64,000 nucleotides of DNA from Streptomyces sp. ML-6 (GTDB taxonomy: Bacteria > Actinomycetota > Actinomycetes > Streptomycetales > Streptomycetaceae): positions 558,001-622,000 of the forward strand of contig NZ_JAOTIK010000002.1 in NCBI RefSeq assembly GCF_030116705.1, written 5' to 3'. This document shows positions 1 through 64,000 of the stretch, piece by piece (within the stretch, counting starts at the first letter, position 1; each line of letters starts with the position of its first letter). A model generated the notes under the pieces. That model did no database searches. It was given only the letters and a program-made list of their open reading frames with translations, and had not been told where the DNA came from. A program made the translations under genes and the position numbers.

Positions 1-1479
1 CCATCGGACGAGCAGGGCGCGCAGCGCCCCGGGGTCCTCGGGATCCTCGGCCTGCTCTCCGTCCCAGTGCTCCGCGATGCCGTCGGCGGCGGCCTCGACG
101 AGCAGGCTCTCCTCCATGTGTGGGGATCCCTCGGCCCAGGCACCGGCGAAGCACGCGGTGCGGACACCGGCTCCGGACGCCAGACGCGGGGCGTCGCACT
201 GGAGGAGCGCGGTGCGCGTCCACACGGTGAGGAAGTCCTCTTCCTTCGCGTTCTCGTCGGCCCTCTTCCCGATGTGCTGCCCGGTGCCCTCTTCGGTGTC
301 CGGTGCGGGGCGGACGTAACCGGCGACCCGGCTGTAGGTACGGTCCGGGGCAGCCTCCGGCGACCAGAAGTCCTCCAGGGGAAACCGTTCTCCTGGCTCG
401 TCGAACTGGGGGACGCCCTCCATCAGCCGCCGCCGGAATTCCTCCGGCCCCTCGGCGCCCGGAACCACCAGGCCCATGCCCACCACAGCCACCGTGCGCG
501 CCGTGTTCCGCTCCGTGGCGGGAGGCCGCGTGGTCGACGCGAAATCGGCCCGAACAGGGGGCGGAGCCGGGACCTGGACCTGGACCGGAGACGAAGCCGG
601 AGCCGGGGACGGAGGGGGCGGGGACGGAAGAGTGGGGAACGGAGGGGGCGGGGGCGGAGGAGTCGGGGCGGCCCCGTGGGGCGTGAGCATGGCGCGGCCC
701 ACGGACAGTCCGCCGTCGGCCAGCAGGCACTGCCCGGAGATCCAGCGGGCCTGCGGGGAGGCGAGGAAGGCCACCAGCCGGGCGAGGTCGTCCTCATGCC
801 CCACCCCACCGAGCGGGGCCGCCGCCGCGCAGGTCGCCCGCAGGGCGTCCGCGCCGGGGAACAGTGCGGCCGTGGCATTGTCCAGCAGCCCGGCCGACGC
901 GGTGTTCACCCGGATTCCCGACGGGCCGAGATCGGCGGCCAGATACCGGGTCATCGCCTCCAGCGCCGCCTTGCACACCCCCACCAGCAGGTAGTTGTCC
1001 ATGGCCAGCCCGGCACCGACGGACGAGACGTTCACGATGGCACCGCCACCGCGCGCGGCCATCAGCGGCGCCGCTTCGAGGGCGCACCAGCGGGCTCCGT
1101 GGAGGTTGGTGTCCAGCGCCCGCTGCCACTCGGAGTCGGTGAGGTCGTCGAAACGGGCGAACACGCCCCGCGCCGCGTTGTTGACCAGGATGTCCACGCC
1201 GCCGTGCCGCTCGGCCAGGGTCGCGAACATCGCGGTCACCTGGTCGTGTTTGGCGACGCTGGCCCGCAGCGGCTCCGCCCGGCCCCCGGCGGTACGGATC
1301 GACGCGACGGTCTCCTCGGCGGCCCGCGGCGAGTGGAAGGAGTTGACCACCACGAGGGCGCCGTGCCGGGCCAGTTCACGGCTGATCGCCGCCCCGACCC
1401 CCTTGCCACCCCCGGTGACCAGGGCGATCTTTCCGGCGAGATCCCGTGCCGCGGGCACTTCGGGCCGGCCGCCGCTCAT
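1..1479 (-). CDS. SDR (FabL-like)-ketosynthase protein, runs off left edge
   Basis: About 493 codons of a larger protein are visible. Residues 10-250 form a short-chain dehydrogenase with the Rossmann motif TGGGKGVG, the NNAA motif and a Y-x6-K active site (YLLVGVCK). That spacing is typical of FabI/FabL enoyl-ACP reductases rather than of YxxxK ketoreductases. A proline-rich linker follows, then the start of a ketosynthase (VAVVGMGLVVPGAEGPEEF). This ketosynthase start resembles PUFA/heterocyst-type synthases more than modular type I enzymes. The ATG overlaps the stop of the upstream AT-ACP gene (ATGA), so the two are translationally coupled. I infer a reductase-KS subunit of an iterative polyketide or fatty-acid-like synthase. 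The active-site Cys of the KS lies outside the window. The fusion order is unusual and the product is unknown. Confidence 0.8.
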   Translation of the reverse strand, partial: MSGGRPEVPAARDLAGKIALVTGGGKGVGAAISRELARHGALVVVNSFHSPRAAEETVASIRTAGGRAEPLRASVAKHDQVTAMFATLAERHGGVDILVNNAARGVFARFDDLTDSEWQRALDTNLHGARWCALEAAPLMAARGGGAIVNVSSVGAGLAMDNYLLVGVCKAALEAMTRYLAADLGPSGIRVNTASAGLLDNATAALFPGADALRATCAAAAPLGGVGHEDDLARLVAFLASPQARWISGQCLLADGGLSVGRAMLTPHGAAPTPPPPPPPFPTLPSPPPPSPAPASSPVQVQVPAPPPVRADFASTTRPPATERNTARTVAVVGMGLVVPGAEGPEEFRRRLMEGVPQFDEPGERFPLEDFWSPEAAPDRTYSRVAGYVRPAPDTEEGTGQHIGKRADENAKEEDFLTVWTRTALLQCDAPRLASGAGVRTACFAGAWAEGSPHMEESLLVEAAADGIAEHWDGEQAEDPEDPGALRALLVRW

Positions 1480-2888
1480 GCCGGTGCCCCCGTACCCGTG
1501 CCGTCCGCGGGCAGTGTGCTCAACAGCCCGGCCAACGCGTCCAGGGTGGTGTACCTGGTCAGGCGGGAGCCGTCCGTCGGCAGTGTACGGCCGAAGCGTG
1601 TGGCGGCCCGGGCGAACAATTCGGTCTGCTTGATCGAGTCCACTCCGAGGTCCGCCTCCAGGTCGGCGTCGTCGGTCAGGACCTCGGGCGGATATCCCAA
1701 CGCCGCCGCGTACAGGGTCCGCAGCGTGGCCACGACGGACCGCCGGTCCGGGAACGCCTCCGCACCCGACGGGGTCCCCTCGGCCGCGGGGCCGGGCCGG
1801 TGGACCCGAGCCGCCAGGGGTGATGGGGCCACCGGGAGTGATGGGGCTGTCGGGGGTGATGGGGCTGTCGGGGGTGCCGTGGGTATCGGGGACGCATGGG
1901 GAGCGGTGGATGTGTGGGAAGCCGGTGTCAGGCCGCTCAGCGACTCGGCCAGCTCGGGGCCGCCCACCCTGCGGCGCAGCGGTGCGACCACCCGTACGCC
2001 CGGTACCGTCGCCGTCACGAGATCACTCAGGGTGCCGCGGGGGCCGCACTCCACGAACACCTCCACGCCCTGCGCGTGAAGCAGTCGGACCGCGTCGGTG
2101 AACCGCGTGGGACGTACCAGGTGGGCGGCGACCAGGTCGGCCACCGCGTCGGTGTCGTCCACCCGCCGTCCCAGGATCGCCGAGTGCAGCAGATGCCGCG
2201 CGGGCCCGGCCCGCAGCGCGGTCGCCCGACGGGTGAAGTCACCCGCCACGGCGGCCAGCATGCGGTGGTGGAAGGCGTACGGGACCCGCAAGGGGGTCGC
2301 TCCGACACCGATCGCCCCGGCGGCCCGCCGTACCCGGCCCAACGGTTCCACGGGGCCGGACACCACGCACTGGCGGGGGCTGTTGTCCGCGGCCAAGGTC
2401 ACCTCCCACTCCCCGAGGCCCACCAGCAGTGCTTCGGCCCGGGGGGCGGACATCTCCAGTGCCAGCATTCCGCCGTGCTCCGGAGGGCGGGCGGCGAACG
2501 CCTCGTCGCGGGCGGTGACCAACGCCATGCCTTCCGTCGGCTCGTACACCCCGGCTGCGGTCAGGGCCACCAACTCGCCGAAGCTGTGCCCCAACAGCAC
2601 GTCGGGACACAGCTTATGACGTTCCGTCAATAACCGGAACAGCACCATCTCGGCGGCGAACAGCGCCGTGTGCAGATCCGCCGGGGCCTCGTCCACCAGC
2701 TCGGACAGGGCCGGCGCCCGCTCGTCGAGCAGAAGACGGGAGGGGGCGCTCCGCCCGAGGCGGACGGCGGTGGCGTCCAGCGGGCGCAGTGTCTCCTCGA
2801 CCAGTGGTTCGTCGACGGCGAGCCGGGCGAGAACGGCGGGCAGATAAGCCCCTTGCCCCGGAAACACGAAAGCACAGCGCTCGACCAA
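1476..2888 (-). CDS. Acyltransferase-acyl carrier protein didomain
   Basis: The protein has 470 residues. An acyltransferase fills roughly residues 1-300: the FPGQG start, the nucleophile motif GHSFGE, and YAFHH near residue 205, which suggests malonyl-type specificity. An Ala/Pro/Thr-rich linker follows, then a carrier protein with DLGVDSIKQTE whose Ser takes phosphopantetheine. The DSIK form is typical of PUFA and enediyne-type ACPs. The start is TTG with GAGGAG six bases upstream. It is the first gene of a minus-strand operon and overlaps the SDR-KS gene by ATGA. The likely role is loading and carrying acyl units for the neighbouring ketosynthase. The phosphopantetheinyl transferase at 43934-44761 could activate it, which is an inference. 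Confidence 0.85.
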   Translation of the reverse strand: MVERCAFVFPGQGAYLPAVLARLAVDEPLVEETLRPLDATAVRLGRSAPSRLLLDERAPALSELVDEAPADLHTALFAAEMVLFRLLTERHKLCPDVLLGHSFGELVALTAAGVYEPTEGMALVTARDEAFAARPPEHGGMLALEMSAPRAEALLVGLGEWEVTLAADNSPRQCVVSGPVEPLGRVRRAAGAIGVGATPLRVPYAFHHRMLAAVAGDFTRRATALRAGPARHLLHSAILGRRVDDTDAVADLVAAHLVRPTRFTDAVRLLHAQGVEVFVECGPRGTLSDLVTATVPGVRVVAPLRRRVGGPELAESLSGLTPASHTSTAPHASPIPTAPPTAPSPPTAPSLPVAPSPLAARVHRPGPAAEGTPSGAEAFPDRRSVVATLRTLYAAALGYPPEVLTDDADLEADLGVDSIKQTELFARAATRFGRTLPTDGSRLTRYTTLDALAGLLSTLPADGTGTGAPA

Positions 2889-3413
2889 AGCAACTCCTCT
2901 GCACAGAGCGGGACTTGGAAGATCCTTGAGAAGGTCGCGCCGTCCGCCCAGCGCGATGGGGCATGCGCAAGGGGGAAGCGAGGGAGGCGGAATACGGAAT
3001 GTTGCGCGGTGTGCGACGCGCGGCGTGCAGTGCGCTACGCACGATGCGCGGCGTGCAGTGCGCTACGCACGATGCGCGGCGTGCAGTGTGACAGCTGGAA
3101 CGAGGACCAGGACAGGCATCAGGGACAAGCAACGGAACAGAAAACGGAACCAGGGCTGATGCCCACCCCCATGCACACGCATACTCAACGTACCGTCAGC
3201 CGCACCCACGGTCATCACCCACATGAGTGACGAGAGTGCGGGCGCAGAGCACGGGCGAAGGAAGCAAGGAGGCAAAGAAGCAAAGTCCCCCGCCCGGCCA
3301 TTACCTCCGAGGTAATCGACCGCACTCCCCCGCCGCGGCAGTGTGGTGCACATCGACGAGATCCCGACGAGATCCCCGACAAGGTTTCCGGCGTCCAGGA
3401 CCGAGGAGCGGCC
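2889..3413. other. Gene-free divergent leader
   Basis: These 525 bases separate the minus-strand AT-ACP gene from the plus-strand SnoaL-like gene and must hold both promoters. I see no convincing gene. The block contains the 28-bp tandem repeat listed separately. Confidence 0.5.
3018..3088. repeat. 28-bp tandem repeat, 2.5 copies
   Basis: Two identical 28-bp units (3018-3045 and 3046-3073) and a 15-base partial third copy lie in the leader between divergent genes. Each unit contains GTGCAGTGCGCTACGCAC, which is itself close to an inverted repeat, so the array could bind a regulator or fold. No function is shown. Confidence 0.85.
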
Positions 3414-3857
3414 ATGATCATCAAGTCCACCGACAACAAAGCGAGTTCTGTCGCCGACACCACCCGCCGCGTCGTCCGGGAGTTCCTCGCCGCCCGGATC
3501 GCCGGGGACACCGGGCGGATCGTCGCACTCTTCGCCGACGAGGTCGACTGGATGCTCGCCGAGAATCCCGTCGTTCCGTGGATCCGGCCGCGCTCCACCG
3601 GGGCCGAATGCGCCGCCCAGGCCGAGGAGTTGGCCGCGCACACGGTGGCCGAGAACGCCCGGGTCTCCGTCGACACGTTCCTCGTCGACGGCACCGACGC
3701 CGTCCTGATGGGGCACCTCTCGGGGACCGTGCGCGCGACGGGGAAGTCCTTCGAGGGCCCCTTCGCCCTGCGCCTCACCGTCGAGGAGGGCCGGATCACC
3801 CGGCACCACCTCTACGAGAACAGCGTGTCGATCGCCGCGGCGTGCACCCCTTCCTGA
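3414..3857 (+). CDS. SnoaL-like / NTF2-fold protein
   Basis: This 147-residue protein has the cone-shaped alpha+beta fold pattern of the NTF2/SnoaL superfamily: an N-terminal helix (VVREFLAARIAGD), FADEVDWM, and late strands ending in RITRHHLYE. Family members are small cyclases, isomerases or ligand-binding proteins, and the substrate cannot be told. The start is well set by GAGGAG upstream of ATG. It stands alone on the plus strand, divergent from the synthase genes, 115 bases before a TetR gene. It could be a polyketide tailoring or stress protein. Confidence 0.8.
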   Translation: MIIKSTDNKASSVADTTRRVVREFLAARIAGDTGRIVALFADEVDWMLAENPVVPWIRPRSTGAECAAQAEELAAHTVAENARVSVDTFLVDGTDAVLMGHLSGTVRATGKSFEGPFALRLTVEEGRITRHHLYENSVSIAAACTPS

Positions 3858-3935
3858 CCCCGGCGCCCCGGCACCACGACGCCCCGGCACCCCAGCACCC
3901 CTGCCCGCGGGCGGGGAGCATCGCCACCCACGCGA

Positions 3936-3969
3936 GTAGACAGTGTCTACCCCGTCCTGGTAGACACTG
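3936..3969. promoter_or_regulatory. TetR operator: palindrome plus half-site
   Basis: GTAGACAGTGTCTAC (3936-3950) is a near-perfect palindrome, and its half GTAGACACTG recurs at 3960-3969, three bases before the TetR start codon. The position suggests autoregulation of the TetR-MFS operon that follows. This is inferred from symmetry and location. Confidence 0.75.
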
Positions 3970-3972
3970 CCC

Positions 3973-4632
3973 ATGACTGATGGAAGCTCCCTTCGCGAGC
4001 GGTTGATCGATGCCGGGGTGGACCTCGTGCTCAGCGAGGGCTCCGCGTCCGTGGGCCTGAGGGAAACAGCACGTCGAGCCGGGGTGTCGCACGGGGCGCC
4101 GCGCCGGTACTTCCCCACCCACCACGCGCTGCTCTCGGCTGTCGCCCGGCGCGGCTTCCAGGACCTCGGAGCCCGGTTCGAGGCCGCGGTCGCCGGCACG
4201 AGCGCACCACGTGGTCAGTTGGAGGCCCTCGCGCGCGTGTACGTCGGATACGCGCTGGAACGGCGCGGCATGTTCGAGCTGATGTTCCGGCACGACCTGC
4301 TCGACAGCACTCCGCAGGCATCGGACCAGCCCCGGCTGCGCGAGTCGACCCTCCCGTTGTTCGGCCACATCACCGAACTCGTCGCCCGGTGCCGAGCGGA
4401 ACAGGAGGATGCCGCGCGACGCACCGACAGGCCGGACGAAGCCGTACCACCGCCCGCCGTGGTCGCCGCCGCCCTGTGGGCGAACCTGCACGGCGTCGCC
4501 CAGCTGTGGGCCTGGGGCAGTCTGCAACTCGCCCTGGGAGAACAGCCGTTGGGCAGTGACCCCGACCACGGCCAACGCGACCGGATCATCGCGGCGGTTC
4601 TGGACGCACATCTGGGCCCGGTGACCCCGTGA
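3973..4632 (+). CDS. TetR-family repressor (WHG-type C-terminal domain)
   Basis: The protein has 219 residues. The N-terminal helix-turn-helix covers about residues 7-55 (RERLIDAGVDLV, then GVSHGAPRRYFPTHHALL). The C-terminal half carries ALWANLHGVAQLWAW, the pattern of the WHG-type TetR ligand domain. It starts just downstream of a palindromic operator and overlaps the following MFS gene by GTGA, so the two form one transcription unit. It most likely represses itself and the exporter until a ligand is bound. Confidence 0.9.
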   Translation: MTDGSSLRERLIDAGVDLVLSEGSASVGLRETARRAGVSHGAPRRYFPTHHALLSAVARRGFQDLGARFEAAVAGTSAPRGQLEALARVYVGYALERRGMFELMFRHDLLDSTPQASDQPRLRESTLPLFGHITELVARCRAEQEDAARRTDRPDEAVPPPAVVAAALWANLHGVAQLWAWGSLQLALGEQPLGSDPDHGQRDRIIAAVLDAHLGPVTP

Positions 4633-6050
4633 CCACACCCGTACAGCAGCGGCTCGCACTTCTGGTCAGCGTGGCCGGGGCGATGATCGTCGCGTTGGAC
4701 GGCACCGTCCTGCTCGTGGCGCAGCCCAGCCTGCAGCGTGATCTCGGCGCGAACATGGCGCAGGTCCAGTGGACGAGCACCGCTTATCTGGTCGCGGTGG
4801 CCGCGTTGCTGGTCATCGCCGGGCGCCTCGGGGACCGGTACGGGCATCCGCGCCTGCTGCTCGTCGGCGTCCTCGGTTTCGGGGCCGCCTCGGCCGGGAT
4901 CGTGCTCGCGCCGACCGTCGGCTGGGTGATGATCCTGCGCGCGGTGCAGGGCGGGTTCGGCGCGCTCCTGCAGCCCGCGACGCTCGCGCTGCTGCGGTCG
5001 ACGTATCCCGCGGACCGGCTCGGCACGCCCATCGCCATCCGCACCGGTGCGATCGCGGTGGCGGCGGGGGCCGGTCCGATCCTCGGCGGGGTGCTCGTGG
5101 CACATCTGGGCTGGCGCTCGGTGTTCTGGATCAACGTGCCCGTCGCGTTGGTCATCGCCGCTCTCGTCCTCGCCGTGCGGGCACCGGCGCCCGGGCGTAC
5201 GAGCTCTTCGCGGCTCGGCCTCACCGGTGCGGGCCTGCTCGCGATCGCACTCGCGCTCCTGGTGCACGCCCTGGCCGAGGTGCCCGCGCGGGGGTGGACC
5301 GCCGCGCCGACGCTGCTCGAGCTCCTCGCCGTCGCGGGCGTCGCAGCGGTGCTCGTCCGGCACGAACGCCGCGCCGCGCACCCGATCGTTCCGCCCGCCG
5401 TGGCGCGGTCCACACCGGTGACGGCGTCGATGGCGATCCTGCTGGTCGTCACCGCCGGTCTGTTCGGCGCGCTGTTCAGGGCCACGTTCCACCTCCAGGA
5501 CACCCTTCGCCTCGACCCGCTCGCCACCGGTCTGCGCGTTCTTCCGCTGACCACGCTCATGGTCCTCGGCGCACCGGCCGCGAACGTCGCGCTGCGCCGG
5601 TACGGTGCACGCAGCACGGCGATCGTCGGCACGGGCCTCGTCGTGGTCGGCATCGTGTGGCTGTCCCGGCTGGGCCCGACCGCTCCGTGGACGGCCATGG
5701 CCTCGGCCTTCGCCATCGTCGGTGCCGGGTTCGCCACGGTGATGGTCACTGCCACCGGGACCGTCGTCGGCGACGCGCCGCCCGGGTACGCCGGGGTCGT
5801 CGGCGGACTCAAGCAGACCGCCATGAACATCGGGCCGACCCTCGGGATCGCCGTCGCGGCCGGTGCAACCGGGTCCGCCGGGTCCACTGAGTCCACGATG
5901 GGGCCCACCCTGCTGGTCCTGGCCGCACTCGCCGCTCTCGGCCTGCTGCCCGCGTCGCGGCTGCCCCGACGCCCGGTCGATCACGAGGGACGCGCCCCGG
6001 CCTCCGCACCGGTACCGCAGGCGGCACCCGCTCGCCGGACGGGCAGCTGA
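4629..6050 (+). CDS. MFS drug exporter, DHA2-like
   Basis: This is a 473-residue membrane protein with about 14 hydrophobic segments. It has the DHA2 N-terminal pattern (MIVALDGTVLLVAQPSL), motif A-like GRLGDRYGH after helix 2, and the motif C region GPILGGVL. The GTG start overlaps the TetR stop. It probably exports a toxic compound in exchange for protons. Regulation by the upstream TetR is inferred from the operon and operator. It converges on the minus-strand SDR gene across a strong hairpin. Confidence 0.9.
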   Translation: MTTPVQQRLALLVSVAGAMIVALDGTVLLVAQPSLQRDLGANMAQVQWTSTAYLVAVAALLVIAGRLGDRYGHPRLLLVGVLGFGAASAGIVLAPTVGWVMILRAVQGGFGALLQPATLALLRSTYPADRLGTPIAIRTGAIAVAAGAGPILGGVLVAHLGWRSVFWINVPVALVIAALVLAVRAPAPGRTSSSRLGLTGAGLLAIALALLVHALAEVPARGWTAAPTLLELLAVAGVAAVLVRHERRAAHPIVPPAVARSTPVTASMAILLVVTAGLFGALFRATFHLQDTLRLDPLATGLRVLPLTTLMVLGAPAANVALRRYGARSTAIVGTGLVVVGIVWLSRLGPTAPWTAMASAFAIVGAGFATVMVTATGTVVGDAPPGYAGVVGGLKQTAMNIGPTLGIAVAAGATGSAGSTESTMGPTLLVLAALAALGLLPASRLPRRPVDHEGRAPASAPVPQAAPARRTGS

Positions 6051-6147
6051 GCAGTCGCCGCCCCCATCGCCCGGGCCCGAGCCGGTCACCAGGAGCCGAC
6101 GCCGCCGGTCACCGGAAACCGGTGGATCCAGTCACCGGAAGCCGACG

Positions 6148-6194
6148 CCACCGGCTGTCGGAAACCGGTGGATCCGGTCATCGACAGCCGGTGG
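6148..6194. terminator. Bidirectional hairpin between convergent genes
   Basis: A perfect 13-bp inverted repeat (6148-6160 with 6182-6194, loop 21) lies between the convergent MFS and SDR genes. It sits in a patch where CCGGTGGATCC occurs three times (6119, 6165 and 6188). Its position fits a shared rho-independent type terminator, although no T-tract is present, as is usual in this GC range. Confidence 0.7.
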
Positions 6195-6200
6195 ATCCGG

Positions 6201-7127
6201 TCACCGGTAACCGGTGGCGTCGGCCGGTGCACCCGCGGCCTCGACCTCGACCAGGTAGCGCCAGCAGTCCGGGCGGGAACCGTCGAGATCGGTGAAGCCG
6301 TACTCCTGGGCGAGCCCGCCGCTGGACAGTGACCGGCCGTTCCAGCGCGTGGCGTCGGGGTCATCGGCCAGCGCGGCGACGGCCCGTCCGACGTACGCCG
6401 GACTCTCCGAGATGCAGAAGTGCGGCACCGTGGCCAGCGCGTCGCGCCAGTTGTCCTCGGTGACGCCGAACGCGTCGAGCATCATCTCCGATCGCAGCCA
6501 GCCAGGGGTGAGGGCCACCGCCGTCCCGCCGTGCGGTTCCAGTTCGTGCGCGAGGACGAACGCCATGCGCAACACACTGTTCTTGACCAGGTCGTAGAAG
6601 TAGGAGTTGCGGTAGTTCGCCGTGTTGTAGGCGGAGGTCCCGTCGGTCATCTCGACCACGAGGCCGCCCGGTCGGCGTACCAGCAGGGGCAGCAGGAAGT
6701 GGCTGGTGATCGCGTGGGTCTCCACGCCCAGCCGGAGCAGCCGCAGTCCGTTGTCGAGGTCGTGCTCCCACACCGGCCGGTCGAACTCGAACAGCCGCTC
6801 GCCGCCCCAGATGTCGTTGACCAGCACGTCGAGCCGCCCCTGTTCGGCGTCGACGCGTTCGGCCAGCGCACGGACCCGGTCGGGCTCCAGGTGGTCGGTC
6901 GGAACCGCGATACCCGTTCCGCCCGCGGCGGTGACGAGCTCCGCGGTCTCCTCGATCGTCTCGGGCCGGTCGTACTCCGAGCGTCGTTCCCGGGTGGTGC
7001 GGCCGGTGACGTAGACGGTGGCGCCCGCCGCACCGAGCTGGACGGCGATGCCGCGTCCCGCGCCCCGCGTGGCTCCCGCGACCAGTGCGATCTTTCCTTC
7101 GAGGTCCGGTGTCGTCCTGTCGGGCAT
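6201..7127 (-). CDS. SDR-family oxidoreductase
   Basis: The protein has about 308 residues. It shows the cofactor motif GATRGAGRG with a following Arg-rich NADP-type stretch (TGRTTRER), VLVNDIWGG in place of NNAG, and YFYDLVKNS supplying the YxxxK catalytic pair. A longer reading to 7175 is open. I prefer the ATG at 7127 because GGGGGA lies just upstream and the protein then begins at the Rossmann fold. The substrate is unknown. A five-copy 17-bp repeat lies in the upstream region. Confidence 0.85.
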   Translation of the reverse strand: MPDRTTPDLEGKIALVAGATRGAGRGIAVQLGAAGATVYVTGRTTRERRSEYDRPETIEETAELVTAAGGTGIAVPTDHLEPDRVRALAERVDAEQGRLDVLVNDIWGGERLFEFDRPVWEHDLDNGLRLLRLGVETHAITSHFLLPLLVRRPGGLVVEMTDGTSAYNTANYRNSYFYDLVKNSVLRMAFVLAHELEPHGGTAVALTPGWLRSEMMLDAFGVTEDNWRDALATVPHFCISESPAYVGRAVAALADDPDATRWNGRSLSSGGLAQEYGFTDLDGSRPDCWRYLVEVEAAGAPADATGYR

Positions 7128-7220
7128 GGGTTCCCCCGGTGTCCTTTTCATTCGGTTCCGCTCTTCTCCGTCCACGGGCGTCGGCCCGCCTCGGCCCGCG
7201 TCGGCCGCGTCGGTACTTGC

Positions 7221-7305
7221 CGACGCCTTCCGACTGCCGACGCCTTCCGACTGCCGACGCCTTCCGACTGCCGACGCCTTCCGACTGCCGACGCCTTCTG
7301 ACTGC
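7221..7305. repeat. 17-bp tandem repeat, five copies
   Basis: Five head-to-tail copies of CGACGCCTTCCGACTGC, the last with one mismatch, lie upstream of the SDR gene start. Derivatives of the unit continue to about 7340. It is a minisatellite in a promoter region; a regulatory effect is possible but not shown. Confidence 0.95.
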
Positions 7306-7452
7306 CGGCGTTTGTCGACGTCTATCGACGCTTGCCGACCTCTGTCGGCGGAACCATGCTCGGCTCGAAACCGGACACCTTGTGTCGCCTTTCCTCCTCC
7401 GTCTCTCGGACCTCCCCCTACCGGACGCCGGCGGGATCAACCGCCCTGACGC

Positions 7453-7788
7453 TCACGGCCAGGAGCAATCCGGGCGCTCCCGGTCCGGATCGCGCGCGGG
7501 GTCGGGCACGAACAGGCTCAGCCGGTAGGTGGTCGGGTGCACCAGGCGGCCGCAGAGGGTGTCGATCCGGGTCATCGCCCAGTCGATCCGCTCCTCCCCG
7601 GCACGCAGGCGGCGCAAGTGGGCATGCCACTGCGTCACGTCCTGGGTCTCGAAGACCACCCGCCACTCCCCCGCGCCGTCGCCGGAACCGGTGTGAAGGG
7701 CCGCCCGCGGCCCGGCCTCCCGTTGGCGTTTTCTCTTCCGCTGTCCTGGCACCGGCCCAGCATCGCCGCCCCGGCGCCACTGCGGCAA
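7453..7788 (-). CDS. Small hypothetical protein
   Basis: This 111-residue reading has a basic, low-complexity N-terminus. It then becomes a well-formed segment (VVFETQDVTQWHAHLRRL, then IDWAMTRIDTLCGRLVHP) with codon bias of a real gene. I recognise no family. The true start may be internal, near the first conserved-looking strand. It lies between the SDR gene and a TetR remnant, all on the minus strand. Confidence 0.5.
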   Translation of the reverse strand: MPQWRRGGDAGPVPGQRKRKRQREAGPRAALHTGSGDGAGEWRVVFETQDVTQWHAHLRRLRAGEERIDWAMTRIDTLCGRLVHPTTYRLSLFVPDPARDPDRERPDCSWP

Positions 7789-7803
7789 GGCCGTCGTTCC
7801 GGC

Positions 7804-8475
7804 TCAGGGGCCGTTCCGGGTCAGGGGCCTTCCGAGGCAAGGGCCTTCCGATTCAGGGGCCGTTCCGGGTCGGGAAGCCGCCGGGCTGCGCTCCCCCGAG
7901 GGGCGGGCGGCCTCCCAGGCCGCCTCGATCATCCGGAAGACCTCGTCGAGCGCGGCCTCCGGATCGGCCGCCTCCCGGGCCAGCGAATAGGCGTCGATCA
8001 CGAACCTCGCGACCACCCGGCAGGCCATTGCGGTCTGCGGCAGGTCGGGGTCGGCGGCGATGGCCGTCGCCAGCGTCTCCGCGTGACGCAGCCTCATGGA
8101 CTCCTCGTACTCCCGCAGGGCCGATGAGGAGTCGATCATGTGCCGGATCGGGGCGGTGCCGTCCGCCGTGCAGTGGCGTACCAGGGCCTCGGTCGCGCGG
8201 CGCAGCGCGGGGACGAGCGGCGGTTCGGCCGCCCGCAAAGGGCCCGGTCCGTTCCGGCGCTTCCGAGGGCTGTGGGGGCTCGCGCTGGGCGCCGCGACGT
8301 ACTCGTACCACCTGCGGCGGCGTGGCGAGTGCGGCAGCTGCGGCCGGGCGTGAGCCTCTCGTACGCGGATCGGCGCGGGCCCGGGACCGGTTCCGGTGCC
8401 GGTTCCGGTTCCGGGGCCGCGCCAATCCATCCGGTGCATCCGATCCATCCGGCCCGTCCAGCGCCTCTCGCCCAT
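7804..8475 (-). pseudogene. TetR-family ligand-domain remnant (DNA-binding part lost)
   Basis: From about 8226 leftwards the reading matches a TetR C-terminal helical domain (PPLVPALRRATEALVRHCT, then CRVVARFVIDAYSLAREAA). Upstream of it, where the helix-turn-helix should be, there is only Gly/Thr/Arg-rich low-complexity sequence in all three minus frames. The protein is therefore probably unable to bind DNA. It sits divergent to a broken FAD monooxygenase, the usual arrangement for a TetR-controlled oxygenase, so the pair appears to have decayed together. Confidence 0.65.
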
Positions 8476-8525
8476 AGGCCCTGGCGCTTTGCGGCCGCTT
8501 AAGCCCGGTGGCGGAAGCTGGGACC

Positions 8526-9262
8526 ATGTCTGATCCCATAGTCATTGTCGGTGGTGGCGCCGCTGGTCTGACGCTTGCGTGCGAGCTGGGGCTGGCCGGG
8601 GCCGCCACGGTCGTACTGGAGCGCAGGACCGAGCTCCCGGAGCGTTCCGGCGGCATGCTCCTCAACGCGCACATCGCGGACTTCCTGCGCAAGAGAGGTC
8701 TGGAGGAACGCTTCCGGACACCGGACACGCCCGCCTGGGGGCGCAGTCACTTCGGTCTCGTCTACCGGGACATCGACGGCGAACTGGCCGATACCGATTA
8801 CGACTTGATCGTCCCCCAGTGGCGCAGCGAGCAGCTGCTGCGGGAACGGGCCGTCGAGCTGGGCGTCGAGGTGCGGCTCGGTCAGGAGGTCATCGACATC
8901 GAGCAGGACGCGGACGGCGTGACGCTCACGGTGGTCTCACCGGAGGGTTCCGGCACCCTGCGCGCCTCCTACGTCGTCGGGTGCGACGGCCCCCGCAGCG
9001 TCGTGGCCGGGGCGGCCGGCTTCGAGTTCGATCTCCTCGCCCCCTCGTAACTACGGGGTCATCGCCGATGTCGTCGTGGACGACGAGGCACAAGCGCTGT
9101 TCAGAGCGGGCTCGTACCCGAGCGGCCAGTTCGGGGTGCTGCCGGTCAATCCGGCGGATCCGACCGAAGTGCGGTTGATGACGGTGGAGTTCTACCGGAA
9201 CCCCCGTCCGACGGGGAGCCGCTCACGGCCGACGAGATCCGCTCCACGATCGAGCGGCTGCG
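8526..9262 (+). pseudogene. FAD-dependent monooxygenase, N-terminal fragment
   Basis: The N-terminal part of an aromatic-ring/polyketide hydroxylase is visible: the FAD-binding motif GGGAAGLTLACELG, then LERR, and the DG motif VVGCDGPRSVV. Two frame breaks occur: an extra T at 9048 makes a stop, and a G appears to be missing in the run at 9213-9216. After that the reading (EPLTADEIRSTIERL) still fits the family, then switches into a BTAD-type regulator sequence near 9262. The C-terminal two thirds of the enzyme are absent. The loss of a whole domain makes this a real remnant whatever the status of the frameshifts. Confidence 0.75.
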
Positions 9263-11266
9263 CCGGGGGCTGGTGGACGAGTTGGCCATAGAGCCGGGCC
9301 GTTCGCTCCAGGCGTTGCACCAGCGGATCCTGGTGGGCGACCCCGCGCTGCTCAAGCCGACGGTACGGGCCGGACACGTCACGGCTTCGGGACACGCGCC
9401 GGGTACCGGGCCCGATTCGGACGCCGGGCACGCTTCGGGTTCCGGGCATGCTTCAGGTTCCGGGCCCGCCCCGGGGTCGGCGGCACCCCGCCCGCATGCC
9501 CCGGCCGGCGGCTCGGCGGTGGCTCAACTGCCGCCTTCCGACGAGCTGTTCACGGGACGCGAGGATGAGTTGGCGGCGTTGCGGGACGTGCTGGGTGCGC
9601 CCGGCGGCAGGCTCGTGGTCGTCACCGGCGCCGCGGGGTCGGCAAGACCGCCCTGGCGCTGACGGTCGCGCGTCGCACGGGGGACCTGTTCGACGTACCG
9701 GTCTTCGTGCGGCTGTGTCCCGAGGGGCGCGGTCCGCTGGACGCCGTCGGCGTACTGGCCGGGGTGCTGCGCCGGTACGGGGTCCGGGGGCCGTTGCCGG
9801 AGCGGGTCGACGAACTGCGCGACCTGCTGGCGGAGTCGACGGACGGGCGGCGGGTGTTGCTGGTCCTGGACGACGTGGCCGACGCCGAGCAGGTGCGGCC
9901 GGTGCTGTCGGCGGTGCCGGACGGTACGGTGCTGGTCACCTGTCGGCGGGTGCCCGAGGGGCTCGCCGGGCGGGTCGTCCGCCTCGACGTGCCGGGGGTG
10001 CGGGAGGCGCGGCGGCTGTTCGCGGCGGCGGCCGGGCAGCCGACGGATGTCGCGGAGGGGGCGGAGTGCGCCGATGTCGTGGAGTCGTGCGGCCGGTTGC
10101 CGTTGGCGTTGCGGGCGGCGGCGGGCGCGCTGACCGGCCGGTCGCGGCTGCCGCTCGGCGGCCTCGCCGCCCGGCTGCGCGACGAACGCACCCGGCTCGC
10201 TGAACTGGAGGCGGCGAGCCCCGGCTTCCGGGCCCGGCTGTGCGACGCCCTGGACGGGGTCGGTGCGGCCGGGCTGCGGGCGTTCCGGCTGTTCGGTCTG
10301 TTGCCCGCCGGTCCTTTCGCACCGGAGGCCGCGGCGGCGGTGCTGGACACGGACGTGGCGACGGCACGTGCGACGACGGACTCGCTGGTGCGGGCGCGGT
10401 TGCTGTGCGCGGAGCTGCCGTCCGCGGGGCGCCCGGAGCATCACCACATGCCGGAGCCGTTGCGGCTGCTGGCCCGGGAGCGGCTCGACGCGGAGGAAGA
10501 TCCCGAGGCGGTCCGGGCGGCGCTGGCCCGGTTGTGCGGGGCGTTCGCGAGGGCGGTGGAGGAAGCGGGGCCGTCCGGGCCCGCGACGGTCGAGGGGGCG
10601 CATCCGCTGGAGTGGTTCCGCCTGCGGCTGCCCGCGCTGATGGCCGTGGTCCGGCAGACGCACGCGGCCCGGCTGTGGGCGGAGTGCCTGCGGCTGGTGG
10701 ACGGCATGACGGGTTTCCTGGAGGTGCTGGGGGCCTGGGAGGAGCGGGACGCGTGCCAGGGCCTGGCGCTGGAGGCGGCGCAGCACCTGGGTGATCTGGC
10801 GGCGCAGGCCCGGCTGCTGCGGTCGCTGGGCGATCTCGCCTGGCAGCGGCGCCGTCTGGACACGGCCGGCGAGTTGTACGAGCGCGCCCTGATGGCCGCC
10901 GATGTGGCGGGGGCGGAGATCGAGCGTTGCCGTGCCCTGACCGGTCTCGCGGGTCTGCGTCTCGACGCCGGGGCGAGGGACGCGGCCACCGCGCTGGTGC
11001 CGCCCGCGCTGGATTGCGCGGAGCAGGACGCGCGGACCGGGTTCGAGGCCCATCGGGTGCTGGGGCTGCTGGCCCTGGAGTCCGGTGAACGGGACTCGGC
11101 GCAGGGGCACTTCACCACGTGTCTGACGTACGCCGCGTCCCTGGTCGATGCCCGGCTGGAGTCCTACGCCCGCCGCCGGCTGGACGAGCTGGACTCCGAA
11201 GGGCCGAGGCGCCCCGGCTGGTCGGAGGTGCAGCCCGGCGTCTGGCGGTTGTGCACGGCGGCGTAG
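9263..11266 (+). pseudogene. AfsR/SARP-like regulator lacking its DNA-binding domain
   Basis: The sequence begins inside a BTAD domain (LVDELAIEPGRSLQALHQRIL). It continues through a Gly/Ala/Pro linker into an NB-ARC ATPase (FTGREDELAAL; Walker A GVGKT; Walker B-like VLLVLDDV) and ends in TPR-like helical repeats (about residues 350-510 of the last frame). The winged-helix output domain and most of the BTAD are missing, replaced by the monooxygenase fragment. Within Walker A one G is apparently missing from the run at 9635-9638, which splits the reading. If that is a sequencing error, the NB-ARC/TPR part is one frame to 11266, but it would still lack a DNA-binding domain. Confidence 0.75.
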
Positions 11267-11285
11267 GACCGGCCCCGTTCCTCAC

Positions 11286-11363
11286 GGGGCAGTCTCCCGC
11301 AGCACTCACGCGGGGCGGTTTCCCGCAGCGTCCGCGCAGGGCGGCCTCCCGCAGTGTCCGCGC
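11286..11363. repeat. About 26-bp tandem repeat, three diverged copies
   Basis: Three diverged copies of a unit beginning GGGGCAGTCTCCCGCAG follow each other between the AfsR-like remnant and the small gene at 11453. They are probably a minisatellite; no role is visible. Confidence 0.6.
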
Positions 11364-11452
11364 ATGCCTGCCTTTAGCCGGGACCGGATGGTTGCGCCGA
11401 CCGGCCACGTGGGCCGGTCGGCGCTGCCCTTCTCCACCGTGCAGGAGGTTCC

Positions 11453-11617
11453 ATGTCCGATCCGGCCGAACGGCCCGTCGACGGCGTCGAGTCCGTCGGG
11501 TACATCAGTGGTGCTGACAGGACGGATGCCGCCGCTCCCCTTCTGCGGAGCGCGGTACCGGCCGACCTGGAGCAGATCATCGCCGACATCGGCGACGGAC
11601 CGGCCCCGCGCCCCTGA
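11453..11617 (+). CDS. 54-residue small protein
   Basis: A small gene with a strong ribosome-binding site (GCAGGAGG six bases before ATG). The peptide begins MSDPAERPVDGVESVGYISG and ends in a helix-like ADLEQIIADIGDG. I recognise no family. It is acidic, has no Cys and no membrane segment. It is followed 14 bases later by a hairpin terminator, so it is probably expressed as a single unit. It could be a peptide regulator or leader-like peptide, but nothing in the sequence shows this. Confidence 0.6.
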   Translation: MSDPAERPVDGVESVGYISGADRTDAAAPLLRSAVPADLEQIIADIGDGPAPRP

Positions 11618-11630
11618 CGCCGGGCCCCGG

Positions 11631-11660
11631 GGTGCCGCCCGTGACGGCGCGGGCGGCACC
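11631..11660. terminator. Hairpin terminator between convergent genes
   Basis: GGTGCCGCCCG (11631-11641) pairs perfectly with CGGGCGGCACC (11650-11660) around an 8-base loop. It lies between the small plus-strand gene and the end of the minus-strand coiled-coil gene, so it can serve both. Confidence 0.8.
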
Positions 11661-11681
11661 GCCCTGCCCTGCGGGGCAGGC

Positions 11682-13112
11682 TCAGAAGGGGCTGGGCACG
11701 ACGTTGTCGTTCTCGTCGTAGAACGTGGTCCGTTCGAGCACTCCCGGTCTGGTGTGGATCAGGTACATCTCCCAGTCCGTGACGCCGGGCGCCCGCTCCC
11801 AGTTGATGGCGTACGGCGGGATCTTTCCGTCGGCGTCGAAGGGAAACCTCCGCTCGCCCCGGTCATAGGCCTCGCCACGGGCCAGCACGTTGGGATAGTC
11901 CGTCTTGCTCATGTCCTTCAGCCAGACGTGGATCCGGTAGTTCGGCGAATCCAGCCGGCCGATGAGTTCCCGACGCAGCTCGGAGATGCTCAGGTCCATC
12001 AGGTGTTCGTAGTCGTACCGTTCGGCGAACTTCTGGACCCGGCCGCTGAGTCCGAGCGCGAGGTTGCGCTGTTCCTGGGGCATCTGCGGCTCGGACGGCG
12101 CGTCGACCGGTTGCACATCGGTGATGAGGACCTTCGTGCCATCGACGACGGCGACGGCTCTGCCGCCGTCGTCGATGACTTCGTCGAACGCCTTCTGTTC
12201 CGCTGTCGGCGGCTGCTCCGGGTTGCGGAGGTACACCGCGCGAAAGGTCCCGTCGTCCTTCTTGATCAGGCCGTCGAAGACCCGTGTCGGCCGAAGCGTG
12301 CCCAGGTTGTCGGCGGACGCCTTGGCCACGGTGTCGGGGGACAGCACGGCTTCGACCGGCCGGCTGTCGATCTCGACGTCGTGGAGATCGGCGTACCGGT
12401 CGAGCGGCTTGTTCCGCACGGTGCCGGAGGCGCTGTCACCGCCGTCGATCCGGGTCTCCGGAGTCGCGGGGCGGGCCTGGTCACCACCGTGCAGCTGCTG
12501 CCCGGTGCTCGTGGGCGGCGGCGGGACGAGCAGGCTCGCGGCAGCGGTCGCCATCTGCAGAATCAGTTGCCGGCGATTCTTCCGCAGCGTGTCGAGTTTG
12601 GTTTCCAGCGCCTTCTTCCGGGCGTCCAGCTTCTTCTGGGCCGCCTTGATCGCATCGCCCTGGTCCGCGATCTTGTTGGCCTTCTTCTTGAGCCTCCGCT
12701 GTTCGGCGTTGAGTGCGGCGGCCTCGGCGTTGAGCGCGTCGGCGACGGCCGACGGCGCACCGTTGGGGTACCGGGCGACACGGGCGTTGTGTTTTCTGAT
12801 CTTTCCGTCGTTGGCATCGAGGGCGGCGAGGACCGCGCGCGACTCCTTGTTGTATGCCCTGGTCCGCCCGTCCAGCGCGGTCTGTTTGTCGTCGAGGCTC
12901 TTCCGGCTGGGCAGATTCGCCAGTTGCCGGTTGAACGACGCGATCTGCGCGTTGAGCGTGGCGGGGTAGGCACCACTCTGGGCGACCGGTTCGATCGCGG
13001 CCCGGCCCGCCGCGGGAGCACCGTCCTCGGCATTGGCCGGCGCCACGGCGACGAGTACCGCCAGCACCGCCGCCAGGACCATGGCCCGAATGCGGCGCAT
13101 CGGATTCTTCAC
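11682..13112 (-). CDS. Secreted coiled-coil protein
   Basis: The protein has 476 residues. A clear signal peptide (basic MKNPMRRIR, then AMVLAAVLAVLVAVAPANA) leads into about 130 residues of Lys/Ala/Glu-rich heptad-like sequence (residues 50-190) that should form a long coiled coil. A Pro/Thr linker and a globular C-terminal region (about 240-476) follow, with EQKAFDEVI, NYRIHVWLKDM and a closing WEMYLIHTRPGVLERTTFYD. I do not recognise the C-terminal domain. The start overlaps the stop of the upstream sensor-domain gene (ATGA), so the two are co-translated. It may be an exported structural or effector protein. Confidence 0.75.
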   Translation of the reverse strand: MKNPMRRIRAMVLAAVLAVLVAVAPANAEDGAPAAGRAAIEPVAQSGAYPATLNAQIASFNRQLANLPSRKSLDDKQTALDGRTRAYNKESRAVLAALDANDGKIRKHNARVARYPNGAPSAVADALNAEAAALNAEQRRLKKKANKIADQGDAIKAAQKKLDARKKALETKLDTLRKNRRQLILQMATAAASLLVPPPPTSTGQQLHGGDQARPATPETRIDGGDSASGTVRNKPLDRYADLHDVEIDSRPVEAVLSPDTVAKASADNLGTLRPTRVFDGLIKKDDGTFRAVYLRNPEQPPTAEQKAFDEVIDDGGRAVAVVDGTKVLITDVQPVDAPSEPQMPQEQRNLALGLSGRVQKFAERYDYEHLMDLSISELRRELIGRLDSPNYRIHVWLKDMSKTDYPNVLARGEAYDRGERRFPFDADGKIPPYAINWERAPGVTDWEMYLIHTRPGVLERTTFYDENDNVVPSPF

Positions 13113-13900
13113 TTCACCCGCCCCGCCATCCGGTCGGCGAGCGCCCGGGAGGCCGGCCGGCCGTCACCGGCCTGGCAGACCGCGGTCTGAAGGACGGTCG
13201 ATGCCTTCAGCCGCGCCTCCCGGTAGCAGGCCCAGCCCTCGCCCCGGTCCTGGGTGGCCGTCCATGCCAGCGTGTCGTCCGTGGCCCTGTCGACCCGGTA
13301 GGTCCACCGTGACGCGCCTCCCCCGGGGGTGCTCCGCACCGCGCTCGTGCAGGCGTCGATGCCCTCGGCGAGGGCGCCGAAGACCTCCCCGGCCCGGGCG
13401 CCGGTGGCGTACCGGCCCACGACCTGGGTCACGGTGTGCTCCGCGGCGGTGTCGGAGTCCTGATGGACCACCGAGAGGAAGGCCGTCCATCCGCGCTGGT
13501 AGACGACGGTGGTCGCGGGGCCGACCGCCACCGAGCATCCGGGCGGATCGGTCCGCGTCGAGGGCGCCGGCTCACTCATGCGGGTCTCGGTGTTCAAGGT
13601 CGTACCGACGGTCTCACTGACTTCCCGGGAGGTGAACACGGTCGCCTGGACCGTCCCTTCGACCACGCGCGGCCCGTCGGCGGCGGGCCACTTCCACCAC
13701 ACCACGCCGCCGATGAGCACGACCAGGACGAGCGCGGCGAGGACGACCGGACGAAGTGGGCGAAGTGAATGAAGTGGGTGAAGTAGGCGAAGACGCCTGG
13801 TCCGGGGGTCGGCCCGGGGATCGGCCTGCGGGGGAATCGGCGGTGAAGCGGGCTGGACGCCCTGGGCCCCGGCCCGGTCGGGTTCAGCCTCATGGGTCAT
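13109..13900 (-). CDS. Membrane-anchored PknH-like sensor-domain protein
   Basis: The protein has 263 residues. It has a short cytoplasmic N-terminus with a 3-residue-periodic LRLLHPLHSLRPLRP stretch, one membrane helix (VVLAALVLVVLIGGVVWWKW), and an outside domain of about 170 residues. That domain resembles the extracellular sensor domain of mycobacterial PknH-type proteins: paired Cys (GCSVAVG; ACTSAV) and YQRGWTAFLSVV, TVTQVVGRYATG. The ATG at 13900 is chosen for AGGAGG at ideal spacing. It overlaps the coiled-coil gene downstream. I infer ligand sensing or scaffolding at the cell surface; no kinase domain is present. Confidence 0.75.
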   Translation of the reverse strand: MTHEAEPDRAGAQGVQPASPPIPPQADPRADPRTRRLRLLHPLHSLRPLRPVVLAALVLVVLIGGVVWWKWPAADGPRVVEGTVQATVFTSREVSETVGTTLNTETRMSEPAPSTRTDPPGCSVAVGPATTVVYQRGWTAFLSVVHQDSDTAAEHTVTQVVGRYATGARAGEVFGALAEGIDACTSAVRSTPGGGASRWTYRVDRATDDTLAWTATQDRGEGWACYREARLKASTVLQTAVCQAGDGRPASRALADRMAGRVK

Positions 13901-14276
13901 TCGAACCTCCTGAACACCTTGGGTTTCGGAGTGCCCGGCGCGGCATCCGGGCCGTGAGGAAAGCCGGGCGCAGATGGTTTTCACCCCTGGCGCAAGCGTT
14001 CAACCCTCACTCGGATTTTTATTACAACTCCCCTGATTATGTTTAGATTTGACGCACATTCAGAGATTCGGTCGTCGAACGTTACGCCGAGTCGAAGCAC
14101 GATAGTTGTCACCAGGGCCACCGGGTGCACGAGCAGCAGCCCGGCGTCCGCGCGGTTCCCGCACCCGGCCGGCCCGATGACCGCACCGGGCGACAACTCG
14201 AGGTCGTTACCCGGGAAGGACGGGCATGTGCTGGTCACCAGGCCCGGCCAGGTGGTGGCAGCGGACCGGCTTCGCG
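13901..14276. other. AT-rich intergenic block
   Basis: The stretch 14014-14075 is unusually AT-rich for this window (for example TTTTTATTACAACTCCC) and probably holds the promoter of the minus-strand sensor operon. It also marks the left border of the mobile-element region. No gene is supported. Confidence 0.4.
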
Positions 14277-14769
14277 ATGGAGATCCCCCAGCCCGAGCCC
14301 TACTACCGGTTCCTTCCGGGGCTCCAGGTCAGGCGCATCCACGGCCGCCGGGGCGTGAAGATCAAGGGCCTCTGCTCCTGCGGGGTCCGGCTCGACCAGC
14401 TCGAACACCTCGATGGGCTCCGCCCCGATCCGCCCGTGCTCAACACCCAGCTGCAGATCCTGGACCTCCTCGGCCCCGGCCGCCCACGACTCGGGCGCCG
14501 ACTCCTACTTCAGCTACCTGCGCGTTCTCGCCGCACTGCTCCGCGCGTCCTGGCCGCTCGGGCAGGAGCCGGTCCCGTCCGGCGCACGCCACACGGTCAC
14601 CGCACACATCCGCGCACTTGGTGCAGGCCAACGTCAAGCCCACGATCAGCCTCCCCGGGACTCGATCGCAACGGCGGGAATCCTGACTGCAGCCGCCGAC
14701 CTCCGCGAAGCTCCCGATCTTCGTGACCTACTGAACCAGCACACGCAGGCAGTCAGAACAGGGGGCTGA
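14277..14769 (+). pseudogene. TniQ-like transposition protein, middle fragment
   Basis: The reading starts with MEIPQPEPYYRFLPGLQVRR and contains a Cys pair (GLCSCGVRLDQLEHLDGL). A frame change near 14470 leads to SYFSYLRVLAALLRASWPLG and DSIATAGILTAAADL. These pieces resemble the middle of Streptomyces TniQ-like proteins, which select targets for Tn5053/Tn7-like transposons. A possible C-terminal half of such a protein occurs 9.5 kb away at 24241. The assignment rests on remembered family pattern and needs a search. The gene is broken and ends at a 39-bp repeat. Confidence 0.4.
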
Positions 14770-14808
14770 TACTGGTGGGCTCTCGTATTCAACTGTCGCC
14801 AGTTCTCC
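14770..14808. repeat. 39-bp direct repeat, copy 1
   Basis: It matches 15983-16021 at 36 of 39 positions, in the same orientation. It contains AACTGTCGCCAGTT, a palindrome with AACTG/CAGTT arms. The pair brackets the DUF2785 gene and may be transposon-end or recombination sites. Confidence 0.9.
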
Positions 14809-14972
14809 GAGGAGTCCGACCGACTGGTTACCCTGTGTGATCGCCGGCGGCGTACGGATCCGCGCCCCGCCGCTCTCCTCGAGGAGGCGGCCGGTGTGCA
14901 CGACCGGTGCCGGCCCCGTCGTCTGCGGTGGGCGTGCGCGCCGGCCTGGCCGACCGGACCGGATGTGGTCGG

Positions 14973-15764
14973 TCAGCGTCTGACGATCCGGTCGAGGACG
15001 GTGGCGATGGCGGACTTGAACGCGTCGCGGTGGTGGAGGGGCTGTGCGGGCAGTTCGCTGGTGGGGCTCACGCCGCGGTCGGCGAGGATGTAGAGCAGGC
15101 GCAGGGTGCGCAGGCAGTTGCTGATGTGGGCGGGCACCGGGACGCTGATGCGGTCGGCCCCGAAGCGGTCGGCGATCGGGTCCAGCCAGCCGACGGCGTC
15201 GTGTTCGCTCAGGTCGGTGCGGGTGAGGACCCGGGCGATCGCCCGGGCCAGGCGGTCGTCCTCCAGCTGGTCGTAGACATGGTCGGTGGGCGCCGTCAGC
15301 CGCGCGGCGGCGAGGTCCAGCATCCGCGCCGGCGCCACCTCGGGGTGGCAGCCGAAGCCGGCGAGCAGGTCCGCACCGTGGGCCACCGCGTGCAGCCAGC
15401 CGAGCGTCTCGTCGTGTCCGCGTAGATCCCGCTCGGCCGGGTACCAGCGCTCGAACGCGTCCACCCAGCCGTCCTTGAAGTCCCCCGCGGTCACCAGCAT
15501 GCCGAGCACGAGCGGGGCGAAGGCGCGGGCCTCGACCCGCGGGTCGGTGAACCGGTCGGCCATCTCGTCGCCCAGCTCCAGCCGCCGGGACCTCCCGATC
15601 ACGCCTCGGGCGATCCAGGTCGCGAGGACGGTGTGGGGCGCGCCGTCCCGGACCAGTGGATCGGGATCCGCCAGCGCGCGGGACAGCTCGCGGACGAGGT
15701 CGTCCATGGGCCGGTCGGCGGGCACGGCACAGTCGGCGGCCTCTACGCTCTTCCAGTCGATCAT
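14973..15764 (-). CDS. DUF2785 family protein
   Basis: The protein has 263 residues and is all-helical in pattern. Family-like stretches include VLATWIARGVIG, WVDAFERWYPAERDL and the characteristic GWLHAVAHGADLLAGFG. It starts MIDWKSVEAADCAVP; the ATG at 15764 is preferred over a GTG at 15797 because the domain begins there. The biochemical role of DUF2785 is unknown to me. The gene is isolated between two 39-bp direct repeats and next to TniQ-like debris, so it is probably cargo of an old mobile element. Confidence 0.85.
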   Translation of the reverse strand: MIDWKSVEAADCAVPADRPMDDLVRELSRALADPDPLVRDGAPHTVLATWIARGVIGRSRRLELGDEMADRFTDPRVEARAFAPLVLGMLVTAGDFKDGWVDAFERWYPAERDLRGHDETLGWLHAVAHGADLLAGFGCHPEVAPARMLDLAAARLTAPTDHVYDQLEDDRLARAIARVLTRTDLSEHDAVGWLDPIADRFGADRISVPVPAHISNCLRTLRLLYILADRGVSPTSELPAQPLHHRDAFKSAIATVLDRIVRR

Positions 15765-15982
15765 GACGGGCAGAATAGGTCCTTGCCATTGCCGCACACC
15801 TGCGAATTATGTCCAGGCAACCACCTAAATCCGTCAACTCCCCGACCAGAACCGACAGTTCTGGCGTCTGTGCCACGCTGCCCGCCGAAGCCGGACAGCG
15901 TGACGCGCAGCGGCTCGGTCCAGCGCGCCATCGCCGCTGGTCCGTGACCAGCCGAAGCCGGACCGCTGGTCACGCGGCGCTT

Positions 15983-16021
15983 TACTGGCGGGCTCGCGTA
16001 TTCAACTGTCGCCAGTTCCCC
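15983..16021. repeat. 39-bp direct repeat, copy 2
   Basis: This is the partner of 14770-14808 (three mismatches, same orientation), 1,213 bases apart. The next gene starts 57 bases downstream. Confidence 0.9.
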
Positions 16022-16077
16022 GTGAAGCCCGCCACACCGGTGACCGTACGTGCTCACGAGAGTGAATAATCATCTTT

Positions 16078-16632
16078 ATGGATCAGGGACTTGCGGCGTT
16101 ATTGGGTGCGACGGTAGGCGTTGTCGGCACGGTCGTGGCGTCGGCGATCTCCAGCGGGTCGACTCGGCGGCAGATGGAAGGGCAAGCCAGAGTTGAGCAC
16201 TCCCAGTGGCGCAGACAACTGCGGCGAGACGCGTACAGCGCCTTCCTCGCTCCGGCCAACGAGTCTCGCAGCGCTCTGAAGATGGCTGCACGAGCGCTTG
16301 TAGGCGATGCCCCGGATGTGGCGGAGGCTGATCGACGGCTCCAGATCGCGCAAGATCAGTTGGTTCTGGTGCAGGCGGCTTGGGCCAGCCTCGCAGTCGA
16401 GGGGCCCGAGTCGGTGGAGCAAGCCGCCCACGGCGTCCACCTAGGGCTCCACTCGATGCATACGACTCTCCTGGCCTGGCGGGATTCCTCGGGCTCCCCC
16501 GATCGCAACGTCAACTTCGTTGAACGTCACGCCGTCGAGGTGACCATGGTCTCCGAGCGCCTCGGCAGCTTCACGTCGGCGGCTCGGGCCGCCTTGGACG
16601 ACACAGAACTTCCGTCAAGCAGGCGCAACTGA
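16078..16632 (+). CDS. Membrane-anchored hypothetical protein
   Basis: The protein has 184 residues. An N-terminal Gly/Val-rich membrane segment (GLAALLGATVGVVGTVVASAI) is followed by a helical cytoplasmic part (RRQMEGQARVEHSQWRRQLR, LVLVQAAWASLAVEGP). This architecture is common in Streptomyces hypothetical proteins; no function is known to me. The stop codon lies four bases before the putative left end of a Tn3-family element. The original C-terminus may therefore have been altered by that insertion. Confidence 0.65.
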   Translation: MDQGLAALLGATVGVVGTVVASAISSGSTRRQMEGQARVEHSQWRRQLRRDAYSAFLAPANESRSALKMAARALVGDAPDVAEADRRLQIAQDQLVLVQAAWASLAVEGPESVEQAAHGVHLGLHSMHTTLLAWRDSSGSPDRNVNFVERHAVEVTMVSERLGSFTSAARAALDDTELPSSRRN

Positions 16633-16636
16633 GAAT

Positions 16637-16674
16637 GCGGCGCTTGGAACATCCGTGTCAGATCGTGCGCTAAG
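16637..16674 (+). repeat. Tn3-family left inverted repeat, outer end degraded
   Basis: Bases 16646-16674 are identical to the inner 29 bases of the right repeat in inverted orientation. Similarity continues weakly inward to about 16683. The outer nine bases match only three of nine. Confidence 0.8.
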
Positions 16675-16736
16675 CGCTCGTCGGCCCTGGTGGGCGACTG
16701 GCGGAGCGTCGGCCGTGAGACTGATGTGAAGTCGTT

Positions 16737-16829
16737 CCACGGATAACGCCCTATTATCTGCGGGAGAGTGGTTCGTCACCTGCGGTGACGTTCTCCGGGC
16801 CGTACGTGAAGCGGCCCTGTTATCCGTGG
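16737..16829. promoter_or_regulatory. Putative recombination (resolution) site of the tyrosine recombinase
   Basis: CCACGGATAAC (16737-16747) faces TTATCTGCGG (16754-16763) across a short spacer, like the core of a tyrosine-recombinase site. Its exact inverse GTTATCCGTGG recurs at 16819-16829. Between them lies GTCACC-TGC-GGTGAC (16775-16789). Known TnpI sites also combine an inverted core with accessory repeats just upstream of the gene. The function here is inferred. Confidence 0.55.
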
Positions 16830-16842
16830 CAAGGGGGAGGCG

Positions 16843-17816
16843 GTGCCCACCGTCGCGCAACTGCCGGCCGGGAAGGCGTTGACCGTCCATGCGTCGGCCG
16901 ACGCCTTCCTCGACTCGCTCCGCAACCCGAACACGGTCCGCAGCTACGCGACCGGCGTCGGCAAGACCGCCGAGCGAATCGGGGAGGGCCGCCCGCTGGG
17001 GTCGGTCGCGGACGACGAGATCGGCGAGGCCCTGGAACTGCTGTGGGCACCGCGGCGGTCAACACCTGGAACGCCCGCCGGGCGGCGGTGCTGTCGTGGC
17101 TGGGCTGGTGCGCGGAGTACGGCTACGACGGCCCGGCGGTCCCGGCCTGGACGAAGCGGCTGGCGGTGCCGGACTCCGAGACCCCGGCCCGCTCGAAGAT
17201 GGCCGTGGACCGGCTCGTCGCCCGGCGCGAGGTCCATCTGCGGGAGAAGACGTTGTGGCGGATGCTCTACGAGACCGCCGGACGGTCGGAGAAGATCCTT
17301 GGCGTGAACATCGAGGACCTGGACCTCGCTGCCCGCCGGTGCCCGGTCAAGGCCAAGGGCGCCCGGAGCAAGGCCCGCCGGCGCGGGCAGGCGCGGGAGG
17401 AATTCGTGCTGGAGACCGTCTACTGGGACGCCGGCACCGCCCGGCTCTTGCCCCGGCTGCTGCGCGGCCGCACTCGCGGACCGGTGTTCGTCACCCACCG
17501 TCGCCCCGGCCCGGGGAAGGTCGTCAGCCCGCGCGACGTGTGCCCGGACACCGGCCTGGCCCGCCTCTCCTACGGCCAGGCCCGCGCGCTGCTGGACGAG
17601 CACACCGCCGTGCGCGGGCCGGGAACCGGCTGGGACCTGCACGAGTACCGCCATTCCGCCCTGACCCACCTCGGTGAGCAGGGCGCCTCTCTGCTGATGC
17701 TGATGGCGAAGTCCCGGCACAAGAAGCCGGAGAACGTCCGCCGCTACTTCAAGCCGTCGTCCGAGGCGATCTCGGAGCTGACCAGTCTTCTGGCGCCAGG
17801 TGACTCACGGCGCTGA
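16843..17816 (+). CDS. Tyrosine recombinase (TnpI-like integrase), one frame break
   Basis: The N-terminal SAM-like core-binding part ([20 protein letters not shown]) is in one frame and the catalytic part in another. One missing G at 17044-17046 explains the break and gives ...[17 protein letters not shown]. The catalytic residues are present: Arg in [15 protein letters not shown], HxxR in [12 protein letters not shown], the late His in SRHKKPENV, and the nucleophile Tyr in RRYFKPS. The GTG start has AAGGGGGAGG upstream. It probably resolves cointegrates of the surrounding Tn3-family element at the repeats just upstream. It is intact if the frameshift is a sequence error. Confidence 0.8.
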
Positions 17817-17860
17817 CGAGTGCGGGCAGTGGCGCTCCGCGGATTGTTCGTGCCTCTGAC

Positions 17861-18466
17861 TCAGTGCACGGCCTTGCCGTGGACCACGGTCGCGGAGGTG
17901 AGGACAAGGGGGAGGAAAAGGGTGTCGACGATCTCTTCGAGGACGGTGTCGGCTGCGGGGGTGTTGGTGGTGAGCAGTTCGTGGCGCAGGAGGTCGAAGG
18001 GAAGGGACTTCATGCGGTCGGTGACGCGTTCGGGGTCGATCTCGCCGCGGTCGGCAGCACGGTCGAAGACGGCGCCGAGGGTGGTGGGGCATCCCGCGTG
18101 GAGGCGATCGCGCAGGTCGGCGGGAGTGGTGCCGGTCTCCTGGTAGTAGGCGGCGAGCTGGATGCTCATGGCGGTGACGAAGTGCGCGCGAGTGGCGTTG
18201 ATGTCGCGCAGCAGGGCAAGGATGTCGCCGCGCAGGCTTCCGGTGTCGGGTACGGAGACGGGGTGGCGGGCGGCGGCGTGGGCGAGGGCCGCGATCATCA
18301 GCTGCTGCTTGTCGGGCCAGCGCCGGTGGATGACGGGCCTGCTCGTCCCGGCGCGGGCGGCGACGCCGTCCAGGGTGAAGTGGGCGTAGCCCACGGCCAC
18401 GAGTTCGTCCCACGCCGCGTCCAGTAGGGCGCCTTCCAGTTCTGCGCCTCGGCGCCGCTCGGCCAT
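17861..18466 (-). CDS. TetR/AcrR-family repressor
   Basis: The protein has 201 residues. The N-terminal HTH (LDAAWDELVAVGYAHFTLDG, then RAGTSRPVIHRRWPDKQQL) is followed by a helical ligand domain. The ATG at 18466 is preferred over 18484 because GGAAGGGG precedes it. It is divergent from an MFS gene, with two AAGAT-type palindromes in the 91-base gap. It most likely represses the exporter and itself. It travels as cargo inside a Tn3-family element. Confidence 0.9.
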   Translation of the reverse strand: MAERRRGAELEGALLDAAWDELVAVGYAHFTLDGVAARAGTSRPVIHRRWPDKQQLMIAALAHAAARHPVSVPDTGSLRGDILALLRDINATRAHFVTAMSIQLAAYYQETGTTPADLRDRLHAGCPTTLGAVFDRAADRGEIDPERVTDRMKSLPFDLLRHELLTTNTPAADTVLEEIVDTLFLPLVLTSATVVHGKAVH

Positions 18467-18485
18467 GACTGCCCCTTCCGCCATT

Positions 18486-18547
18486 AGATGCGGTTGCGCA
18501 TCTTAATTTCACGTCCTACGCTGCTTTAAGATTCATTCTCGCATCTT
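18486..18547. promoter_or_regulatory. Two TetR operators in the divergent promoter
   Basis: Site 1 (18486-18503) is AGATGCG-GTTG-CGCATCT, a perfect 7-bp inverted repeat. Site 2 (18528-18547) is a related imperfect palindrome with AAGAT/ATCTT ends. Both lie between the divergent TetR and MFS start codons, which fits joint repression. Confidence 0.8.
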
Positions 18548-18557
18548 AGGGGCGTTC

Positions 18558-20066
18558 GTGAGTACCTCACCCACCAGCCCGGCCTCGCCGCCGGCGGACT
18601 CCGAGAAGGTCGACCCGGCCGTGTGGCGCCTGGCCTTCACCGTCATCGCCGGGGCGATGGCCGTCGTCTTCGATACCACCATCCTCAGCGTGGCCCTGAA
18701 CGACCTGGCCGCGGACCTGAACGCGTCGCTGAGCACCATCCAGTGGGTCAGCACCGCCTACCTGCTGGCCATGTTCATCACCATCCCGCTGACGGGATGG
18801 GCCCAGGCCCGCTTCGGCGGCAAGCGCCTGTGGCTCGCCTCCCTGAGCGTCTTCTTCCTCGGGTCCGTGCTGTGCGCGCTGGCCTGGAACGCCGAAAGCC
18901 TGATCGCCTTCCGCGTCGTCCAGGGCATCGGCGGCGGCATCATGATGCCGCTGATGACCACCCTGATCATGCAGGCAGCCCGGGGCCGCAACCTCGGCAA
19001 GGTCATGGCGACCATCACCCTGCCCACCGCGCTGGGCCCGATCCTCGGCCCCGTCCTGGGCGGCATCATCCTCGGCCTGGGCAACTGGCACTGGATCTTC
19101 CTCGTCAACATCCCCTTCTGCCTCCTCGGCCTGTACCTCGCCGTGCGCAACCTCCCCGACGACAAGCCCGCACCTGGCGCTCCCCGCCCCCGTCTCGATG
19201 CCGTCGGTCTGCTGCTGCTCTCCCCGGGCGTGGCCGCCCTCATCTACGGCCTGTCCCAGATCGAGGGCGACTCCGGCTTCGCCTCCGCCCGCGTCCTCAC
19301 CCCGCTGATCGCCGGCCTCCTGCTCATCGCCGCATTCGTCGCCTGGGCCTGGCCGCGCAGCGCGAGCGCGGTCGTCGACCTCAAGCTCTTCCGGCACCGA
19401 AACGTCACCGCCGCCAGCGCGCTCAGCTTCATCGCCGGCATCACCCTCTACGGCGCGATGCTCCTGCTCCCCCTGTACTTCCAGCAGGTCCAGGGACGCG
19501 ACGCCCTCGCCGCCGGGCTCCTGCTCATCCCCCAGGGCGTGGGCACCCTGATGTCGCGGACCCTAGCGGGCAAGTACACCGACAGCATCGGACCGCGCTG
19601 GGTCGCGTTCGCCGGATTCACCGTTGTCGCCCTGGGCACCCTCCCTTTCGCGTTCGTCACCGACTCCACCAGCAACATCTGGCTGATGGCCGTCCTGCTC
19701 GTGCGCGGCATCGGCATGGGCGCCGCCACCATCCCCCTCACCAGCGCGATCTACGTCGGCCTCAAGCCCACCGAGGTCCCCCACGCCAGCATCCTCCAGC
19801 GCGTCGTCCAGCAGATCGGCGGCTCCGTCGGCACCGCCGCCCTCGCCGTCATCCTCCAGCACACCCTCACCGGCGCCCAGAGCCCCACCGCACTCGCCGA
19901 CGGCTTCGGCACCGCCTTCTGGTGGGCCACCGCCTTCACCGCCCTCGGCATCCCCATGACTCTCCTCCTCCCCGGCCGTACCAAGGCCCCCTCGAACTCG
20001 GCCACCGCCCCCACCGGGACGAGCGCCGACACCGCCGGCGCAACGAAAGCCACCGCACAGCACTGA
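18558..20066 (+). CDS. MFS multidrug exporter, DHA2 (EmrB/QacA-like)
   Basis: The protein has 502 residues and about 14 membrane segments. It shows motif D1-like DTTILSVALNDLA in helix 1, WVSTAYLLAMFITIPLTGW, and the motif C region LPTALGPILGPVLGGII. The C-terminal tail is short and Thr/Ala-rich. The GTG start has AGGGG upstream. It is paired with a divergent TetR and sits inside a Tn3-family transposon, so it can spread as a resistance unit. Its substrate is unknown. Confidence 0.9.
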   Translation: MSTSPTSPASPPADSEKVDPAVWRLAFTVIAGAMAVVFDTTILSVALNDLAADLNASLSTIQWVSTAYLLAMFITIPLTGWAQARFGGKRLWLASLSVFFLGSVLCALAWNAESLIAFRVVQGIGGGIMMPLMTTLIMQAARGRNLGKVMATITLPTALGPILGPVLGGIILGLGNWHWIFLVNIPFCLLGLYLAVRNLPDDKPAPGAPRPRLDAVGLLLLSPGVAALIYGLSQIEGDSGFASARVLTPLIAGLLLIAAFVAWAWPRSASAVVDLKLFRHRNVTAASALSFIAGITLYGAMLLLPLYFQQVQGRDALAAGLLLIPQGVGTLMSRTLAGKYTDSIGPRWVAFAGFTVVALGTLPFAFVTDSTSNIWLMAVLLVRGIGMGAATIPLTSAIYVGLKPTEVPHASILQRVVQQIGGSVGTAALAVILQHTLTGAQSPTALADGFGTAFWWATAFTALGIPMTLLLPGRTKAPSNSATAPTGTSADTAGATKATAQH

Positions 20067-20131
20067 CCATCCCCCGCACCACTCGGAGCAGAGGAAGATC
20101 CAGTCTGTCGGCAAGTCTCTTGCGGCCGTCA

Positions 20132-20175
20132 GTGCCCCTCTTCCCCCGGCGGCTCCCGGCATACGGAAGGGGCAC
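20132..20175. terminator. Possible terminator between convergent MFS and transposase genes
   Basis: GTGCCCCT (20132-20139) pairs with AGGGGCAC (20168-20175) around a 28-base loop. The location between convergent genes supports a terminator; the stem is modest. Confidence 0.4.
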
Positions 20176-20256
20176 AGTCCCTGACCCACCAGCAGCGGGC
20201 CCTGCGCGAGAAGCGAGGCAAGGCACCCGTGCCACCTGCCGCTGGGCACGGGCCTG

Positions 20257-23200
20257 TCAATCGTCGTCAGTGGCGCGCTTGTTCCTCAGAGGCCGCAGCC
20301 CGCCGGGCAGATCGGGGAGCTGGAAGGAGTACCGGCCGAGCACGTTGATGTGGTGGCGAACGAACGGAGAGAGGCGGGCGACGTCCACGGCGCGGACGTC
20401 GAAGCCGTCGGCGCGGAGCTGGGAGACGGCGGCGTCCGTGTAGCGGGTGTTGAACAGCACGAGGGCGTTGAGGACCAGGCCGAGTGCGCCGATCTGGTCC
20501 TCCATGCCGTCCTGGTAGCGCTGGTAGAGCTGCCCGGCCGCGGAAGATCTTCCGCGCGAGGGCGTGGCGGCCTTCCTGAAGGTTGGCCTGCACTTTGATC
20601 TGGCGCCGGTAGCCGGGCTCGTCGGCCAGGCGCAGGATGTGCAGGGTCTTCGCGATCCGCCCGTAGTGCGCGATCGCGTCACCGAGCGGGGTGGGCCGTT
20701 CGTCCCGGGAAAGCATCCGGATGACGTCGTTAGGCGCGGACGGCGCCGGTGTGGATGGAGCCGATGATCCGCAGGATGTCCTCCCAGTGCCCCTCGATGC
20801 GGGCCAGGTCCACCCGGCCGCGCGCCGCGTCCTGGAAGACCCCGTAGTCGGCCGTGCGGTCGATGCGCCACATCTTCTGGTCGGGCAGGTCCGCCAGCTG
20901 CGGGGCGTAGGCGAACCCTGCCAGGGTGAGCAGGCCGAACACGATGTCGCTGTAGGAGGCGGTGTCGGTGACGATCATCTCCGGGCGTTTGCCGCCGTCG
21001 CGGTCGTAGAGGAGGTCCAGCACGTACAGGGAGTCGCGCGGGGTGCCGGCCACGACCTTCCCGCCGAGCCCGGCCGCCTGGTCGTTGATCATGTTGAGCC
21101 ACGTCGCGCCGCCCCGGCGCCCGAAGTACTTCGGGTTCGGCCGCGCGTACGCCGACGGCACGGGCACGACGAACCGCATCCCGTCCACCGAGGCCACCAG
21201 GCCCCCGCCCCAGCTCTGCGCGAGGCCGATGGACGCCTGGTGACTGATGAGGGCGGCGTTCGCGGCCCGGTAGGTCGCCAGCCGCAGATACGTCTGGTCA
21301 ACGTGGGACAGCCGCCCGTACTTCAGCGCGTCCACGTTGCCCAGAACTGGGGTGTAGCCGACGTTGCAGCCGTGGGCGACCAGCAGCGCGGCGATCGTGA
21401 CGTGCAGGTCCCGCAACCGGGCCTCGCCGCCCGTGATCGACGTGAACGCCTGGTCGGCACCGGTCCAGGAGAAGACCTCCAGCAGCACTTCGGGCAGGTC
21501 CACGCGCGGCAGCATCGCGTTGACCGCAGCCCGCAGATCCAGCAGGGAGGCCGGTTCGGGCTCCGGCTCCAGGGCGGCGAAGTGCAGTCGCCCGTCATCG
21601 TCGAAGACGATCTGCGCGTTGTCCGGGGCGCGGCCGGCGACCTCCTGGTAGGTGCCGTCCAGCAACGCGGCCCGCGCCGCCAGATGCCCGCCGGCCTCGC
21701 CGGGCAGGTTCAACGAGGCCAGGACGGTCGGCCTTGCCTGCTGCCACGCCTCGCCGGCCAGCAGCTTCGCCCGCGGGTCACCCCACTTCGATGAGTTCCT
21801 GGCGAAGACCTGCTTGCTCCGCAGCATCCGGTGCAGGTGCTCCAGCACGCAGAACGTGTACGCCTTCCAGTCCACCGTCCGCGGCTCCAGATGCGGCGCC
21901 GACAGGACCAGACGACGCCATGATCCGGTCAGCAGACCGGCGTCGATCTCGGCCGGGCCGACCTTCTTGCGGCCCATCAGCTCCGGCAGCGACAGCAGCG
22001 CGCACAGCACGGCCTCGCCCTCCGGGGTGGCGTCGAAGTCCACCACGGCGACCAGCAGCCGCAGGAACGGCCGGACCGTACCGAACCGGTTGACCAGCAT
22101 CGCCCGCCATGCCTCGTCGGCGTCCGAGTCCAGCGGCGGAGTCAGCTCGAACAGCGCGGCGATCGCCGCGGCCAGCTCGTGCCGGGGCACCACCTGCTCG
22201 ATCGCCGCCCACATCCCCTCCAGGCTCTCCACCTTCGGCGGGGCGATTTCCCCGGTGTCAGTGTCGACCTGCTCGCTCGTGGTGTCGAACACCACCTGAA
22301 ACGCGGTCGCCAGCTTCGCCGACGCCCGCTCCACCCTGGGCAGGGTCTTCAGCTTCTCCTTCGCGCTCTCCCGCTCCGCCCTGGCCAGCAGCTTCGTCGC
22401 GATCAACACCTCCAGCAGGTCCAGCGCGTCGTCCACCGCCCGCGAAGTCAGATAGACCGTGGTGGCCAGCAACGTCGCGAGCCGCCGGGCGTCCGAGTGC
22501 CGGCGGAGCAGCGACGCTTTGCCGTCCACCCCGTAGCGCGACAGCTCCGCCAGCCGCCGCGGCGGTATCCCCGACACATCCAGGGCACCCATCCCGAGCC
22601 CGGCGATCTCCTCCGCCCGCTCCAGCGCCCGCTTCATCTGCGGCCCCGACACCCGCACCGGCCCGCGCCGCAACCGGTCCAGCTCCGAGACCCGCTCACC
22701 CGGCGGCACGGTCAGCAGGGAATCCAGCACAGCCCGCTGCCCCACGCTCAGCATCCCGTACAGGGTGTCCCACAGCCGCTGGTTCGCCGCCTCCCGCACC
22801 GAGCCCACCAGCCGGGCCAGACGGCTCGCCCCGGGCAGCAGCACCCGGGCCTCGCGCAGCCACCCCGCCGCCGCGTCGAACAACGCCTTCGGCCCGCCCC
22901 CGTCGTCCACGCCCGCGCGTCCAGCCACCCCGCCAGCTCCTCGCGGACCTCAGCGAAGTCCCGCCAGCCCCCGGCCTCCTGGATCTCCCCGGCGTGCGTA
23001 CGGGCCGTACCGTCCCGCTCGCCGTACAGCTTCAGGCACGAGGCGTCCTCAATGTCCAACTGCCCGGCCAGATACTCGGCCACCTCCGCCGGCACCTGCC
23101 GCGGGTCCGGCATGAACCGGCCCAGGAACCGCACGCTCGTCAACTGAACCGCGAACCCGAGCCGGTTGTGCGACCGCCGCTTGGCCTGCACCGCCTCCCG

Positions 23201-23308
23201 GTCCGCGTCGTCCAGGAAGAAGCAACGCTCCAGCTCCGCCCGCGAGGGCACCTCATGGAACGACCCGTACCGGGCCGCCTGCTCATCCGTCAGGAACTCG
23301 ACCGCCAC
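20257..23308 (-). pseudogene. Tn3-family transposase (TnpA), frame-broken
   Basis: Joined across frames this is a full-length Tn3 transposase of about 1,000 residues. The N-terminal DUF4158 region starts MAVEFLTDEQAARYGSFHE. The DDE core shows ASVDGMRFVVP, IVTDTASYSDIVFGLL and NLQEGRHALARKIF, and the protein ends GGLRPLRNKRATDDD. Frame changes occur near 22897-22901 (a C run), near 20729 (one extra base makes a stop) and near 20540. The catalytic residues look preserved, so damage may be recent or partly sequence error. The start lies about 90 bases inside the right terminal repeat, the normal Tn3 position. Confidence 0.85.
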
Positions 23309-23397
23309 AACAGCTCTCCGAAGATCGACAACAACGACCCTCGAAGGCTCCGACGCTCAATCACCCCAGGTCAAAGCACCAACCAGCCCGGCGAACG

Positions 23398-23435
23398 CTT
23401 AGCGCACGATCTGACACGGATGTTCCTCAGCCCCC
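23398..23435 (-). repeat. Tn3-family right inverted repeat, 38 bp
   Basis: Read from 23435 leftwards it begins GGGGGCTGAGG and ends GTGCGCTAAG. This fits the Tn3/Tn21 pattern (GGGG outside, TAAG inside), next to the transposase start. Confidence 0.9.
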
Positions 23436-23479
23436 GTTCAACAACCTCGGACCACCGTTTCCTCACATGATCCGGGGCC

Positions 23480-24170
23480 ATGACCGCCCTCGAACCGGCC
23501 GACGGACCGGACCTCCTCGTCGCCGAACCGCTCGTCCGCACCGAAATCAAGATCGGATACGCCAGAGTCTCCACTGGCGGGCAGAAGCTCGAACGGCAGG
23601 TCGACGCCCTCGCCGCCGCCGGATGCCGGAAGATCTTCGCGGACAAGAAGTCCGGCAAGAACGCCCTCCGCCCCGAACTGAAGGCGTGCCACGCCTTCCT
23701 CGACGCCGGCGCCACCCTCGTGGTCCCTTCGCTCGACCGCTACGGCCGCAGCCTCCAGGACCTCATCAACATGGTCGCCGAGCTACGCGACCGCGGGATC
23801 GGCTTCACCTCGCTGCACGAGAACCTGGACACCACCACCCCGGCGGCCGGCTCGTCCTCCACGTCTTCGCCGCCCTCGCGGAGTTCATCCGCGAACTCGT
23901 CGTCATCGGCACCGACGAGGGTCTGGCCGCCGTCCGCGCCCGCGGCCGGGTCGGCGGGCGCCCCACCGTCGCCACCGAGGAAGTCATCAAGGCCGCCCGC
24001 GACCTGCTGCCCGACCCTGGCCGCTCCATCACCTCGATCGCCAAGCTCCTCGGCGTCTCCCCAGGCACCCTCTACAACCGCATCCCCGACCTGCGCGAAC
24101 TGCGCGTCGGCACCCTCCACCGGCAACTCGAAGCCCGTACGAGGCAGGCGGACTCCAGCAAGATCGTTCT
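23480..24170 (+). CDS. Serine recombinase (resolvase/invertase family), one frame break
   Basis: The catalytic domain starts IKIGYARVSTGGQKLERQVD with the active Ser in RVST. LVVPSLDRYGRSLQDLINMV and GIGFTSLHENLDT follow. A missing G near 23842 moves the reading to FAALAEFIRELVVIGTDEGL and a C-terminal HTH of the resolvase type (SITSIAKLLGVSPGTLYNRI). The recognisable protein ends near 24170 and then runs into foreign sequence. It lies just outside the right end of the 6.8-kb Tn3 element, so it probably belongs to another, partly lost transposon. Confidence 0.8.
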
Positions 24171-24240
24171 CACCGGGATTTCCTGTACCTCAACTACTCA
24201 CACCCGTGAACGGCCCGCTCAGCCGGATTCCCTGGGCCCA

Positions 24241-24803
24241 TGTCTTCGAGCGTCCCAGTTCCACCCGCTCGCCACTCGTGCGGGAAGCCGCTGCCCCTGC
24301 TGCCCGTTCATACCGGCGCCCCGGGCCACGCGGAAGCCAAGTCCGTACGCCGTCTCGCAGCCGTCCTCCTCGTCCAACAGGCATCTGGCAGGGCACAGGG
24401 TGACGCCGCAGACTTTCTCGGCATCAGCCCTGCCGGAGGGCAGTTCGCGGCCACGAGCACGCTGCTGCGGTGGCTCAGGGACGGGCAGAATGCCTTCAAC
24501 GCGGCTCTGCACACCCTGGCCGAGGAGCTGGACCGTGCGACAGACCCCACCAACTATCAGCACCGACACGAGGTACTGCGAGGCTGGTCCCTGTCGTCCG
24601 ATGTCTGGACCGAGATCATCACCAGGCTTCCGCCCGTCCCTGGCCCCGTCCGCCCCAACCTGGACGACCGAGTACACCAGGAAGCCTCCGCGTTCGTCTG
24701 GGCCCATGTCACCTGCGGCGAACCGCTCCATGCTCCACGGCACATCGAAGCCGAACAGCCGCCGGACGCTCGCCAAGAGGATCGACACCGGGGCGTTACT
24801 TGA
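24241..24803 (+). pseudogene. TniQ-like protein, C-terminal fragment
   Basis: The reading contains SVRRLAAVLLVQQASGRAQG, DAADFLGISPAGGQFA, LRDGQNAFNAALHTLAEELD, ITRLPPVPGPVRPNLDDRVH and QEASAFVWAHVTCGE. I recall this series from the C-terminal halves of Streptomyces TniQ-like/HTH transposon proteins. It is cut short at 24803 and has no credible own start. With the fragment at 14277-14769 it suggests an older transposon split or rearranged around the Tn3 insertion. Family identity is from memory and should be searched. Confidence 0.45.
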
Positions 24804-25377
24804 TCAAGTGGAAATCAGGGTGTTGCAGCCATGCCTGCAGAAACTGCACGTCTCCGACGTGCCGGAGTCCCCGCTCTCCGTCCCAGGTGTCATAGGAGAC
24901 CTCAGCAACGATCCCCGGTAGATCCGACGCCAGTGCTCTCGCCCGGGCCGGCATCGCCTCGTCTCCCGTGTCGTCTCCCGCAGCGGGGTGGCGGCTCAGG
25001 AGACCGTCGAAGTCGACCAACGCGTCGAGGCGAGGGGCGAGAGCGAGCGCCAGGTGGCCAAGCAGCACGTGGTTCACCGGGCCCGAGCAGCCGGCGCCGA
25101 CTATCAGCCCCTGCGCGGGTGGACGCAAGAAGGCTGAGTAGTCCTCGTCCGCGGCAGGTATCTCCTCGTCCTCCGACAGAAAGAACACACCGACACCGGC
25201 TGGGTCGAAGGCCCGCAGGCCCAGGGCGGAGCCGTCTCGCACCCGGAAATCCACGTCGCCGCCGGCCTTGGCCTCCACCGGGTCACAGAAGGTCTCCAAC
25301 CACGGGACCACATCGGCCAGGATGTCCCCGAACCCGCGTGGCTCGAACAGCCACAGCCCAACTGCCGGTCCCGGCAT
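24796..25377 (-). CDS. DUF6368 family protein
   Basis: The protein has 193 residues and starts MPGPAVGLWLFEPRG at the ATG preceded by GGGGGCGG. Other landmarks are DVDFRVRDGSALGLRAF, PAQGLIVGAGCSGPVNHVLLGHLAL and the closing WDGERGLRHVGDVQFLQAWL. I match it to DUF6368, whose function I do not know. It is convergent with the TniQ-like fragment and overlaps it by eight bases, a further sign that the fragment was joined here by rearrangement. Confidence 0.7.
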   Translation of the reverse strand: MPGPAVGLWLFEPRGFGDILADVVPWLETFCDPVEAKAGGDVDFRVRDGSALGLRAFDPAGVGVFFLSEDEEIPAADEDYSAFLRPPAQGLIVGAGCSGPVNHVLLGHLALALAPRLDALVDFDGLLSRHPAAGDDTGDEAMPARARALASDLPGIVAEVSYDTWDGERGLRHVGDVQFLQAWLQHPDFHLIK

Positions 25378-25922
25378 ACCGCCCCCAGAGCCTCGTGGCC
25401 CAAGTGCCACCGGAATCCGGTTCTACCAGGTCCTGGCGGCGGACGTCCGATCATTTTGGGCCACAGCCCAGGCTCGAGATCAATTCCAGCGCCGGAGTGC
25501 TCGTCCGTGTGCCAAAGCGCGCTGGTTGCCACCGGCGTATCGGCTGACGTGGTCGGAGCCGACGGAGCGGCGCACGAGGGTTGTCACCAACGGCTCGCGC
25601 TACTTGTCATCTTCGCCGGGCGCTGGGCGGTTCCGTCGCCGGTTGACCGGTGTCGGGGCCAACGTGTCGCCGGCGGGGGGACGAGGTGGACGTAAAGCGG
25701 CCGTGCCGATGACCTCGGCGAGGGGTTGAGTGACGACGGCGGCCGGCGCGAGAGCGTAGGTGGCGGGCAGGAACAGGGTCGGGGCAGGACGACGAGGGGG
25801 CTGGGGGTCGCGCCGGCGCCTTGCCCCGATAGCGTGACCACTGTTCGTATGCTTGTGCACGGGCGGTGGCGGCACCCCCGAACTCGGGACGGCGCCGCAT
25901 GCCATGGAAAGGGGGCATGGAC
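25378..25922. other. Gene-free stretch
   Basis: No reading here shows family features or convincing codon bias with a start site. It should hold the promoters of the divergent DUF6368 and PH-domain genes. Confidence 0.4.
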
Positions 25923-26384
25923 ATGCGGAAGCGGAAGAGGCGCGCGGGCGGGTCGTCGATCACCTACTTCCTGCTGGGCGGTGCGTGCCTGTTGGTCGCC
26001 GTGGTGATGGTCACGGGCATGGCGGCGAAGGGGATCCGCATATGGGCGGAAAACCCGGAATACCTGATTCCGATCCTGATCCTCGGCGTGCCGGGTGCGG
26101 TGCTGACGTTCCGTGCGCCGGTGTTCGGCGTCTCCTACGGACCGACAGGACTGAAGTACTCCGGGCTGCTCAGGTCGCGCTCCTACGCGTGGGCGGACAT
26201 CCGGGAGGTACAAGTGGCCGTCCTGGAGGGCAGGGTCTACTCGTCCGACGTCCCGGAGCTGGTGCTGGCCTCCGGCGGGACGGACCAGTTGCACATGTTG
26301 GCGGGCCACAGCTCGGGCCGGACCAACAAACGGGTCAAGCGACTGGTGGCCGAGTTGGAGGCGGCGCGTGCGGCCGCGTCCTGA
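25923..26384 (+). CDS. PH-domain membrane protein
   Basis: The protein has 153 residues. A basic start MRKRKRRAGG is followed by two membrane helices (ITYFLLGGACLLVAVVMVTG; YLIPILILGVPGAVLTF). The soluble part has VSYGPTGLKYSGLLRSRSYA and WADIREVQVAVLEGR, as in bacterial PH domains that sit next to membrane anchors. The ATG at 25923 is chosen for AAGGGGG seven bases upstream. Its role is unknown; the gene is isolated. Confidence 0.75.
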   Translation: MRKRKRRAGGSSITYFLLGGACLLVAVVMVTGMAAKGIRIWAENPEYLIPILILGVPGAVLTFRAPVFGVSYGPTGLKYSGLLRSRSYAWADIREVQVAVLEGRVYSSDVPELVLASGGTDQLHMLAGHSSGRTNKRVKRLVAELEAARAAAS

Positions 26385-26740
26385 CCCCACCGGCGGCGCG
26401 CGATACCAACAGTCTGCCGGTACCGGTTTCCCGACGGGCTCCCCGGCGGTGTTGGGCCATGGGGGCCCGGAGCGGATGGCACGGCAGCGGTTGCCGGCCG
26501 GGCTCGGCGACAGGTTTCGACCTTGGTGACGGCTATCGCGCCTCGGTGACGACTGCCGCACTTCGGCACAGTCCGTGAGACCGACATCTGCCCGTGACGA
26601 CAGATGCCTTGCCGGCACGGCAGTTTGCTTGCCGAGTCACCCGACCACCATGCTTTGTCCTACTGAAGCCGCAGGTCAGCGGATGCCGATGGTGACAACC
26701 ATCGTGCCTGGGCACCTCCGCCCGCCCCCACCCCGCAGCC

Positions 26741-26780
26741 GGGGAAGGGGGCGCGAACCGGTGGTCGCACCCCCTTCCCC
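26741..26780. terminator. Strong hairpin terminator
   Basis: GGGGAAGGGGG (26741-26751) pairs perfectly with CCCCCTTCCCC (26770-26780). It lies 46 bases beyond the end of the minus-strand hydrolase gene, so it probably ends the PKS-associated operon. The 26385-26740 stretch before it holds nothing I can support. Confidence 0.85.
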
Positions 26781-26825
26781 GTACGGTCGTGTCCGCGTTG
26801 TACGGCTGTGCCCGCGCGTTCGGTG

Positions 26826-27664
26826 TCAGCGCCCCCTGGCCCGCAGGACCTCGCGCAGACGGGTCGCGAACGCCGTGGGGTGGGTCTTGAGCCCGACGTG
26901 CCCGCCGGGGAACTCCTCGACCGGCAGGCCGAGCCGGGCGGCGAGACCGTGCGTGCACCGGTAGGACCAGTTGCGCTCGGAGGCGGTGCCGGTGGCGAGC
27001 ACGAGGCGGCCCTTCTCGGCCCGTACGACGTCCAGCCCGCTCTCGTCCAGCTGGACGGTGCTGTAGGCGGGCATCTCGTGCGTGATGAAGAAGTCGATGT
27101 TGGCCAGCTGCTCGTCGGTCATGGGCGACAGTTGGGCACCCGGCTCGAACTCCAGGTTGCCGTAGTCGATGCCGTTGAACGCCGCCCAGCGGGACATGGC
27201 GGCGCCGAACCCCTCCTTCTTGTACGTCTCGTACGCCGTCAGCACGACCTGCCCGGCCTCCGCCCGCTCCTCCTCGATCAGGAACAGGAACTCGGAGGGT
27301 TCGTGCGCCACCAGGGTGTCCACCAGCTGCGGGTGGCGGGCCAGCAGGTGCAGCCCGACCTGGGCCCCAGACTGGTGCCGAAGACCAGCGCGGGTTCGTC
27401 GGCCAGCGACTTCAGCAGCAGGGCCAGGTCGTCGGCGTGGGTCCGCGGGGTCAGCGGCGGCACCGGGTCGCCCGCGGGGCTCCGCGACATGCCGCGACGG
27501 TCGTAGGTCACCACCGTGTAGGAGTCCGTCAGGCGGTCGACGAGGCCGGGGATGCGCCTGGCGTCCCCTCCGGCGCCGTCCATGGCGAACAGCAGGGGGC
27601 CGGTGCCCTGCATCACGTAGTGGAGATCGGTGCCGGGGGCGGGCACCGTGCCGGTTGTCACCAT
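26826..27664 (-). CDS. Alpha/beta hydrolase, one frame break
   Basis: This is an alpha/beta hydrolase of about 280 residues: TDLHYVMQGTGPLLFAMDGA, VVTYDRRGMSRSPAG, the nucleophile elbow GTSLGAQVG, and a late His in FPGGHVGLKTHP. The elbow is split by one missing base in the C run at 27365-27368 (plus strand); restoring it joins both halves. The ATG overlaps the KAS III-like gene stop by seven bases, so it is last in that operon. It may release or hydrolyse the polyketide product or a detoxified form; this is inferred from position. Confidence 0.8.
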
Positions 27665-28689
27665 TGCGGAACTTCCTTGATCGTCACGACGCCGGCCGAG
27701 CTGATCCAGCCGTGGCCTTGGGAGAGCAGCAGGACGTGATCCCCCGGCGCCACCTCACCGGTGCGCACCAGGTGGTCGAGGGAGATGATCAGGTCGGCGG
27801 CGCCGACGTGGCCGACGGTGCGGCCGAAGTCCCAGCTGGAGCGGGACATGGGCAGGCCCAACGGGCCCATGATCGCGTACTCGATCATGCGGCCGTCCTG
27901 GTTGATGGGGACGACCTTGGCGATGTCGGAGGCGTTCAGGTCGGCGTCGACCAGTGAGCGCTGGACGATCGAGAGGTCGAACTCGCTGATCCGTTCGACC
28001 GTTTCGGCGAGCGACATCTCCCGTTCGTTGAACAGCGCGGCCCGTTCGGCGACCGCGACCTCCCGGCCGGACCCGTCCTGCGGCGGCAGCAGCGACTCGT
28101 CGCCGCGGTGCCACCGCTCCAGTTCGGGCAACGTCCCGGAGTTGAGGGACCGGACCTCGGCGAAGCCGCTGTCGCGGGTGACGACGGCCGCGGCCGCGCC
28201 GTCGGCGAGGATGTACGAGTCGCCGAAGCCGCGCCAGCGGTCGATGAGCGGGGTGGCGAAGTTCTGCCCCGTGGTCAGCAGCGCGGCCTCGACCTCGGCC
28301 GCGCCGGTCATCTGGCCGATCACGACGTCGAGCGCCGCCAGCATCCCGTTGCAGCCCTGTCGTATGTGCAGCGAGGGGATGTCCCCGGTGCCGAGTTCTC
28401 GCAGGATGTACGCGGGCGGGTAGGAACCGTCGGGGCCCTGGTGGTACACACCGCTGTGGACGTGGGACTCGATGTCCTCGATGTCGAGACCGGAGCGCTC
28501 CATCGCGCGGCCGGCCGCTGTCACCGCCATCTCCAGGGCGGAGATGCCCTCGGCGATGTGCGTGCCGGTCAGCCCGCTCGCCTTGTACACCTCCTCGTCG
28601 TAGCGGCCCTCGGCCACGGCATCCTCGGTGCTCACCCGATCGGGCAGGTACACCCCGACCGAGTTGATGAACACGCCTTCTGTTCTCAC
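27658..28689 (-). CDS. KAS III-like ketosynthase/acyltransferase
   Basis: The protein has 343 residues and the thiolase fold of FabH-type enzymes. The active Cys lies at about residue 113 ([16 protein letters not shown]). The usual catalytic motifs are altered: PHQAN is replaced by PINQD, and GNTSAAS by GHVGAAD (about residue 290). Such changes recall acyl-transferring KAS III relatives of the CerJ/ChlB3 kind, which move acyl groups instead of condensing them. The GTG at 28689 is chosen because GGAG lies eight bases upstream. It sits between the PKS and the hydrolase on the same strand. I infer acyl priming or acyl transfer for the polyketide. Confidence 0.8.
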
Positions 28690-28795
28690 GACCACGTCTC
28701 CTTTCCTGTGCGTGACGGGGGACGGCTTTCCCGTTCGTAGTAAGGGCTGCTTTCCCGTTCGTGCGTACGGGCGGCCCCGGCCGGGGCCGCCCCTC

Positions 28796-31700
28796 TCAGC
28801 GGCCGAGCAGCTGCTGCTCGATGTGCCGGGCGAGTTCGGTGCCGGTGGGGTGGTCGAACACCACGCCCGGGGGGCATCCGCAGTGCGGTGACGTCGTTGA
28901 GCGAGTTGCGCAGGGCCAGCGCCGACAGGGAGTCGAAGCCGAGGTCGCGGAACTTGCGGTCCGGGTCGATGGCGCCGGGCGAGCCGTGCCCCAGCGCGGC
29001 GGCGGCGTGGTCGAGGACGAGGGCCAGCAGGAGCCGCTCGCGCTCCGCCTCGTCCGCCCCGATCAGCCGCTGCTTGAACGTGGTGCCCCGGCCCGCGTCG
29101 TCCTGCTTGACGACGCGGCGGCCCGGCGTGCGGACGAGACCGCGCCACAGGGACGGCAGCCTCCCGGACGCGGCCCTCGCGGCCAGGCCCTCGAAGTCCG
29201 GCCCGGCGACGACGACGGCCGCATCGGCCGACCGGCGCAGTCCGTCGAACAGCTCCGGATCCCGTACGTCCGGGGCCACCCCCGCCGAGACGACGGGCAC
29301 CCCTGCCGCCCGGCGTTCGCGCGCCCACTCGTCCAGGAACGCCCCGGAGGCCGCGTCGGCGGCGTGGCCCGCCCCGTCCACGGTCCCGGCGGACGAGGAC
29401 AGCAGAACAAACCTCGGTGCCTCGGCCAGGTCCTCCGTCGCCTCGCGCAGCGCCCGTACGGCCGCCGTCTCCGCGTCCAGCGCCTCGACCAGCCGTTCCG
29501 GCGTCAGTTCGGCGAGCGGCGCCTCCCCGACGGTGCCCGGCGCACCGGCCGTACGGCCACGGGTGCCAGCCACGTGGATCACCGTGCGCAGCGGACGGTC
29601 GGCCGGCAGGTTCCGTACCAGCTCCTTCAGCGCCTGCGGGTCGGTGATGTCGCACACGACGGGCTCGGCCACGGTGCCGGTACCGGTACCGGCTGCGGTG
29701 AGCTCGGCCGCCAGCTCCTCGGCTTCCGCCGCCGTGCTGCCGGGTCCGCAGATCAGCAGGTCGCGCACGCCGTGCCGGGTGACGAGGTGCCGGGCGAGCA
29801 GGCCGCCCAGGTGTCCCCCTCCCCCGGTGATCAGGGTCGTGCCCGTTGCCTCCGGCCCATCCGCCCCGTCCTGGGGAGCGGCGTACGCCTCCTCCGGCGG
29901 ACCGGCCTGGACGAGCCTCGGCACCCGGACGGTGCTGCGGCGCAGCGCCACCTGGTCCTCGTCGGTCGCGAGCGCCTTGACCAGAGCGCGCCAGGACGCC
30001 TTGCTGCCGTCGGTGTCCGCCAGTACGAACCGGCCCGGCGCCTCGTCCTGGGCCGACCGGACCAGCCCCCGCGCGGCGGCCGCGGCGGGGGCCCCGCCGT
30101 CGGAAGCGGTCGCACCACGGGTGAGGAGGACCAGCCGGGAGGCGGCGAACCTGTTGTCGGCGAGCCAGGTGCGGGCCCACCGGAACGCGTCCTGCGCGGC
30201 CCGGCGCACGGCCGCTGCCGTGCCGTCCTCGTCCGGGTCGCTGGTGACCAGGACGACGTCGGGGGACGGCGCGCCCTCGGCCTCGATCCCGGCCGCCAGG
30301 GCGTTCAGGTCCGGGTACGCCTCGGCGTAGACGCCCGCGGCCATCAGCCCGGAACGCGCACTGAACGGGTCCTCGCCCACGACGGCCCAGGTCCTGGGCT
30401 CGTACACGGCACGCGGCATCCGCTTCACCTCGGTCCACCGCACCCGGTACAGCCCGCCGCGCTGCGCGGTCGCGGCCCGCTCGATCCGTTCCACGGATTC
30501 GGGCCGCAGCGCCAGGGCATCGACGGTGGCCACCGGGGCCCCGTCGTCGTCCGCGACGGCGAGCGACAGGCTCTCGAGGTCCCGGCCCGTGACGCGGACG
30601 CGCAGCGCGCGGGCGCCGACCGCGTGGAGGGTGACTCCGCGCCAGTGGTGGGGGGAGCTGAGCATCGGGAGGAGAGGCCGCTGCTGCCGGATGTCGGTGC
30701 TCGGTTCGATACGGGTGCCCGTCTCGGTGCCGGTGTCTGCCTCGGTGCCGGTGTTCGGGTCGGTGCCGGTGTCTGCCTCGGTGCCGGTGTTCGGGTCGGT
30801 GCCGGTGTCTGCCTCGGTGCCGGTGTCCGGTTCGGTGCCGGTGTCCGCTTCGGTACCGGTGTCCGGTTCGGTGCCGGTGTCCGGTTCGGTGCCGGTGTCC
30901 GGCGAGGCGTCGATGAGCGCCGTGAGTCCGAGTGCCGCGTCCAGCAGGGACGGGTGGATGCCGAATCCGTCCGCTCCCGTCCGCTCCTCCCCGTCGAGGG
31001 CGACTTCCGCGTACAGCTCCCCGTCCCGCCGCCAGGCCGCGTGCACCCCGTCGAGGCCGGTGGTGTCCACGGCGGAGGCGTCGAGCGGCGGCCAGACCTC
31101 CAGGTCCCACGACGGCGATTCGCCCTCGGCGTCGAGCACGGCGTCGGCGTGACCGGTCCACGGGGTGCCGGGGGCCCGGCCCTCCTGGCGGGAGTGGACG
31201 GACACGGCGCGCCGGTCGGCCTCGTCGGGTTCTCCCACTTCGACGCGGAGCTGGACGCCGCCCCTCTCGGGGACGACCAGGGGTTCATGGAGGGTGAGTT
31301 CGTCGACCCGTCCGCAGCCGGTCTCGTCGGCGACGTACAGGACGAGGTCGGCGAGGGCGGTGCCGGACAGCAGGACGGTCCCGGCCACCGAATGGTCCGT
31401 GAGCCACGGGTGCGTGGACCGCGTCAGCCGTCCGGTGAACAGGAGCGACTGCGAGCCGGGCAGTTCGACCGCCGGTCCCAGAATCGGGTGCCCGGCCGTG
31501 GCCGTACCCAGATCGGAGACGGCAGCGGTCTCGTTGTGCGCGGAGTTGAGCCAGTACCGGCTGCGCTGGAAGGCGTACGTCGGCAGCCCGGCAGGGCGGT
31601 GGGTTTCGGGCAGGACCCGGTCCCAGCCGACGTCCACGCCGTGGGCCCATGCCTGGCCCAGCGAGGTGAGGAAGCGCCGCCTGCCGCCCTCGTCCCGGCG

Positions 31701-34700
31701 CAGGGACGGCACCGCGACCACGGCGGGGCCGGCCTCGGCCGCCTCGAAGGTCTCCTGGAGCCCGACCGTCAGCACCGGATGCGCGCTGCACTCCACGAAC
31801 GCGGTGAACCCGTCCGCCAGCAGGGACCGGACCGCGTTCTCGAACTCGACCGTGCCCCGCAGATTGCGGTACCAGTACCCCGCCCCCAGGCACGCGCTGT
31901 CGACGATCTCGCCCGTCACCGTCGAATACAGCGGAACGGCCGGGACGAGAGGGGACACCGGGGCCAGGAGGCGGGCGAGTTCCTCCTCGATCGCCTCGAC
32001 GTGCGGGGAGTGGGAGGCGTAGTCCACCGGCACCCGTCGGCACCGCACCCCCTCCCCCTCCAGCACGGCGACCAGACCGTCCAGGGCGGTCGAGGAGCCC
32101 GAGACCACGGTCGAGGACGGGCCGTTGACCGCGGCCACCGCCACCTCACCCGCCCACTCCTCCAGATACGGGCGTGCCCGGTCGGCGCCCAGCGCGACCG
32201 ACACCATCCCGCCCCGCCCCGCCAGCACCACGAGCGCCCGGCTCCGCAACGCCACCACCCGGGCACCGTCCTCCAACGACAGTGCCCCGGCGACCACGGC
32301 CGCGGCGATCTCCCCCTGCGAATGCCCCACCACCGCATCCGGCACCACACCGAAGGACCGCCACAGCTCCGCCAGCGACACCATCACCGCCCACAGAGCC
32401 GGCTGCACCACATCCACCCGCTCCAGCAACCCGGCACCCCGATCGGCCAGCAGGACCTCCAGCAGATCCCACTCCACAAACGGGCCCAGCGCCCGCCCGC
32501 ACTCCTCCAGCCGCGCCCGGAACACCGGCGCATCCGCATACAACCCCGCAGCCCTCCCCACCCACTGCGACCCCTGACCAGGGAAAACGAACACCGTCCG
32601 CCCCGATACGGCCGGCCGCGACTCCCCGTTCTCCGCCACCGCCTCCAGCCCCCGCAGCAGCTCCTCCCGGTCAGCACCGACCACGACCGCCCGGTGATCG
32701 AAAACCGTACGGGCACGCACCAGCGCCGACCCGACCGCAACCAGATCCAGCTCCGGCCGGTCGGCGACAAAACCGGCCAGCCGGGCGGCCTGCTCCCGCA
32801 ACGCCGCGCCACTCCGCGCCGACACCACCCACGGCACCGGGCCCCCGGCGAGGGCCGTCTCGCCCGGCCCCCCGTTCCCCTCCGGGGCCTGCTCCAGGAT
32901 GAGGTGGGCGTTGGTGCCGGAGATGCCGAACGAGGAGACCGCGGCCCGGCGCGGACGGTCCAGCTCCGGCCAGGAACGGGACTCGGTGAGCAGTTCCACG
33001 CCTCCCGACGCCCAGTCCACGTGCGGAGTCGGTTCGTCGATGTGCAGGGTCTGTGGGAGTACGCCCCGTTGCATCGAGACGATCATCTTGATCACCCCGG
33101 CGACGCCCGCGGCGGCCATGCTGTGCCCGATGTTCGACTTCAACGACCCCAGCCACAAAGGTCGTTCGGGCGTGTGCTCCCGGCCGTAGGTGGCCAGCAG
33201 CGCCTGCGCCTCGATCGGGTCACCCAGCCGGGTACCCGTACCGTGCGCCTCCACCACGTCCACGTCCGCACCCGTCAGACCCGCGTTCGCCAGCGCCTGC
33301 CGGATCACCCGCTGCTGCGACGGACCGTTCGGAGCCGTCAGACCATTGGACGCACCGTCCTGGTTGACCGCACTGCCCCGCAGCACCGCCAGCACCTCGT
33401 GCCCGTTGCGCCGCGCATCCGACAACCGCTCCAGCACCACCACCCCGACACCCTCACCCCACGCCGTCCCGTCCGCGTCCGACGAGAACGCCCGGCACCG
33501 CCCGTCCCCCGACACCCCCTGCTGACGCGAGAACTCCACGAACATCCCCGGCGACGCCATCACCGCCGCCCCACCCGCCAACGCCAGCCCGCACTCACCA
33601 CTGCGCAACGACTGCGCCGCCAGATGCAACGCCACCAACGACGCCGAACACGCCGTGTCCACCGTCACCGCCGGACCCTCAAGACCCAACGCATACGCAA
33701 CCCGCCCCGACGCCACACTCGCCGTCGTCCCCGTCAGGAGATAGCCTCCGGCGTCCTTCGCGGGTTCGTGGAGACGGGGCCCGTACTCCTGGGTCATCGC
33801 CCCGACGAACACACCCGTGCGACTGCCCTTGAGGGTGTGGGGAACGATGCCTGCGGTCTCGAGGGGTTCCAGGCCGTTTCCAGCAGCAGCCGCTGCTGCG
33901 GCTCCATCGCCTGGGCCTCGCGCGGGCTGATCCCGAAGAACTCGGCGTCGAAGGCGTCGGCGTCGTACACGAAACCGCCGTGCCGGGTGTACGTCGTGTC
34001 GGGGGTGCCGCGCTCGGGGTCGTACAGCGCGTCGAGGTCCCAGCCCCGGTCGTCGGGCAGCGGGCCGATGGCGTCGGTGCCGGAGGCGACCAGCTGCCAC
34101 AGGTCCTCGGGCGAGGTCACACCGCCCGGGTAGCGGCAGGCCATGCCCACGACGGCCAGGGGCTCGTCGTAGGCGGCGCTCGCGGCCGTGGGCAGGTCGG
34201 CCGGGCCGGCGGTCCCGAGCAGCGCCGCCACGATGTGACCGGCCAGCACCTCGGGGTGGGGTGGTCGTAGACGAGGGAGGAGGGCAGGGCGATGCCGAGG
34301 TCGGCGGCCAGACGGCTGCGCAGCTCCACCCACGTCAACGAGTTGTAGCCCAACTCCTTGAACGGGAGCGCCCGATCGACCTCGTCCTCTGTGTCGTACT
34401 CCAGGATCTCGACGGTGTGACGGCGGATCAGGTCGGCGATCAGCGTGATGCGCTGCCCGTCGGTCAGCCCGCGCAGCCGACCGGCCCAGCTCTCGTTGTC
34501 CTCCTCCTCGGGTTCGTTGTCGGCCGGGGCACCGGTGAGGGCGCCGGGGCCGGGGGCCGGGGCGGTGAGGCCGGGGACGTCGATCCAGTACCGCTTGCGC
34601 TGGAACGGGTAGGTGGGCAGGGCGGTCCGTCGGCCGGGGCCCAGCAGCGGGGCCCAGTCGGTCCGGGTGCCGGAGGTGAACGCCACGGCCAGGGCACGCA

Positions 34701-35575
34701 GCAGCGCCCGGGCCTCGCCCTTGTCCCTCTGGAGCACACAGGCCGCCGCGATGCCCTGGCCGTCCAGGGCATCGCGGGCCATGGAGGTCAGCACCGGGTC
34801 GGGGCCCAGTTCCAGGCAGGCGGTGATGCCCCGGGTGTGGAGGGTGGTGATGCCGTCGTGGAAACGGACCGCGGCCCGGATGTGGCGCGCCCAGTAGGCG
34901 GGGGTGGTCAGGGTGCCCGGTTCGGCCACGGTGCCGGTGAGGTTGGAGATGACGGGCAGGGTGGGTTCGTGGAAGGTGATGCCGGCCAGGGCCCGGCCGA
35001 AGGTGTCGGCGGCGGTGTCCATGTGCGGGGAGTGGAAGGCATGGGAGACGGTCAGGTGCTTGGTCCGTGTCCCCTGTGCGCGGAAGTGGTCGGCGATCTC
35101 GGTGACGGCGTCGGTGGCGCCGGAGACCACCACGGCGGCGGGCCCGTTGACCGCCGCCACCGCCACCCGCCCCCCATACCCGGCCAGGTGCTCGGTGACC
35201 TCCGTCTCGGGGGCGGCGATGGTGGCCATCGCACCCCCGGGGCGGGCGGCCTGCATGAGCCGGCCCCGGGCGGCGACCAGGGTGCAGGCGTCCTCCAGGC
35301 AGAACACCCCGGCCGCCCAGGCGGCCGTGATCTCCCCGAGCGAGTGCCCCATCACCGCGTCCGGGCGCACCCCCAGCCAGGACACCAGCGCGAACAGCGC
35401 CGACTCCACCGCGAACAGCCCCGCCTGCGTGAACACCGTCTCGTCCAGCAGGCGCCCCGCCTTGCTGCCCGGCCCGGCGAACACCACCTCCCGCAACGAC
35501 CCCACCGAGCCCCTGCCCAGTTCCTGGGCCAGTTCCCGGTCCAGGAAGGAGCACGCCGCATCGAACGCCTCCCGT
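28796..35575 (-). CDS. Modular type I PKS: AT-ACP-KS-AT-DH-KR-ACP (frame breaks)
   Basis: Domains in order: an acyltransferase lacking its first ~70 residues ([21 protein letters not shown], malonyl type); an ACP ([11 protein letters not shown], ~34350); a KS with [16 protein letters not shown] and [12 protein letters not shown]; an AT with [10 protein letters not shown] and YASHSPH (methylmalonyl type); and a DH with [13 protein letters not shown], which has Ser where Pro is usual. The KR keeps TGGGGHLGG, but its YAAAN site reads DAASG, so it is probably inactive. The last ACP is [11 protein letters not shown], with no thioesterase. Single-base breaks lie at 34253 and 33869 and near 28869; correcting the last places the stop at 28796. 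The start is fused in frame to a LAL regulator. Confidence 0.85.
30724..30903. repeat. 18-bp coding tandem repeat, ten copies, inside PKS DH
   Basis: Ten head-to-tail 18-bp units of the form TCGGTGCCGGTGTCnnnn encode a [12 protein letters not shown] hexapeptide array within the dehydratase region of the PKS. The array is low-complexity and acidic and is probably a flexible expansion. Copy number may vary between strains. Confidence 0.95.
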
Positions 35576-37457
35576 TCGGCGCCCGCGAGGTCGCCCAGGC
35601 GCAGCAGTGCCTCGCCGTGCAGGGTGCCGTACAAGGCCCGGAGGCCAGGGGCCCGGTGTGGGGCGGTCCGTTCCTGGAGGCGTCGGCACCAGTCGGCGGC
35701 CCTGCGCGGCCGGCCGGCGTGGATGAGTGTCCGTACGGCCTGGGCCAGGGCTTCGTGGGTGCCCTGGGTGGCCGGGGCGCCTTCGAGGAAGCGCCCGGCG
35801 TCCTGCGCGTCGTCCTGGTGGCCGGGGTGGGTCCACAGGGCCGCGCAGGCGTTCAGGTGTTCTCCGCCGGGCGGAGCGGGGGAACTCCCGCCCGGCGGAA
35901 GCGCAAAGAGTTCCCGCAGCACGTCGGCCCCCGTGGCACGGCTCGTGGCCTCGGCCCCCGTGGCGCGGCTCGTGGCCTCGGCCATCGTGGCGCGGCTCGT
36001 GACATCGACACCCGTCACGCGGCCCGTGGCACGGCTCGTGGTGTCGGCATCCGTCGCGCGGCGCAGGGCCTCGGCGCCCTCCTCGATGCGTCCCTGGGCG
36101 ACGAGGAGTCTCGCGAGGTGCCCGGCGGTGGCGGTGCCGAGCCGTCCGGCGCGCAGCGCGGCAAGCGGTGCCTCCAGGTGCTGCTCCGCCGCCGCCGGGC
36201 TCAACCTCCAGGTGAGGGCCGCGAGTTGGAGCATGATCTCGCTGCGTGCGTGTTCGTCCGTGTCGGTCGCGCAGGAGGCGTGGGCAAGTTGCAGGCAGGC
36301 AGCGGCGCGCTCGGGTTCGTCGACCGCCATGGCTTGTTGTGCCGCCTCGCGCAGTACGGGTACGACCCAGCCACGGTCGGAACCGTCGAAATCGTCGAAG
36401 CCCCCCGGAACCCCTGGAGCCCCCGAACCCTCCGAAACCCACAAAACCCACAGAACCCACAGAACCTCCGGACCCCCCGGTCCCCCCCGGAGCCCCCGGA
36501 GCCCTGGGAGCCGTCGATGCCGCCGCAGGCCCGCAGGCTGTCGGCGATGACGGCCGCTTCGGCCCGGGACGCGTGGAGGACGCGGGCCACCCTTCGGTGC
36601 AGTCCCTCGCGTTCCTCCGGGTCCATGTCGTCCAGCACCGCCGCCGCTGCCGCGGCGTGCCGCAGCCGGTCGCCGAGGGCGAGGCCCGCGGCCCGGAGTG
36701 CGGTCAGGGTGCGGCCGGTCTCGGTCGGTGTCGTGCGGAGCACGCTCGCGGCGCGTTCCGCCGTCGCGCTGTCCCCGAGGGCCGCCAGCGCCCGCGCCAG
36801 GTGGGGGGCGGGCGCGCCGCAGCGCTCCAGGCAGGTGAGGACGGCGCGTGAGAAGGGGCCGCCCGGCTCGGGGACGTGTCCGGGTTCGGCGAGCAGGGCG
36901 CGCAGCAGCAACGGGTTCCCGCCGCTGGCGAGGTACAGGCCGTCGGCCACGGCGGGGGCGGTCGGTTCGCCGGTGTGCCGACGCACCAGTGCCGCGGTCG
37001 CGGTGCGGTCCAGGGGGCCGACGCGGATTCTCGTGCACGCGGGGTGTTTCAGCAGTTCGGTGGCCAGTCCGGCGTCGTGGTACGGCGCGTCGGTCGCGGC
37101 GAGCACGAGCAGCAGGCCGCCGTCCCGGGCCGGGTGGGCCGTGGTGCGCACCCCGGCGGTCAGCCGGCCCAGGGACGCGGCGTCCGCGTGGTGGATGTCG
37201 TCGAGGCAGACGACCACGGGGGTCGGCTCGGGAACGTCGTCGAGCGCGGTGGTGAGGTCCGTGGGGCAGTCCGGGTACGCGGCGCGCACGGTCGTGACGC
37301 CCTGGCGGTGCGCGGCATCGGCGCAGTACCGCAGCAGGGCGGATTTGCCACAGCCCACGGCGCCCTCCACCAGCACGAGTCCGGTGCCGCCCCGCACGCA
37401 GGCGGCCAGCGCGTCGTCGAGCTGCGTCCGTTCGGCGTCTCGGCTCAGCAGCGTCAT
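35576..37457 (-). pseudogene. LAL (large LuxR-type) regulator, N-terminal part fused to PKS
   Basis: It starts MTLLSRDAERTQLDDALAAC with Walker A GAVGCGKSALL and Walker B VVVCLDDIHHADA. This is followed by the helical/TPR middle part of LAL regulators, ending [16 protein letters not shown]. There the reading passes directly into the acyltransferase of the PKS (about 35575). The C-terminal LuxR HTH is missing. A C7 run at 36482-36488 shifts the frame by one; correcting it gives a single open frame from the ATPase into the acyltransferase. A 27-bp repeat (TSRATGAEA units) lies near 35930-36030. LAL genes normally flank PKS clusters, so a deletion that fused the two is the simplest reading. Confidence 0.75.
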
Positions 37458-37544
37458 GACCAGCAGGCTAGGTACGTTCCGGGCGAGTGGGGGTCGTGGA
37501 GCGGTGGCCACAACCTGCGGGGCAGCAAGTTCGCCCCGCGCCCC

Positions 37545-38375
37545 TCAGCCGGGGAGAACGACGCGCGGGACGGTACGGGGATGGCCCGGGGTGCGCCACT
37601 CCCGGGGGTAGCCGACCGACACCTCCTCGAAGCGCACCCCGTCGTACCAGCTGGTGCGGGGGATGTGCAGATGGCCGTGGACGACGGTCCGGGAGCGGAA
37701 GCGCAGGTGCCAGTCGGCGGTGCGCGCGGTGCCGCACCACTGGGCGAATTCGGGGTGGCGCAGCATCCTGGTCGGCTCGCGCACCAGTGGGAAGTGGTTG
37801 ACCAGTACGGTCGGCAGTGCGGGGTCGACGGCCAGGAGCCGTTGCTCGGTGGCGGTGACCCGTTCGCGGCACCATGCCTCGCGGCTCGGGTACGGATCGG
37901 GGTGCAGGAGGAATTCGTCCGAGCAGACGACGCCGCTCCGGTACGCCTGGGCCAGCGACTCCTCCTTGTTCCGGGCCGTTCCGGTGCGGAAGGTGTAGTC
38001 GTACAGCAGGAACAACGGGGCGACGAGCACGGGTCCGCCGGGGCCGTGCCACACGGGGTAGGGGTCCTCCGGGGTGACGACGCCGGCGGCCCGGCAGAGC
38101 GACACCAAGTGCCGGTACCGCTCCTCGCCCCGCAGCTGCACCGGGTCGTCGGGCGGGGTCCACAGCTCGTGGTTCCCCGGGGTCCACACCACTTTGGCGA
38201 AGCGTTCGCTCAGCAGCCGCACCGCCCATTCGAGGTCCTCCACCAGCTCGCCGATGTCACCGGCGACGATCAGCCAGTCCTGATCGGTGGTGCTCCGCAG
38301 TCCTTCGACGAGGAGGCGGTTCTCGGGGTAACCGATGTGCAGGTCACTGATGGCCAGCAGCTTCCCGTGCGCCAC
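37545..38375 (-). CDS. Metallophosphoesterase
   Basis: The 276-residue calcineurin-like phosphoesterase has the full metal-binding set: SDLHIG, GDIGE, GNHELW, a middle His in VNHFPLV, and HGHLHI. The protein starts MAHGKLLAISDLHIGYPENR four bases after the thioesterase stop, so it is in the same operon. Similar phosphoesterases occur beside carrier-protein genes in actinomycete natural-product clusters. A role in phosphopantetheine turnover is only a guess. Confidence 0.9.
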   Translation of the reverse strand: MAHGKLLAISDLHIGYPENRLLVEGLRSTTDQDWLIVAGDIGELVEDLEWAVRLLSERFAKVVWTPGNHELWTPPDDPVQLRGEERYRHLVSLCRAAGVVTPEDPYPVWHGPGGPVLVAPLFLLYDYTFRTGTARNKEESLAQAYRSGVVCSDEFLLHPDPYPSREAWCRERVTATEQRLLAVDPALPTVLVNHFPLVREPTRMLRHPEFAQWCGTARTADWHLRFRSRTVVHGHLHIPRTSWYDGVRFEEVSVGYPREWRTPGHPRTVPRVVLPG

Positions 38376-38379
38376 GGGT

Positions 38380-39159
38380 TCAGTGAGTGGCGGGCTGGGC
38401 GAGCGGGGCCAGGTCCTGGGCGATCGCCGCGGTGACGGCGTCCTGTTGCGGGGTCAGGAGGAAGTGGCTGCCCGGGAAGCTGCGGAAGGTGAAGGGACCA
38501 TTGGTGAACTTCTGCCAGGCCCTGGCCTGTTCCAGGGTGACGCGCGGCTCGGAGGCTCCGGTGAGCACGCTCAGCGGGCAGTCGAGGGCGGGCCCCTCCC
38601 GGTCCGGCCGGTAGCGGTAGGTCTCGATCGCCTTGAAGTCGGCGCGCATGGCGGGCAGGACCATGCGCAGGATCTCCTCGTCGGCGAGGACCCCGGGGTC
38701 GGTGCCCGAGAGGGTGCCCATCTCCGCGATCAGCGCCTCGTCCCCGCGGGTGTGCACGTTGTCCGCAGCGTAGATGTCGGGGGCGCGCCGCCCGGAGACG
38801 ATGAGGCCGCTGGGCGGCCGGCCCTCGCGTTCCATCCTGCGGGCCAGTTCGAAGCCGAGGATGCCGCCCATGCTGTGGCCGAAGAGGACGAGCGGGCGGT
38901 CGTGGTGGGGGGTGAGCACCCGGTGGATCCGGTCCGCCAGGGCGCTCACCGTCGTCAACGGAGTTTCGTGCCGCCGGTCCTGGCGCCCCGGGTACTGGAT
39001 CGTGAGCACGTCCGCGGTCGCCGCGAGGATCTGCGAGTAGCGGAAGAAGTAGGAGGCGGTACCCCCGGCGTGCGGCAGGCAGACGAGCCTGATCGGCTTC
39101 TCGGGAGCCGGGTGGAAGCGCCGGATCCACAGCTCTGCTTCGGTTTCGTGGATGCTCAT
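38380..39159 (-). CDS. Type II thioesterase
   Basis: The protein has 259 residues. It has LVCLPHAGGTASYFFRYSQ, the nucleophile motif FGHSMGG, and the catalytic His in GSHFLLTPQ. Family members remove misprimed or stalled acyl chains from PKS/NRPS carrier proteins. It is the first gene of the minus-strand unit that continues into the metallophosphoesterase and toward the LAL/PKS locus. It is likely an editing enzyme for that PKS. Confidence 0.9.
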   Translation of the reverse strand: MSIHETEAELWIRRFHPAPEKPIRLVCLPHAGGTASYFFRYSQILAATADVLTIQYPGRQDRRHETPLTTVSALADRIHRVLTPHHDRPLVLFGHSMGGILGFELARRMEREGRPPSGLIVSGRRAPDIYAADNVHTRGDEALIAEMGTLSGTDPGVLADEEILRMVLPAMRADFKAIETYRYRPDREGPALDCPLSVLTGASEPRVTLEQARAWQKFTNGPFTFRSFPGSHFLLTPQQDAVTAAIAQDLAPLAQPATH

Positions 39160-39306
39160 GTACCGGGAAGCTAGCCCTTCCCGGTTAAGCGGAGCTTGTG
39201 CGCACGGCCGGGACGTCGGTCGTCACCGGTCACCGATCACCGCCGCGGACATCCGGGCCGACGCGGCAGAGCCGCATTGCAGCCGCACCGGCCCGACGCC
39301 CGTCGG

Positions 39307-39762
39307 TCAACCCTGCTTGCGGGAGCGGGCCTGTGGGGACAGATGACGGGCCAACACGTCCAGGGCCTCGGTGACCTCCTTGAGCCCCTCGGCATCGTCG
39401 CCTAGCGCGTCGGCCAGCGCGCCCTCGATGGAGGTCGCCCTGACCTGGGCCATCCGATCGGAGGGACGGGAGGACTGCCGGACCAGGAGGCGGCGGCGGT
39501 CGGCGGGGTCTGGGTTGGTGACCACGGCGCCGGCCTCCTTCAGCCGGGCCACCGCAGTGGAGACCTGACTCTGTGGAAGGCCGGTACGGGCCGCGATCTC
39601 GCCGACCGCGCTGTCGGGGTGGGTGGCCAGATCGCTCACCACGATGAGGACCGAGCGCACACCGCCTCCGTAACGGGCGGCGCCGCCCTCGGGCTCGGGC
39701 ATCGCGCCCTCCCCGATCTTCATGAGGGTGCGTCCCAGCAAGAACAGCTCGACTCCATCCAT
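39307..39762 (-). CDS. MarR-family regulator
   Basis: This 151-residue winged-helix protein has SDLATHPDSAVGEIAARTGL, PQSQVSTAVARLKEAGAV and the wing DPADRRRLLV, then a dimerisation helix. It is divergent from an MFS exporter, with eight phased GATGCATC-type palindromes between the two start codons. It probably represses both genes by multiple binding. Confidence 0.9.
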   Translation of the reverse strand: MDGVELFLLGRTLMKIGEGAMPEPEGGAARYGGGVRSVLIVVSDLATHPDSAVGEIAARTGLPQSQVSTAVARLKEAGAVVTNPDPADRRRLLVRQSSRPSDRMAQVRATSIEGALADALGDDAEGLKEVTEALDVLARHLSPQARSRKQG

Positions 39763-39784
39763 GCCGCCACATTACATCGCGTTC

Positions 39785-39895
39785 GATACATCTTCCAGAG
39801 ATGCATCCCCCCAAGATGCATCTCTTGCAGATGCATCTCCCGTAGATGCACCCCCAATGGATGCAACTACTTCGATACATCTATCTTGATGCATC
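39785..39895. promoter_or_regulatory. Array of eight GATGCATC-type palindromes
   Basis: Copies start at 39785, 39800, 39815, 39830, 39845, 39860, 39874 and 39888, a spacing of 15, 15, 15, 15, 15, 14 and 14 bases. Four are perfect GATGCATC; the others differ by one or two bases. The array fills the gap between MarR and MFS. A multi-site operator is the simplest reading. Confidence 0.9.
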
Positions 39896-39962
39896 GAAGA
39901 AGATGGGTTAACTTCGAAGCAGACGCCGGGACACCGGCCATCGACGGATGAAGGAGACGGTC

Positions 39963-41504
39963 GTGCTCAAGTGGCGCGGGAACCCCTGGGCAGTCCTGGT
40001 GACGCTCTCGCTCGGGTTCTTCATGACCCTGCTGGACCTGACGATCGTGAACATCGCGATCCCCGACATGATCAACGGCCTGGGAGCCTCGCTCGACCAG
40101 ACCCTGTGGGTGGTGAGCGCCTACGCGCTGGCGCTCTCCGTACTGCTGATCACCGCGAGCCGGCTCGGCGACATGCGCGGCCCGCGCAACCTGTTCGCCG
40201 CGGGCCTGGTCGTCTTCACCCTGGCGAGCATCGCCTGCGGATTCGCCCCGAACGCGGCGGCCCTGATCGCCGCCCGCGGAGTACAGGGGCTGGGCGCCGC
40301 CCTCCTCGTACCGCAGACGATGACCCTGATCGTGTCCGTCTTCCCGGCTTCACGACGCGGCTCCGCACTGGGCATCTGGGGCACGGTCGCGGGCCTGGCC
40401 ACCCTCTCCGGGCCGACCCTCGGGGGCATGCTGGTCTCGGCCGTGGGCTGGCGCTGGATCTTCCTGGTGAACGTGCCGATCGGGATCGCCGCGCTCGTCC
40501 TCACGTTCCTGATCATCCCCGACATCCGTCCCGCCCGTACCCACCGCTTCGACCTGATGGGCGTCCTCCTCGCCACTGCCACCCTGTTCTGCCTGGCGTT
40601 CGGTCTCCAGGAGGGCGAGCGCTACCACTGGGGTCCGGGCATCTGGGCGCTGCTCGCCGCGGCCTCGGCCCTGGCCGTCGGGTTCCTGCTGCACCAGCGC
40701 GGCCGGCAGGACCGTGAGCCGCTCGTTCCCTTCGCGCTCTTCAAGGACCGCAACTTCACCGTGATGACCGTGCTGGTCGGCCTCGTCTCGATCGCCATGC
40801 TGGGGCTGGTGCTGCCCTTCAACCTCTACCTCCAGTCCGTCCTGCACATGAGCGCGATGAAGGCGGGCCTGGTGCTGGCCCCCTCCTCCCTGGTGTCGAT
40901 GGCCCTCGGCCCGTTCGCCGGGCGCATGTCCGACCGGATCGGCGGCAAGTACCTGCTGATCACCGGACTGACCCTGTACGCGTCCGGCATCCTCGCCATC
41001 GCTCTGATCGCGGGCCCCGCGACCTCCTGGTACGCCTTCGTCCCCGCCACCCTGCTCACCGGGCTCGGCGTCGGATGCATCGTCACCCCGATGTCCACCG
41101 AGGCCATGCGCAACGTACCGCCCCGGCTCGCCGGTGCCGCCTCCGGCGTCAACAACACCGTCCGCCAGATCGGTTCGGTCATCGGTGCCGCCGCAGTCGG
41201 CGCCCTCGTCCAGGGACAGCTCTCCGCCGGGCTCTCGGCCGGACAGAGCCACTCCGCCGCCTTCCTCGCCACACTGCACAGCGCGGTGGCCCTGCCCATC
41301 GCGGTCCTGGTGGCCGGTCTGCTCGCCTGCCTCCTGATCCGCAACCACACCAAGCCCCGCACACCCGCCACCGTCACCGCCCCGGCCACGCCCACCGTCG
41401 CCATGCCCACCGTCGCCACTCCGGCCGAAGTCGGCCCCCGCACCGGCCCGGCCGTCGGCACCGCGGCGGCAACAGCCGGGCCGACCGACCGGAAAACGCT
41501 CTGA
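39963..41504 (+). CDS. MFS drug exporter, DHA2-like
   Basis: The protein has 513 residues and about 14 membrane helices. It shows LDLTIVNIAIPDMINGL in helix 1, SRLGDMRGPRN (motif A), and SGPTLGGMLVS (motif C). The tail is Thr/Ala/Pro-rich. GTG at 39963 is preferred over ATG at 39948 because AAGGAG precedes it at good spacing. It is regulated with the divergent MarR by the palindrome array. After the stop, 41505-41600 is a degenerate Leu-rich 9-bp repeat without a gene of its own. Confidence 0.9.
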   Translation: MLKWRGNPWAVLVTLSLGFFMTLLDLTIVNIAIPDMINGLGASLDQTLWVVSAYALALSVLLITASRLGDMRGPRNLFAAGLVVFTLASIACGFAPNAAALIAARGVQGLGAALLVPQTMTLIVSVFPASRRGSALGIWGTVAGLATLSGPTLGGMLVSAVGWRWIFLVNVPIGIAALVLTFLIIPDIRPARTHRFDLMGVLLATATLFCLAFGLQEGERYHWGPGIWALLAAASALAVGFLLHQRGRQDREPLVPFALFKDRNFTVMTVLVGLVSIAMLGLVLPFNLYLQSVLHMSAMKAGLVLAPSSLVSMALGPFAGRMSDRIGGKYLLITGLTLYASGILAIALIAGPATSWYAFVPATLLTGLGVGCIVTPMSTEAMRNVPPRLAGAASGVNNTVRQIGSVIGAAAVGALVQGQLSAGLSAGQSHSAAFLATLHSAVALPIAVLVAGLLACLLIRNHTKPRTPATVTAPATPTVAMPTVATPAEVGPRTGPAVGTAAATAGPTDRKTL

Positions 41505-41698
41505 ACGCTCTGGAGGCCCTGGGCGTCCCGGACACCCTGGGCACCCTGGGCGCCCTGAACACTTTGGACGCTTTGAACGCTTTAGACAGGCTTTAGAGCG
41601 ACCGCCGATCCTGCGCGCAGCGAAGCACCCCCTACTGCCAAGCCGAAGCACTGAGGACTTCCGAACAATCCGCACCTGCGCCGAAGGAGACGGCAGTC

Positions 41699-41911
41699 AT
41701 GGAGAATCCCAACGTCATTCTCACCGGTGGCCCTACCTTCCTCATCCACGAGAAGGACCGCGTGCGCTACGTCGCGGACAGGAACTCCAAGGTGAAAGTA
41801 CTTTCGGGCAACCGGTACGAGCACTTCGAACCGACCGACGAGACCGTCGTCGCGGCCGACCAGGAACTCCAGGTGTTCGCCTGGAGCGGCTGCACCTACG
41901 TCGCCGAGTAG
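41699..41911 (+). CDS. DUF5988 family small protein
   Basis: This 70-residue protein has the family pattern PNVILTGGPTFL, VRYVADRNSKVKVLSGNRYE, HFEPT. It has GAAGGAG upstream of its ATG. DUF5988 proteins are often found near actinomycete natural-product genes. Their function is unknown to me. It stands alone, 195 bases after the MFS gene. Confidence 0.8.
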   Translation: MENPNVILTGGPTFLIHEKDRVRYVADRNSKVKVLSGNRYEHFEPTDETVVAADQELQVFAWSGCTYVAE

Positions 41912-42071
41912 ACCGACGGAAAACGACCCACGACCAACGACCCCCGAGGCAGTGGCCCGGCACCACGCCGGACCGCTGCCTTTTCCGTGCTTGCTCCCCC
42001 GCGCCTCCACCTCCACCTCCGCTTCACCCCCGTTGCAGGAACGGCCCCGCTTCAAGCCCCGGAAAGATCCG

Positions 42072-43112
42072 TCACCGCGTCTCGCGCAGCTTGAGGATGT
42101 ACGTCGCGGTGAGCGCGACGGCACGGTCCTCGTCGTGCGACAGGTCCACGAGCGCACCTGCCGTCAGCTCCCCCGGGATGTCCGCGAGCGCCTGGGTCAG
42201 CCGACGGCGGGCGGACGATCCCATGGCGTCCTGGGCAAGACGGTCAAGACGGTCAAGACGGTCGAGGCGGTCGAGGCGGTCGAGGAGCGCGGTGGCGATC
42301 CGGTCCGCCGCCGCGGGGTCACCCGCCAGCCCGCTCAGCACATCGGCCGCGTCGACGTCGTTCCGCTCCTCGACGATCATGTCGATGAGCGTCGGGACCA
42401 CGTCGGCCGCGCCACGCGCCCCGAGCGCCAGGGCCGCGTACCCGCGGACCACGGCGTCGGAGTTCGTGAGGGCGTCGCGCAGCAGCGGGGTCGTCCCGGC
42501 CTCAGGGAGTTCGGCGAGGGACTGGACGGCACGCTTCCGCACCTCGGCCGAGGGCGAGTCGAGGCCCTCCGCCAGCAGCGCCGCCCCCTCCTCGCCCGAT
42601 TGCGCCAGCGCCCAGCGGAGGGCTCCGGCGACGTTCGGGTCCGACTCGTCGAGCACGGCCTCGACCAGTGCTTCCACCGGTACGGGCACCTCCTCGGCTG
42701 CGGACAGGGCCGCGCGCTGCCGCGCCCCCGCGCTCTTCGACCCCAGCGCCTGGAGGAGGGCGACGGTCTGGAGGACGTCCTCCCAGGCGGCGGGTTCCGC
42801 GGCGTCGATCCGGCGGAGTCGCGTGAGCAGTTCCGCCTCCGCCGCGAGGCGGTCCCGCGTCTGCCGGATGAGGTTGTCGACCAGTTCCGCGGGGGTGAAT
42901 CCGGGGTCGTCGAGCGCGCGCCCGACCTCGCGCAGCGACAAGCCCAACGACCTCAGGCTCTCGATGTGGAAGATCCGCCGGATGTCCTCGCCGGAGTACT
43001 CCCGGTAGTTGGAGTCGGTGCGACCCGTCGGCCGCACCAGGCCGAGCGCTTCGTAATGCCTGAGCATGCGGGCGCTGACCCCGGCCCGGCGTGCGACCTC
43101 ACCGATCAGCAC
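42072..43112 (-). CDS. MerR-family regulator with HEAT-repeat C-terminus
   Basis: The protein has 346 residues. The MerR wing-HTH is MLIGEVARRAGVSARMLRHY followed by LGLVRPTGRTDSNYREY. A coiled linker (DNLIRQTRDRLAAEAELLTR) leads to HEAT-like helical repeats (residues ~150-340), interrupted by a five-fold Leu-Asp-Arg tract coded by 9-bp repeats near 42240. It follows a HEAT-repeat gene by three bases on the same strand. The HEAT part probably senses a protein or ligand; a MerR-type operator lies upstream of the pair. Confidence 0.9.
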   Translation of the reverse strand: MLIGEVARRAGVSARMLRHYEALGLVRPTGRTDSNYREYSGEDIRRIFHIESLRSLGLSLREVGRALDDPGFTPAELVDNLIRQTRDRLAAEAELLTRLRRIDAAEPAAWEDVLQTVALLQALGSKSAGARQRAALSAAEEVPVPVEALVEAVLDESDPNVAGALRWALAQSGEEGAALLAEGLDSPSAEVRKRAVQSLAELPEAGTTPLLRDALTNSDAVVRGYAALALGARGAADVVPTLIDMIVEERNDVDAADVLSGLAGDPAAADRIATALLDRLDRLDRLDRLDRLAQDAMGSSARRRLTQALADIPGELTAGALVDLSHDEDRAVALTATYILKLRETR

Positions 43113-43115
43113 GGC

Positions 43116-43811
43116 CTACCGCTCCTCCTCCCGGTCGCTCCCGCCGAGGGCCACGACGCGCTTCGCCTCCTCGATCGCGAACTCGAATCCGGCATCCGGG
43201 TCGCGCCACAGCCGTTCCGTGGCGATCGCGTGCGTGCGCACGCGGGGATCGGGATCCGTGGTCGCCGAGCCCAGGCTCGGCAGCATCGCCTCTCCGAGCG
43301 CGATCAGCGCCCGGCTGAGGCTCAGCTGCGTCTCGCGTTCGCCACGCCCGAGCTGCGTCGCCAACATTACGGCCAACTCGCGCTCCTCACCTTCGGGTAC
43401 GAGCACGACCGCCGCCCGCCAGGCGCTCCGGGCCACCTCGTCGTCGGCGTCGGCCAGCAGTGCCGGCGTGATCACCGGCCACGCCTGCCGGTCCCCGATC
43501 TTGGACAGCGTGTGCAACGCCTGGCTCCGGGCCTGCGCACCCCCCGCCCGGACTTCGTCGAGGAGCACCGGGACCGTCATCGACACCGCGTGACGGGTGA
43601 GAGCCCATGTCAGCATCTCGCGTACGTAGAACTCGGGCTCGATCGCGCATCGCTCGACGAGCTTGCCGATGAACCCCGGGTCCGGGTGCGTGCCGACCGC
43701 CAACGCCGCCTGCAGCCGGGTCGACGAGCTGTCGTTCTCCAGTCCCCGGAGCGCTCGCATCGTGTTCGTGTCCTCTTTCGGCATGATCATCGGGACCACC
43801 TCCTCGGCCAC
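43116..43811 (-). CDS. HEAT-repeat protein
   Basis: The 231-residue protein is made of HEAT-like helical repeats (SSSTRLQAALAVGTHPDPGF, VREMLTWALTRHAVSM, ARSQALHTLSKIGDRQAWPV). It is the first gene of a two-gene unit with the MerR/HEAT regulator. It may bind the same partner as the regulator's C-terminus. It may start at internal Met 8 or 10. Confidence 0.85.
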   Translation of the reverse strand: MAEEVVPMIMPKEDTNTMRALRGLENDSSSTRLQAALAVGTHPDPGFIGKLVERCAIEPEFYVREMLTWALTRHAVSMTVPVLLDEVRAGGAQARSQALHTLSKIGDRQAWPVITPALLADADDEVARSAWRAAVVLVPEGEERELAVMLATQLGRGERETQLSLSRALIALGEAMLPSLGSATTDPDPRVRTHAIATERLWRDPDAGFEFAIEEAKRVVALGGSDREEER

Positions 43812-43817
43812 AGTGAA

Positions 43818-43840
43818 GACCTTGTCAACGTGTCAAGGTC
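43818..43840. promoter_or_regulatory. MerR-type operator/promoter
   Basis: GACCTTG (43818-43824) and CAAGGTC (43834-43840) form a perfect 7-bp dyad with a 9-base spacer. Read toward the HEAT gene it carries TTGACC/TTGACA-type -35 sequences, the usual MerR arrangement of a dyad in a stretched promoter. This suggests autoregulation by the MerR/HEAT protein. Confidence 0.75.
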
Positions 43841-43933
43841 AAGCCGAACCGGCCCGGAAGAAGGCCCTGCACGGGACGGAATGGAAGAACAACACAGGAC
43901 GAAGCGGGCGGACGGCACGAGATGGGGGCGGGT

Positions 43934-44761
43934 TCACAGCTCCGGGAGGGTGCGGTGGACACGGACGACCGTGCGGGCCCGCGCGGAGCCGACCGCGACG
44001 GCGGCGGCATGACCGGGGCCCACCGGGAGGTCGGTGACACACCAGCCGGGGAGGTCACCCCGGACGTCGTCCGCCGCGATGTCACGGCCGAAACCCGTGC
44101 CCAACCCCTTGAGATACGCCTCCTTGCGGGCCCACAGCCTGGCAAAGGCCGCCGGACGCTCCTTCGGGGGCACGGCCAGGACCTCCGCGGACTCCGCCGG
44201 ATGCAGCATCCTCCCGAGCCGCTCCGCCGCCTCGGGCTCGGGGACGGGCTCCACGTCCACACCCACCGGCACCGGCGCGACGCCGATCAGAACCAGGGAC
44301 CTGCCGTAGGACAGCGAGAACTCCGCCGCCGCGGAGGTGAGCACGGGACGCCCGTGCGCCTCGTCGCAGCAGGGACAGGGATCACGGGCGAACCGGAGGG
44401 CGTCGGGGGCCGTACCGGTACGCGTGGAGAGGATCGTACGGAGCGCCGTACGGGCGAAGCCGTAGCGCACGCGGTCCTCGTCCCGGGCGAAAGCGGCCAT
44501 GCGCCGCCGCTCCTCCTCGTCCAGCACCGACGCATCGATCCCGGAGAGCGGCCCGGCCGCCGCGACCGGCACCCGCAGCACCCATACCTGTGCCCGCACC
44601 TCGTCCGGAACACCCAGAACATCCGGAACGTCCGGAACGTCCGGCCCATTCGAATCGCGCTGCCCATCCGAATCGTGTGGGCCATCCAACCCACCCGCCC
44701 CACCCGGACCGTCCGCCCCACCCGGACCGGTGTCCGTTCCCGAAGCCGTCGTCGTCCCCAT
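43934..44761 (-). CDS. 4'-Phosphopantetheinyl transferase, Sfp type
   Basis: The protein has 275 residues. After a low-complexity Gly/Asp/Pro N-terminus it shows the Sfp motifs: DPCPCCDEAHGRPVL, FSLSYGRSLVLIG, the metal site GVDVEPVPE, and FARLWARKEAYLKGLGTGFG. It transfers phosphopantetheine from CoA to carrier proteins. The start at 44761 is tentative because no strong ribosome site is seen. It is divergent from a small peptide gene. The ACPs at 1476-2888 and in the PKS are plausible substrates. Confidence 0.9.
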   Translation of the reverse strand: MGTTTASGTDTGPGGADGPGGAGGLDGPHDSDGQRDSNGPDVPDVPDVLGVPDEVRAQVWVLRVPVAAAGPLSGIDASVLDEEERRRMAAFARDEDRVRYGFARTALRTILSTRTGTAPDALRFARDPCPCCDEAHGRPVLTSAAAEFSLSYGRSLVLIGVAPVPVGVDVEPVPEPEAAERLGRMLHPAESAEVLAVPPKERPAAFARLWARKEAYLKGLGTGFGRDIAADDVRGDLPGWCVTDLPVGPGHAAAVAVGSARARTVVRVHRTLPEL

Positions 44762-44849
44762 CGAAGATCCGCGATCCCCCTCGACCCCGGCCCGACAACT
44801 TTCACTCAACCAGAGCACGTTCGCCGCGCCGGCACCCCCACGAAGAATC

Positions 44850-44876
44850 GTCACCGGCTTGACAGGTGACGAATGG
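44850..44876. promoter_or_regulatory. Inverted repeat with embedded TTGACA, shared with the CGNR promoter
   Basis: GTCACC (44850-44855) and GGTGAC (44865-44870) are separated by nine bases. TTGACA (44859-44864) overlaps the spacer. Bases 44859-44876 are identical, in inverted orientation, to 55173-55190 at the CGNR gene. It is probably a regulator site in the divergent promoter between the phosphopantetheinyl transferase and the peptide gene. Confidence 0.65.
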
Positions 44877-44941
44877 AGTGCGAGCCTCGTACCCACGAGC
44901 AGACGGCACAATCCGCCACTCATATGGAGCGGAGGTTGACT

Positions 44942-45142
44942 GTGAACACCGACAGCGCGACGACGACGGACCAGGCCGCGGCAGCCCGGCACGAGAGGTT
45001 CGGCAAGCTGCCCGGGCGCATCTCCTACGAGGACATGGTCGAGGTGAGGGCCGCCTCCCCGGAGAAGTCCGTGAAGGACACGTACGACCCGGAGAGCTCG
45101 TGGATGTCCTTCTCCTGCTGGGCCGCAGACCTCGGCCTGTAG
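44942..45142 (+). CDS. 66-residue small peptide, possible RiPP-like precursor
   Basis: The GTG start has GGAGG six bases upstream. The peptide has a polar N-terminus (NTDSATTTDQAAAARHERFG), LPGRISYEDMVEV in the middle, and an aromatic C-terminus SSWMSFSCWAADLGL. A charged helical leader and a hydrophobic Trp/Cys-containing tail is the look of a ribosomal peptide precursor. No modification enzyme is adjacent, and I do not recognise the family. The shared operator suggests control by the CGNR regulator at 55200. Confidence 0.6.
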   Translation: MNTDSATTTDQAAAARHERFGKLPGRISYEDMVEVRAASPEKSVKDTYDPESSWMSFSCWAADLGL

Positions 45143-45201
45143 CCCCGCCCCGAAGGCGTCGGCCCTCCGTCCCGGCACGGGCGGCCGATCACCGCGTTGC
45201 T

Positions 45202-45231
45202 TCAGTCCGAGTCAGTCCGAGTCAGTCCGAG
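45202..45231. repeat. 10-bp tandem repeat, three copies
   Basis: TCAGTCCGAG is repeated three times at the 3' end of the split DUF6210 gene. Each unit contains a TGA on the minus strand, so the stop codon region has been expanded. Confidence 0.9.
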
Positions 45232-45452
45232 TTGGCCCACAGCAGCACCTCGGGACCGTCCGGTGTGATCACCGGTACCCAGGCCTCGTCGGCGTCGCGG
45301 AACCGGCTCCCGTCCAGCCTCAGGGTGTGCAGCTCCTCCATGTGGCCGTCGGACGCCCAGTACAGGGATGCTCTCGACGATCCCGCGCAGCCTCGCACGC
45401 TCGTCATCCGGCCACGAGTAGTTCCACGTACCGGCACCGGCGAACTCCTCCT
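45222..45452 (-). pseudogene. DUF6210 gene, 3' half (split by transposon)
   Basis: It encodes FAGAGTWNYSWPDDERARLR, then YWASDGHMEELHTLRLDG, and ends ADEAWVPVITPDGPEVLLWA-NSD. Joined to the half at 51060-51302 and with one CTCCT copy removed, the reading crosses the junction in frame as LRRLFEEFAGAGTW. One extra base in the run at 45365-45367 breaks the frame later. The gene is interrupted by a 5.6-kb Tn3-family transposon. Confidence 0.85.
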
Positions 45453-45487
45453 GGGGTGAGACCGGAATACGAGCGATACGTGCCACG
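45453..45487 (+). repeat. Left inverted repeat of the 5.6-kb transposon
   Basis: It begins GGGGTGAGACCGG and ends GATACGTGCCACG. It is preceded by the target duplication CTCCT. Confidence 0.95.
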
Positions 45488-45586
45488 CTCCAGCGGCCAA
45501 GTAGGTCACATGCGCGAACCGGTGCCCGTAGGCGGTGGCGCGGACGTCCACCAACTCGAAGATACGACGACGCGGGCACTGAGGTT

Positions 45587-45698
45587 GTTTCATAGGTGGT
45601 CCCCGTTTCAACACCGGGCGCCGAAGGCATCGCCGCAGGCCGGTTCGTTTCACCGGTCGGTTCCTTCTCCTTGGCCGGTGAAACGTACTCCTGAAACG
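45587..45698. promoter_or_regulatory. res-like resolvase site
   Basis: GTTTCA/TGAAAC half-sites occur at 45587, 45605, 45647, 45679 and 45692. Two of them form the dyad CGTTTCACCGG (45646-45656) / CCGGTGAAACG (45675-45685). The cluster sits between the left repeat and the resolvase start, as res sites do in Tn3-family elements. Confidence 0.7.
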
Positions 45699-45706
45699 AT
45701 CCCGGC

Positions 45707-46603
45707 GTGATCACCGACCCGTACCGGCTCGTCGAGTCGCACGCCTGCCCGATGTCCACCTGTCAGGCCCCGGCGGGCTCGCCCTGCCGCACCACCTCCG
45801 GCAAGGTCGCGCTCAAGTACCACACCGCCCGCTTCCAGCTCGTCCCCGCGCTCCGGTCCGAACTGCACGTCGCCACCCCGGCCGTACGCCATCCCGGCTC
45901 CGCCTGGACGGCCCTGCCGGTCCAGAAGCTCGCGGCGCCGGCCGTCCCGATGGAGGTCCGGCTCGCGTACGCCCGCGTCTCCAGCCGGACGCAGGAGATC
46001 CAGTCCCAGGTCGACGCCCTCGAAGCCTCCGGCGTGCACCGGCTGTTCCAGGAACAGATCAGCACCCGGGTCAGGGAACGCCCCGAGATGAAGGCCGCCC
46101 TGGCGGCGGCCCGCGAGTACCGCTCGCTGGGCGCGAAGGTCACCCTCGTGGTGCACGAGATGAAGCGCCTGGGCCGCGGCGCCCTGGAGCTGCTGAAGGT
46201 CGCCGAAGAACTGCGGGACGCTGAGATCGAGCTGGAGTTCCTCACTGGCCCCCTGGTGGGCAAGCACGATCCGGCTGGCCACGGGGCCGCCCTGTTCGCC
46301 TTCTTCGCCGCCATGGCGGAGTCCGAGCGCGACTACATCCGCGACAAGACCCTCGAAGGCCAGGAGACCGCCCGTACGAAGGGCAAGTCGATCGGCGGGG
46401 TCAAGGTCTCCGACGAGGACATGCTCGCCCCCGCCCTGCGCCTGCGCCACGACGAATGCCTCTCCCTGCGCGAGATCGCCTCCCGCCTCGTCATCCGCAC
46501 CGGCAAGAAGCGCGGCCAGCACCCCGCCCCGGCCACCGTCATGCGCATGCTGCGCGAGCACGACGAGCAGACAGCCACGGTCCCTCTGGAATCCACGGCC
46601 TGA
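45707..46603 (+). CDS. Serine resolvase with N-terminal Cys/His motif (TnpR)
   Basis: The protein has 298 residues. The N-terminal 45 residues carry a zinc-finger-like pattern (HACPMSTCQAPAGSPCRT, KYHTARF), then a Pro-rich linker. The resolvase domain follows: VRLAYARVSSRTQEIQSQVD with the active Ser, VVHEMKRLGRGALELLKVAE, FFAAMAESERDYIRDKT. The C-terminal HTH is CLSLREIASRLVIRTGKK. The GTG start has no clear ribosome site. It resolves cointegrates at the adjacent res-like repeats and probably represses itself there. Confidence 0.9.
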   Translation: MITDPYRLVESHACPMSTCQAPAGSPCRTTSGKVALKYHTARFQLVPALRSELHVATPAVRHPGSAWTALPVQKLAAPAVPMEVRLAYARVSSRTQEIQSQVDALEASGVHRLFQEQISTRVRERPEMKAALAAAREYRSLGAKVTLVVHEMKRLGRGALELLKVAEELRDAEIELEFLTGPLVGKHDPAGHGAALFAFFAAMAESERDYIRDKTLEGQETARTKGKSIGGVKVSDEDMLAPALRLRHDECLSLREIASRLVIRTGKKRGQHPAPATVMRMLREHDEQTATVPLESTA

Positions 46604-46745
46604 CCTGCGACTCAGTCCTTTGCGTTTTTTTCGGCGGGAACTACTGGGACCCCAAGATGACGAGCCGGTGGACCCTGGACGGCATCATGGACACGACCGT
46701 CAGGGCTGGTGTGAGGCTCCCCCCGACCTGGGGTGACCCGATGTT

Positions 46746-47591
46746 TCATGTGCATTGGATGCGCAGCCCGGTGCGCTGGGTGTGCTTTCGGCACATGAAC
46801 AGGTACAGGGTTCCGACGTCACCCCAGTCCGCGTCGGTGAGTTCGCTGGGCCGGATCTGCAGCAGCAGTTCCATCGGCCGTGTGCATTGCGTGCAGACCG
46901 GTGTCTTGTCCCCGCCGTTCACCCAGTACGGGTATCCGCCGATTGCCACCCCGGCATTGCGCATGTGCGGCCGTGGGGCGCGTTCCTGTGTCAGACGGAG
47001 TGCGGCACGGTCGACGACATCCCAGTTCGCCCACGCTTCCCGGGAACCGCTCTCGCCCGGTACCAGGTCCCAGAGCTCACGGCAGTGCAGGTGCATTCCC
47101 GCCCCGTCGGGCAGTGACTTCGCCAGGCGCGGCACCGCGTGGCGTTCCACGAAGGCGGGCCCGTCGCCCTGCACGAGAACCTTGGGGCGCCGCAGCCCAG
47201 TGTAGGAACGCACGAGCCACCTGCCCTTTTCGCGATCCTGGCCCCACGGATGGCACACCCAGCAGTAGAAGAACGTGAAGAACACGATGGGAAGCTTGTC
47301 GTGAAGACCGTCGCGGGAGTAGTCGACCTGCGCGACGAACGTGAGATCGCCGGCACAGCCGTCACACAGGGGCCAGGTCTCGCCCTCCTCCACCGTCGGG
47401 AACCCACCGAACCGCGTGGCGACGGACTCCCGCGTCATGGGCTGCACGGGAACGGACGGAGGTTCGGCGTGCCGTCGGCGGCGACCACGCGCGCGTGTCC
47501 CGGGCGGGCGCTGGGCCGGCTCCAGTACGGTGCGCGTCCGCATCAGAGGCCGCAGCAACCGCAGGACCTGTTGTTCCTGAAGTACGGGCAT
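46746..47591 (-). CDS. DUF1963 (YwqG)-like protein, transposon cargo
   Basis: The protein has about 281 residues. After a basic N-terminus it shows VATRFGGFPTVEEGETWPLC, DGCAGDLTFVAQVD and FFYCWVCHPW. The C-terminal half has VCTQCTRPMELLLQIRPSEL and DVGTLYLFMC. The WP-CxxC-FxxQ-D layout fits YwqG/DUF1963-like proteins with added Cys pairs that may bind zinc. The start is uncertain (ATG 47591 or GTG 47597). It is the only non-transposition gene in the element. Its benefit to host or transposon is unknown. Confidence 0.65.
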   Translation of the reverse strand: MPVLQEQQVLRLLRPLMRTRTVLEPAQRPPGTRARGRRRRHAEPPSVPVQPMTRESVATRFGGFPTVEEGETWPLCDGCAGDLTFVAQVDYSRDGLHDKLPIVFFTFFYCWVCHPWGQDREKGRWLVRSYTGLRRPKVLVQGDGPAFVERHAVPRLAKSLPDGAGMHLHCRELWDLVPGESGSREAWANWDVVDRAALRLTQERAPRPHMRNAGVAIGGYPYWVNGGDKTPVCTQCTRPMELLLQIRPSELTDADWGDVGTLYLFMCRKHTQRTGLRIQCT

Positions 47592-47786
47592 GCGCACGCA
47601 TCGTAGACAACGGACCAGCGGCCGTACAACTGTTCGCCTCAGTGGCCTGGCATGTCCGCATCGGAACAGGTATTAAGGGGCGTCACAACACGCTGACATC
47701 GATCATGCACAAGGGCGGAAATCGGCTCCCCCAGTCACTGCGAAACGCCATCCGCAGAGACGGACAGCCGTCGGCCGATCGCGGCT

Positions 47787-50700
47787 TCACACCGGTGCGG
47801 CAGGAAACAGCGCTCCGGGAGCCAGGTCCAACCTGGTGGCGACGATGCCCTCGGGCGGGGTCAGGTCCAAGTGCCAGTCGCCGAAGCGGCGTATCGTGCG
47901 GGTGATCAGCGGGCTGACGGTGGCCAGGTCGTCGGGGTCCACAAGATGGCCCTCGGCGGCGAGGGCGTTGGCGGCGTCGGTGATGTCCAGCGCGGTGGAG
48001 TAGATCGCGCAGTTGGCGATCAGCTCGTTGAACTTCACGACTCGCTCCTGGTAGTCCGGGTCGTTGTGCCCGATCAGCCGTCCGCCGATCATCAGATGCG
48101 CGGCGAAGCCGTGGAACGCCTCCGTGCGGTTGGTAATCGCGGTGATCTGGTCGCGCAGCTCGGGCTCGGACAGGTATCGAAGGAGCGTCACGGTCCTGAC
48201 AACCCTGCCCAATTCGCGCAGCGCCTTGTAGATCCGGTTGCGCTTGGAGTGGTTGCCCAGACGGCGCAGCAGTGTCACCGAGGACAGCCGGCCCTCCCGG
48301 ATCGAGATCCCGGTGCGCAGCAGGTCCTTCCAGTGGCGTTCGATGAGGGCCCAGTCGATGACGTTGTCGTCGAAGAGGGAGTCGATGTGCTTGTATCGCG
48401 TTTTGGCATGAGGTCGGTAGAAGTTCAGGTCGTGCCAGTTGCGTATGCGGGGAAGGAGGTCGAATCCGAGGAGGGCGGCCAGGCCGAACACCGGAAGCGA
48501 AGCCCCTTGCGTGTCGGCGTGGATCGTGTCGGGCTGGATGTCGGAGACGTTGGACAGCAGCGAGTCCAGCAGATACACCGCCTCCCATACCCCGCACGGG
48601 ATGAAGTGGGAGAACAGTGCGATGTAGTTGTCGGACACCAGCCGGAACGCAAGGGCCCCGAACCCGCCGTACCTGACGTGGGACTCGGCCCGCAGGCTGT
48701 CTTCCCAGGTGTCGATCTGTGAGCCGTCGGTGGCCGCGGTCGACCCATCGCCCCACACTGCGGCGACATCCAGTTTCGCGAAGGCGTTGACCACGTCCGC
48801 CGACGCCTTGTAGATCTTGTCGGGGGTGGCGTGCTTGTTTCCGGCCGTGTAGATCTCGTGGGCGCTGACCCCGCGCATGTGCCGGGCGACCTCGGTCGGC
48901 CCGAGGTTCCCGCCGTAGGCGAACGCGGTCACCACGTACCGGCCCAAAGTGTCGCGGATCTTCGGATCGGAACCGGAGGCCGGGCCGAAATGCCGCGGCC
49001 AGCCGGTCAGGTGGGCAGTGCGGGCCAGAATGTCCAGCAGCGCGCGGTCGGGCACCCGGTCCAGCACTGCGGCCTCCAGCGCGATCGCTGCCGGCCGCCG
49101 ATCGGCGCCCTTGCGCCGCGCCAGCACCGGCCGTCCGCCCTCCAGCCGCAGGTCGGTGTTGGCCGGGTAGCCTGCATCGACCTCCGTGGCTGTCTTCGTC
49201 AGCAGCATCCGGTAGTGCACTGCCAGCGCCTTCGCGTCGGTCGGAATGCCGGCCTGGGTGCAGAACTCTGCGACCTTGTCCTCGCACTCCTCCCAGCTCA
49301 TCAACTGGGAGTGCAGGTTCGCGTAGGAGTCCGAGCCGACCACCGCGATGTCCCCGGACCGCAGCTCGGCGGCCAGATAGGAGAACACGCACACCTCAAG
49401 GTGCCTGCGGGCCAGCATCCCCGGACGCCGCCGGTCGCGCAGCGTGCGCCTCCACAAAGACCCTGCGAAGGCGTCGACCTCTACCGTCACCACCACGTCC
49501 CTGCCGTCGCGCTTGACAGTGACGCTCTCCTCGATCCACTCCGCGCGCCGGTCCCGGTTGGCCTTGACGAACTCCAGCGCGTCCAGCACCGACCGCTCCG
49601 CGGACGTCGACTCCAGCTCGATCGCGTCCACCAGCGTGAACAGCACCGGCCGGTGAGACTTGTAGTACTGCTCGCACAGCGGCAGGTAGTTGTTGCCATG
49701 GTGCGCGGCCACCGCCTCGTGCGACGCGCTCAGCGCCGCGATGCCTCCGCCAGCCGTCAGCGCCGCCAAGACCATCTCTCCAGTCCGCGCCGCCGCGGAC
49801 CTCCCCTCTTCGGCCGCGGCTCCACCCGTACTGTCGAGGATGCCGCTGCCGGTCGCATCGGTCGTCGCGGTGCCGGTGTCGTTCTCGGCGCAGGGAGCGC
49901 TCGCCATGTCGGCTGGTTCGGCAGCCTCGCGCACTGCGGCCAGGACATCACCGAACACCTCCAGCAGCCGCTCGGACTCGGCGCGGTGTTCCTCGCGCAG
50001 CGCCTCCAGCCGGGCCCGGCCCTTCTTGTGGATGACCGCCATACGCTTGCAGAACATCTCGGTCACCTCGTCCCGAGCGGAGGTCCGCAGCACGTGGATG
50101 AAGCTGGCCAGCAGTGTGAACCGCTTCTCCTCGCCGACCTTGGCGAGGTCCGCGACATCGGTGACCCGCGCCTCGCCGGCGAAGTGCGAAATCTTGCCCG
50201 GCGGGACCCCTTGCAGCCATACCTCGGTCGGCCCGAGCGCGTCCAGGTCAGCAAGGTGCGCCAGACGGACCTTGAACTTGCCGATCGTCGCGGCCTTCGC
50301 CGGGTCCTTCAGCCGGTCGAACCGGCTGCGCCGACTGGACGGGTCGACCACCAGCAGCTCGGCCAGCCTCGCGCGCTGCCCCGCAGTGATCCGGCCGGCG
50401 ACCGTGGCGAACACGTCCCGATTCACCTCGGCGCGGATCCTGGCCACCATCCGGTCCAGCGTGGTATAACCGGGCAACTCCCGACCAGACCCCAGCACCT
50501 CCTCCAACGCCACGTTGATCAGATCGGCCGGGTTGTCCTTCGTGACCGCTGCCACCCGGATTGCCGTCTCGGCGACGCCGCGCACATCCGCCGCGTCGTA
50601 CTTCACCCCCAGCCGCCCGCGCACGTAGTCGCGATACCGCGCAGCCGACCGCACCGCCTCCGCCCCGACCGCCACCCTGTTCGGCAGTCCCAGCGCGGTG

Positions 50701-50930
50701 CGGATGTGACCGGCCACCACATCGGGAACCTCATCCAGGCCGGGGAAACAGCGCATCCGCTGATAGCACTTCAGCCATATCACCAGCGCAAGGAAGGCCT
50801 GGTCAGAGGTCGTCTTTCCCCGCGCCCAGCCGGCCTCGTCCGCTGTGGGCGTGAACGACTCGACCAGTTCCCGCGCCGTGACGGTCCTGCGGAACCTCGG
50901 GTAGGCAGTGCGGTCGATCGAAGTCAACAC
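47787..50930 (-). CDS. Tn3-family transposase (TnpA), intact
   Basis: The protein is an uninterrupted 1,047 residues, the usual size for the family. The DDE residues are visible: AATDGSQIDTWED, IHADTQGASLPVFG and TNRTEAFHGFAAHLM. The N-terminal DNA-binding part starts LTSIDRTAYPRFRRTVTARE, and a Ser/Thr/Ala-rich insertion is seen near residue 355. The start is GTG, about 95 bases inside the right terminal repeat. It cuts and joins at the 35-bp repeats. It belongs to a different Tn3 lineage from the broken transposase at 20257-23308. Confidence 0.95.
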   Translation of the reverse strand: MLTSIDRTAYPRFRRTVTARELVESFTPTADEAGWARGKTTSDQAFLALVIWLKCYQRMRCFPGLDEVPDVVAGHIRTALGLPNRVAVGAEAVRSAARYRDYVRGRLGVKYDAADVRGVAETAIRVAAVTKDNPADLINVALEEVLGSGRELPGYTTLDRMVARIRAEVNRDVFATVAGRITAGQRARLAELLVVDPSSRRSRFDRLKDPAKAATIGKFKVRLAHLADLDALGPTEVWLQGVPPGKISHFAGEARVTDVADLAKVGEEKRFTLLASFIHVLRTSARDEVTEMFCKRMAVIHKKGRARLEALREEHRAESERLLEVFGDVLAAVREAAEPADMASAPCAENDTGTATTDATGSGILDSTGGAAAEEGRSAAARTGEMVLAALTAGGGIAALSASHEAVAAHHGNNYLPLCEQYYKSHRPVLFTLVDAIELESTSAERSVLDALEFVKANRDRRAEWIEESVTVKRDGRDVVVTVEVDAFAGSLWRRTLRDRRRPGMLARRHLEVCVFSYLAAELRSGDIAVVGSDSYANLHSQLMSWEECEDKVAEFCTQAGIPTDAKALAVHYRMLLTKTATEVDAGYPANTDLRLEGGRPVLARRKGADRRPAAIALEAAVLDRVPDRALLDILARTAHLTGWPRHFGPASGSDPKIRDTLGRYVVTAFAYGGNLGPTEVARHMRGVSAHEIYTAGNKHATPDKIYKASADVVNAFAKLDVAAVWGDGSTAATDGSQIDTWEDSLRAESHVRYGGFGALAFRLVSDNYIALFSHFIPCGVWEAVYLLDSLLSNVSDIQPDTIHADTQGASLPVFGLAALLGFDLLPRIRNWHDLNFYRPHAKTRYKHIDSLFDDNVIDWALIERHWKDLLRTGISIREGRLSSVTLLRRLGNHSKRNRIYKALRELGRVVRTVTLLRYLSEPELRDQITAITNRTEAFHGFAAHLMIGGRLIGHNDPDYQERVVKFNELIANCAIYSTALDITDAANALAAEGHLVDPDDLATVSPLITRTIRRFGDWHLDLTPPEGIVATRLDLAPGALFPAAPV

Positions 50931-51024
50931 ACACCTCGAAGATCACAGGGGGCCAGAACGACGGAATCCTAACGATCCCCGTGAAGACGCCCCGCGCTGG
51001 CCTCTACCAGCGGCGGAACAAAAC

Positions 51025-51059
51025 CGTGGCACGTTTCGCTCGCATTCCGTCCCCACCCC
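51025..51059 (-). repeat. Right inverted repeat of the 5.6-kb transposon
   Basis: Read from 51059 leftwards it begins GGGGTGGGGACGG and ends GAAACGTGCCACG. It is followed by the target duplication CTCCT at 51060-51064. Confidence 0.95.
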
Positions 51060-51302
51060 CTCCTCGAACAGCCGGCGCAGCGCGTCCAGCGCGTCGGGGC
51101 CGAACACCGGCACCGGGAAGCCCTCCGTCTGCCCCTGTCTGCACAGGTGACCCCCGTACTGCTGCTGATAGAAGACACCGGTCGAGGCTTCGACGACCAC
51201 GTGCAGCCATCCGTCGGCCGTGCCGTCCTGGTCAAGTGTCACGAAACGTCGGGAACTCACGGCAGCAGCCTTCTCGATCACCGACCACGAGCTCAATGAC
51301 AT
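51060..51302 (-). pseudogene. DUF6210 gene, 5' half (split by transposon)
   Basis: It starts MSLSSWSVIEKAAAVSSRRF at 51302 and continues VVVEASTGVFYQQQYGGHLC and FGPDALDALRRLFEE up to the transposon. Beyond that the frame runs into transposon sequence. The remaining half is at 45222-45452. The gene diverges from the ABC-F leader. Confidence 0.85.
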
Positions 51303-51443
51303 TTCGCAGCCGCAGACCCCGTCACGGGCCCCCGAATCCCCGGACCCATAAATCAGGAGCCCCTCCGGAGCCCGGCTGTTAGGCTCGACAGGCGTTGATC
51401 GCGCAATGTGCGCAACGCGTGCAACGAAGGAGAGCCGGACATA

Positions 51444-51477
51444 GTGGGTGAAGACGACATCTCGGGGTGATACCCCG
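51444..51477 (+). promoter_or_regulatory. Possible uORF/hairpin attenuator of the ABC-F gene
   Basis: A short reading of eight codons and a stop (GTG 51444 to TGA 51470) has AAGGAG upstream. Its stop lies inside the hairpin CGGGGT-GAT-ACCCCG (51463-51477). It lies 123 bases before an ABC-F gene. Ribosome-mediated attenuation is known for antibiotic-resistance ABC-F genes; the role here is inferred. Confidence 0.45.
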
Positions 51478-51599
51478 ACCCGACAGGCCATCGGCAGGTG
51501 CCCAGGAGTGCCGCCGCTGTGGCCCGTTTCGTCGTCCCCTCAGTCCGTTTCCGGGTACCGGCCCATGCGCCTGCCCGTTTCTTCACCCGAGGTCTCTCC

Positions 51600-53234
51600 A
51601 TGTCCGACGCCTCCGTCATCTGCTCGAACCTCTCCTTCGCCTGGCCCGACGACACCCCGGTGTTCGAGGAGCTGTCCTTCACCCTGGGCAGTGGCCGCAC
51701 CGGCCTGGTCGCGCCCAACGGCTCCGGGAAGAGCACCCTGCTCAAACTGATCGCCGGTGAGCTGCGGCCCGGCACCGGGTCCGTCTCCGTGAGCGGCACG
51801 CTCGGGCATCTCCCGCAGAACCTCCCCCTGACCGGCGACCTCACGGTGGCCGAGGTCCTGGGCATCGCCGCGGTGATCCGGGCCCTGGACGCCGTGGAGT
51901 CCGGGGACGTCGCCGAGGAACACTTCACGACCATCGGCGACGACTGGGACATCGAGGAGCGCACCCGCGCCCAGCTGGACCGGCTCGGCCTCGCCGGCCT
52001 CGCTCTCGACCGGAGCCTGAGCACGCTCAGCGGCGGTCAGATCGTCTCACTCGGCCTGGCGGCCCAGCTGTTGAAGCGGCCCGACGTGCTGTTGCTCGAC
52101 GAGCCGACGAACAACCTCGATCTCGACGCCCGCCACAAGCTCTACGACGTACTGGAGGACTTCGGCGGCTGTCTCCTGCTGGTCAGCCACGACCGGGCCC
52201 TGCTCGACCGCATGGAACGCATCGCGGAACTCGAACGCGGCGAACTCCGCTTCTACGGCGGAAACTTCACCGAGTACGAGGAGGCGGTACGGGCCGAGCA
52301 GGAGGTCGCCGAGAAGAACGTGCGCAACGCCGAGCAGGAGCTGAAGCGGGAGAAGCGGGAGATGCAACAGGCCCGCGAACGCGCCGAACGCCGGGCAAGC
52401 AATGCCGCCCGCAACCTCAAGAGCGCAGGGCTGCCGCGCATCTTCGCCGGGAACATGAAGCGCGGCGCCCAGGAGTCGGCGGGCCGGGCGGGTCAGATGC
52501 ACGCCTCCCGGGTCGGCGAGGCCAAGGCCCGGCTGGACGAGGCGGGTCGGGCCCTGCGCGACGAGCAGCGCATCACCCTGGACCTGCCGGAGACCGGGGT
52601 GCCCGCCGGACGCACGCTCGTCCTCGGTGAACAGATGCAGGTCAGCCACGACGGACGGACCCTGTTCGCCGCGGCGGGGGTGGACCTCACGATCCGGGGC
52701 CCCGAGCGCATCGCGCTGACCGGACCCAACGGGGCCGGGAAGACCACGCTGCTGCGGCTGCTCAACGGTGACCTCGATCTGGACGGCGGACGGATCAAGC
52801 GGGCCGACGGCCGGATCGCCTACCTCTCGCAACGGCTCGATCTGCTGGACCCCGACCGCACCGTCGCCGAGAACTTCACCGCGTTCGCCCCGAACCGGCC
52901 GGAGGCGGAGCGGATGAACCTGCTCGCCCGCTTCCTCTTCCGCGGCCCCCGGGCCCACCTCCCGGTGAGCGTGCTGTCCGGCGGCGAGCGGCTGCGCGCC
53001 ACCCTGGCCTGCGTCCTGTGCGCCGAACCGGCCCCGCAGCTGCTGCTCCTCGACGAACCGACGAACAACCTCGACCTGGTCAGCGCCGGTCAGCTGGAGG
53101 GTGCGCTCGGCTCGTACCAAGGGGCGTTCGTGGTGGTCAGCCACGACGAACGGTTCCTCTCCCGGATCGGGGTGAACCGGTGGCTCCGACTGGCCGGCGG
53201 CGAGCTGACGGAGACGGGGGCGCCCGAGGTGTGA
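51600..53234 (+). CDS. ABC-F ribosomal protection protein
   Basis: The protein has 544 residues: two ATPase domains without membrane parts. Domain 1 has Walker A APNGSGKST, signature LSGGQIVSLG and Walker B LLLDEPTNNLDL. Domain 2 has GPNGAGKTTLL, LSGGERLRATLA and LLLLDEPTNNLDL. Between them is a long charged coiled coil (about residues 230-330) that reaches the ribosome in this family. ATG at 51600 is chosen because the ATPase fold begins there. It probably confers resistance to a ribosome-targeting antibiotic or acts in translation. Confidence 0.9.
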   Translation: MSDASVICSNLSFAWPDDTPVFEELSFTLGSGRTGLVAPNGSGKSTLLKLIAGELRPGTGSVSVSGTLGHLPQNLPLTGDLTVAEVLGIAAVIRALDAVESGDVAEEHFTTIGDDWDIEERTRAQLDRLGLAGLALDRSLSTLSGGQIVSLGLAAQLLKRPDVLLLDEPTNNLDLDARHKLYDVLEDFGGCLLLVSHDRALLDRMERIAELERGELRFYGGNFTEYEEAVRAEQEVAEKNVRNAEQELKREKREMQQARERAERRASNAARNLKSAGLPRIFAGNMKRGAQESAGRAGQMHASRVGEAKARLDEAGRALRDEQRITLDLPETGVPAGRTLVLGEQMQVSHDGRTLFAAAGVDLTIRGPERIALTGPNGAGKTTLLRLLNGDLDLDGGRIKRADGRIAYLSQRLDLLDPDRTVAENFTAFAPNRPEAERMNLLARFLFRGPRAHLPVSVLSGGERLRATLACVLCAEPAPQLLLLDEPTNNLDLVSAGQLEGALGSYQGAFVVVSHDERFLSRIGVNRWLRLAGGELTETGAPEV

Positions 53235-53315
53235 CCCGCTGACGTGTCGACCGGGCCCGCGCCGAGGTGTGTCACCCCGCGGGCCGAACCTCGCATCACG
53301 TCAGGTGGAACCACC

Positions 53316-55061
53316 ATGCCCCGACCCGCCCTGCTCGCCCACGACGTCATCCGCACCCTCGGTACCCGGCGGGTGCTCGACGGCGTCTCCCTCACCGCCT
53401 CCCCCGGCCACCGCATCGGACTGATCGGGGAGAACGGCGTCGGCAAGTCGACCCTGCTGCGGCTGCTCGCCGGAGTGGACGAACCCGACGCCGGAAGCAT
53501 CACACGCCCGGCCGACCTGGGCTTCCTGCACCAGGAGATGCCGTTCGACGCCACGTCGACGATCGCCGACGTGCTGGACGACGCCCTGCGCGAGGCTCGT
53601 GACGACCTGGCCGAGCTCGACCGCCTCACCGCACAGCTGGCCCGTGTCCCACAGGACTCCCCCGACTGTGCCGAACTGCTCGACCTGTACGGCCGTCGGC
53701 TCGAACGGGCCCAGGAACGGGAGTCGTGGGACGCCGACCGGCGTGCCGCGATCGTGCTCGACGGGCTGGGCCTCGGCGCGTTCCCGCACGACCGGGCGCT
53801 CGGCTCCCTGTCCGGCGGCCAGCGTGGGCGCCTCGCACTGGCCGCCCTGCTGGTCCGCCGCCCGTCGGCTCTCCTGCTGGACGAGCCGACCAACCACCTC
53901 GACGACGGGGCGGCCGCGTTCCTGGAGGAGCAGGTGCGCGGCCTGCCCGGCGTCGTCGTGGTGGCCGCCCACGACCGGGCGTTCCTCGACGCCGTCTGCA
54001 CGGACCTGATCGACCTCGATCCGGCCGCGGACGGTCCCGTCCGGTACGGCGGCAACTACAGCGCCTACCAGTCCGAGAAGCGGGCGGAACGGGAGCGCTG
54101 GGAACGGCGGTACGCCGAGGAGCAGGAGGAGTTGGCGGCGCTGCGCCGCTCGGTCGGTGTGACCGCGCGCCGGGTCGCCCCGGACCGGGGCCGCACGGAC
54201 AACGAGAAGATGGGGTACGGGCACCAGGGCGGCCGGGTGCAGAGCCAGATCTCGCGACGGGTGCGCAACGCCTCCCGCAGGCTGGACGGGCTGGAACGCG
54301 CACAGGTCGGGGAGCCGCCGCAGCCGCTGCGCTTCCACGTCACCGCGCTCGCCGAGGGACGGAAGCCGGAACCGAAAACGGAACCGGAACTGGAACCGGG
54401 CCCGGAAATGTCCGAGGCGTCCGACGTGTCGGGGGCATCTCATGGGTCCGAGACGTCGGTGGGCGACGTCCTCGTCTCCCTGCGCGGGGTGCGCGTGCCG
54501 GGCAGGCTGTCCGTCGGGCGCCTGGACGTGCTCACCGCCGAACGTCTCCTTGTCACGGGAGGAAACGGCACGGGCAAGTCGACGCTCCTGTCGGTGCTCG
54601 CCGGGCGGCTCGCGGCCGAGGGCGACGTACGGCGACGGCAGGGAGTGACGGTGGGACTGCTGACCCAGGACACCGTGTTCGCGCGGCCCGACCGGACCGT
54701 ACGTGCCACCTACGAGCTCTCGCTCGGCGCGGAACGGGCGGAGGCGGTTCCGCTGAAATCGCTGGGACTGATGCACGGGGCGGACCTGGACAAGCCGGTC
54801 GGCCTGCTGTCGGTGGGCCAGCGCCGCAGGCTCGCGCTGGCGCTCCTGGTGGCATGCCCGCCCGAGCTGTTGCTGCTCGACGAGCCCACGAACCACCTGT
54901 CCCCACGGCTGTGCGACGAGTTGGAGGCCGCTCTGGGCCCCGGGCCCGGGGCGATCGTCCTGGCCAGTCACGACCGCTGGCTGCGCAGGCGCTGGCAGGG
55001 CCGCGAACTCCGGCTCCCCGCGGCCCGGGGCCGGGCGGAGGACAACGCCGTGGCGCGGTGA
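53316..55061 (+). CDS. ABC-F protein, second copy
   Basis: The protein has 581 residues. Domain 1 shows GENGVGKSTLLRLL, LSGGQRGRLALA and LLLDEPTNHLDD. A charged linker contains REL-type coiled coil (YAEEQEELAALRRSVGVTAR) and a Glu/Pro tract (KPEPKTEPELEPGPE). Domain 2 shows GGNGTGKSTLLSVL, LLSVGQRRRLALALL and LLLDEPTNHLS. It follows the first ABC-F gene after 81 bases but differs strongly from it, so this is not a recent duplication. GTGG/AGGTGG precedes the ATG at 53316. It likely protects the ribosome against a different drug class. Confidence 0.9.
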   Translation: MPRPALLAHDVIRTLGTRRVLDGVSLTASPGHRIGLIGENGVGKSTLLRLLAGVDEPDAGSITRPADLGFLHQEMPFDATSTIADVLDDALREARDDLAELDRLTAQLARVPQDSPDCAELLDLYGRRLERAQERESWDADRRAAIVLDGLGLGAFPHDRALGSLSGGQRGRLALAALLVRRPSALLLDEPTNHLDDGAAAFLEEQVRGLPGVVVVAAHDRAFLDAVCTDLIDLDPAADGPVRYGGNYSAYQSEKRAERERWERRYAEEQEELAALRRSVGVTARRVAPDRGRTDNEKMGYGHQGGRVQSQISRRVRNASRRLDGLERAQVGEPPQPLRFHVTALAEGRKPEPKTEPELEPGPEMSEASDVSGASHGSETSVGDVLVSLRGVRVPGRLSVGRLDVLTAERLLVTGGNGTGKSTLLSVLAGRLAAEGDVRRRQGVTVGLLTQDTVFARPDRTVRATYELSLGAERAEAVPLKSLGLMHGADLDKPVGLLSVGQRRRLALALLVACPPELLLLDEPTNHLSPRLCDELEAALGPGPGAIVLASHDRWLRRRWQGRELRLPAARGRAEDNAVAR

Positions 55062-55164
55062 TCCGGCACGGGGCGAGACGGCGGCACGGCAGGGTGAGCG
55101 ACGGAACGGAGCAGAAGGGACCGGCGGGGAACGGAACGGCCACCGGCACGGAGGTGACGAAGCC

Positions 55165-55199
55165 TTGCAGGCCCATTCGTCACCTGTCAAAATGGTGAT
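55165..55199 (+). promoter_or_regulatory. Leaderless promoter with operator for the CGNR gene
   Basis: TTGCAG (55165-55170), a 17-base gap and CAAAAT (55188-55193) form a promoter six bases before the GTG at 55200, so the transcript probably starts at the start codon. The dyad GTCACC (55179-55184) - N9 - GGTGAT (55194-55199) overlaps the -10. The same dyad occurs at 44850-44870. Confidence 0.65.
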
Positions 55200-55754
55200 G
55201 TGAATCTGGACCATGTCTTCGTATGCGGAAATCCGGCCCTCGACTTCGCCGCGACGCTCAGGGCGCGGCGCTCGACGCGGTTCGAGATGTTCGTGACGCC
55301 GGACAGGCTGGGCGCGTGGTATTTGGAGTCCGGCATCGTCGACGCGGTCTCCCCCTGCCGGGAGGCCGACGTCGAGCGCGCGAAGGCCGTGCGGGAAGCG
55401 GTCTACCAGCTGATCACGGCTCGTCGCCTCGGTGAGGAGTACCCGGACGAGGCGCTGGAGGTGCTGAACGGCGCGGCACGCAAGCCGACGGCCGCCCCGC
55501 AGCTCACCCCGTCGGGGCGCTGGACGGAGGCGACGCCGGACGAGGCCCTGGCCGCCGTGGCCCGCCTGGCGGTCGAGGTCCTGAGCGGGCCGGACGTCCC
55601 CCTGCTCAAGGAGTGCGGCAACCCCGAGTGCACCCGTGTCTACATCGACCGCTCCCGGGGCATGCGGCGGCAGTGGTGCGGGATGGAGTCCTGCGGGAAC
55701 AAGATCAAGGCTGCCGCCTACCGCGCCCGCAAGAAGACCGCGTCAGCCCACTGA
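55200..55754 (+). CDS. CGNR zinc-finger (ABATE-type) regulator
   Basis: The protein has 184 residues. The N-terminal ABATE-like domain starts FVCGNPALDFAATLRARRS. The C-terminal zinc finger is LLKECGNPECTRVYIDRSRG followed by RRQWCGMESCGNKIKAAAYR. That gives the CxxxxC and CxxxxCGN pattern that names the family. Family members are ligand-sensing transcription regulators. It follows the ABC-F pair and seems to be leaderless. The dyad at its own promoter and at the small peptide gene suggests autoregulation and control of that gene. Confidence 0.85.
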   Translation: MNLDHVFVCGNPALDFAATLRARRSTRFEMFVTPDRLGAWYLESGIVDAVSPCREADVERAKAVREAVYQLITARRLGEEYPDEALEVLNGAARKPTAAPQLTPSGRWTEATPDEALAAVARLAVEVLSGPDVPLLKECGNPECTRVYIDRSRGMRRQWCGMESCGNKIKAAAYRARKKTASAH

Positions 55755-56009
55755 CCCGCCCCAGAGCCTGGAAAAGGGAGCCCGGAACCCTGAGCCTGGA
55801 ACCCGAGGTCGGCACCTCATCCGTCCCCTCCGTCTCATCCGTTCCGCCGCACGACCGCACGGTCACCGTCGGGAGAGAAGACCAAGATCGGGTGCGGCCC
55901 GGATACGTGCCGAAGAGGCAATGAGTTGGCCTTGAAGCCCTGACGGACAGCCGGGCAGCCGGGCCTGCTCGATGCCGTCGGCCTCCTCGACGAGGGCGAA
56001 CGCTTCTTC

Positions 56010-56492
56010 TCACCGCGCCGGAAGGGGGGTGGGGGGTCGAAGCGCCGGGTTCACCTCGACTGCCGTGACCAGAGGGGCCAGTTCGGGGGTCCTCGCAGCT
56101 TCGTCGAGCGCCTCGCGGAGAGCGGTCGCATTGGTCGGCCGGGCCTCCCGCAGGAGATTCAGACCCGTTTCGCCGACGTCGGTGTAGATGCCACGGCGGC
56201 CGGTCGGACACAGGTAGCGGGAGAGCAGGCCGCGGTCCTCCAGGCGGGCGACGAGGCGGGTGGTGGCGCTCTGGCTGAGGACGACCGCGTCGGCGAGCTG
56301 CTTCATCTGCAGGTGCCCGCCCTCGCCGTCGTGCTGGCGGCTGAGCACGTCGAGCAACGAGTACTCCCGCACGCTCAGACCGTGTCCCGCCTGCAGGGCG
56401 CGCTCGATATGCGTCTCGATCCTGCCGTACAGGAGGTAGAGGGCCGCCCATCCGTTGGCGAGGGCGGTCAGTGCGGGGTCCGTGGTGGTCAT
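56010..56492 (-). CDS. MarR-family regulator
   Basis: The protein has 160 residues. It shows SVREYSLLDVLSRQHDGEGG, LQMKQLADAVVLSQSATTRL and the wing YLCPTGRRGIYTDVGETGL. GGAAGGA lies upstream of the ATG. It is divergent from an SDR gene across a 319-base, partly AT-rich gap that should hold both promoters. It probably represses the SDR unit in response to a small molecule. Confidence 0.9.
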   Translation of the reverse strand: MTTTDPALTALANGWAALYLLYGRIETHIERALQAGHGLSVREYSLLDVLSRQHDGEGGHLQMKQLADAVVLSQSATTRLVARLEDRGLLSRYLCPTGRRGIYTDVGETGLNLLREARPTNATALREALDEAARTPELAPLVTAVEVNPALRPPTPLPAR

Positions 56493-56811
56493 GGGTCCGG
56501 GTGTCCTTCCAGAGGTGGCTGAAGTTCAGGATATGCCCTTATCGAAAATACCGGCTCAAGCCATTATTCGGCGTATGCAAATACAGAAGCTCGACCCGGA
56601 GCCGGGTGGAGTACCGGCGAGGTGCGGGCTCCGTCGGCCTGCCGAAGAATCGTTTACGGCTGGTTCCTCGTCGCGGCCGCTTCCGCCGCTCCGGGCGGCT
56701 TCCGCTCACCATGGGCCGACCCCGACCCATCTTGACCGGTCCTGGCCATTTCGGGTTCGGAGGGACGGATCGGACGCGACCCACCGCCACTTCTGGAGAG
56801 GTGTTCACCCG

Positions 56812-57585
56812 ATGCAGATCGATCTCAGCGGACGTACCGCGCTGGTCACCGGCTCGACAGCGGGCATCGGCGAAGCAACCGCGCAGGCACTGGCCTCCGC
56901 CGGGGCCGATGTCGTGGTCAACGGCCGCAACGCCGACCGCGTCACCGAGACGGCGGAGCGACTCGGCGGACGCGGAGTCGCGGCCGATGTCGGGACGGCC
57001 GAGGGGGCGGCCGAACTGATCCAGCAGTTGCCCGATGTCGACATCCTGGTCAACAACACCGGCATCTTCGAGACCAGGCCGGTGTTCGAGATCCCTGACA
57101 CGGACTGGCTGCGGATCTTCGAGGTCAATGTGCTCTCCGGCGTACGACTGGCACGCCACTACGCACCACGGATGGCCGGGCGCGGGTGGGGCCGCGTGAT
57201 TTTCGTCAGCAGCGAGGCGGGCGTGCAGACGCCGACGGACATGGCCCACTACGGAATGACCAAGACGGCACAGCTGGCCGTGTCCCGAGGCATGGCCCAG
57301 GAGGTCGCCGGCACGGGGGTCACGGTGAACTCCGTACTGCCGGGACCGACGATGAGCGACGGCGTGCTGGCGATGTTCGACGAGCTCTACCCCGGCCTCG
57401 ACCCCGGCGAGCAGGAGCGGCGCTACCTTGCCGAGAACCGCGCGGCCGGCTCCCTGCTCAAGCGCCTGATCCGCCCCCACGAGGTGGCCGCCATGGTCAC
57501 GTACGTGGCGTCGGAGCAGGCCTCGGCGACCACGGGCAGGGCGCTCGGCGTCGACGGCGGCCTCGTCCCCACGATCCTCCCCTGA
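56812..57585 (+). CDS. SDR-family oxidoreductase
   Basis: The 257-residue classical SDR has TGSTAGIGEATAQAL, VNGRNADR, DILVNNTGIFETRP, VSSEAGVQ, the catalytic YGMTK pair and VNSVLPGPTMSDGV. The C-terminus closes with TTGRALGVDGGLVPT. ATG at 56812 is chosen because the Rossmann fold starts there, and GGAGAGG lies upstream. It is divergent from the MarR gene, which probably controls it. Its substrate is unknown. Confidence 0.9.
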   Translation: MQIDLSGRTALVTGSTAGIGEATAQALASAGADVVVNGRNADRVTETAERLGGRGVAADVGTAEGAAELIQQLPDVDILVNNTGIFETRPVFEIPDTDWLRIFEVNVLSGVRLARHYAPRMAGRGWGRVIFVSSEAGVQTPTDMAHYGMTKTAQLAVSRGMAQEVAGTGVTVNSVLPGPTMSDGVLAMFDELYPGLDPGEQERRYLAENRAAGSLLKRLIRPHEVAAMVTYVASEQASATTGRALGVDGGLVPTILP

Positions 57586-57747
57586 GACGGGCGCCCGCCA
57601 TGGGGTCGAGACGATCCCCGTACGGGCACCTTCGGCCTGCGGCCCCGCCCGCACCGCAGTGAGGCCGGAAGTATCGCCCCACTGCGCCCGCATCGGCCGG
57701 ACCGCCCAAGTGGATCCGCAGGGACGGACCCGCAGGAGTGGACCCCT

Positions 57748-57810
57748 TGCATTACAGCGCGTCTGCAATTATTGTCTAAGCGCATAAGGCGCTCATGCAT
57801 TAATTGCTGT
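57748..57810. promoter_or_regulatory. AT-rich promoter with GCAATTA/TAATTGC dyad
   Basis: GCAATTA (57766-57772) and TAATTGC (57802-57808) form an inverted repeat. A related TTGCATTACAG lies at 57749. The block is sharply AT-rich for this genome and lies 145 bases before the aldo-keto reductase start. It is likely the promoter and operator of that gene. Confidence 0.55.
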
Positions 57811-57954
57811 GGCGCCCCGGCCCTGACAGGGGTCCGTCGCACTTCCAGTGCCACGGCTCCGTCGGCAGGGCGGCTCCCACAGAGGCCCCGTGTCTCCCCC
57901 CTCCCGTGTCAGGGACACCCCCGGCACGGAGACACCGATCGAAAAGGCATCATC

Positions 57955-58965
57955 ATGGCTCTCAAGGACATCCTTCCCGGCCGTCTCGGCTTCGGTACCG
58001 CCCCGCTCGGCAACATGTTCCGCGCGATCCCCGACGACGAGGCCCGCGCCACCGTCGAGGCCGCCTGGGACCAGGGCATCCGCTACTACGACACCGCCCC
58101 CTTCTACGGCGCCGGCCTCGCCGAGCAGCGCCTGGGCGAGGTCCTGTCCGCCAGGCCCCGCGACGAGTACGTCCTGTCGACCAAGGTCGGCCGCGTCATC
58201 CTCGACGAACCCGAGGAGGGCGCCCGCGACCTCGGCGAGAAGGGCGGCCTGTTCGAGCACGGCAACCCCAACAAGATGCTCCACGAGTGGACCGCCGAGG
58301 CCACCGAACGCTCCATCGAGGGCAGTCTCAGGCGCCTGCGCACCGACCGCCTCGACATCGTCTGGGTCCACGACATCGCCCAGGACTTCCACGGCGACGC
58401 ATGGCTGAGCAAGTTCGAGGAGGCCCGCACCGGCGCCTTCCGGGTCCTGACCCGCCTGCGCGACGAGGGCGTCATCAGGGCCTGGGGCCTGGGCGTCAAC
58501 AAGACCGAACCCATCGAGCTCACCCTCGCCCTCGACGAACCCCGCCCCGACGGGTTCCTCCTCGCCGGCCGCTACACCCTCCTGGACCACGCCCACGCCC
58601 TCCAGCGCCTGCTGCCCACGGCCCAGGAACAGGGCGTCGACATGGTCGTCGGCGGCCCCTACAGCTCCGGCATCCTCGCCGGCGGCACCCACTTCGAATA
58701 CCAGCAGGCCCCGCCGGAGATCATCGAACGCGTCGGAAAGCTCAAGGCCCTCGCCGAAAAGCACAACACCAGCATCAAGGCCGCCGCCCTCCAGTTCTCC
58801 CTCGCCCACCCCGCCACCGCCGCCGTCATCCCCGGCGCCACCCGCCCCAGCCGCATCGCCGAGGACACCGCCGCCCTCAACGAGACCGTCCCGGCCGCCT
58901 TCTGGACCGACCTGCGCACCGCCGGCCTGGTCAGCCCCACCGCCCCCCTCCCCCACCACGCCTGA
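57955..58965 (+). CDS. Aldo-keto reductase
   Basis: The 336-residue TIM-barrel AKR has the catalytic set Asp/Tyr in IRYYDTAPFYGAG, Lys in VLSTKVGR and His in DIVWVHDIA. The cofactor region is AAVIPGATRPSRIAEDTAAL. The sequence resembles aldose/fucose 1-dehydrogenase-type AKRs, though the substrate is not certain. ATG at 57955 is chosen because the barrel starts there. It is followed after 27 bases by an SRPBCC gene, probably in the same transcript. Confidence 0.9.
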   Translation: MALKDILPGRLGFGTAPLGNMFRAIPDDEARATVEAAWDQGIRYYDTAPFYGAGLAEQRLGEVLSARPRDEYVLSTKVGRVILDEPEEGARDLGEKGGLFEHGNPNKMLHEWTAEATERSIEGSLRRLRTDRLDIVWVHDIAQDFHGDAWLSKFEEARTGAFRVLTRLRDEGVIRAWGLGVNKTEPIELTLALDEPRPDGFLLAGRYTLLDHAHALQRLLPTAQEQGVDMVVGGPYSSGILAGGTHFEYQQAPPEIIERVGKLKALAEKHNTSIKAAALQFSLAHPATAAVIPGATRPSRIAEDTAALNETVPAAFWTDLRTAGLVSPTAPLPHHA

Positions 58966-58992
58966 CCCCCACACCCCCAGGAGAGAACGACC

Positions 58993-59412
58993 ATGGCCTC
59001 CACCTCCGTCTCCCGCATCGTCCCCGCCTCCCCCGACAAGGTCTGGAACCTCATCGGCGGCTTCGACGCCCTCCCCGACTGGCTCCCCTACATCCCCGAG
59101 AGCACCCCCGCCGAAGGCGGCCGCGTCCGCCGCCTGAAGAACCCCCAGGGCGACGTCATCATCGAACGCCTCGTGGACTTCAACGAGACCGAACGCCACT
59201 ACAGCTACGCCATCCTCCAGGCACCGTTCCCGGTCAACGGCTACGTCTCCACCCTCCGGGTCCACACCGTCCCCGGCCACGACGACGTCGCCGAGGTCCA
59301 GTGGTCCGGCCGCTTCAACCCCCACAACGCCACCGAACAGGAAGTCACCGACCTCTTCACCGGCATCTACACCGACGGCCTCGACGCCCTCCACACAACC
59401 CTCTCCGCCTGA
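58993..59412 (+). CDS. SRPBCC (polyketide cyclase/START-like) protein
   Basis: The 139-residue helix-grip protein has VSRIVPASPDKVWNLIGGFD, LPDWLPYIPESTPAEGG, RHYSYAILQAPFPVNGYVST and VQWSGRFNP. It has CAGGAGAG upstream of the ATG. Members bind hydrophobic ligands; in actinomycetes some are cyclases or aromatases. It is in an operon with the aldo-keto reductase and ends at a strong terminator. The ligand is unknown. Confidence 0.85.
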   Translation: MASTSVSRIVPASPDKVWNLIGGFDALPDWLPYIPESTPAEGGRVRRLKNPQGDVIIERLVDFNETERHYSYAILQAPFPVNGYVSTLRVHTVPGHDDVAEVQWSGRFNPHNATEQEVTDLFTGIYTDGLDALHTTLSA

Positions 59413-59432
59413 CACTCCAGGGTCACCCACCG

Positions 59433-59469
59433 CGCGGCCCGGGTATGCACCCCGCGTACCCGGGCCGCG
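59433..59469. terminator. Strong hairpin terminator
   Basis: A 13-bp perfect stem (59433-59445 with 59457-59469) around an 11-base loop lies 20 bases after the SRPBCC stop. The following 59470-59889 holds no gene I can support. Confidence 0.9.
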
Positions 59470-59889
59470 GTGCGTCCCGGGCTTGGAGTCGTTCATGGGC
59501 CGGGCCGTCCGGGACTGTCGATGCGGCAGGCAAGGCGGGGGCGCAGCCCAAGCGCCCCGTCCAGCAGGCATGACAACACCCCCGCCCAGGGGGGATCAGG
59601 CGGCCACGGTGAAGCCGACCGCGGCCGGGTCCTGCTCGCGCAGCGGTACGAAGTCGGCGTCCCGCTTCGTCTCACTACACCTCGGGCTGGACGCCGCAGT
59701 CACCCGCTGCCGCGGTGGGGCGTCCGAGAGGAACACAGCAGCTGCACGCCCATGACGTGAACAGAGCCACGACATGAACAGCGGCACGGGCACAGGAACT
59801 TCACCCTCCCCCGCGCCGCCCCGTCCTCAGGGATCCTGTGACCCGCCCGGCCCCGGGCAGTCTCCAGAACGCGGACGCCGCCTCCGGGG

Positions 59890-60273
59890 TCAGGGCGCGG
59901 ACGTCGCTATGGCCTCGGATCCGCACTGGGAGCGGGGGGTCTTCGCCCCGGGCTTCTTCGGCGCGATGGTACGGGGGTCCACGGCCTCCCCCGGCGCGCC
60001 CTCGCGGTAGAGCCCGTCGGGCAGACTGTCGCGGTCGTGCGGCAGGAGGAAGAAGACCCGGCGCTTGTACAGGCCACTGTCCGGGTCCGGGGACGCCTGG
60101 TCGTCGAGGAGTGCGTAGCCCACCATGCGGCCGTCCCTCGCGTAGGGCGGCTTGGTGTTGCGACGCCTGGTCTTGTCCAGTGCCTGACGCACGTAGTCCA
60201 GCTCGTCGAGGTTCTCCAGCCACACCACCTCTGCCTCGTGGATGAGGTCGCTCTCGGTCAACAGCGAGCTCAT
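59890..60273 (-). CDS. Small protein of the replication module, hypothetical
   Basis: The protein has 127 residues and starts MSSLLTESDLIHEAEVVWLE at the ATG preceded by AAGGAGGGG. It has RQALDKTRRRNTKPPYARDG and MVGYALLDDQASPDPDSGLY in the middle and a basic Lys/Pro tail. I do not recognise a family. It follows the helicase-primase gene on the same strand, as small genes do in phage- or plasmid-type replication modules. Confidence 0.6.
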   Translation of the reverse strand: MSSLLTESDLIHEAEVVWLENLDELDYVRQALDKTRRRNTKPPYARDGRMVGYALLDDQASPDPDSGLYKRRVFFLLPHDRDSLPDGLYREGAPGEAVDPRTIAPKKPGAKTPRSQCGSEAIATSAP

Positions 60274-60478
60274 GGCTGCAGCCCCTCCTTCGTCCGGGTA
60301 CCCCCTGGGGAGGGGGATACGGCCCGGCATTGTGTGCGTGGTGCTCCGGCCCGCGCTTCGGGCAGTGGCGGACCGTCCTGTGGGAGCCACCGTGTACGGG
60401 GCCTGGCATTCATCGTAGAGCGCTTACCGGAAACGGTGTAGGCCGCGTGGTGAGGACGGCGGCGGTCCCGGCGGGGCG

Positions 60479-62056
60479 TCACGCGTACTCCAGCAGCGCG
60501 ATGCCCGGGTAGTACTTCCGCCCGTTGGACTTGATCATGTCGGCCGGCGAGGCCACACCGACCTCCTGACGGACCCGGTTGGCGAAGGCCCGGGGCGTCG
60601 CGGGCCTGATCCCCTCGCCCGCCTGGCACCAGGAGCTGTACTCGGTGTACAGCAGTCCCTGCTCCACCCTCAGGTCGCGCGCACGGTCGCCGTCGCGCGT
60701 GCAGCACTCCGCGAGGAAGCGCCCGATGTGGTCCTCGGTGGTGGCGTAGGCGGTCGTGGCGATGCGCACCCTATCGGGGCCTTCGAGGGGGTCCCGGGTG
60801 GCGAGGTACCGCTGCGCCCCCTCGATCAGCCACTGCAGGATGCCCGGCCCCTCGTCCCGGACCAGCTCGAAGGCGAGGTTGTCGATCCTGCGTTCGGCGG
60901 GCACCGTCCGGGTGAAGGGCAGCAGGCGGATGCGACGCCAGAAGGCGAAGCCACCCGTGGAGACCTCGGGGCGGTGGTTGCCCAGCAGCCACAGGTGATG
61001 GGTGGGCGTGAAGGAGAAGTAGTCCTGCCGCATGCGGCGCGCCTTGATCTTGTCGCCGCCGGTCAGGAGGCGGACGCGGGCTTCGTCGAACTTGTCGTTC
61101 GGCTTCAGCTCGCTGCACACGATCAGGCGGCGGCCGTGCAGTTCGGTCAGCTCCGTGGAGTGCTCGGAGAAGGCTCCGCGGTCCATGAGGAAGCCCGGAG
61201 GGGCGGCGTCCGCGTAGTCGCCGAGGATCTGGATCATGATGTCGAGCAGGACGGACTTGCCGTTCTTGCCCTCGCCGTGCAGGAAGGGCAGCACCTGCGC
61301 GCCGACGTCGCCGGTGATGGAGTAGCCGAGCAGCAGGTGCAGGAAGTCGATCATCTCCCGGCCCTCGGCGTCGTCGCCGAAGGTGTCGGTGAGGAAGCGG
61401 TGCCAGCGGGGGGTCTCCATGCGCTGCGGGGCGACGCTGGTGGCCCGGGAGTGGAGGTCCAGGGTCGGGTCGGCCTTGCGCAGGTGACCGTTGTTCAGGT
61501 CGACCACGCCCGCGGGGGTGCACAGGGCGTAGGGGTCCCCGTCCAGGCAGTCCGGGTCCACGGAGAGGTCCGGCGACGCCTTGGCCTGGGTGAGGAGGGC
61601 CTTCATGCCGGTGGTGGACAGGGTGCGACGCTTGTGCTGGGCGATCTCACGGTTGCTGAACACCCCGCGCGCGTCGGTCTCGGGCATGTCCTCGGCCATT
61701 TCGCCCGCGGCCCACAGCGCGGCCTTCTCCCCTCCGCCGCGCTTCCAGCGGTAGCCGTCCCAGACGAACCAGCCCAGTCCCTCCACGTGGCGGAACTGGT
61801 CCCGGTGCAGCTGCACGAAGAGCCGTGCGTTGCCCCGGTCCGACAGCGACGGGGGCAACGGGGCCCCGGCAGAAAAAGCTCCTGGTCCGGGGGCGGGAGC
61901 CTGAGTGGGCTCAGGTCCGGGGGCGGGGGCCGCGGCCATCGCCGCGTACTGGGCGGGCAGCAGAGAGGGAGCAGGCTGCTCGGTGCCCAGAAGGTCGAGC
62001 ATCTGCTGAGCTGCGGCCTGCGGGTCGAAGCGCGGCGAGCTCTCGGCGCTGCTCAT
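60479..62056 (-). CDS. Phage/plasmid-type helicase-primase (D5/P4 family)
   Basis: The protein has 525 residues. A Pro/Ala-rich N-terminus is followed by a D5-N-like region (GLGWFVWDGYRWKRGGGEKA, PTLDLHSRATSVAPQRMETP). The SF3 helicase has Walker A HGEGKNGKSVLLD, Walker B-like RRLIVCSELK and sensor WLLGNHRPEV. A C-terminal winged-helix-like part ends KSNGRKYYPGIALLEYA. It overlaps the prim-pol stop by ATGA. It should unwind DNA for replication of an integrated plasmid or ICE. Confidence 0.9.
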   Translation of the reverse strand: MSSAESSPRFDPQAAAQQMLDLLGTEQPAPSLLPAQYAAMAAAPAPGPEPTQAPAPGPGAFSAGAPLPPSLSDRGNARLFVQLHRDQFRHVEGLGWFVWDGYRWKRGGGEKAALWAAGEMAEDMPETDARGVFSNREIAQHKRRTLSTTGMKALLTQAKASPDLSVDPDCLDGDPYALCTPAGVVDLNNGHLRKADPTLDLHSRATSVAPQRMETPRWHRFLTDTFGDDAEGREMIDFLHLLLGYSITGDVGAQVLPFLHGEGKNGKSVLLDIMIQILGDYADAAPPGFLMDRGAFSEHSTELTELHGRRLIVCSELKPNDKFDEARVRLLTGGDKIKARRMRQDYFSFTPTHHLWLLGNHRPEVSTGGFAFWRRIRLLPFTRTVPAERRIDNLAFELVRDEGPGILQWLIEGAQRYLATRDPLEGPDRVRIATTAYATTEDHIGRFLAECCTRDGDRARDLRVEQGLLYTEYSSWCQAGEGIRPATPRAFANRVRQEVGVASPADMIKSNGRKYYPGIALLEYA

Positions 62057-63204
62057 GAACGTCCCCTGAGGTGGAGCGGGCGGGCGGACCCTACGGCGAG
62101 CGCCTCGTCGACGATCGTCTCGTTCCTGGCCTGCTGCCAGGGCCTGGCGTAGTGGGCGACCCGGACGAGCCGGTCCCGGACGTCGGGCAGTTCCAGGTGG
62201 CCTGCGGCGGCCAGACCACCGGCCGTGTAGGCGGCGCGGTTGAGCTTCTCTGAGAACGCGGTGCCCTCCGACGCGGCCGCGCATCCTGCGACCTCCGCGA
62301 TCAACGGATCCAGGACGTGCTCGGCCGAAGCCGCTCGGCGCCCGTGTGCGGGCCGTTCCGAGCTTTTCCGGAACTCGGGGGCGGGGGACAGGTCCTGAGG
62401 CTTCTGGGGCGTCACGACGTGCCCTGTACGGACCAGTTCGTCCCGGAGCCAGACGGGGAGGTCCGCAGGGATCCTGGCGGTCCCCACGGCCCGGTAGGCG
62501 CCCTGGGGAACACGGGTGCTCGGGGCGACGATGTAACCGCCGTCGGCCCGTACGTCGACCTGCCAGGCGAGCGCGGCATTCCGGCCCGAGCCCGTCGAGC
62601 ACCGGAAACGGGTCGAGGGGTCGGGGTTCCGGTACCAGATGTGCAGCCCTCCGGAAGGCGTACGAACCCGGAGCGTCGTGGTGTCCTCGGCCGGATCGGG
62701 CGCGCCTCGGAGGGCCGCCAGCAGCGCCAGCGTGTCGTAGCCGGAGGCCAGCCCGTCGAGGCTCACCTGCTCGGGGATCGGGATGCCCGGCAGCAGCCGT
62801 GACCGGTCGGCGACCGGGGCCTGGTGGGCATCGATGTCGATCACGAGCAGATCAGCGGGTCCGCAGGCCACTCCGACCCCGGCAGCGGGGGTGTCGGTCC
62901 ACCACTTGTCAATGCGCTCGGGGTCGGTCGTCGCCGCGTGGAAGCCGTGGCAGGGACGTCCTGCGGGCAGGCACGGGCAGGTGGACGGCTCGTGCCGGTG
63001 GGCCCGGCAACGGGGGCAGTTGCCCGCGGGAGTCTTCCGTCCCGGAGCGAGGGGGTGGACGGGCCAGCCTTGCGCGGCGCACCAGCGCGCGACCGCGTGC
63101 GGAAGTACGGACCTGCCTGGGGCTGCACGCTCCCGTTTTTCGCCTTCGCGCGGCACGCGGACCGTCCTCGTCACATCTCGGTTGCTCGATCGTTCCCGGG
63201 CCAC
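62053..63204 (-). CDS. Bifunctional DNA primase/polymerase (prim-pol)
   Basis: The protein has 383 residues. After a basic start it has a Cys/His cluster (GNCPRCRAHRHEPSTCPCLP, then GRPCHG). The prim-pol core shows GVGVACGPADLLVIDIDAHQ with the catalytic DxD and RVRTPSGGLHIWYRN. A C-terminal helical part includes FSEKLNRAAYTAGGLAAAGH. Such proteins prime replication of actinomycete integrative plasmids such as pSAM2. It is the first gene of the leftward replication operon, next to the AGGGAC array. Confidence 0.9.
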   Translation of the reverse strand: MARERSSNRDVTRTVRVPREGEKRERAAPGRSVLPHAVARWCAAQGWPVHPLAPGRKTPAGNCPRCRAHRHEPSTCPCLPAGRPCHGFHAATTDPERIDKWWTDTPAAGVGVACGPADLLVIDIDAHQAPVADRSRLLPGIPIPEQVSLDGLASGYDTLALLAALRGAPDPAEDTTTLRVRTPSGGLHIWYRNPDPSTRFRCSTGSGRNAALAWQVDVRADGGYIVAPSTRVPQGAYRAVGTARIPADLPVWLRDELVRTGHVVTPQKPQDLSPAPEFRKSSERPAHGRRAASAEHVLDPLIAEVAGCAAASEGTAFSEKLNRAAYTAGGLAAAGHLELPDVRDRLVRVAHYARPWQQARNETIVDEALAVGSARPLHLRGRS

Positions 63205-64000
63205 CGGTTGTTTGGGTGACCCACTGTCAGGGACCGAAGGGACTGTAGTGCAGAAGAGAGTCTAGGGCCCAGCATCCGAAAAATGAGTCGCCCGGGTCCG
63301 CGTGCCGTTTCTATCAGTTTCCTTGGTCCCTTGAGTCCCTGGGGGGCAGGGACGTGTTCCTTCATGCCTGGCACCCGGGGCGGCGGGGCACTCCCCCGAT
63401 CCGCAGTCGGCCAGAGGAGCACCTGAGGAGAAGAACAACCTGCGGGGCAGGGCTCGCCGGCTGGGCACCTTCACCCTAGGACCGCAAGCCAGGGACCGGC
63501 CGTATCAAGCACGCACGACACCAGAAGGCCGGTCGGAGGGCCTGAGAGAAAGGCGGACAGGGGCGGAACAGGGGCCAGGGACCAAACGGCCAGGGGCTGA
63601 CGAAACTGGTCCCTGAGCTCGGTCCCTGCGCGTTTTTGCAGGTCAGAGCCTTTCACCACATCCAAACAGGGACTCTAGGGACTCAACTCGGCAATTATGA
63701 GCTACACCTGATGTATGTGTGACACGCGCCCGCGCGTATGAACCCCTATCTCTTGTCTACGTCATAATTGCGCTTTTCAGTCCCTACGGTCCCTGCCGGA
63801 TCGGGCTACACCGCTCTGACCTGCGAAAACATGCAGGGACTGAAGTTTTTCACCGAGGGACGCCAGACACTTCAGTCCCCCGAGTTTGGTCCCTGGCCCC
63901 TTTCGGTCCCTCGGCAGAAACCTGGTCGGGGTGCTTACGGCCTGTGCGAGGTGAAGGGACCGAACCGGGCGGGAACCCGGCCGAAGCCGGGAAGGATCTT
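63205..64000. other. Probable replication origin: AGGGAC hexamer array
   Basis: About 19 copies of AGGGAC or its complement GTCCCT lie between 63229 and 63960, in both orientations. At least four are tandem pairs at 9-base spacing (63229/63238, 63326/63335, 63668/63677, 63780/63789). A 10-bp inverted repeat GCAATTATGA (63691-63700) / TCATAATTGC (63762-63771) brackets an AT-richer core. No gene is seen. Iteron-like repeats beside prim-pol and helicase genes suggest the origin or a control region of the element. Confidence 0.65.

Follow-up and report, generated by a model that had tools for sequence, protein, structure and literature searches.

A probably chimeric Tn3-family transposon in Streptomyces with the buried end of a second transposon lineage behind its resolvase gene

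The window analysed here, a stretch of 64,000 nucleotides from Streptomyces sp. ML-6 (contig NZ_JAOTIK010000002.1), contains a Tn3-family transposon of 5,607 bp (45453–51059) that splits a DUF6210 gene. It is probably a complete, apparently autonomous and chimeric transposon, whose ends and transposase belong to one lineage, here called A, while the segment that starts at res site I, includes tnpR and ends at position 46653 is the resolvase end of another lineage, called B. There is about an even chance that this structure arose when a B element entered the passenger region of an A transposon and the resolvase then deleted the DNA between two copies of site I.

Transposons of the Tn3 family have long terminal inverted repeats of about 35–50 bp with GGGG outer ends. 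The repeats of this element are located at 45453–45487 on the plus strand (resolvase end) and at 51025–51059 on the minus strand (transposase end); they are 35 bp long, agree at 30 of 35 positions, start with GGGG and are bordered by copies of the target duplication CTCCT at 45448–45452 and 51060–51064. Together with a DDE transposase, a resolvase and a predicted res upstream of it, these features place the element in the Tn3 family. The sequence-only reading had described an intact Tn3-family transposon with such ends, an exact CTCCT duplication on both sides and an uninterrupted transposase, and this description was confirmed. Within its own genome, the left end of the element occurs once with up to three mismatches allowed, and tnpA occurs once at high identity.

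The two pieces of host sequence outside the element, 51066–51302 (N-terminal part) and 45222–45447 (C-terminal part), both on the minus strand, match the Pfam family DUF6210 (PF19715) at profile positions 1–45 and 72–116. As both halves belong to one family, the proposed insertion in a DUF6210 gene stands. The restored reading across the join is continuous as had been claimed, although the letters given for it were wrong; the correct reading is LRRLFEEEFAGAGTWNY, with three E instead of two. The frame running through the join ceases to match DUF6210 about 27 codons beyond it, near 45.37 kb, and the matching C-terminus lies in a different frame, indicating a second lesion in the host gene or a sequencing error. 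A DUF6210 paralogue encoded elsewhere in this genome, on a different contig, aligns across the join without a gap and provides the evidence for an empty site. The orthologous empty site that the sequence-only reading proposed to look for was not found when the N-terminal half was searched in 60 relatives and 322 genus members (overlapping samples); besides its own genome, this half was matched in 1 of the 60 relatives and 4 of the 322 genus members, at 45–68% identity.

The transposase gene tnpA (47787–50930, minus strand) is open for 1047 codons. Its product of 1047 aa scores 398.3 bits with PF01526 and 583.7 bits with the NCBIfam Tn3 model NF033527, for which the cut-off is 500 bits; across its catalytic domain it can be aligned with Tn4430 TnpA. 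The transposase end of lineage A (47771–51059, minus strand) forms one block, which the BV286 and yr375 elements share at 92–93% nucleotide identity. At the other side, the terminal repeat of the resolvase end is also carried by the BV286, yr375, A. soli and Embleya elements, and the left end outside res (45453–45586, plus strand) is common to A elements even when their resolvases differ. All six relatives for which both ends lie on a single contig are flanked by 5-bp duplications (TGGAA, TCTTA, TTGCG, CTCAA, CGGTA and TATCC), and the Embleya element has TCGTA across two contigs. The 35-bp repeats at the edges of an exact 5-bp duplication, the relatives' own 5-bp duplications and the gapless paralogue in the same genome argue for an insertion beyond chance. 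The exact duplication and the open tnpA speak for the recent insertion and possible activity suggested in the sequence-only reading, whereas the 5 mismatches in 35 positions of the repeats and the second lesion in the host gene speak against them. Among the 5000 plasmid records listed, the best tnpA matches are 60–80% identical in four and lower in the others; phage records and PDB gave only distant Tn3 transposases.

The resolvase gene tnpR (45707–46603, plus strand) encodes a serine resolvase (PF00239) with an N-terminal zinc-finger domain (PF24623); the structure model of the resolvase has a mean pLDDT of 66. The Cys/His N-terminus had been taken as the sign of an unusual Tn3 type. This is contradicted by the frequency of PF24623, which was matched in 891 proteins at E ≤ 0.001 among 8000 candidates scored and occurs together with the resolvase domain in 115 of 120 proteins among the matches listed. 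Upstream of tnpR, a conserved core marks the predicted res site I (45587–45612, plus strand); of 31 distinct loci, 24 have this core at −119 to −123 of tnpR with at least 13/15 positions matching, and the left half of site I is missing at two distinct tnpR loci (L068 and L134). Predicted accessory subsites occupy 45643–45702 on the plus strand, as an inverted repeat (45643–45656/45675–45688) followed by TGAAACGATCC to 45702. Several genomes and plasmids also carry the block of res and tnpR with no accompanying A-type tnpA. A stand-alone mobile resolvase module was considered and rejected, because on its 3' side the block stops where lineage B transposons end; the search for empty sites of two such loci gave only separate flank matches.

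Lineage B is defined here by a 38-bp terminal repeat beginning GGGGTCCCAGTAGTTCTCGCCGAAAA..., a 5-bp duplication and its own Tn3-type TnpA. A search of 295 genomes gave 29 matches to its end, spread over 20 of them (one match with a reversed-pattern control), and seven inverted pairs were seen, bounding elements up to 13.8 kb in size. All six fetched B elements have exact 5-bp duplications, and five of them contain a distant tnpA match. The one B TnpA tested against the Tn3 model, of 1006 aa, scores 829.6 bits, and the lineage B TnpA is 24% identical to that of the window; a second B-element reading frame (L168) matched no Pfam family and is not the frame of its tnpA match. These lineage B features are found in the B elements, and the window carries one B end only, buried at 46618–46653 on the minus strand. 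It agrees with the consensus at 34 of 38 positions when one 2-bp gap is allowed, and at 28 of 38 ungapped. Further buried B ends at A ends were seen in yr375 (31/38, the outer GGGG not intact) and in NBC_01450 (38/38), where the 19 kb retrieved show no A-type tnpA. Beyond the buried end, the three chimeras have unrelated DNA, which agrees with the deletion model without showing the target.

On the left side, the composite structure would end within res. Identity changes at 45601 in the comparison of the window with yr375, and at 45598 in those with A. soli, BV286 and NBC_01450 (in each, 0 of 500 permutations as high). These four are A ends with other res types, and in 4 of 4 the break lies inside predicted site I; overall, change points at 45598–45601 were obtained in four of seven comparisons. 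The remaining three, in which the left side is less similar, break at 45677 (G051, 2 of 500 permutations as high), 45688 (NBC_01727, 0 of 500) and 45733 (Embleya, 20 of 500). A change of identity may also reflect constraint.

The tnpR tree suggests that such chimeras formed repeatedly. On it the three chimeras do not cluster together (3 changes, required by the starred branches), and a 100/100 branch separates the window from yr375 and NBC_01450; at least two origins are thus well supported. A third independent origin is weakly indicated, since yr375 and NBC_01450 are close together on the tree. With all labels considered, 9 changes were counted against a shuffled mean of 11.9, and values as low were reached in 2 of 200 shuffles; the tree is hence less mixed than chance, mostly owing to the 'neither' rows. 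The window tnpR is 92–96% identical to B-context and 89–95% identical to A-context resolvases, and being close to both it leaves the buried end as the one indicator of the direction of transfer.

According to the preferred model, a B element would have jumped among the passengers of an A element, and the resolvase would then have deleted all DNA from A's site I to B's site I, removing A's own resolvase and most of B. The hybrid would afterwards have moved as an A transposon by the replicative route usual for the family: TnpA would join the A ends to a target cut with a 5-bp stagger, so that CTCCT is duplicated, and TnpR would resolve the cointegrate at the res that separates tnpR from the left end. 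Cointegrates, their resolution and present activity of the element are presumed from what is usual in the family. Against the model stand the three comparisons that break elsewhere than at site I and the two tnpR loci with half of that site missing; moreover, no A element holding a whole B element was seen.

Since a complete element with an exact duplication moved as a unit, it might also be regarded as an ordinary Tn3 transposon, in which the sequence after tnpR is its own terminator or a resolvase tail conserved with the gene; the position of this tail, which lies 18–26 bp past the tnpR stop where present, would fit. However, the same sequence forms inverted pairs at the ends of elements with exact 5-bp duplications in all six fetched cases, it is missing from four A-type ends whose resolvases are 59–95% identical, and it is conserved at 38/38 positions in NBC_01450 despite a resolvase of only 60% identity. 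This explanation is largely refuted and very improbable, and a terminator was rejected as the 3' boundary coincides with the end of lineage B transposons.

Two further explanations accept a B end and are each unlikely to a similar degree. A whole B element may have inserted beside tnpR and decayed through ordinary deletions, with no role for the resolvase. What is visible here is indeed only a B end and the loss of the remaining B element, and B ends outside inverted pairs are frequent (15 of 29 matches). Nevertheless, the breaks inside predicted site I at all four A ends with a different res type, and the block shared by several B elements from site I to the B end, disfavour such decay, because chance deletions would not pick site I. 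Alternatively, the transfer could have been reversed, so that recombination at res passed the resolvase from A elements to B elements, while homologous recombination in tnpR brought the B end to the window. The mixing of A- and B-context resolvases on the tree, which does not identify the donor, would agree with this, as would the breaks inside res or tnpR rather than site I when the window is compared with native A copies (G051, NBC_01727 and Embleya). Against it, a second crossover downstream of tnpR would be required, whereas the one-step deletion model requires none.

The sequence-only reading had also noted a single DUF1963-like cargo gene, and one passenger gene of the DUF1963/YwqG (TYPP) family is indeed present at 46746–47597 on the minus strand. 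It is part of a passenger unit (46728–47633, minus strand) that recurs at 83% identity in another Streptomyces genome, L062, where no tnpA or tnpR match was found in 19 kb. A GGxP motif, a conserved Q and sporadic CxxC pairs are given as hallmarks of YwqG/TYPP proteins in the available extracts of their description (PMC4275035). The passenger has FGGxP and GGYP motifs as well as Q90 and Q247; in an alignment of 21 sequences, C235xxC238 and C78 are invariant and C81 is nearly so. In addition, the YwqG structure 1pv5 matches the passenger with an E value of 4.7e-4. As a candidate for a known defence gene it was rejected, with no PADLOC family matched at E ≤ 0.01. The passenger slot of lineage A varies by element from one gene up to an 11-kb catabolic cluster, and the passengers of the family include an alpha-amylase together with sugar-type transport genes, a methyltransferase, a Clp-N protein and a DUF1963 protein. 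One A backbone thus hauls very different passengers in soil actinomycetes. Tn4651-type transposons carry catabolic cargo, and the BV286 member of lineage A resembles them in its catabolic gene cluster, the substrate of which is perhaps, at a guess, aromatic; the type of resolvase sets lineage A apart from them.

Tn4651 is named as a subgroup of the Tn3 family in the available extracts of a comparative account (PMC7157771). Tn4556 of Streptomyces fradiae, as far as its description extends in the extracts available, shares with the present element a Tn3-type TnpA with a DDE domain, 5-bp target duplications, convergent tnpA and tnpR genes at opposite ends with passengers between them, and a proposed res between tnpR and the end (PMC6403206). 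It has 38-bp ends and a tnpR given as a PF00589 protein of 324 aa, whereas the ends in the window are 35 bp and its tnpR is PF00239, so the element is not of the Tn4556 type (PMC6403206). Lineage B may be kin of Tn4556, judging from the 38-bp length and from two B elements whose tnpA-side end starts with C. A similar structure is described for Tn5501.12 and TnTsp1, chimeric Tn3-family transposons from two elements with a break at res site I, attributed to resolvase-mediated recombination (PMC7157771). In those, an arm or segment with toxin-antitoxin genes was exchanged, and the extracts available mention no leftover foreign terminal repeat (PMC7157771). No actinobacterial Tn3 chimera was named in the literature searched, in a limited look at titles and the starts of abstracts.

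Recombination between transposons at res has already been proposed for a few Tn3-family chimeras, according to the extracts available (PMC7157771). Here, a buried end names the second partner, and this structure is found in three elements. With the partner named, and with four comparisons placing the junction at the predicted crossover site, the model of a res-by-res deletion becomes directly testable, and the buried end can serve as a marker for counting such events. It is possible, at somewhat less than an even chance, that Tn3 transposons of Streptomyces are repeatedly rebuilt in this manner, with an element of another lineage entering the passenger region and the resolvase deleting between the two res sites. 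If true, one step would swap the resolvase, discard the old cargo and leave the invader's end as a scar that can be counted in genomes, and modules and cargo may generally turn over in this way between Tn3 lineages with only 24% identity between their transposases.

The transposon at window positions 45453-51059 in Streptomyces sp. ML-6 is very probably a chimera of two Tn3-type lineages, lineage A, which owns the outer ends and the transposase, and lineage B, a terminal repeat of which lies buried at 46618-46653. The element lies where the sequence-only reading had placed it, and the architecture described there is borne out: the 35-bp inverted repeats (45453-45487 and 51025-51059) match at 30/35 positions, CTCCT is present outside both, tnpR (45707-46603, plus strand), a DUF1963 gene (46746-47597, minus strand) and tnpA (47787-50930, minus strand) lie between them, and both outer pieces belong to DUF6210. 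Translated with a single CTCCT kept, the host-gene join reads ...ALRRLFEEEFAGAGTWNYSWPDDER..., and a DUF6210 paralogue on another contig of the same genome (L064) reads ...ALRELFEKDFRGVGTWNYAWPDDER..., gapless at the insertion point. The reading frame of the window DUF6210 gene departs from the family near 45.37 kb, beyond the join, and the gene therefore has a second lesion, unless this is a sequencing error, as could be the case. The family frame is likewise lost near the C-terminus of the paralogue (L064 2782-3318, G000:C4). With the own genome excluded, the DUF6210 N-terminal half was matched in 1/60 relatives and 4/322 genus members at 45-68% identity, and no orthologous empty site was found with this half in the two samples, which overlap.

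TnpA scores above the Tn3 model cut-off, and the TnpA of Tn4430 can be aligned with it across the catalytic domain. High-identity tnpA is single copy in this genome; two more matches, 25 and 29% identical, come from an older remnant at another place in the window. There, at 20257-24403, a second, degenerate Tn3-type unit combines a minus-strand transposase with frame breaks, which shares 24-29% identity with the intact tnpA, and a divergent serine resolvase, also frame-broken, which over its first 122 residues shares 93% identity with one in the stretch L100; the 25 inverted repeats listed of 29 included no end-like pair. TnpR, a serine recombinase, carries a zinc-finger domain of family PF24623. 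When the best 8000 candidates were scored, this domain and the resolvase domain occurred together in 115 of the 120 homologues listed, and C14, C19, C27, H39 and the YARxS serine showed no variation in an alignment of 26 sequences (that of the window plus 25 from those 120).

A tnpA of at least 90% identity, whole or partial, was found in four other strains, Streptomyces sp. BV286, Streptomyces sp. yr375, Embleya scabrispora and Actinacidiphila soli. Nonomuraea fuscirosea, a fifth strain, entered by a 47% tnpA match and shows 91% identity over 155 residues at another place. In the genus sample, one of several overlapping subsets, tnpA was matched at E <= 1e-100 in 32/392 genomes, and besides the window's own only one of these matches reached at least 90% (94%), apparently yr375 again. 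Complete A elements were delimited in BV286 (15,091 bp, duplication CGGTA), yr375 (11,272 bp, TATCC) and A. soli (3,537 bp, CTCAA, with an internal deletion in tnpA), while that of Embleya is spread over contigs (TCGTA). The two ends found in Nonomuraea are on separate contigs and differ in their outer bases, and were therefore left unpaired; in this strain (L095) the resolvase is oriented toward the nearby A end, not away, and the module looks inverted.

The common A backbone stops at 47771-47784, directly beyond tnpA, and contents vary between this boundary and tnpR. Passengers comprise an alpha-amylase, transport genes and a LacI regulator in yr375, a methyltransferase in Embleya and a Clp-N protein in A. 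soli. The ten predicted genes tested in BV286 encode an MFS transporter, a LysR regulator, two FAA hydrolases, a cyclase, an FAD enzyme, an amidohydrolase, a glyoxalase/dioxygenase-type protein and two CoA-transferase subunits. This 15.1-kb transposon (L091 1269-16359) carries a catabolic gene cluster together with a predicted res region; no tnpR match was found in it, and its resolvase may be supplied in trans. Part of another genome (G019) shares 83% identity with the window's passenger unit (46728-47633), and 19 kb of that genome gave no match to tnpA or tnpR; the passenger gene is found at E <= 1e-20 in 2/392 genomes, its own included. Within the TYPP superfamily, DUF1963 forms the YwqG branch, and a chaperone-like role is proposed in PMC4275035. 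The window protein has GGxP motifs, Q residues and CxxC pairs, and matches the YwqG structure 1pv5 (E 4.7e-4); our guess is that it is a host factor, neutral or of mild use, and not a transposition protein.

The A left end is common to A elements up to 45586, even with a resolvase only 59% identical. In four of seven comparisons, those with yr375, A. soli, BV286 and NBC_01450, similarity to the window sequence changes at 45601, 45598, 45598 and 45598, with 86-90% identity on the left and 52-64% on the right. Against the genome G051, NBC_01727 and Embleya, the change points fall at 45677, 45688 and 45733, and the left is the less similar side. The core GTTTCATAGGTGGTC, found 119-123 bp upstream of tnpR with at least 13/15 positions matching in 24/31 distinct loci (at least 230 matched residues each), is predicted from its sequence to be res site I.

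The block from this predicted site I to past tnpR is present without A-type tnpA in other genomes and plasmids. Its 3' boundary (46629-46653) gave 29 matches with at most two mismatches, in 20/295 genomes; the reversed control pattern gave one. B ends face each other in seven cases, and exact 5-bp duplications (CACAA, ATCGC, TGTAG, GGGTT, AACAG and ACGGC) flank all six pairs checked. A Tn3 transposase match, 24-29% identical, is present in 5/6 of these elements, that of G024 being a TnpA of 1006 aa above the Tn3 model cut-off. In 3/6, a 92-95% identical tnpR adjoins the repeat with its 3' end; the element of G275 has a 49% identical tnpR, located elsewhere. The paired ends, duplications and TnpA therefore define lineage B as a Tn3-type transposon with a 38-bp end. 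The seventh pair (G254:C1, 493326 and 11047482) lies near opposite ends of a chromosome-sized contig, perhaps as copies in terminal repeats. A 976-bp mini-element (L171 843-1818, G011:C13) with two B ends and the GGGTT duplication gave no match to tnpA or tnpR and is like a Tn3-derived miniature element. The window element has a B end 1.2 kb inward from its left A end, with 34/38 positions matching when a 2-bp gap is allowed, and no second copy was detected in the own genome with at most two mismatches.

At cut-offs of 25/35 for A and 27/38 for B, 33 distinct tnpR loci comprised four with an A end only, six with a B end only, three with both (window, yr375 and NBC_01450) and 20 with neither; accepted ends scored 29-35 (A) and 28-38 (B) versus at most 21 for each. 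The yr375 B end matches at 31/38, its outer GGGG not intact. A tnpR tree was built from 26 of these loci, with seven rows omitted, and a 100/100 branch on it divides the chimeras into two parts, yr375 lying near NBC_01450. The B label alone clusters no more than by chance (as low in 211/500 shuffles), and all labels together are somewhat clustered (2/200). Both the window chimera and that of yr375 have A ends and a duplication at their borders, and each therefore moved as an A transposon after forming.

That the chimera arose by resolvase deletion between two predicted site I copies is, in our judgement, an evenly balanced proposition. A B element would land in an A element, within its passenger region and with res in the same orientation, and TnpR would then remove the DNA separating the two site I copies; the product, an A left end, B res-tnpR and B end followed by A passenger and tnpA, would equal the observed structure. 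Exchange at res site I has already been published as an idea, in PMC7157771, so this kind of event is known. As far as literature searches reach, what is new is that the partner's end is buried in the chimera and that this structure recurs.
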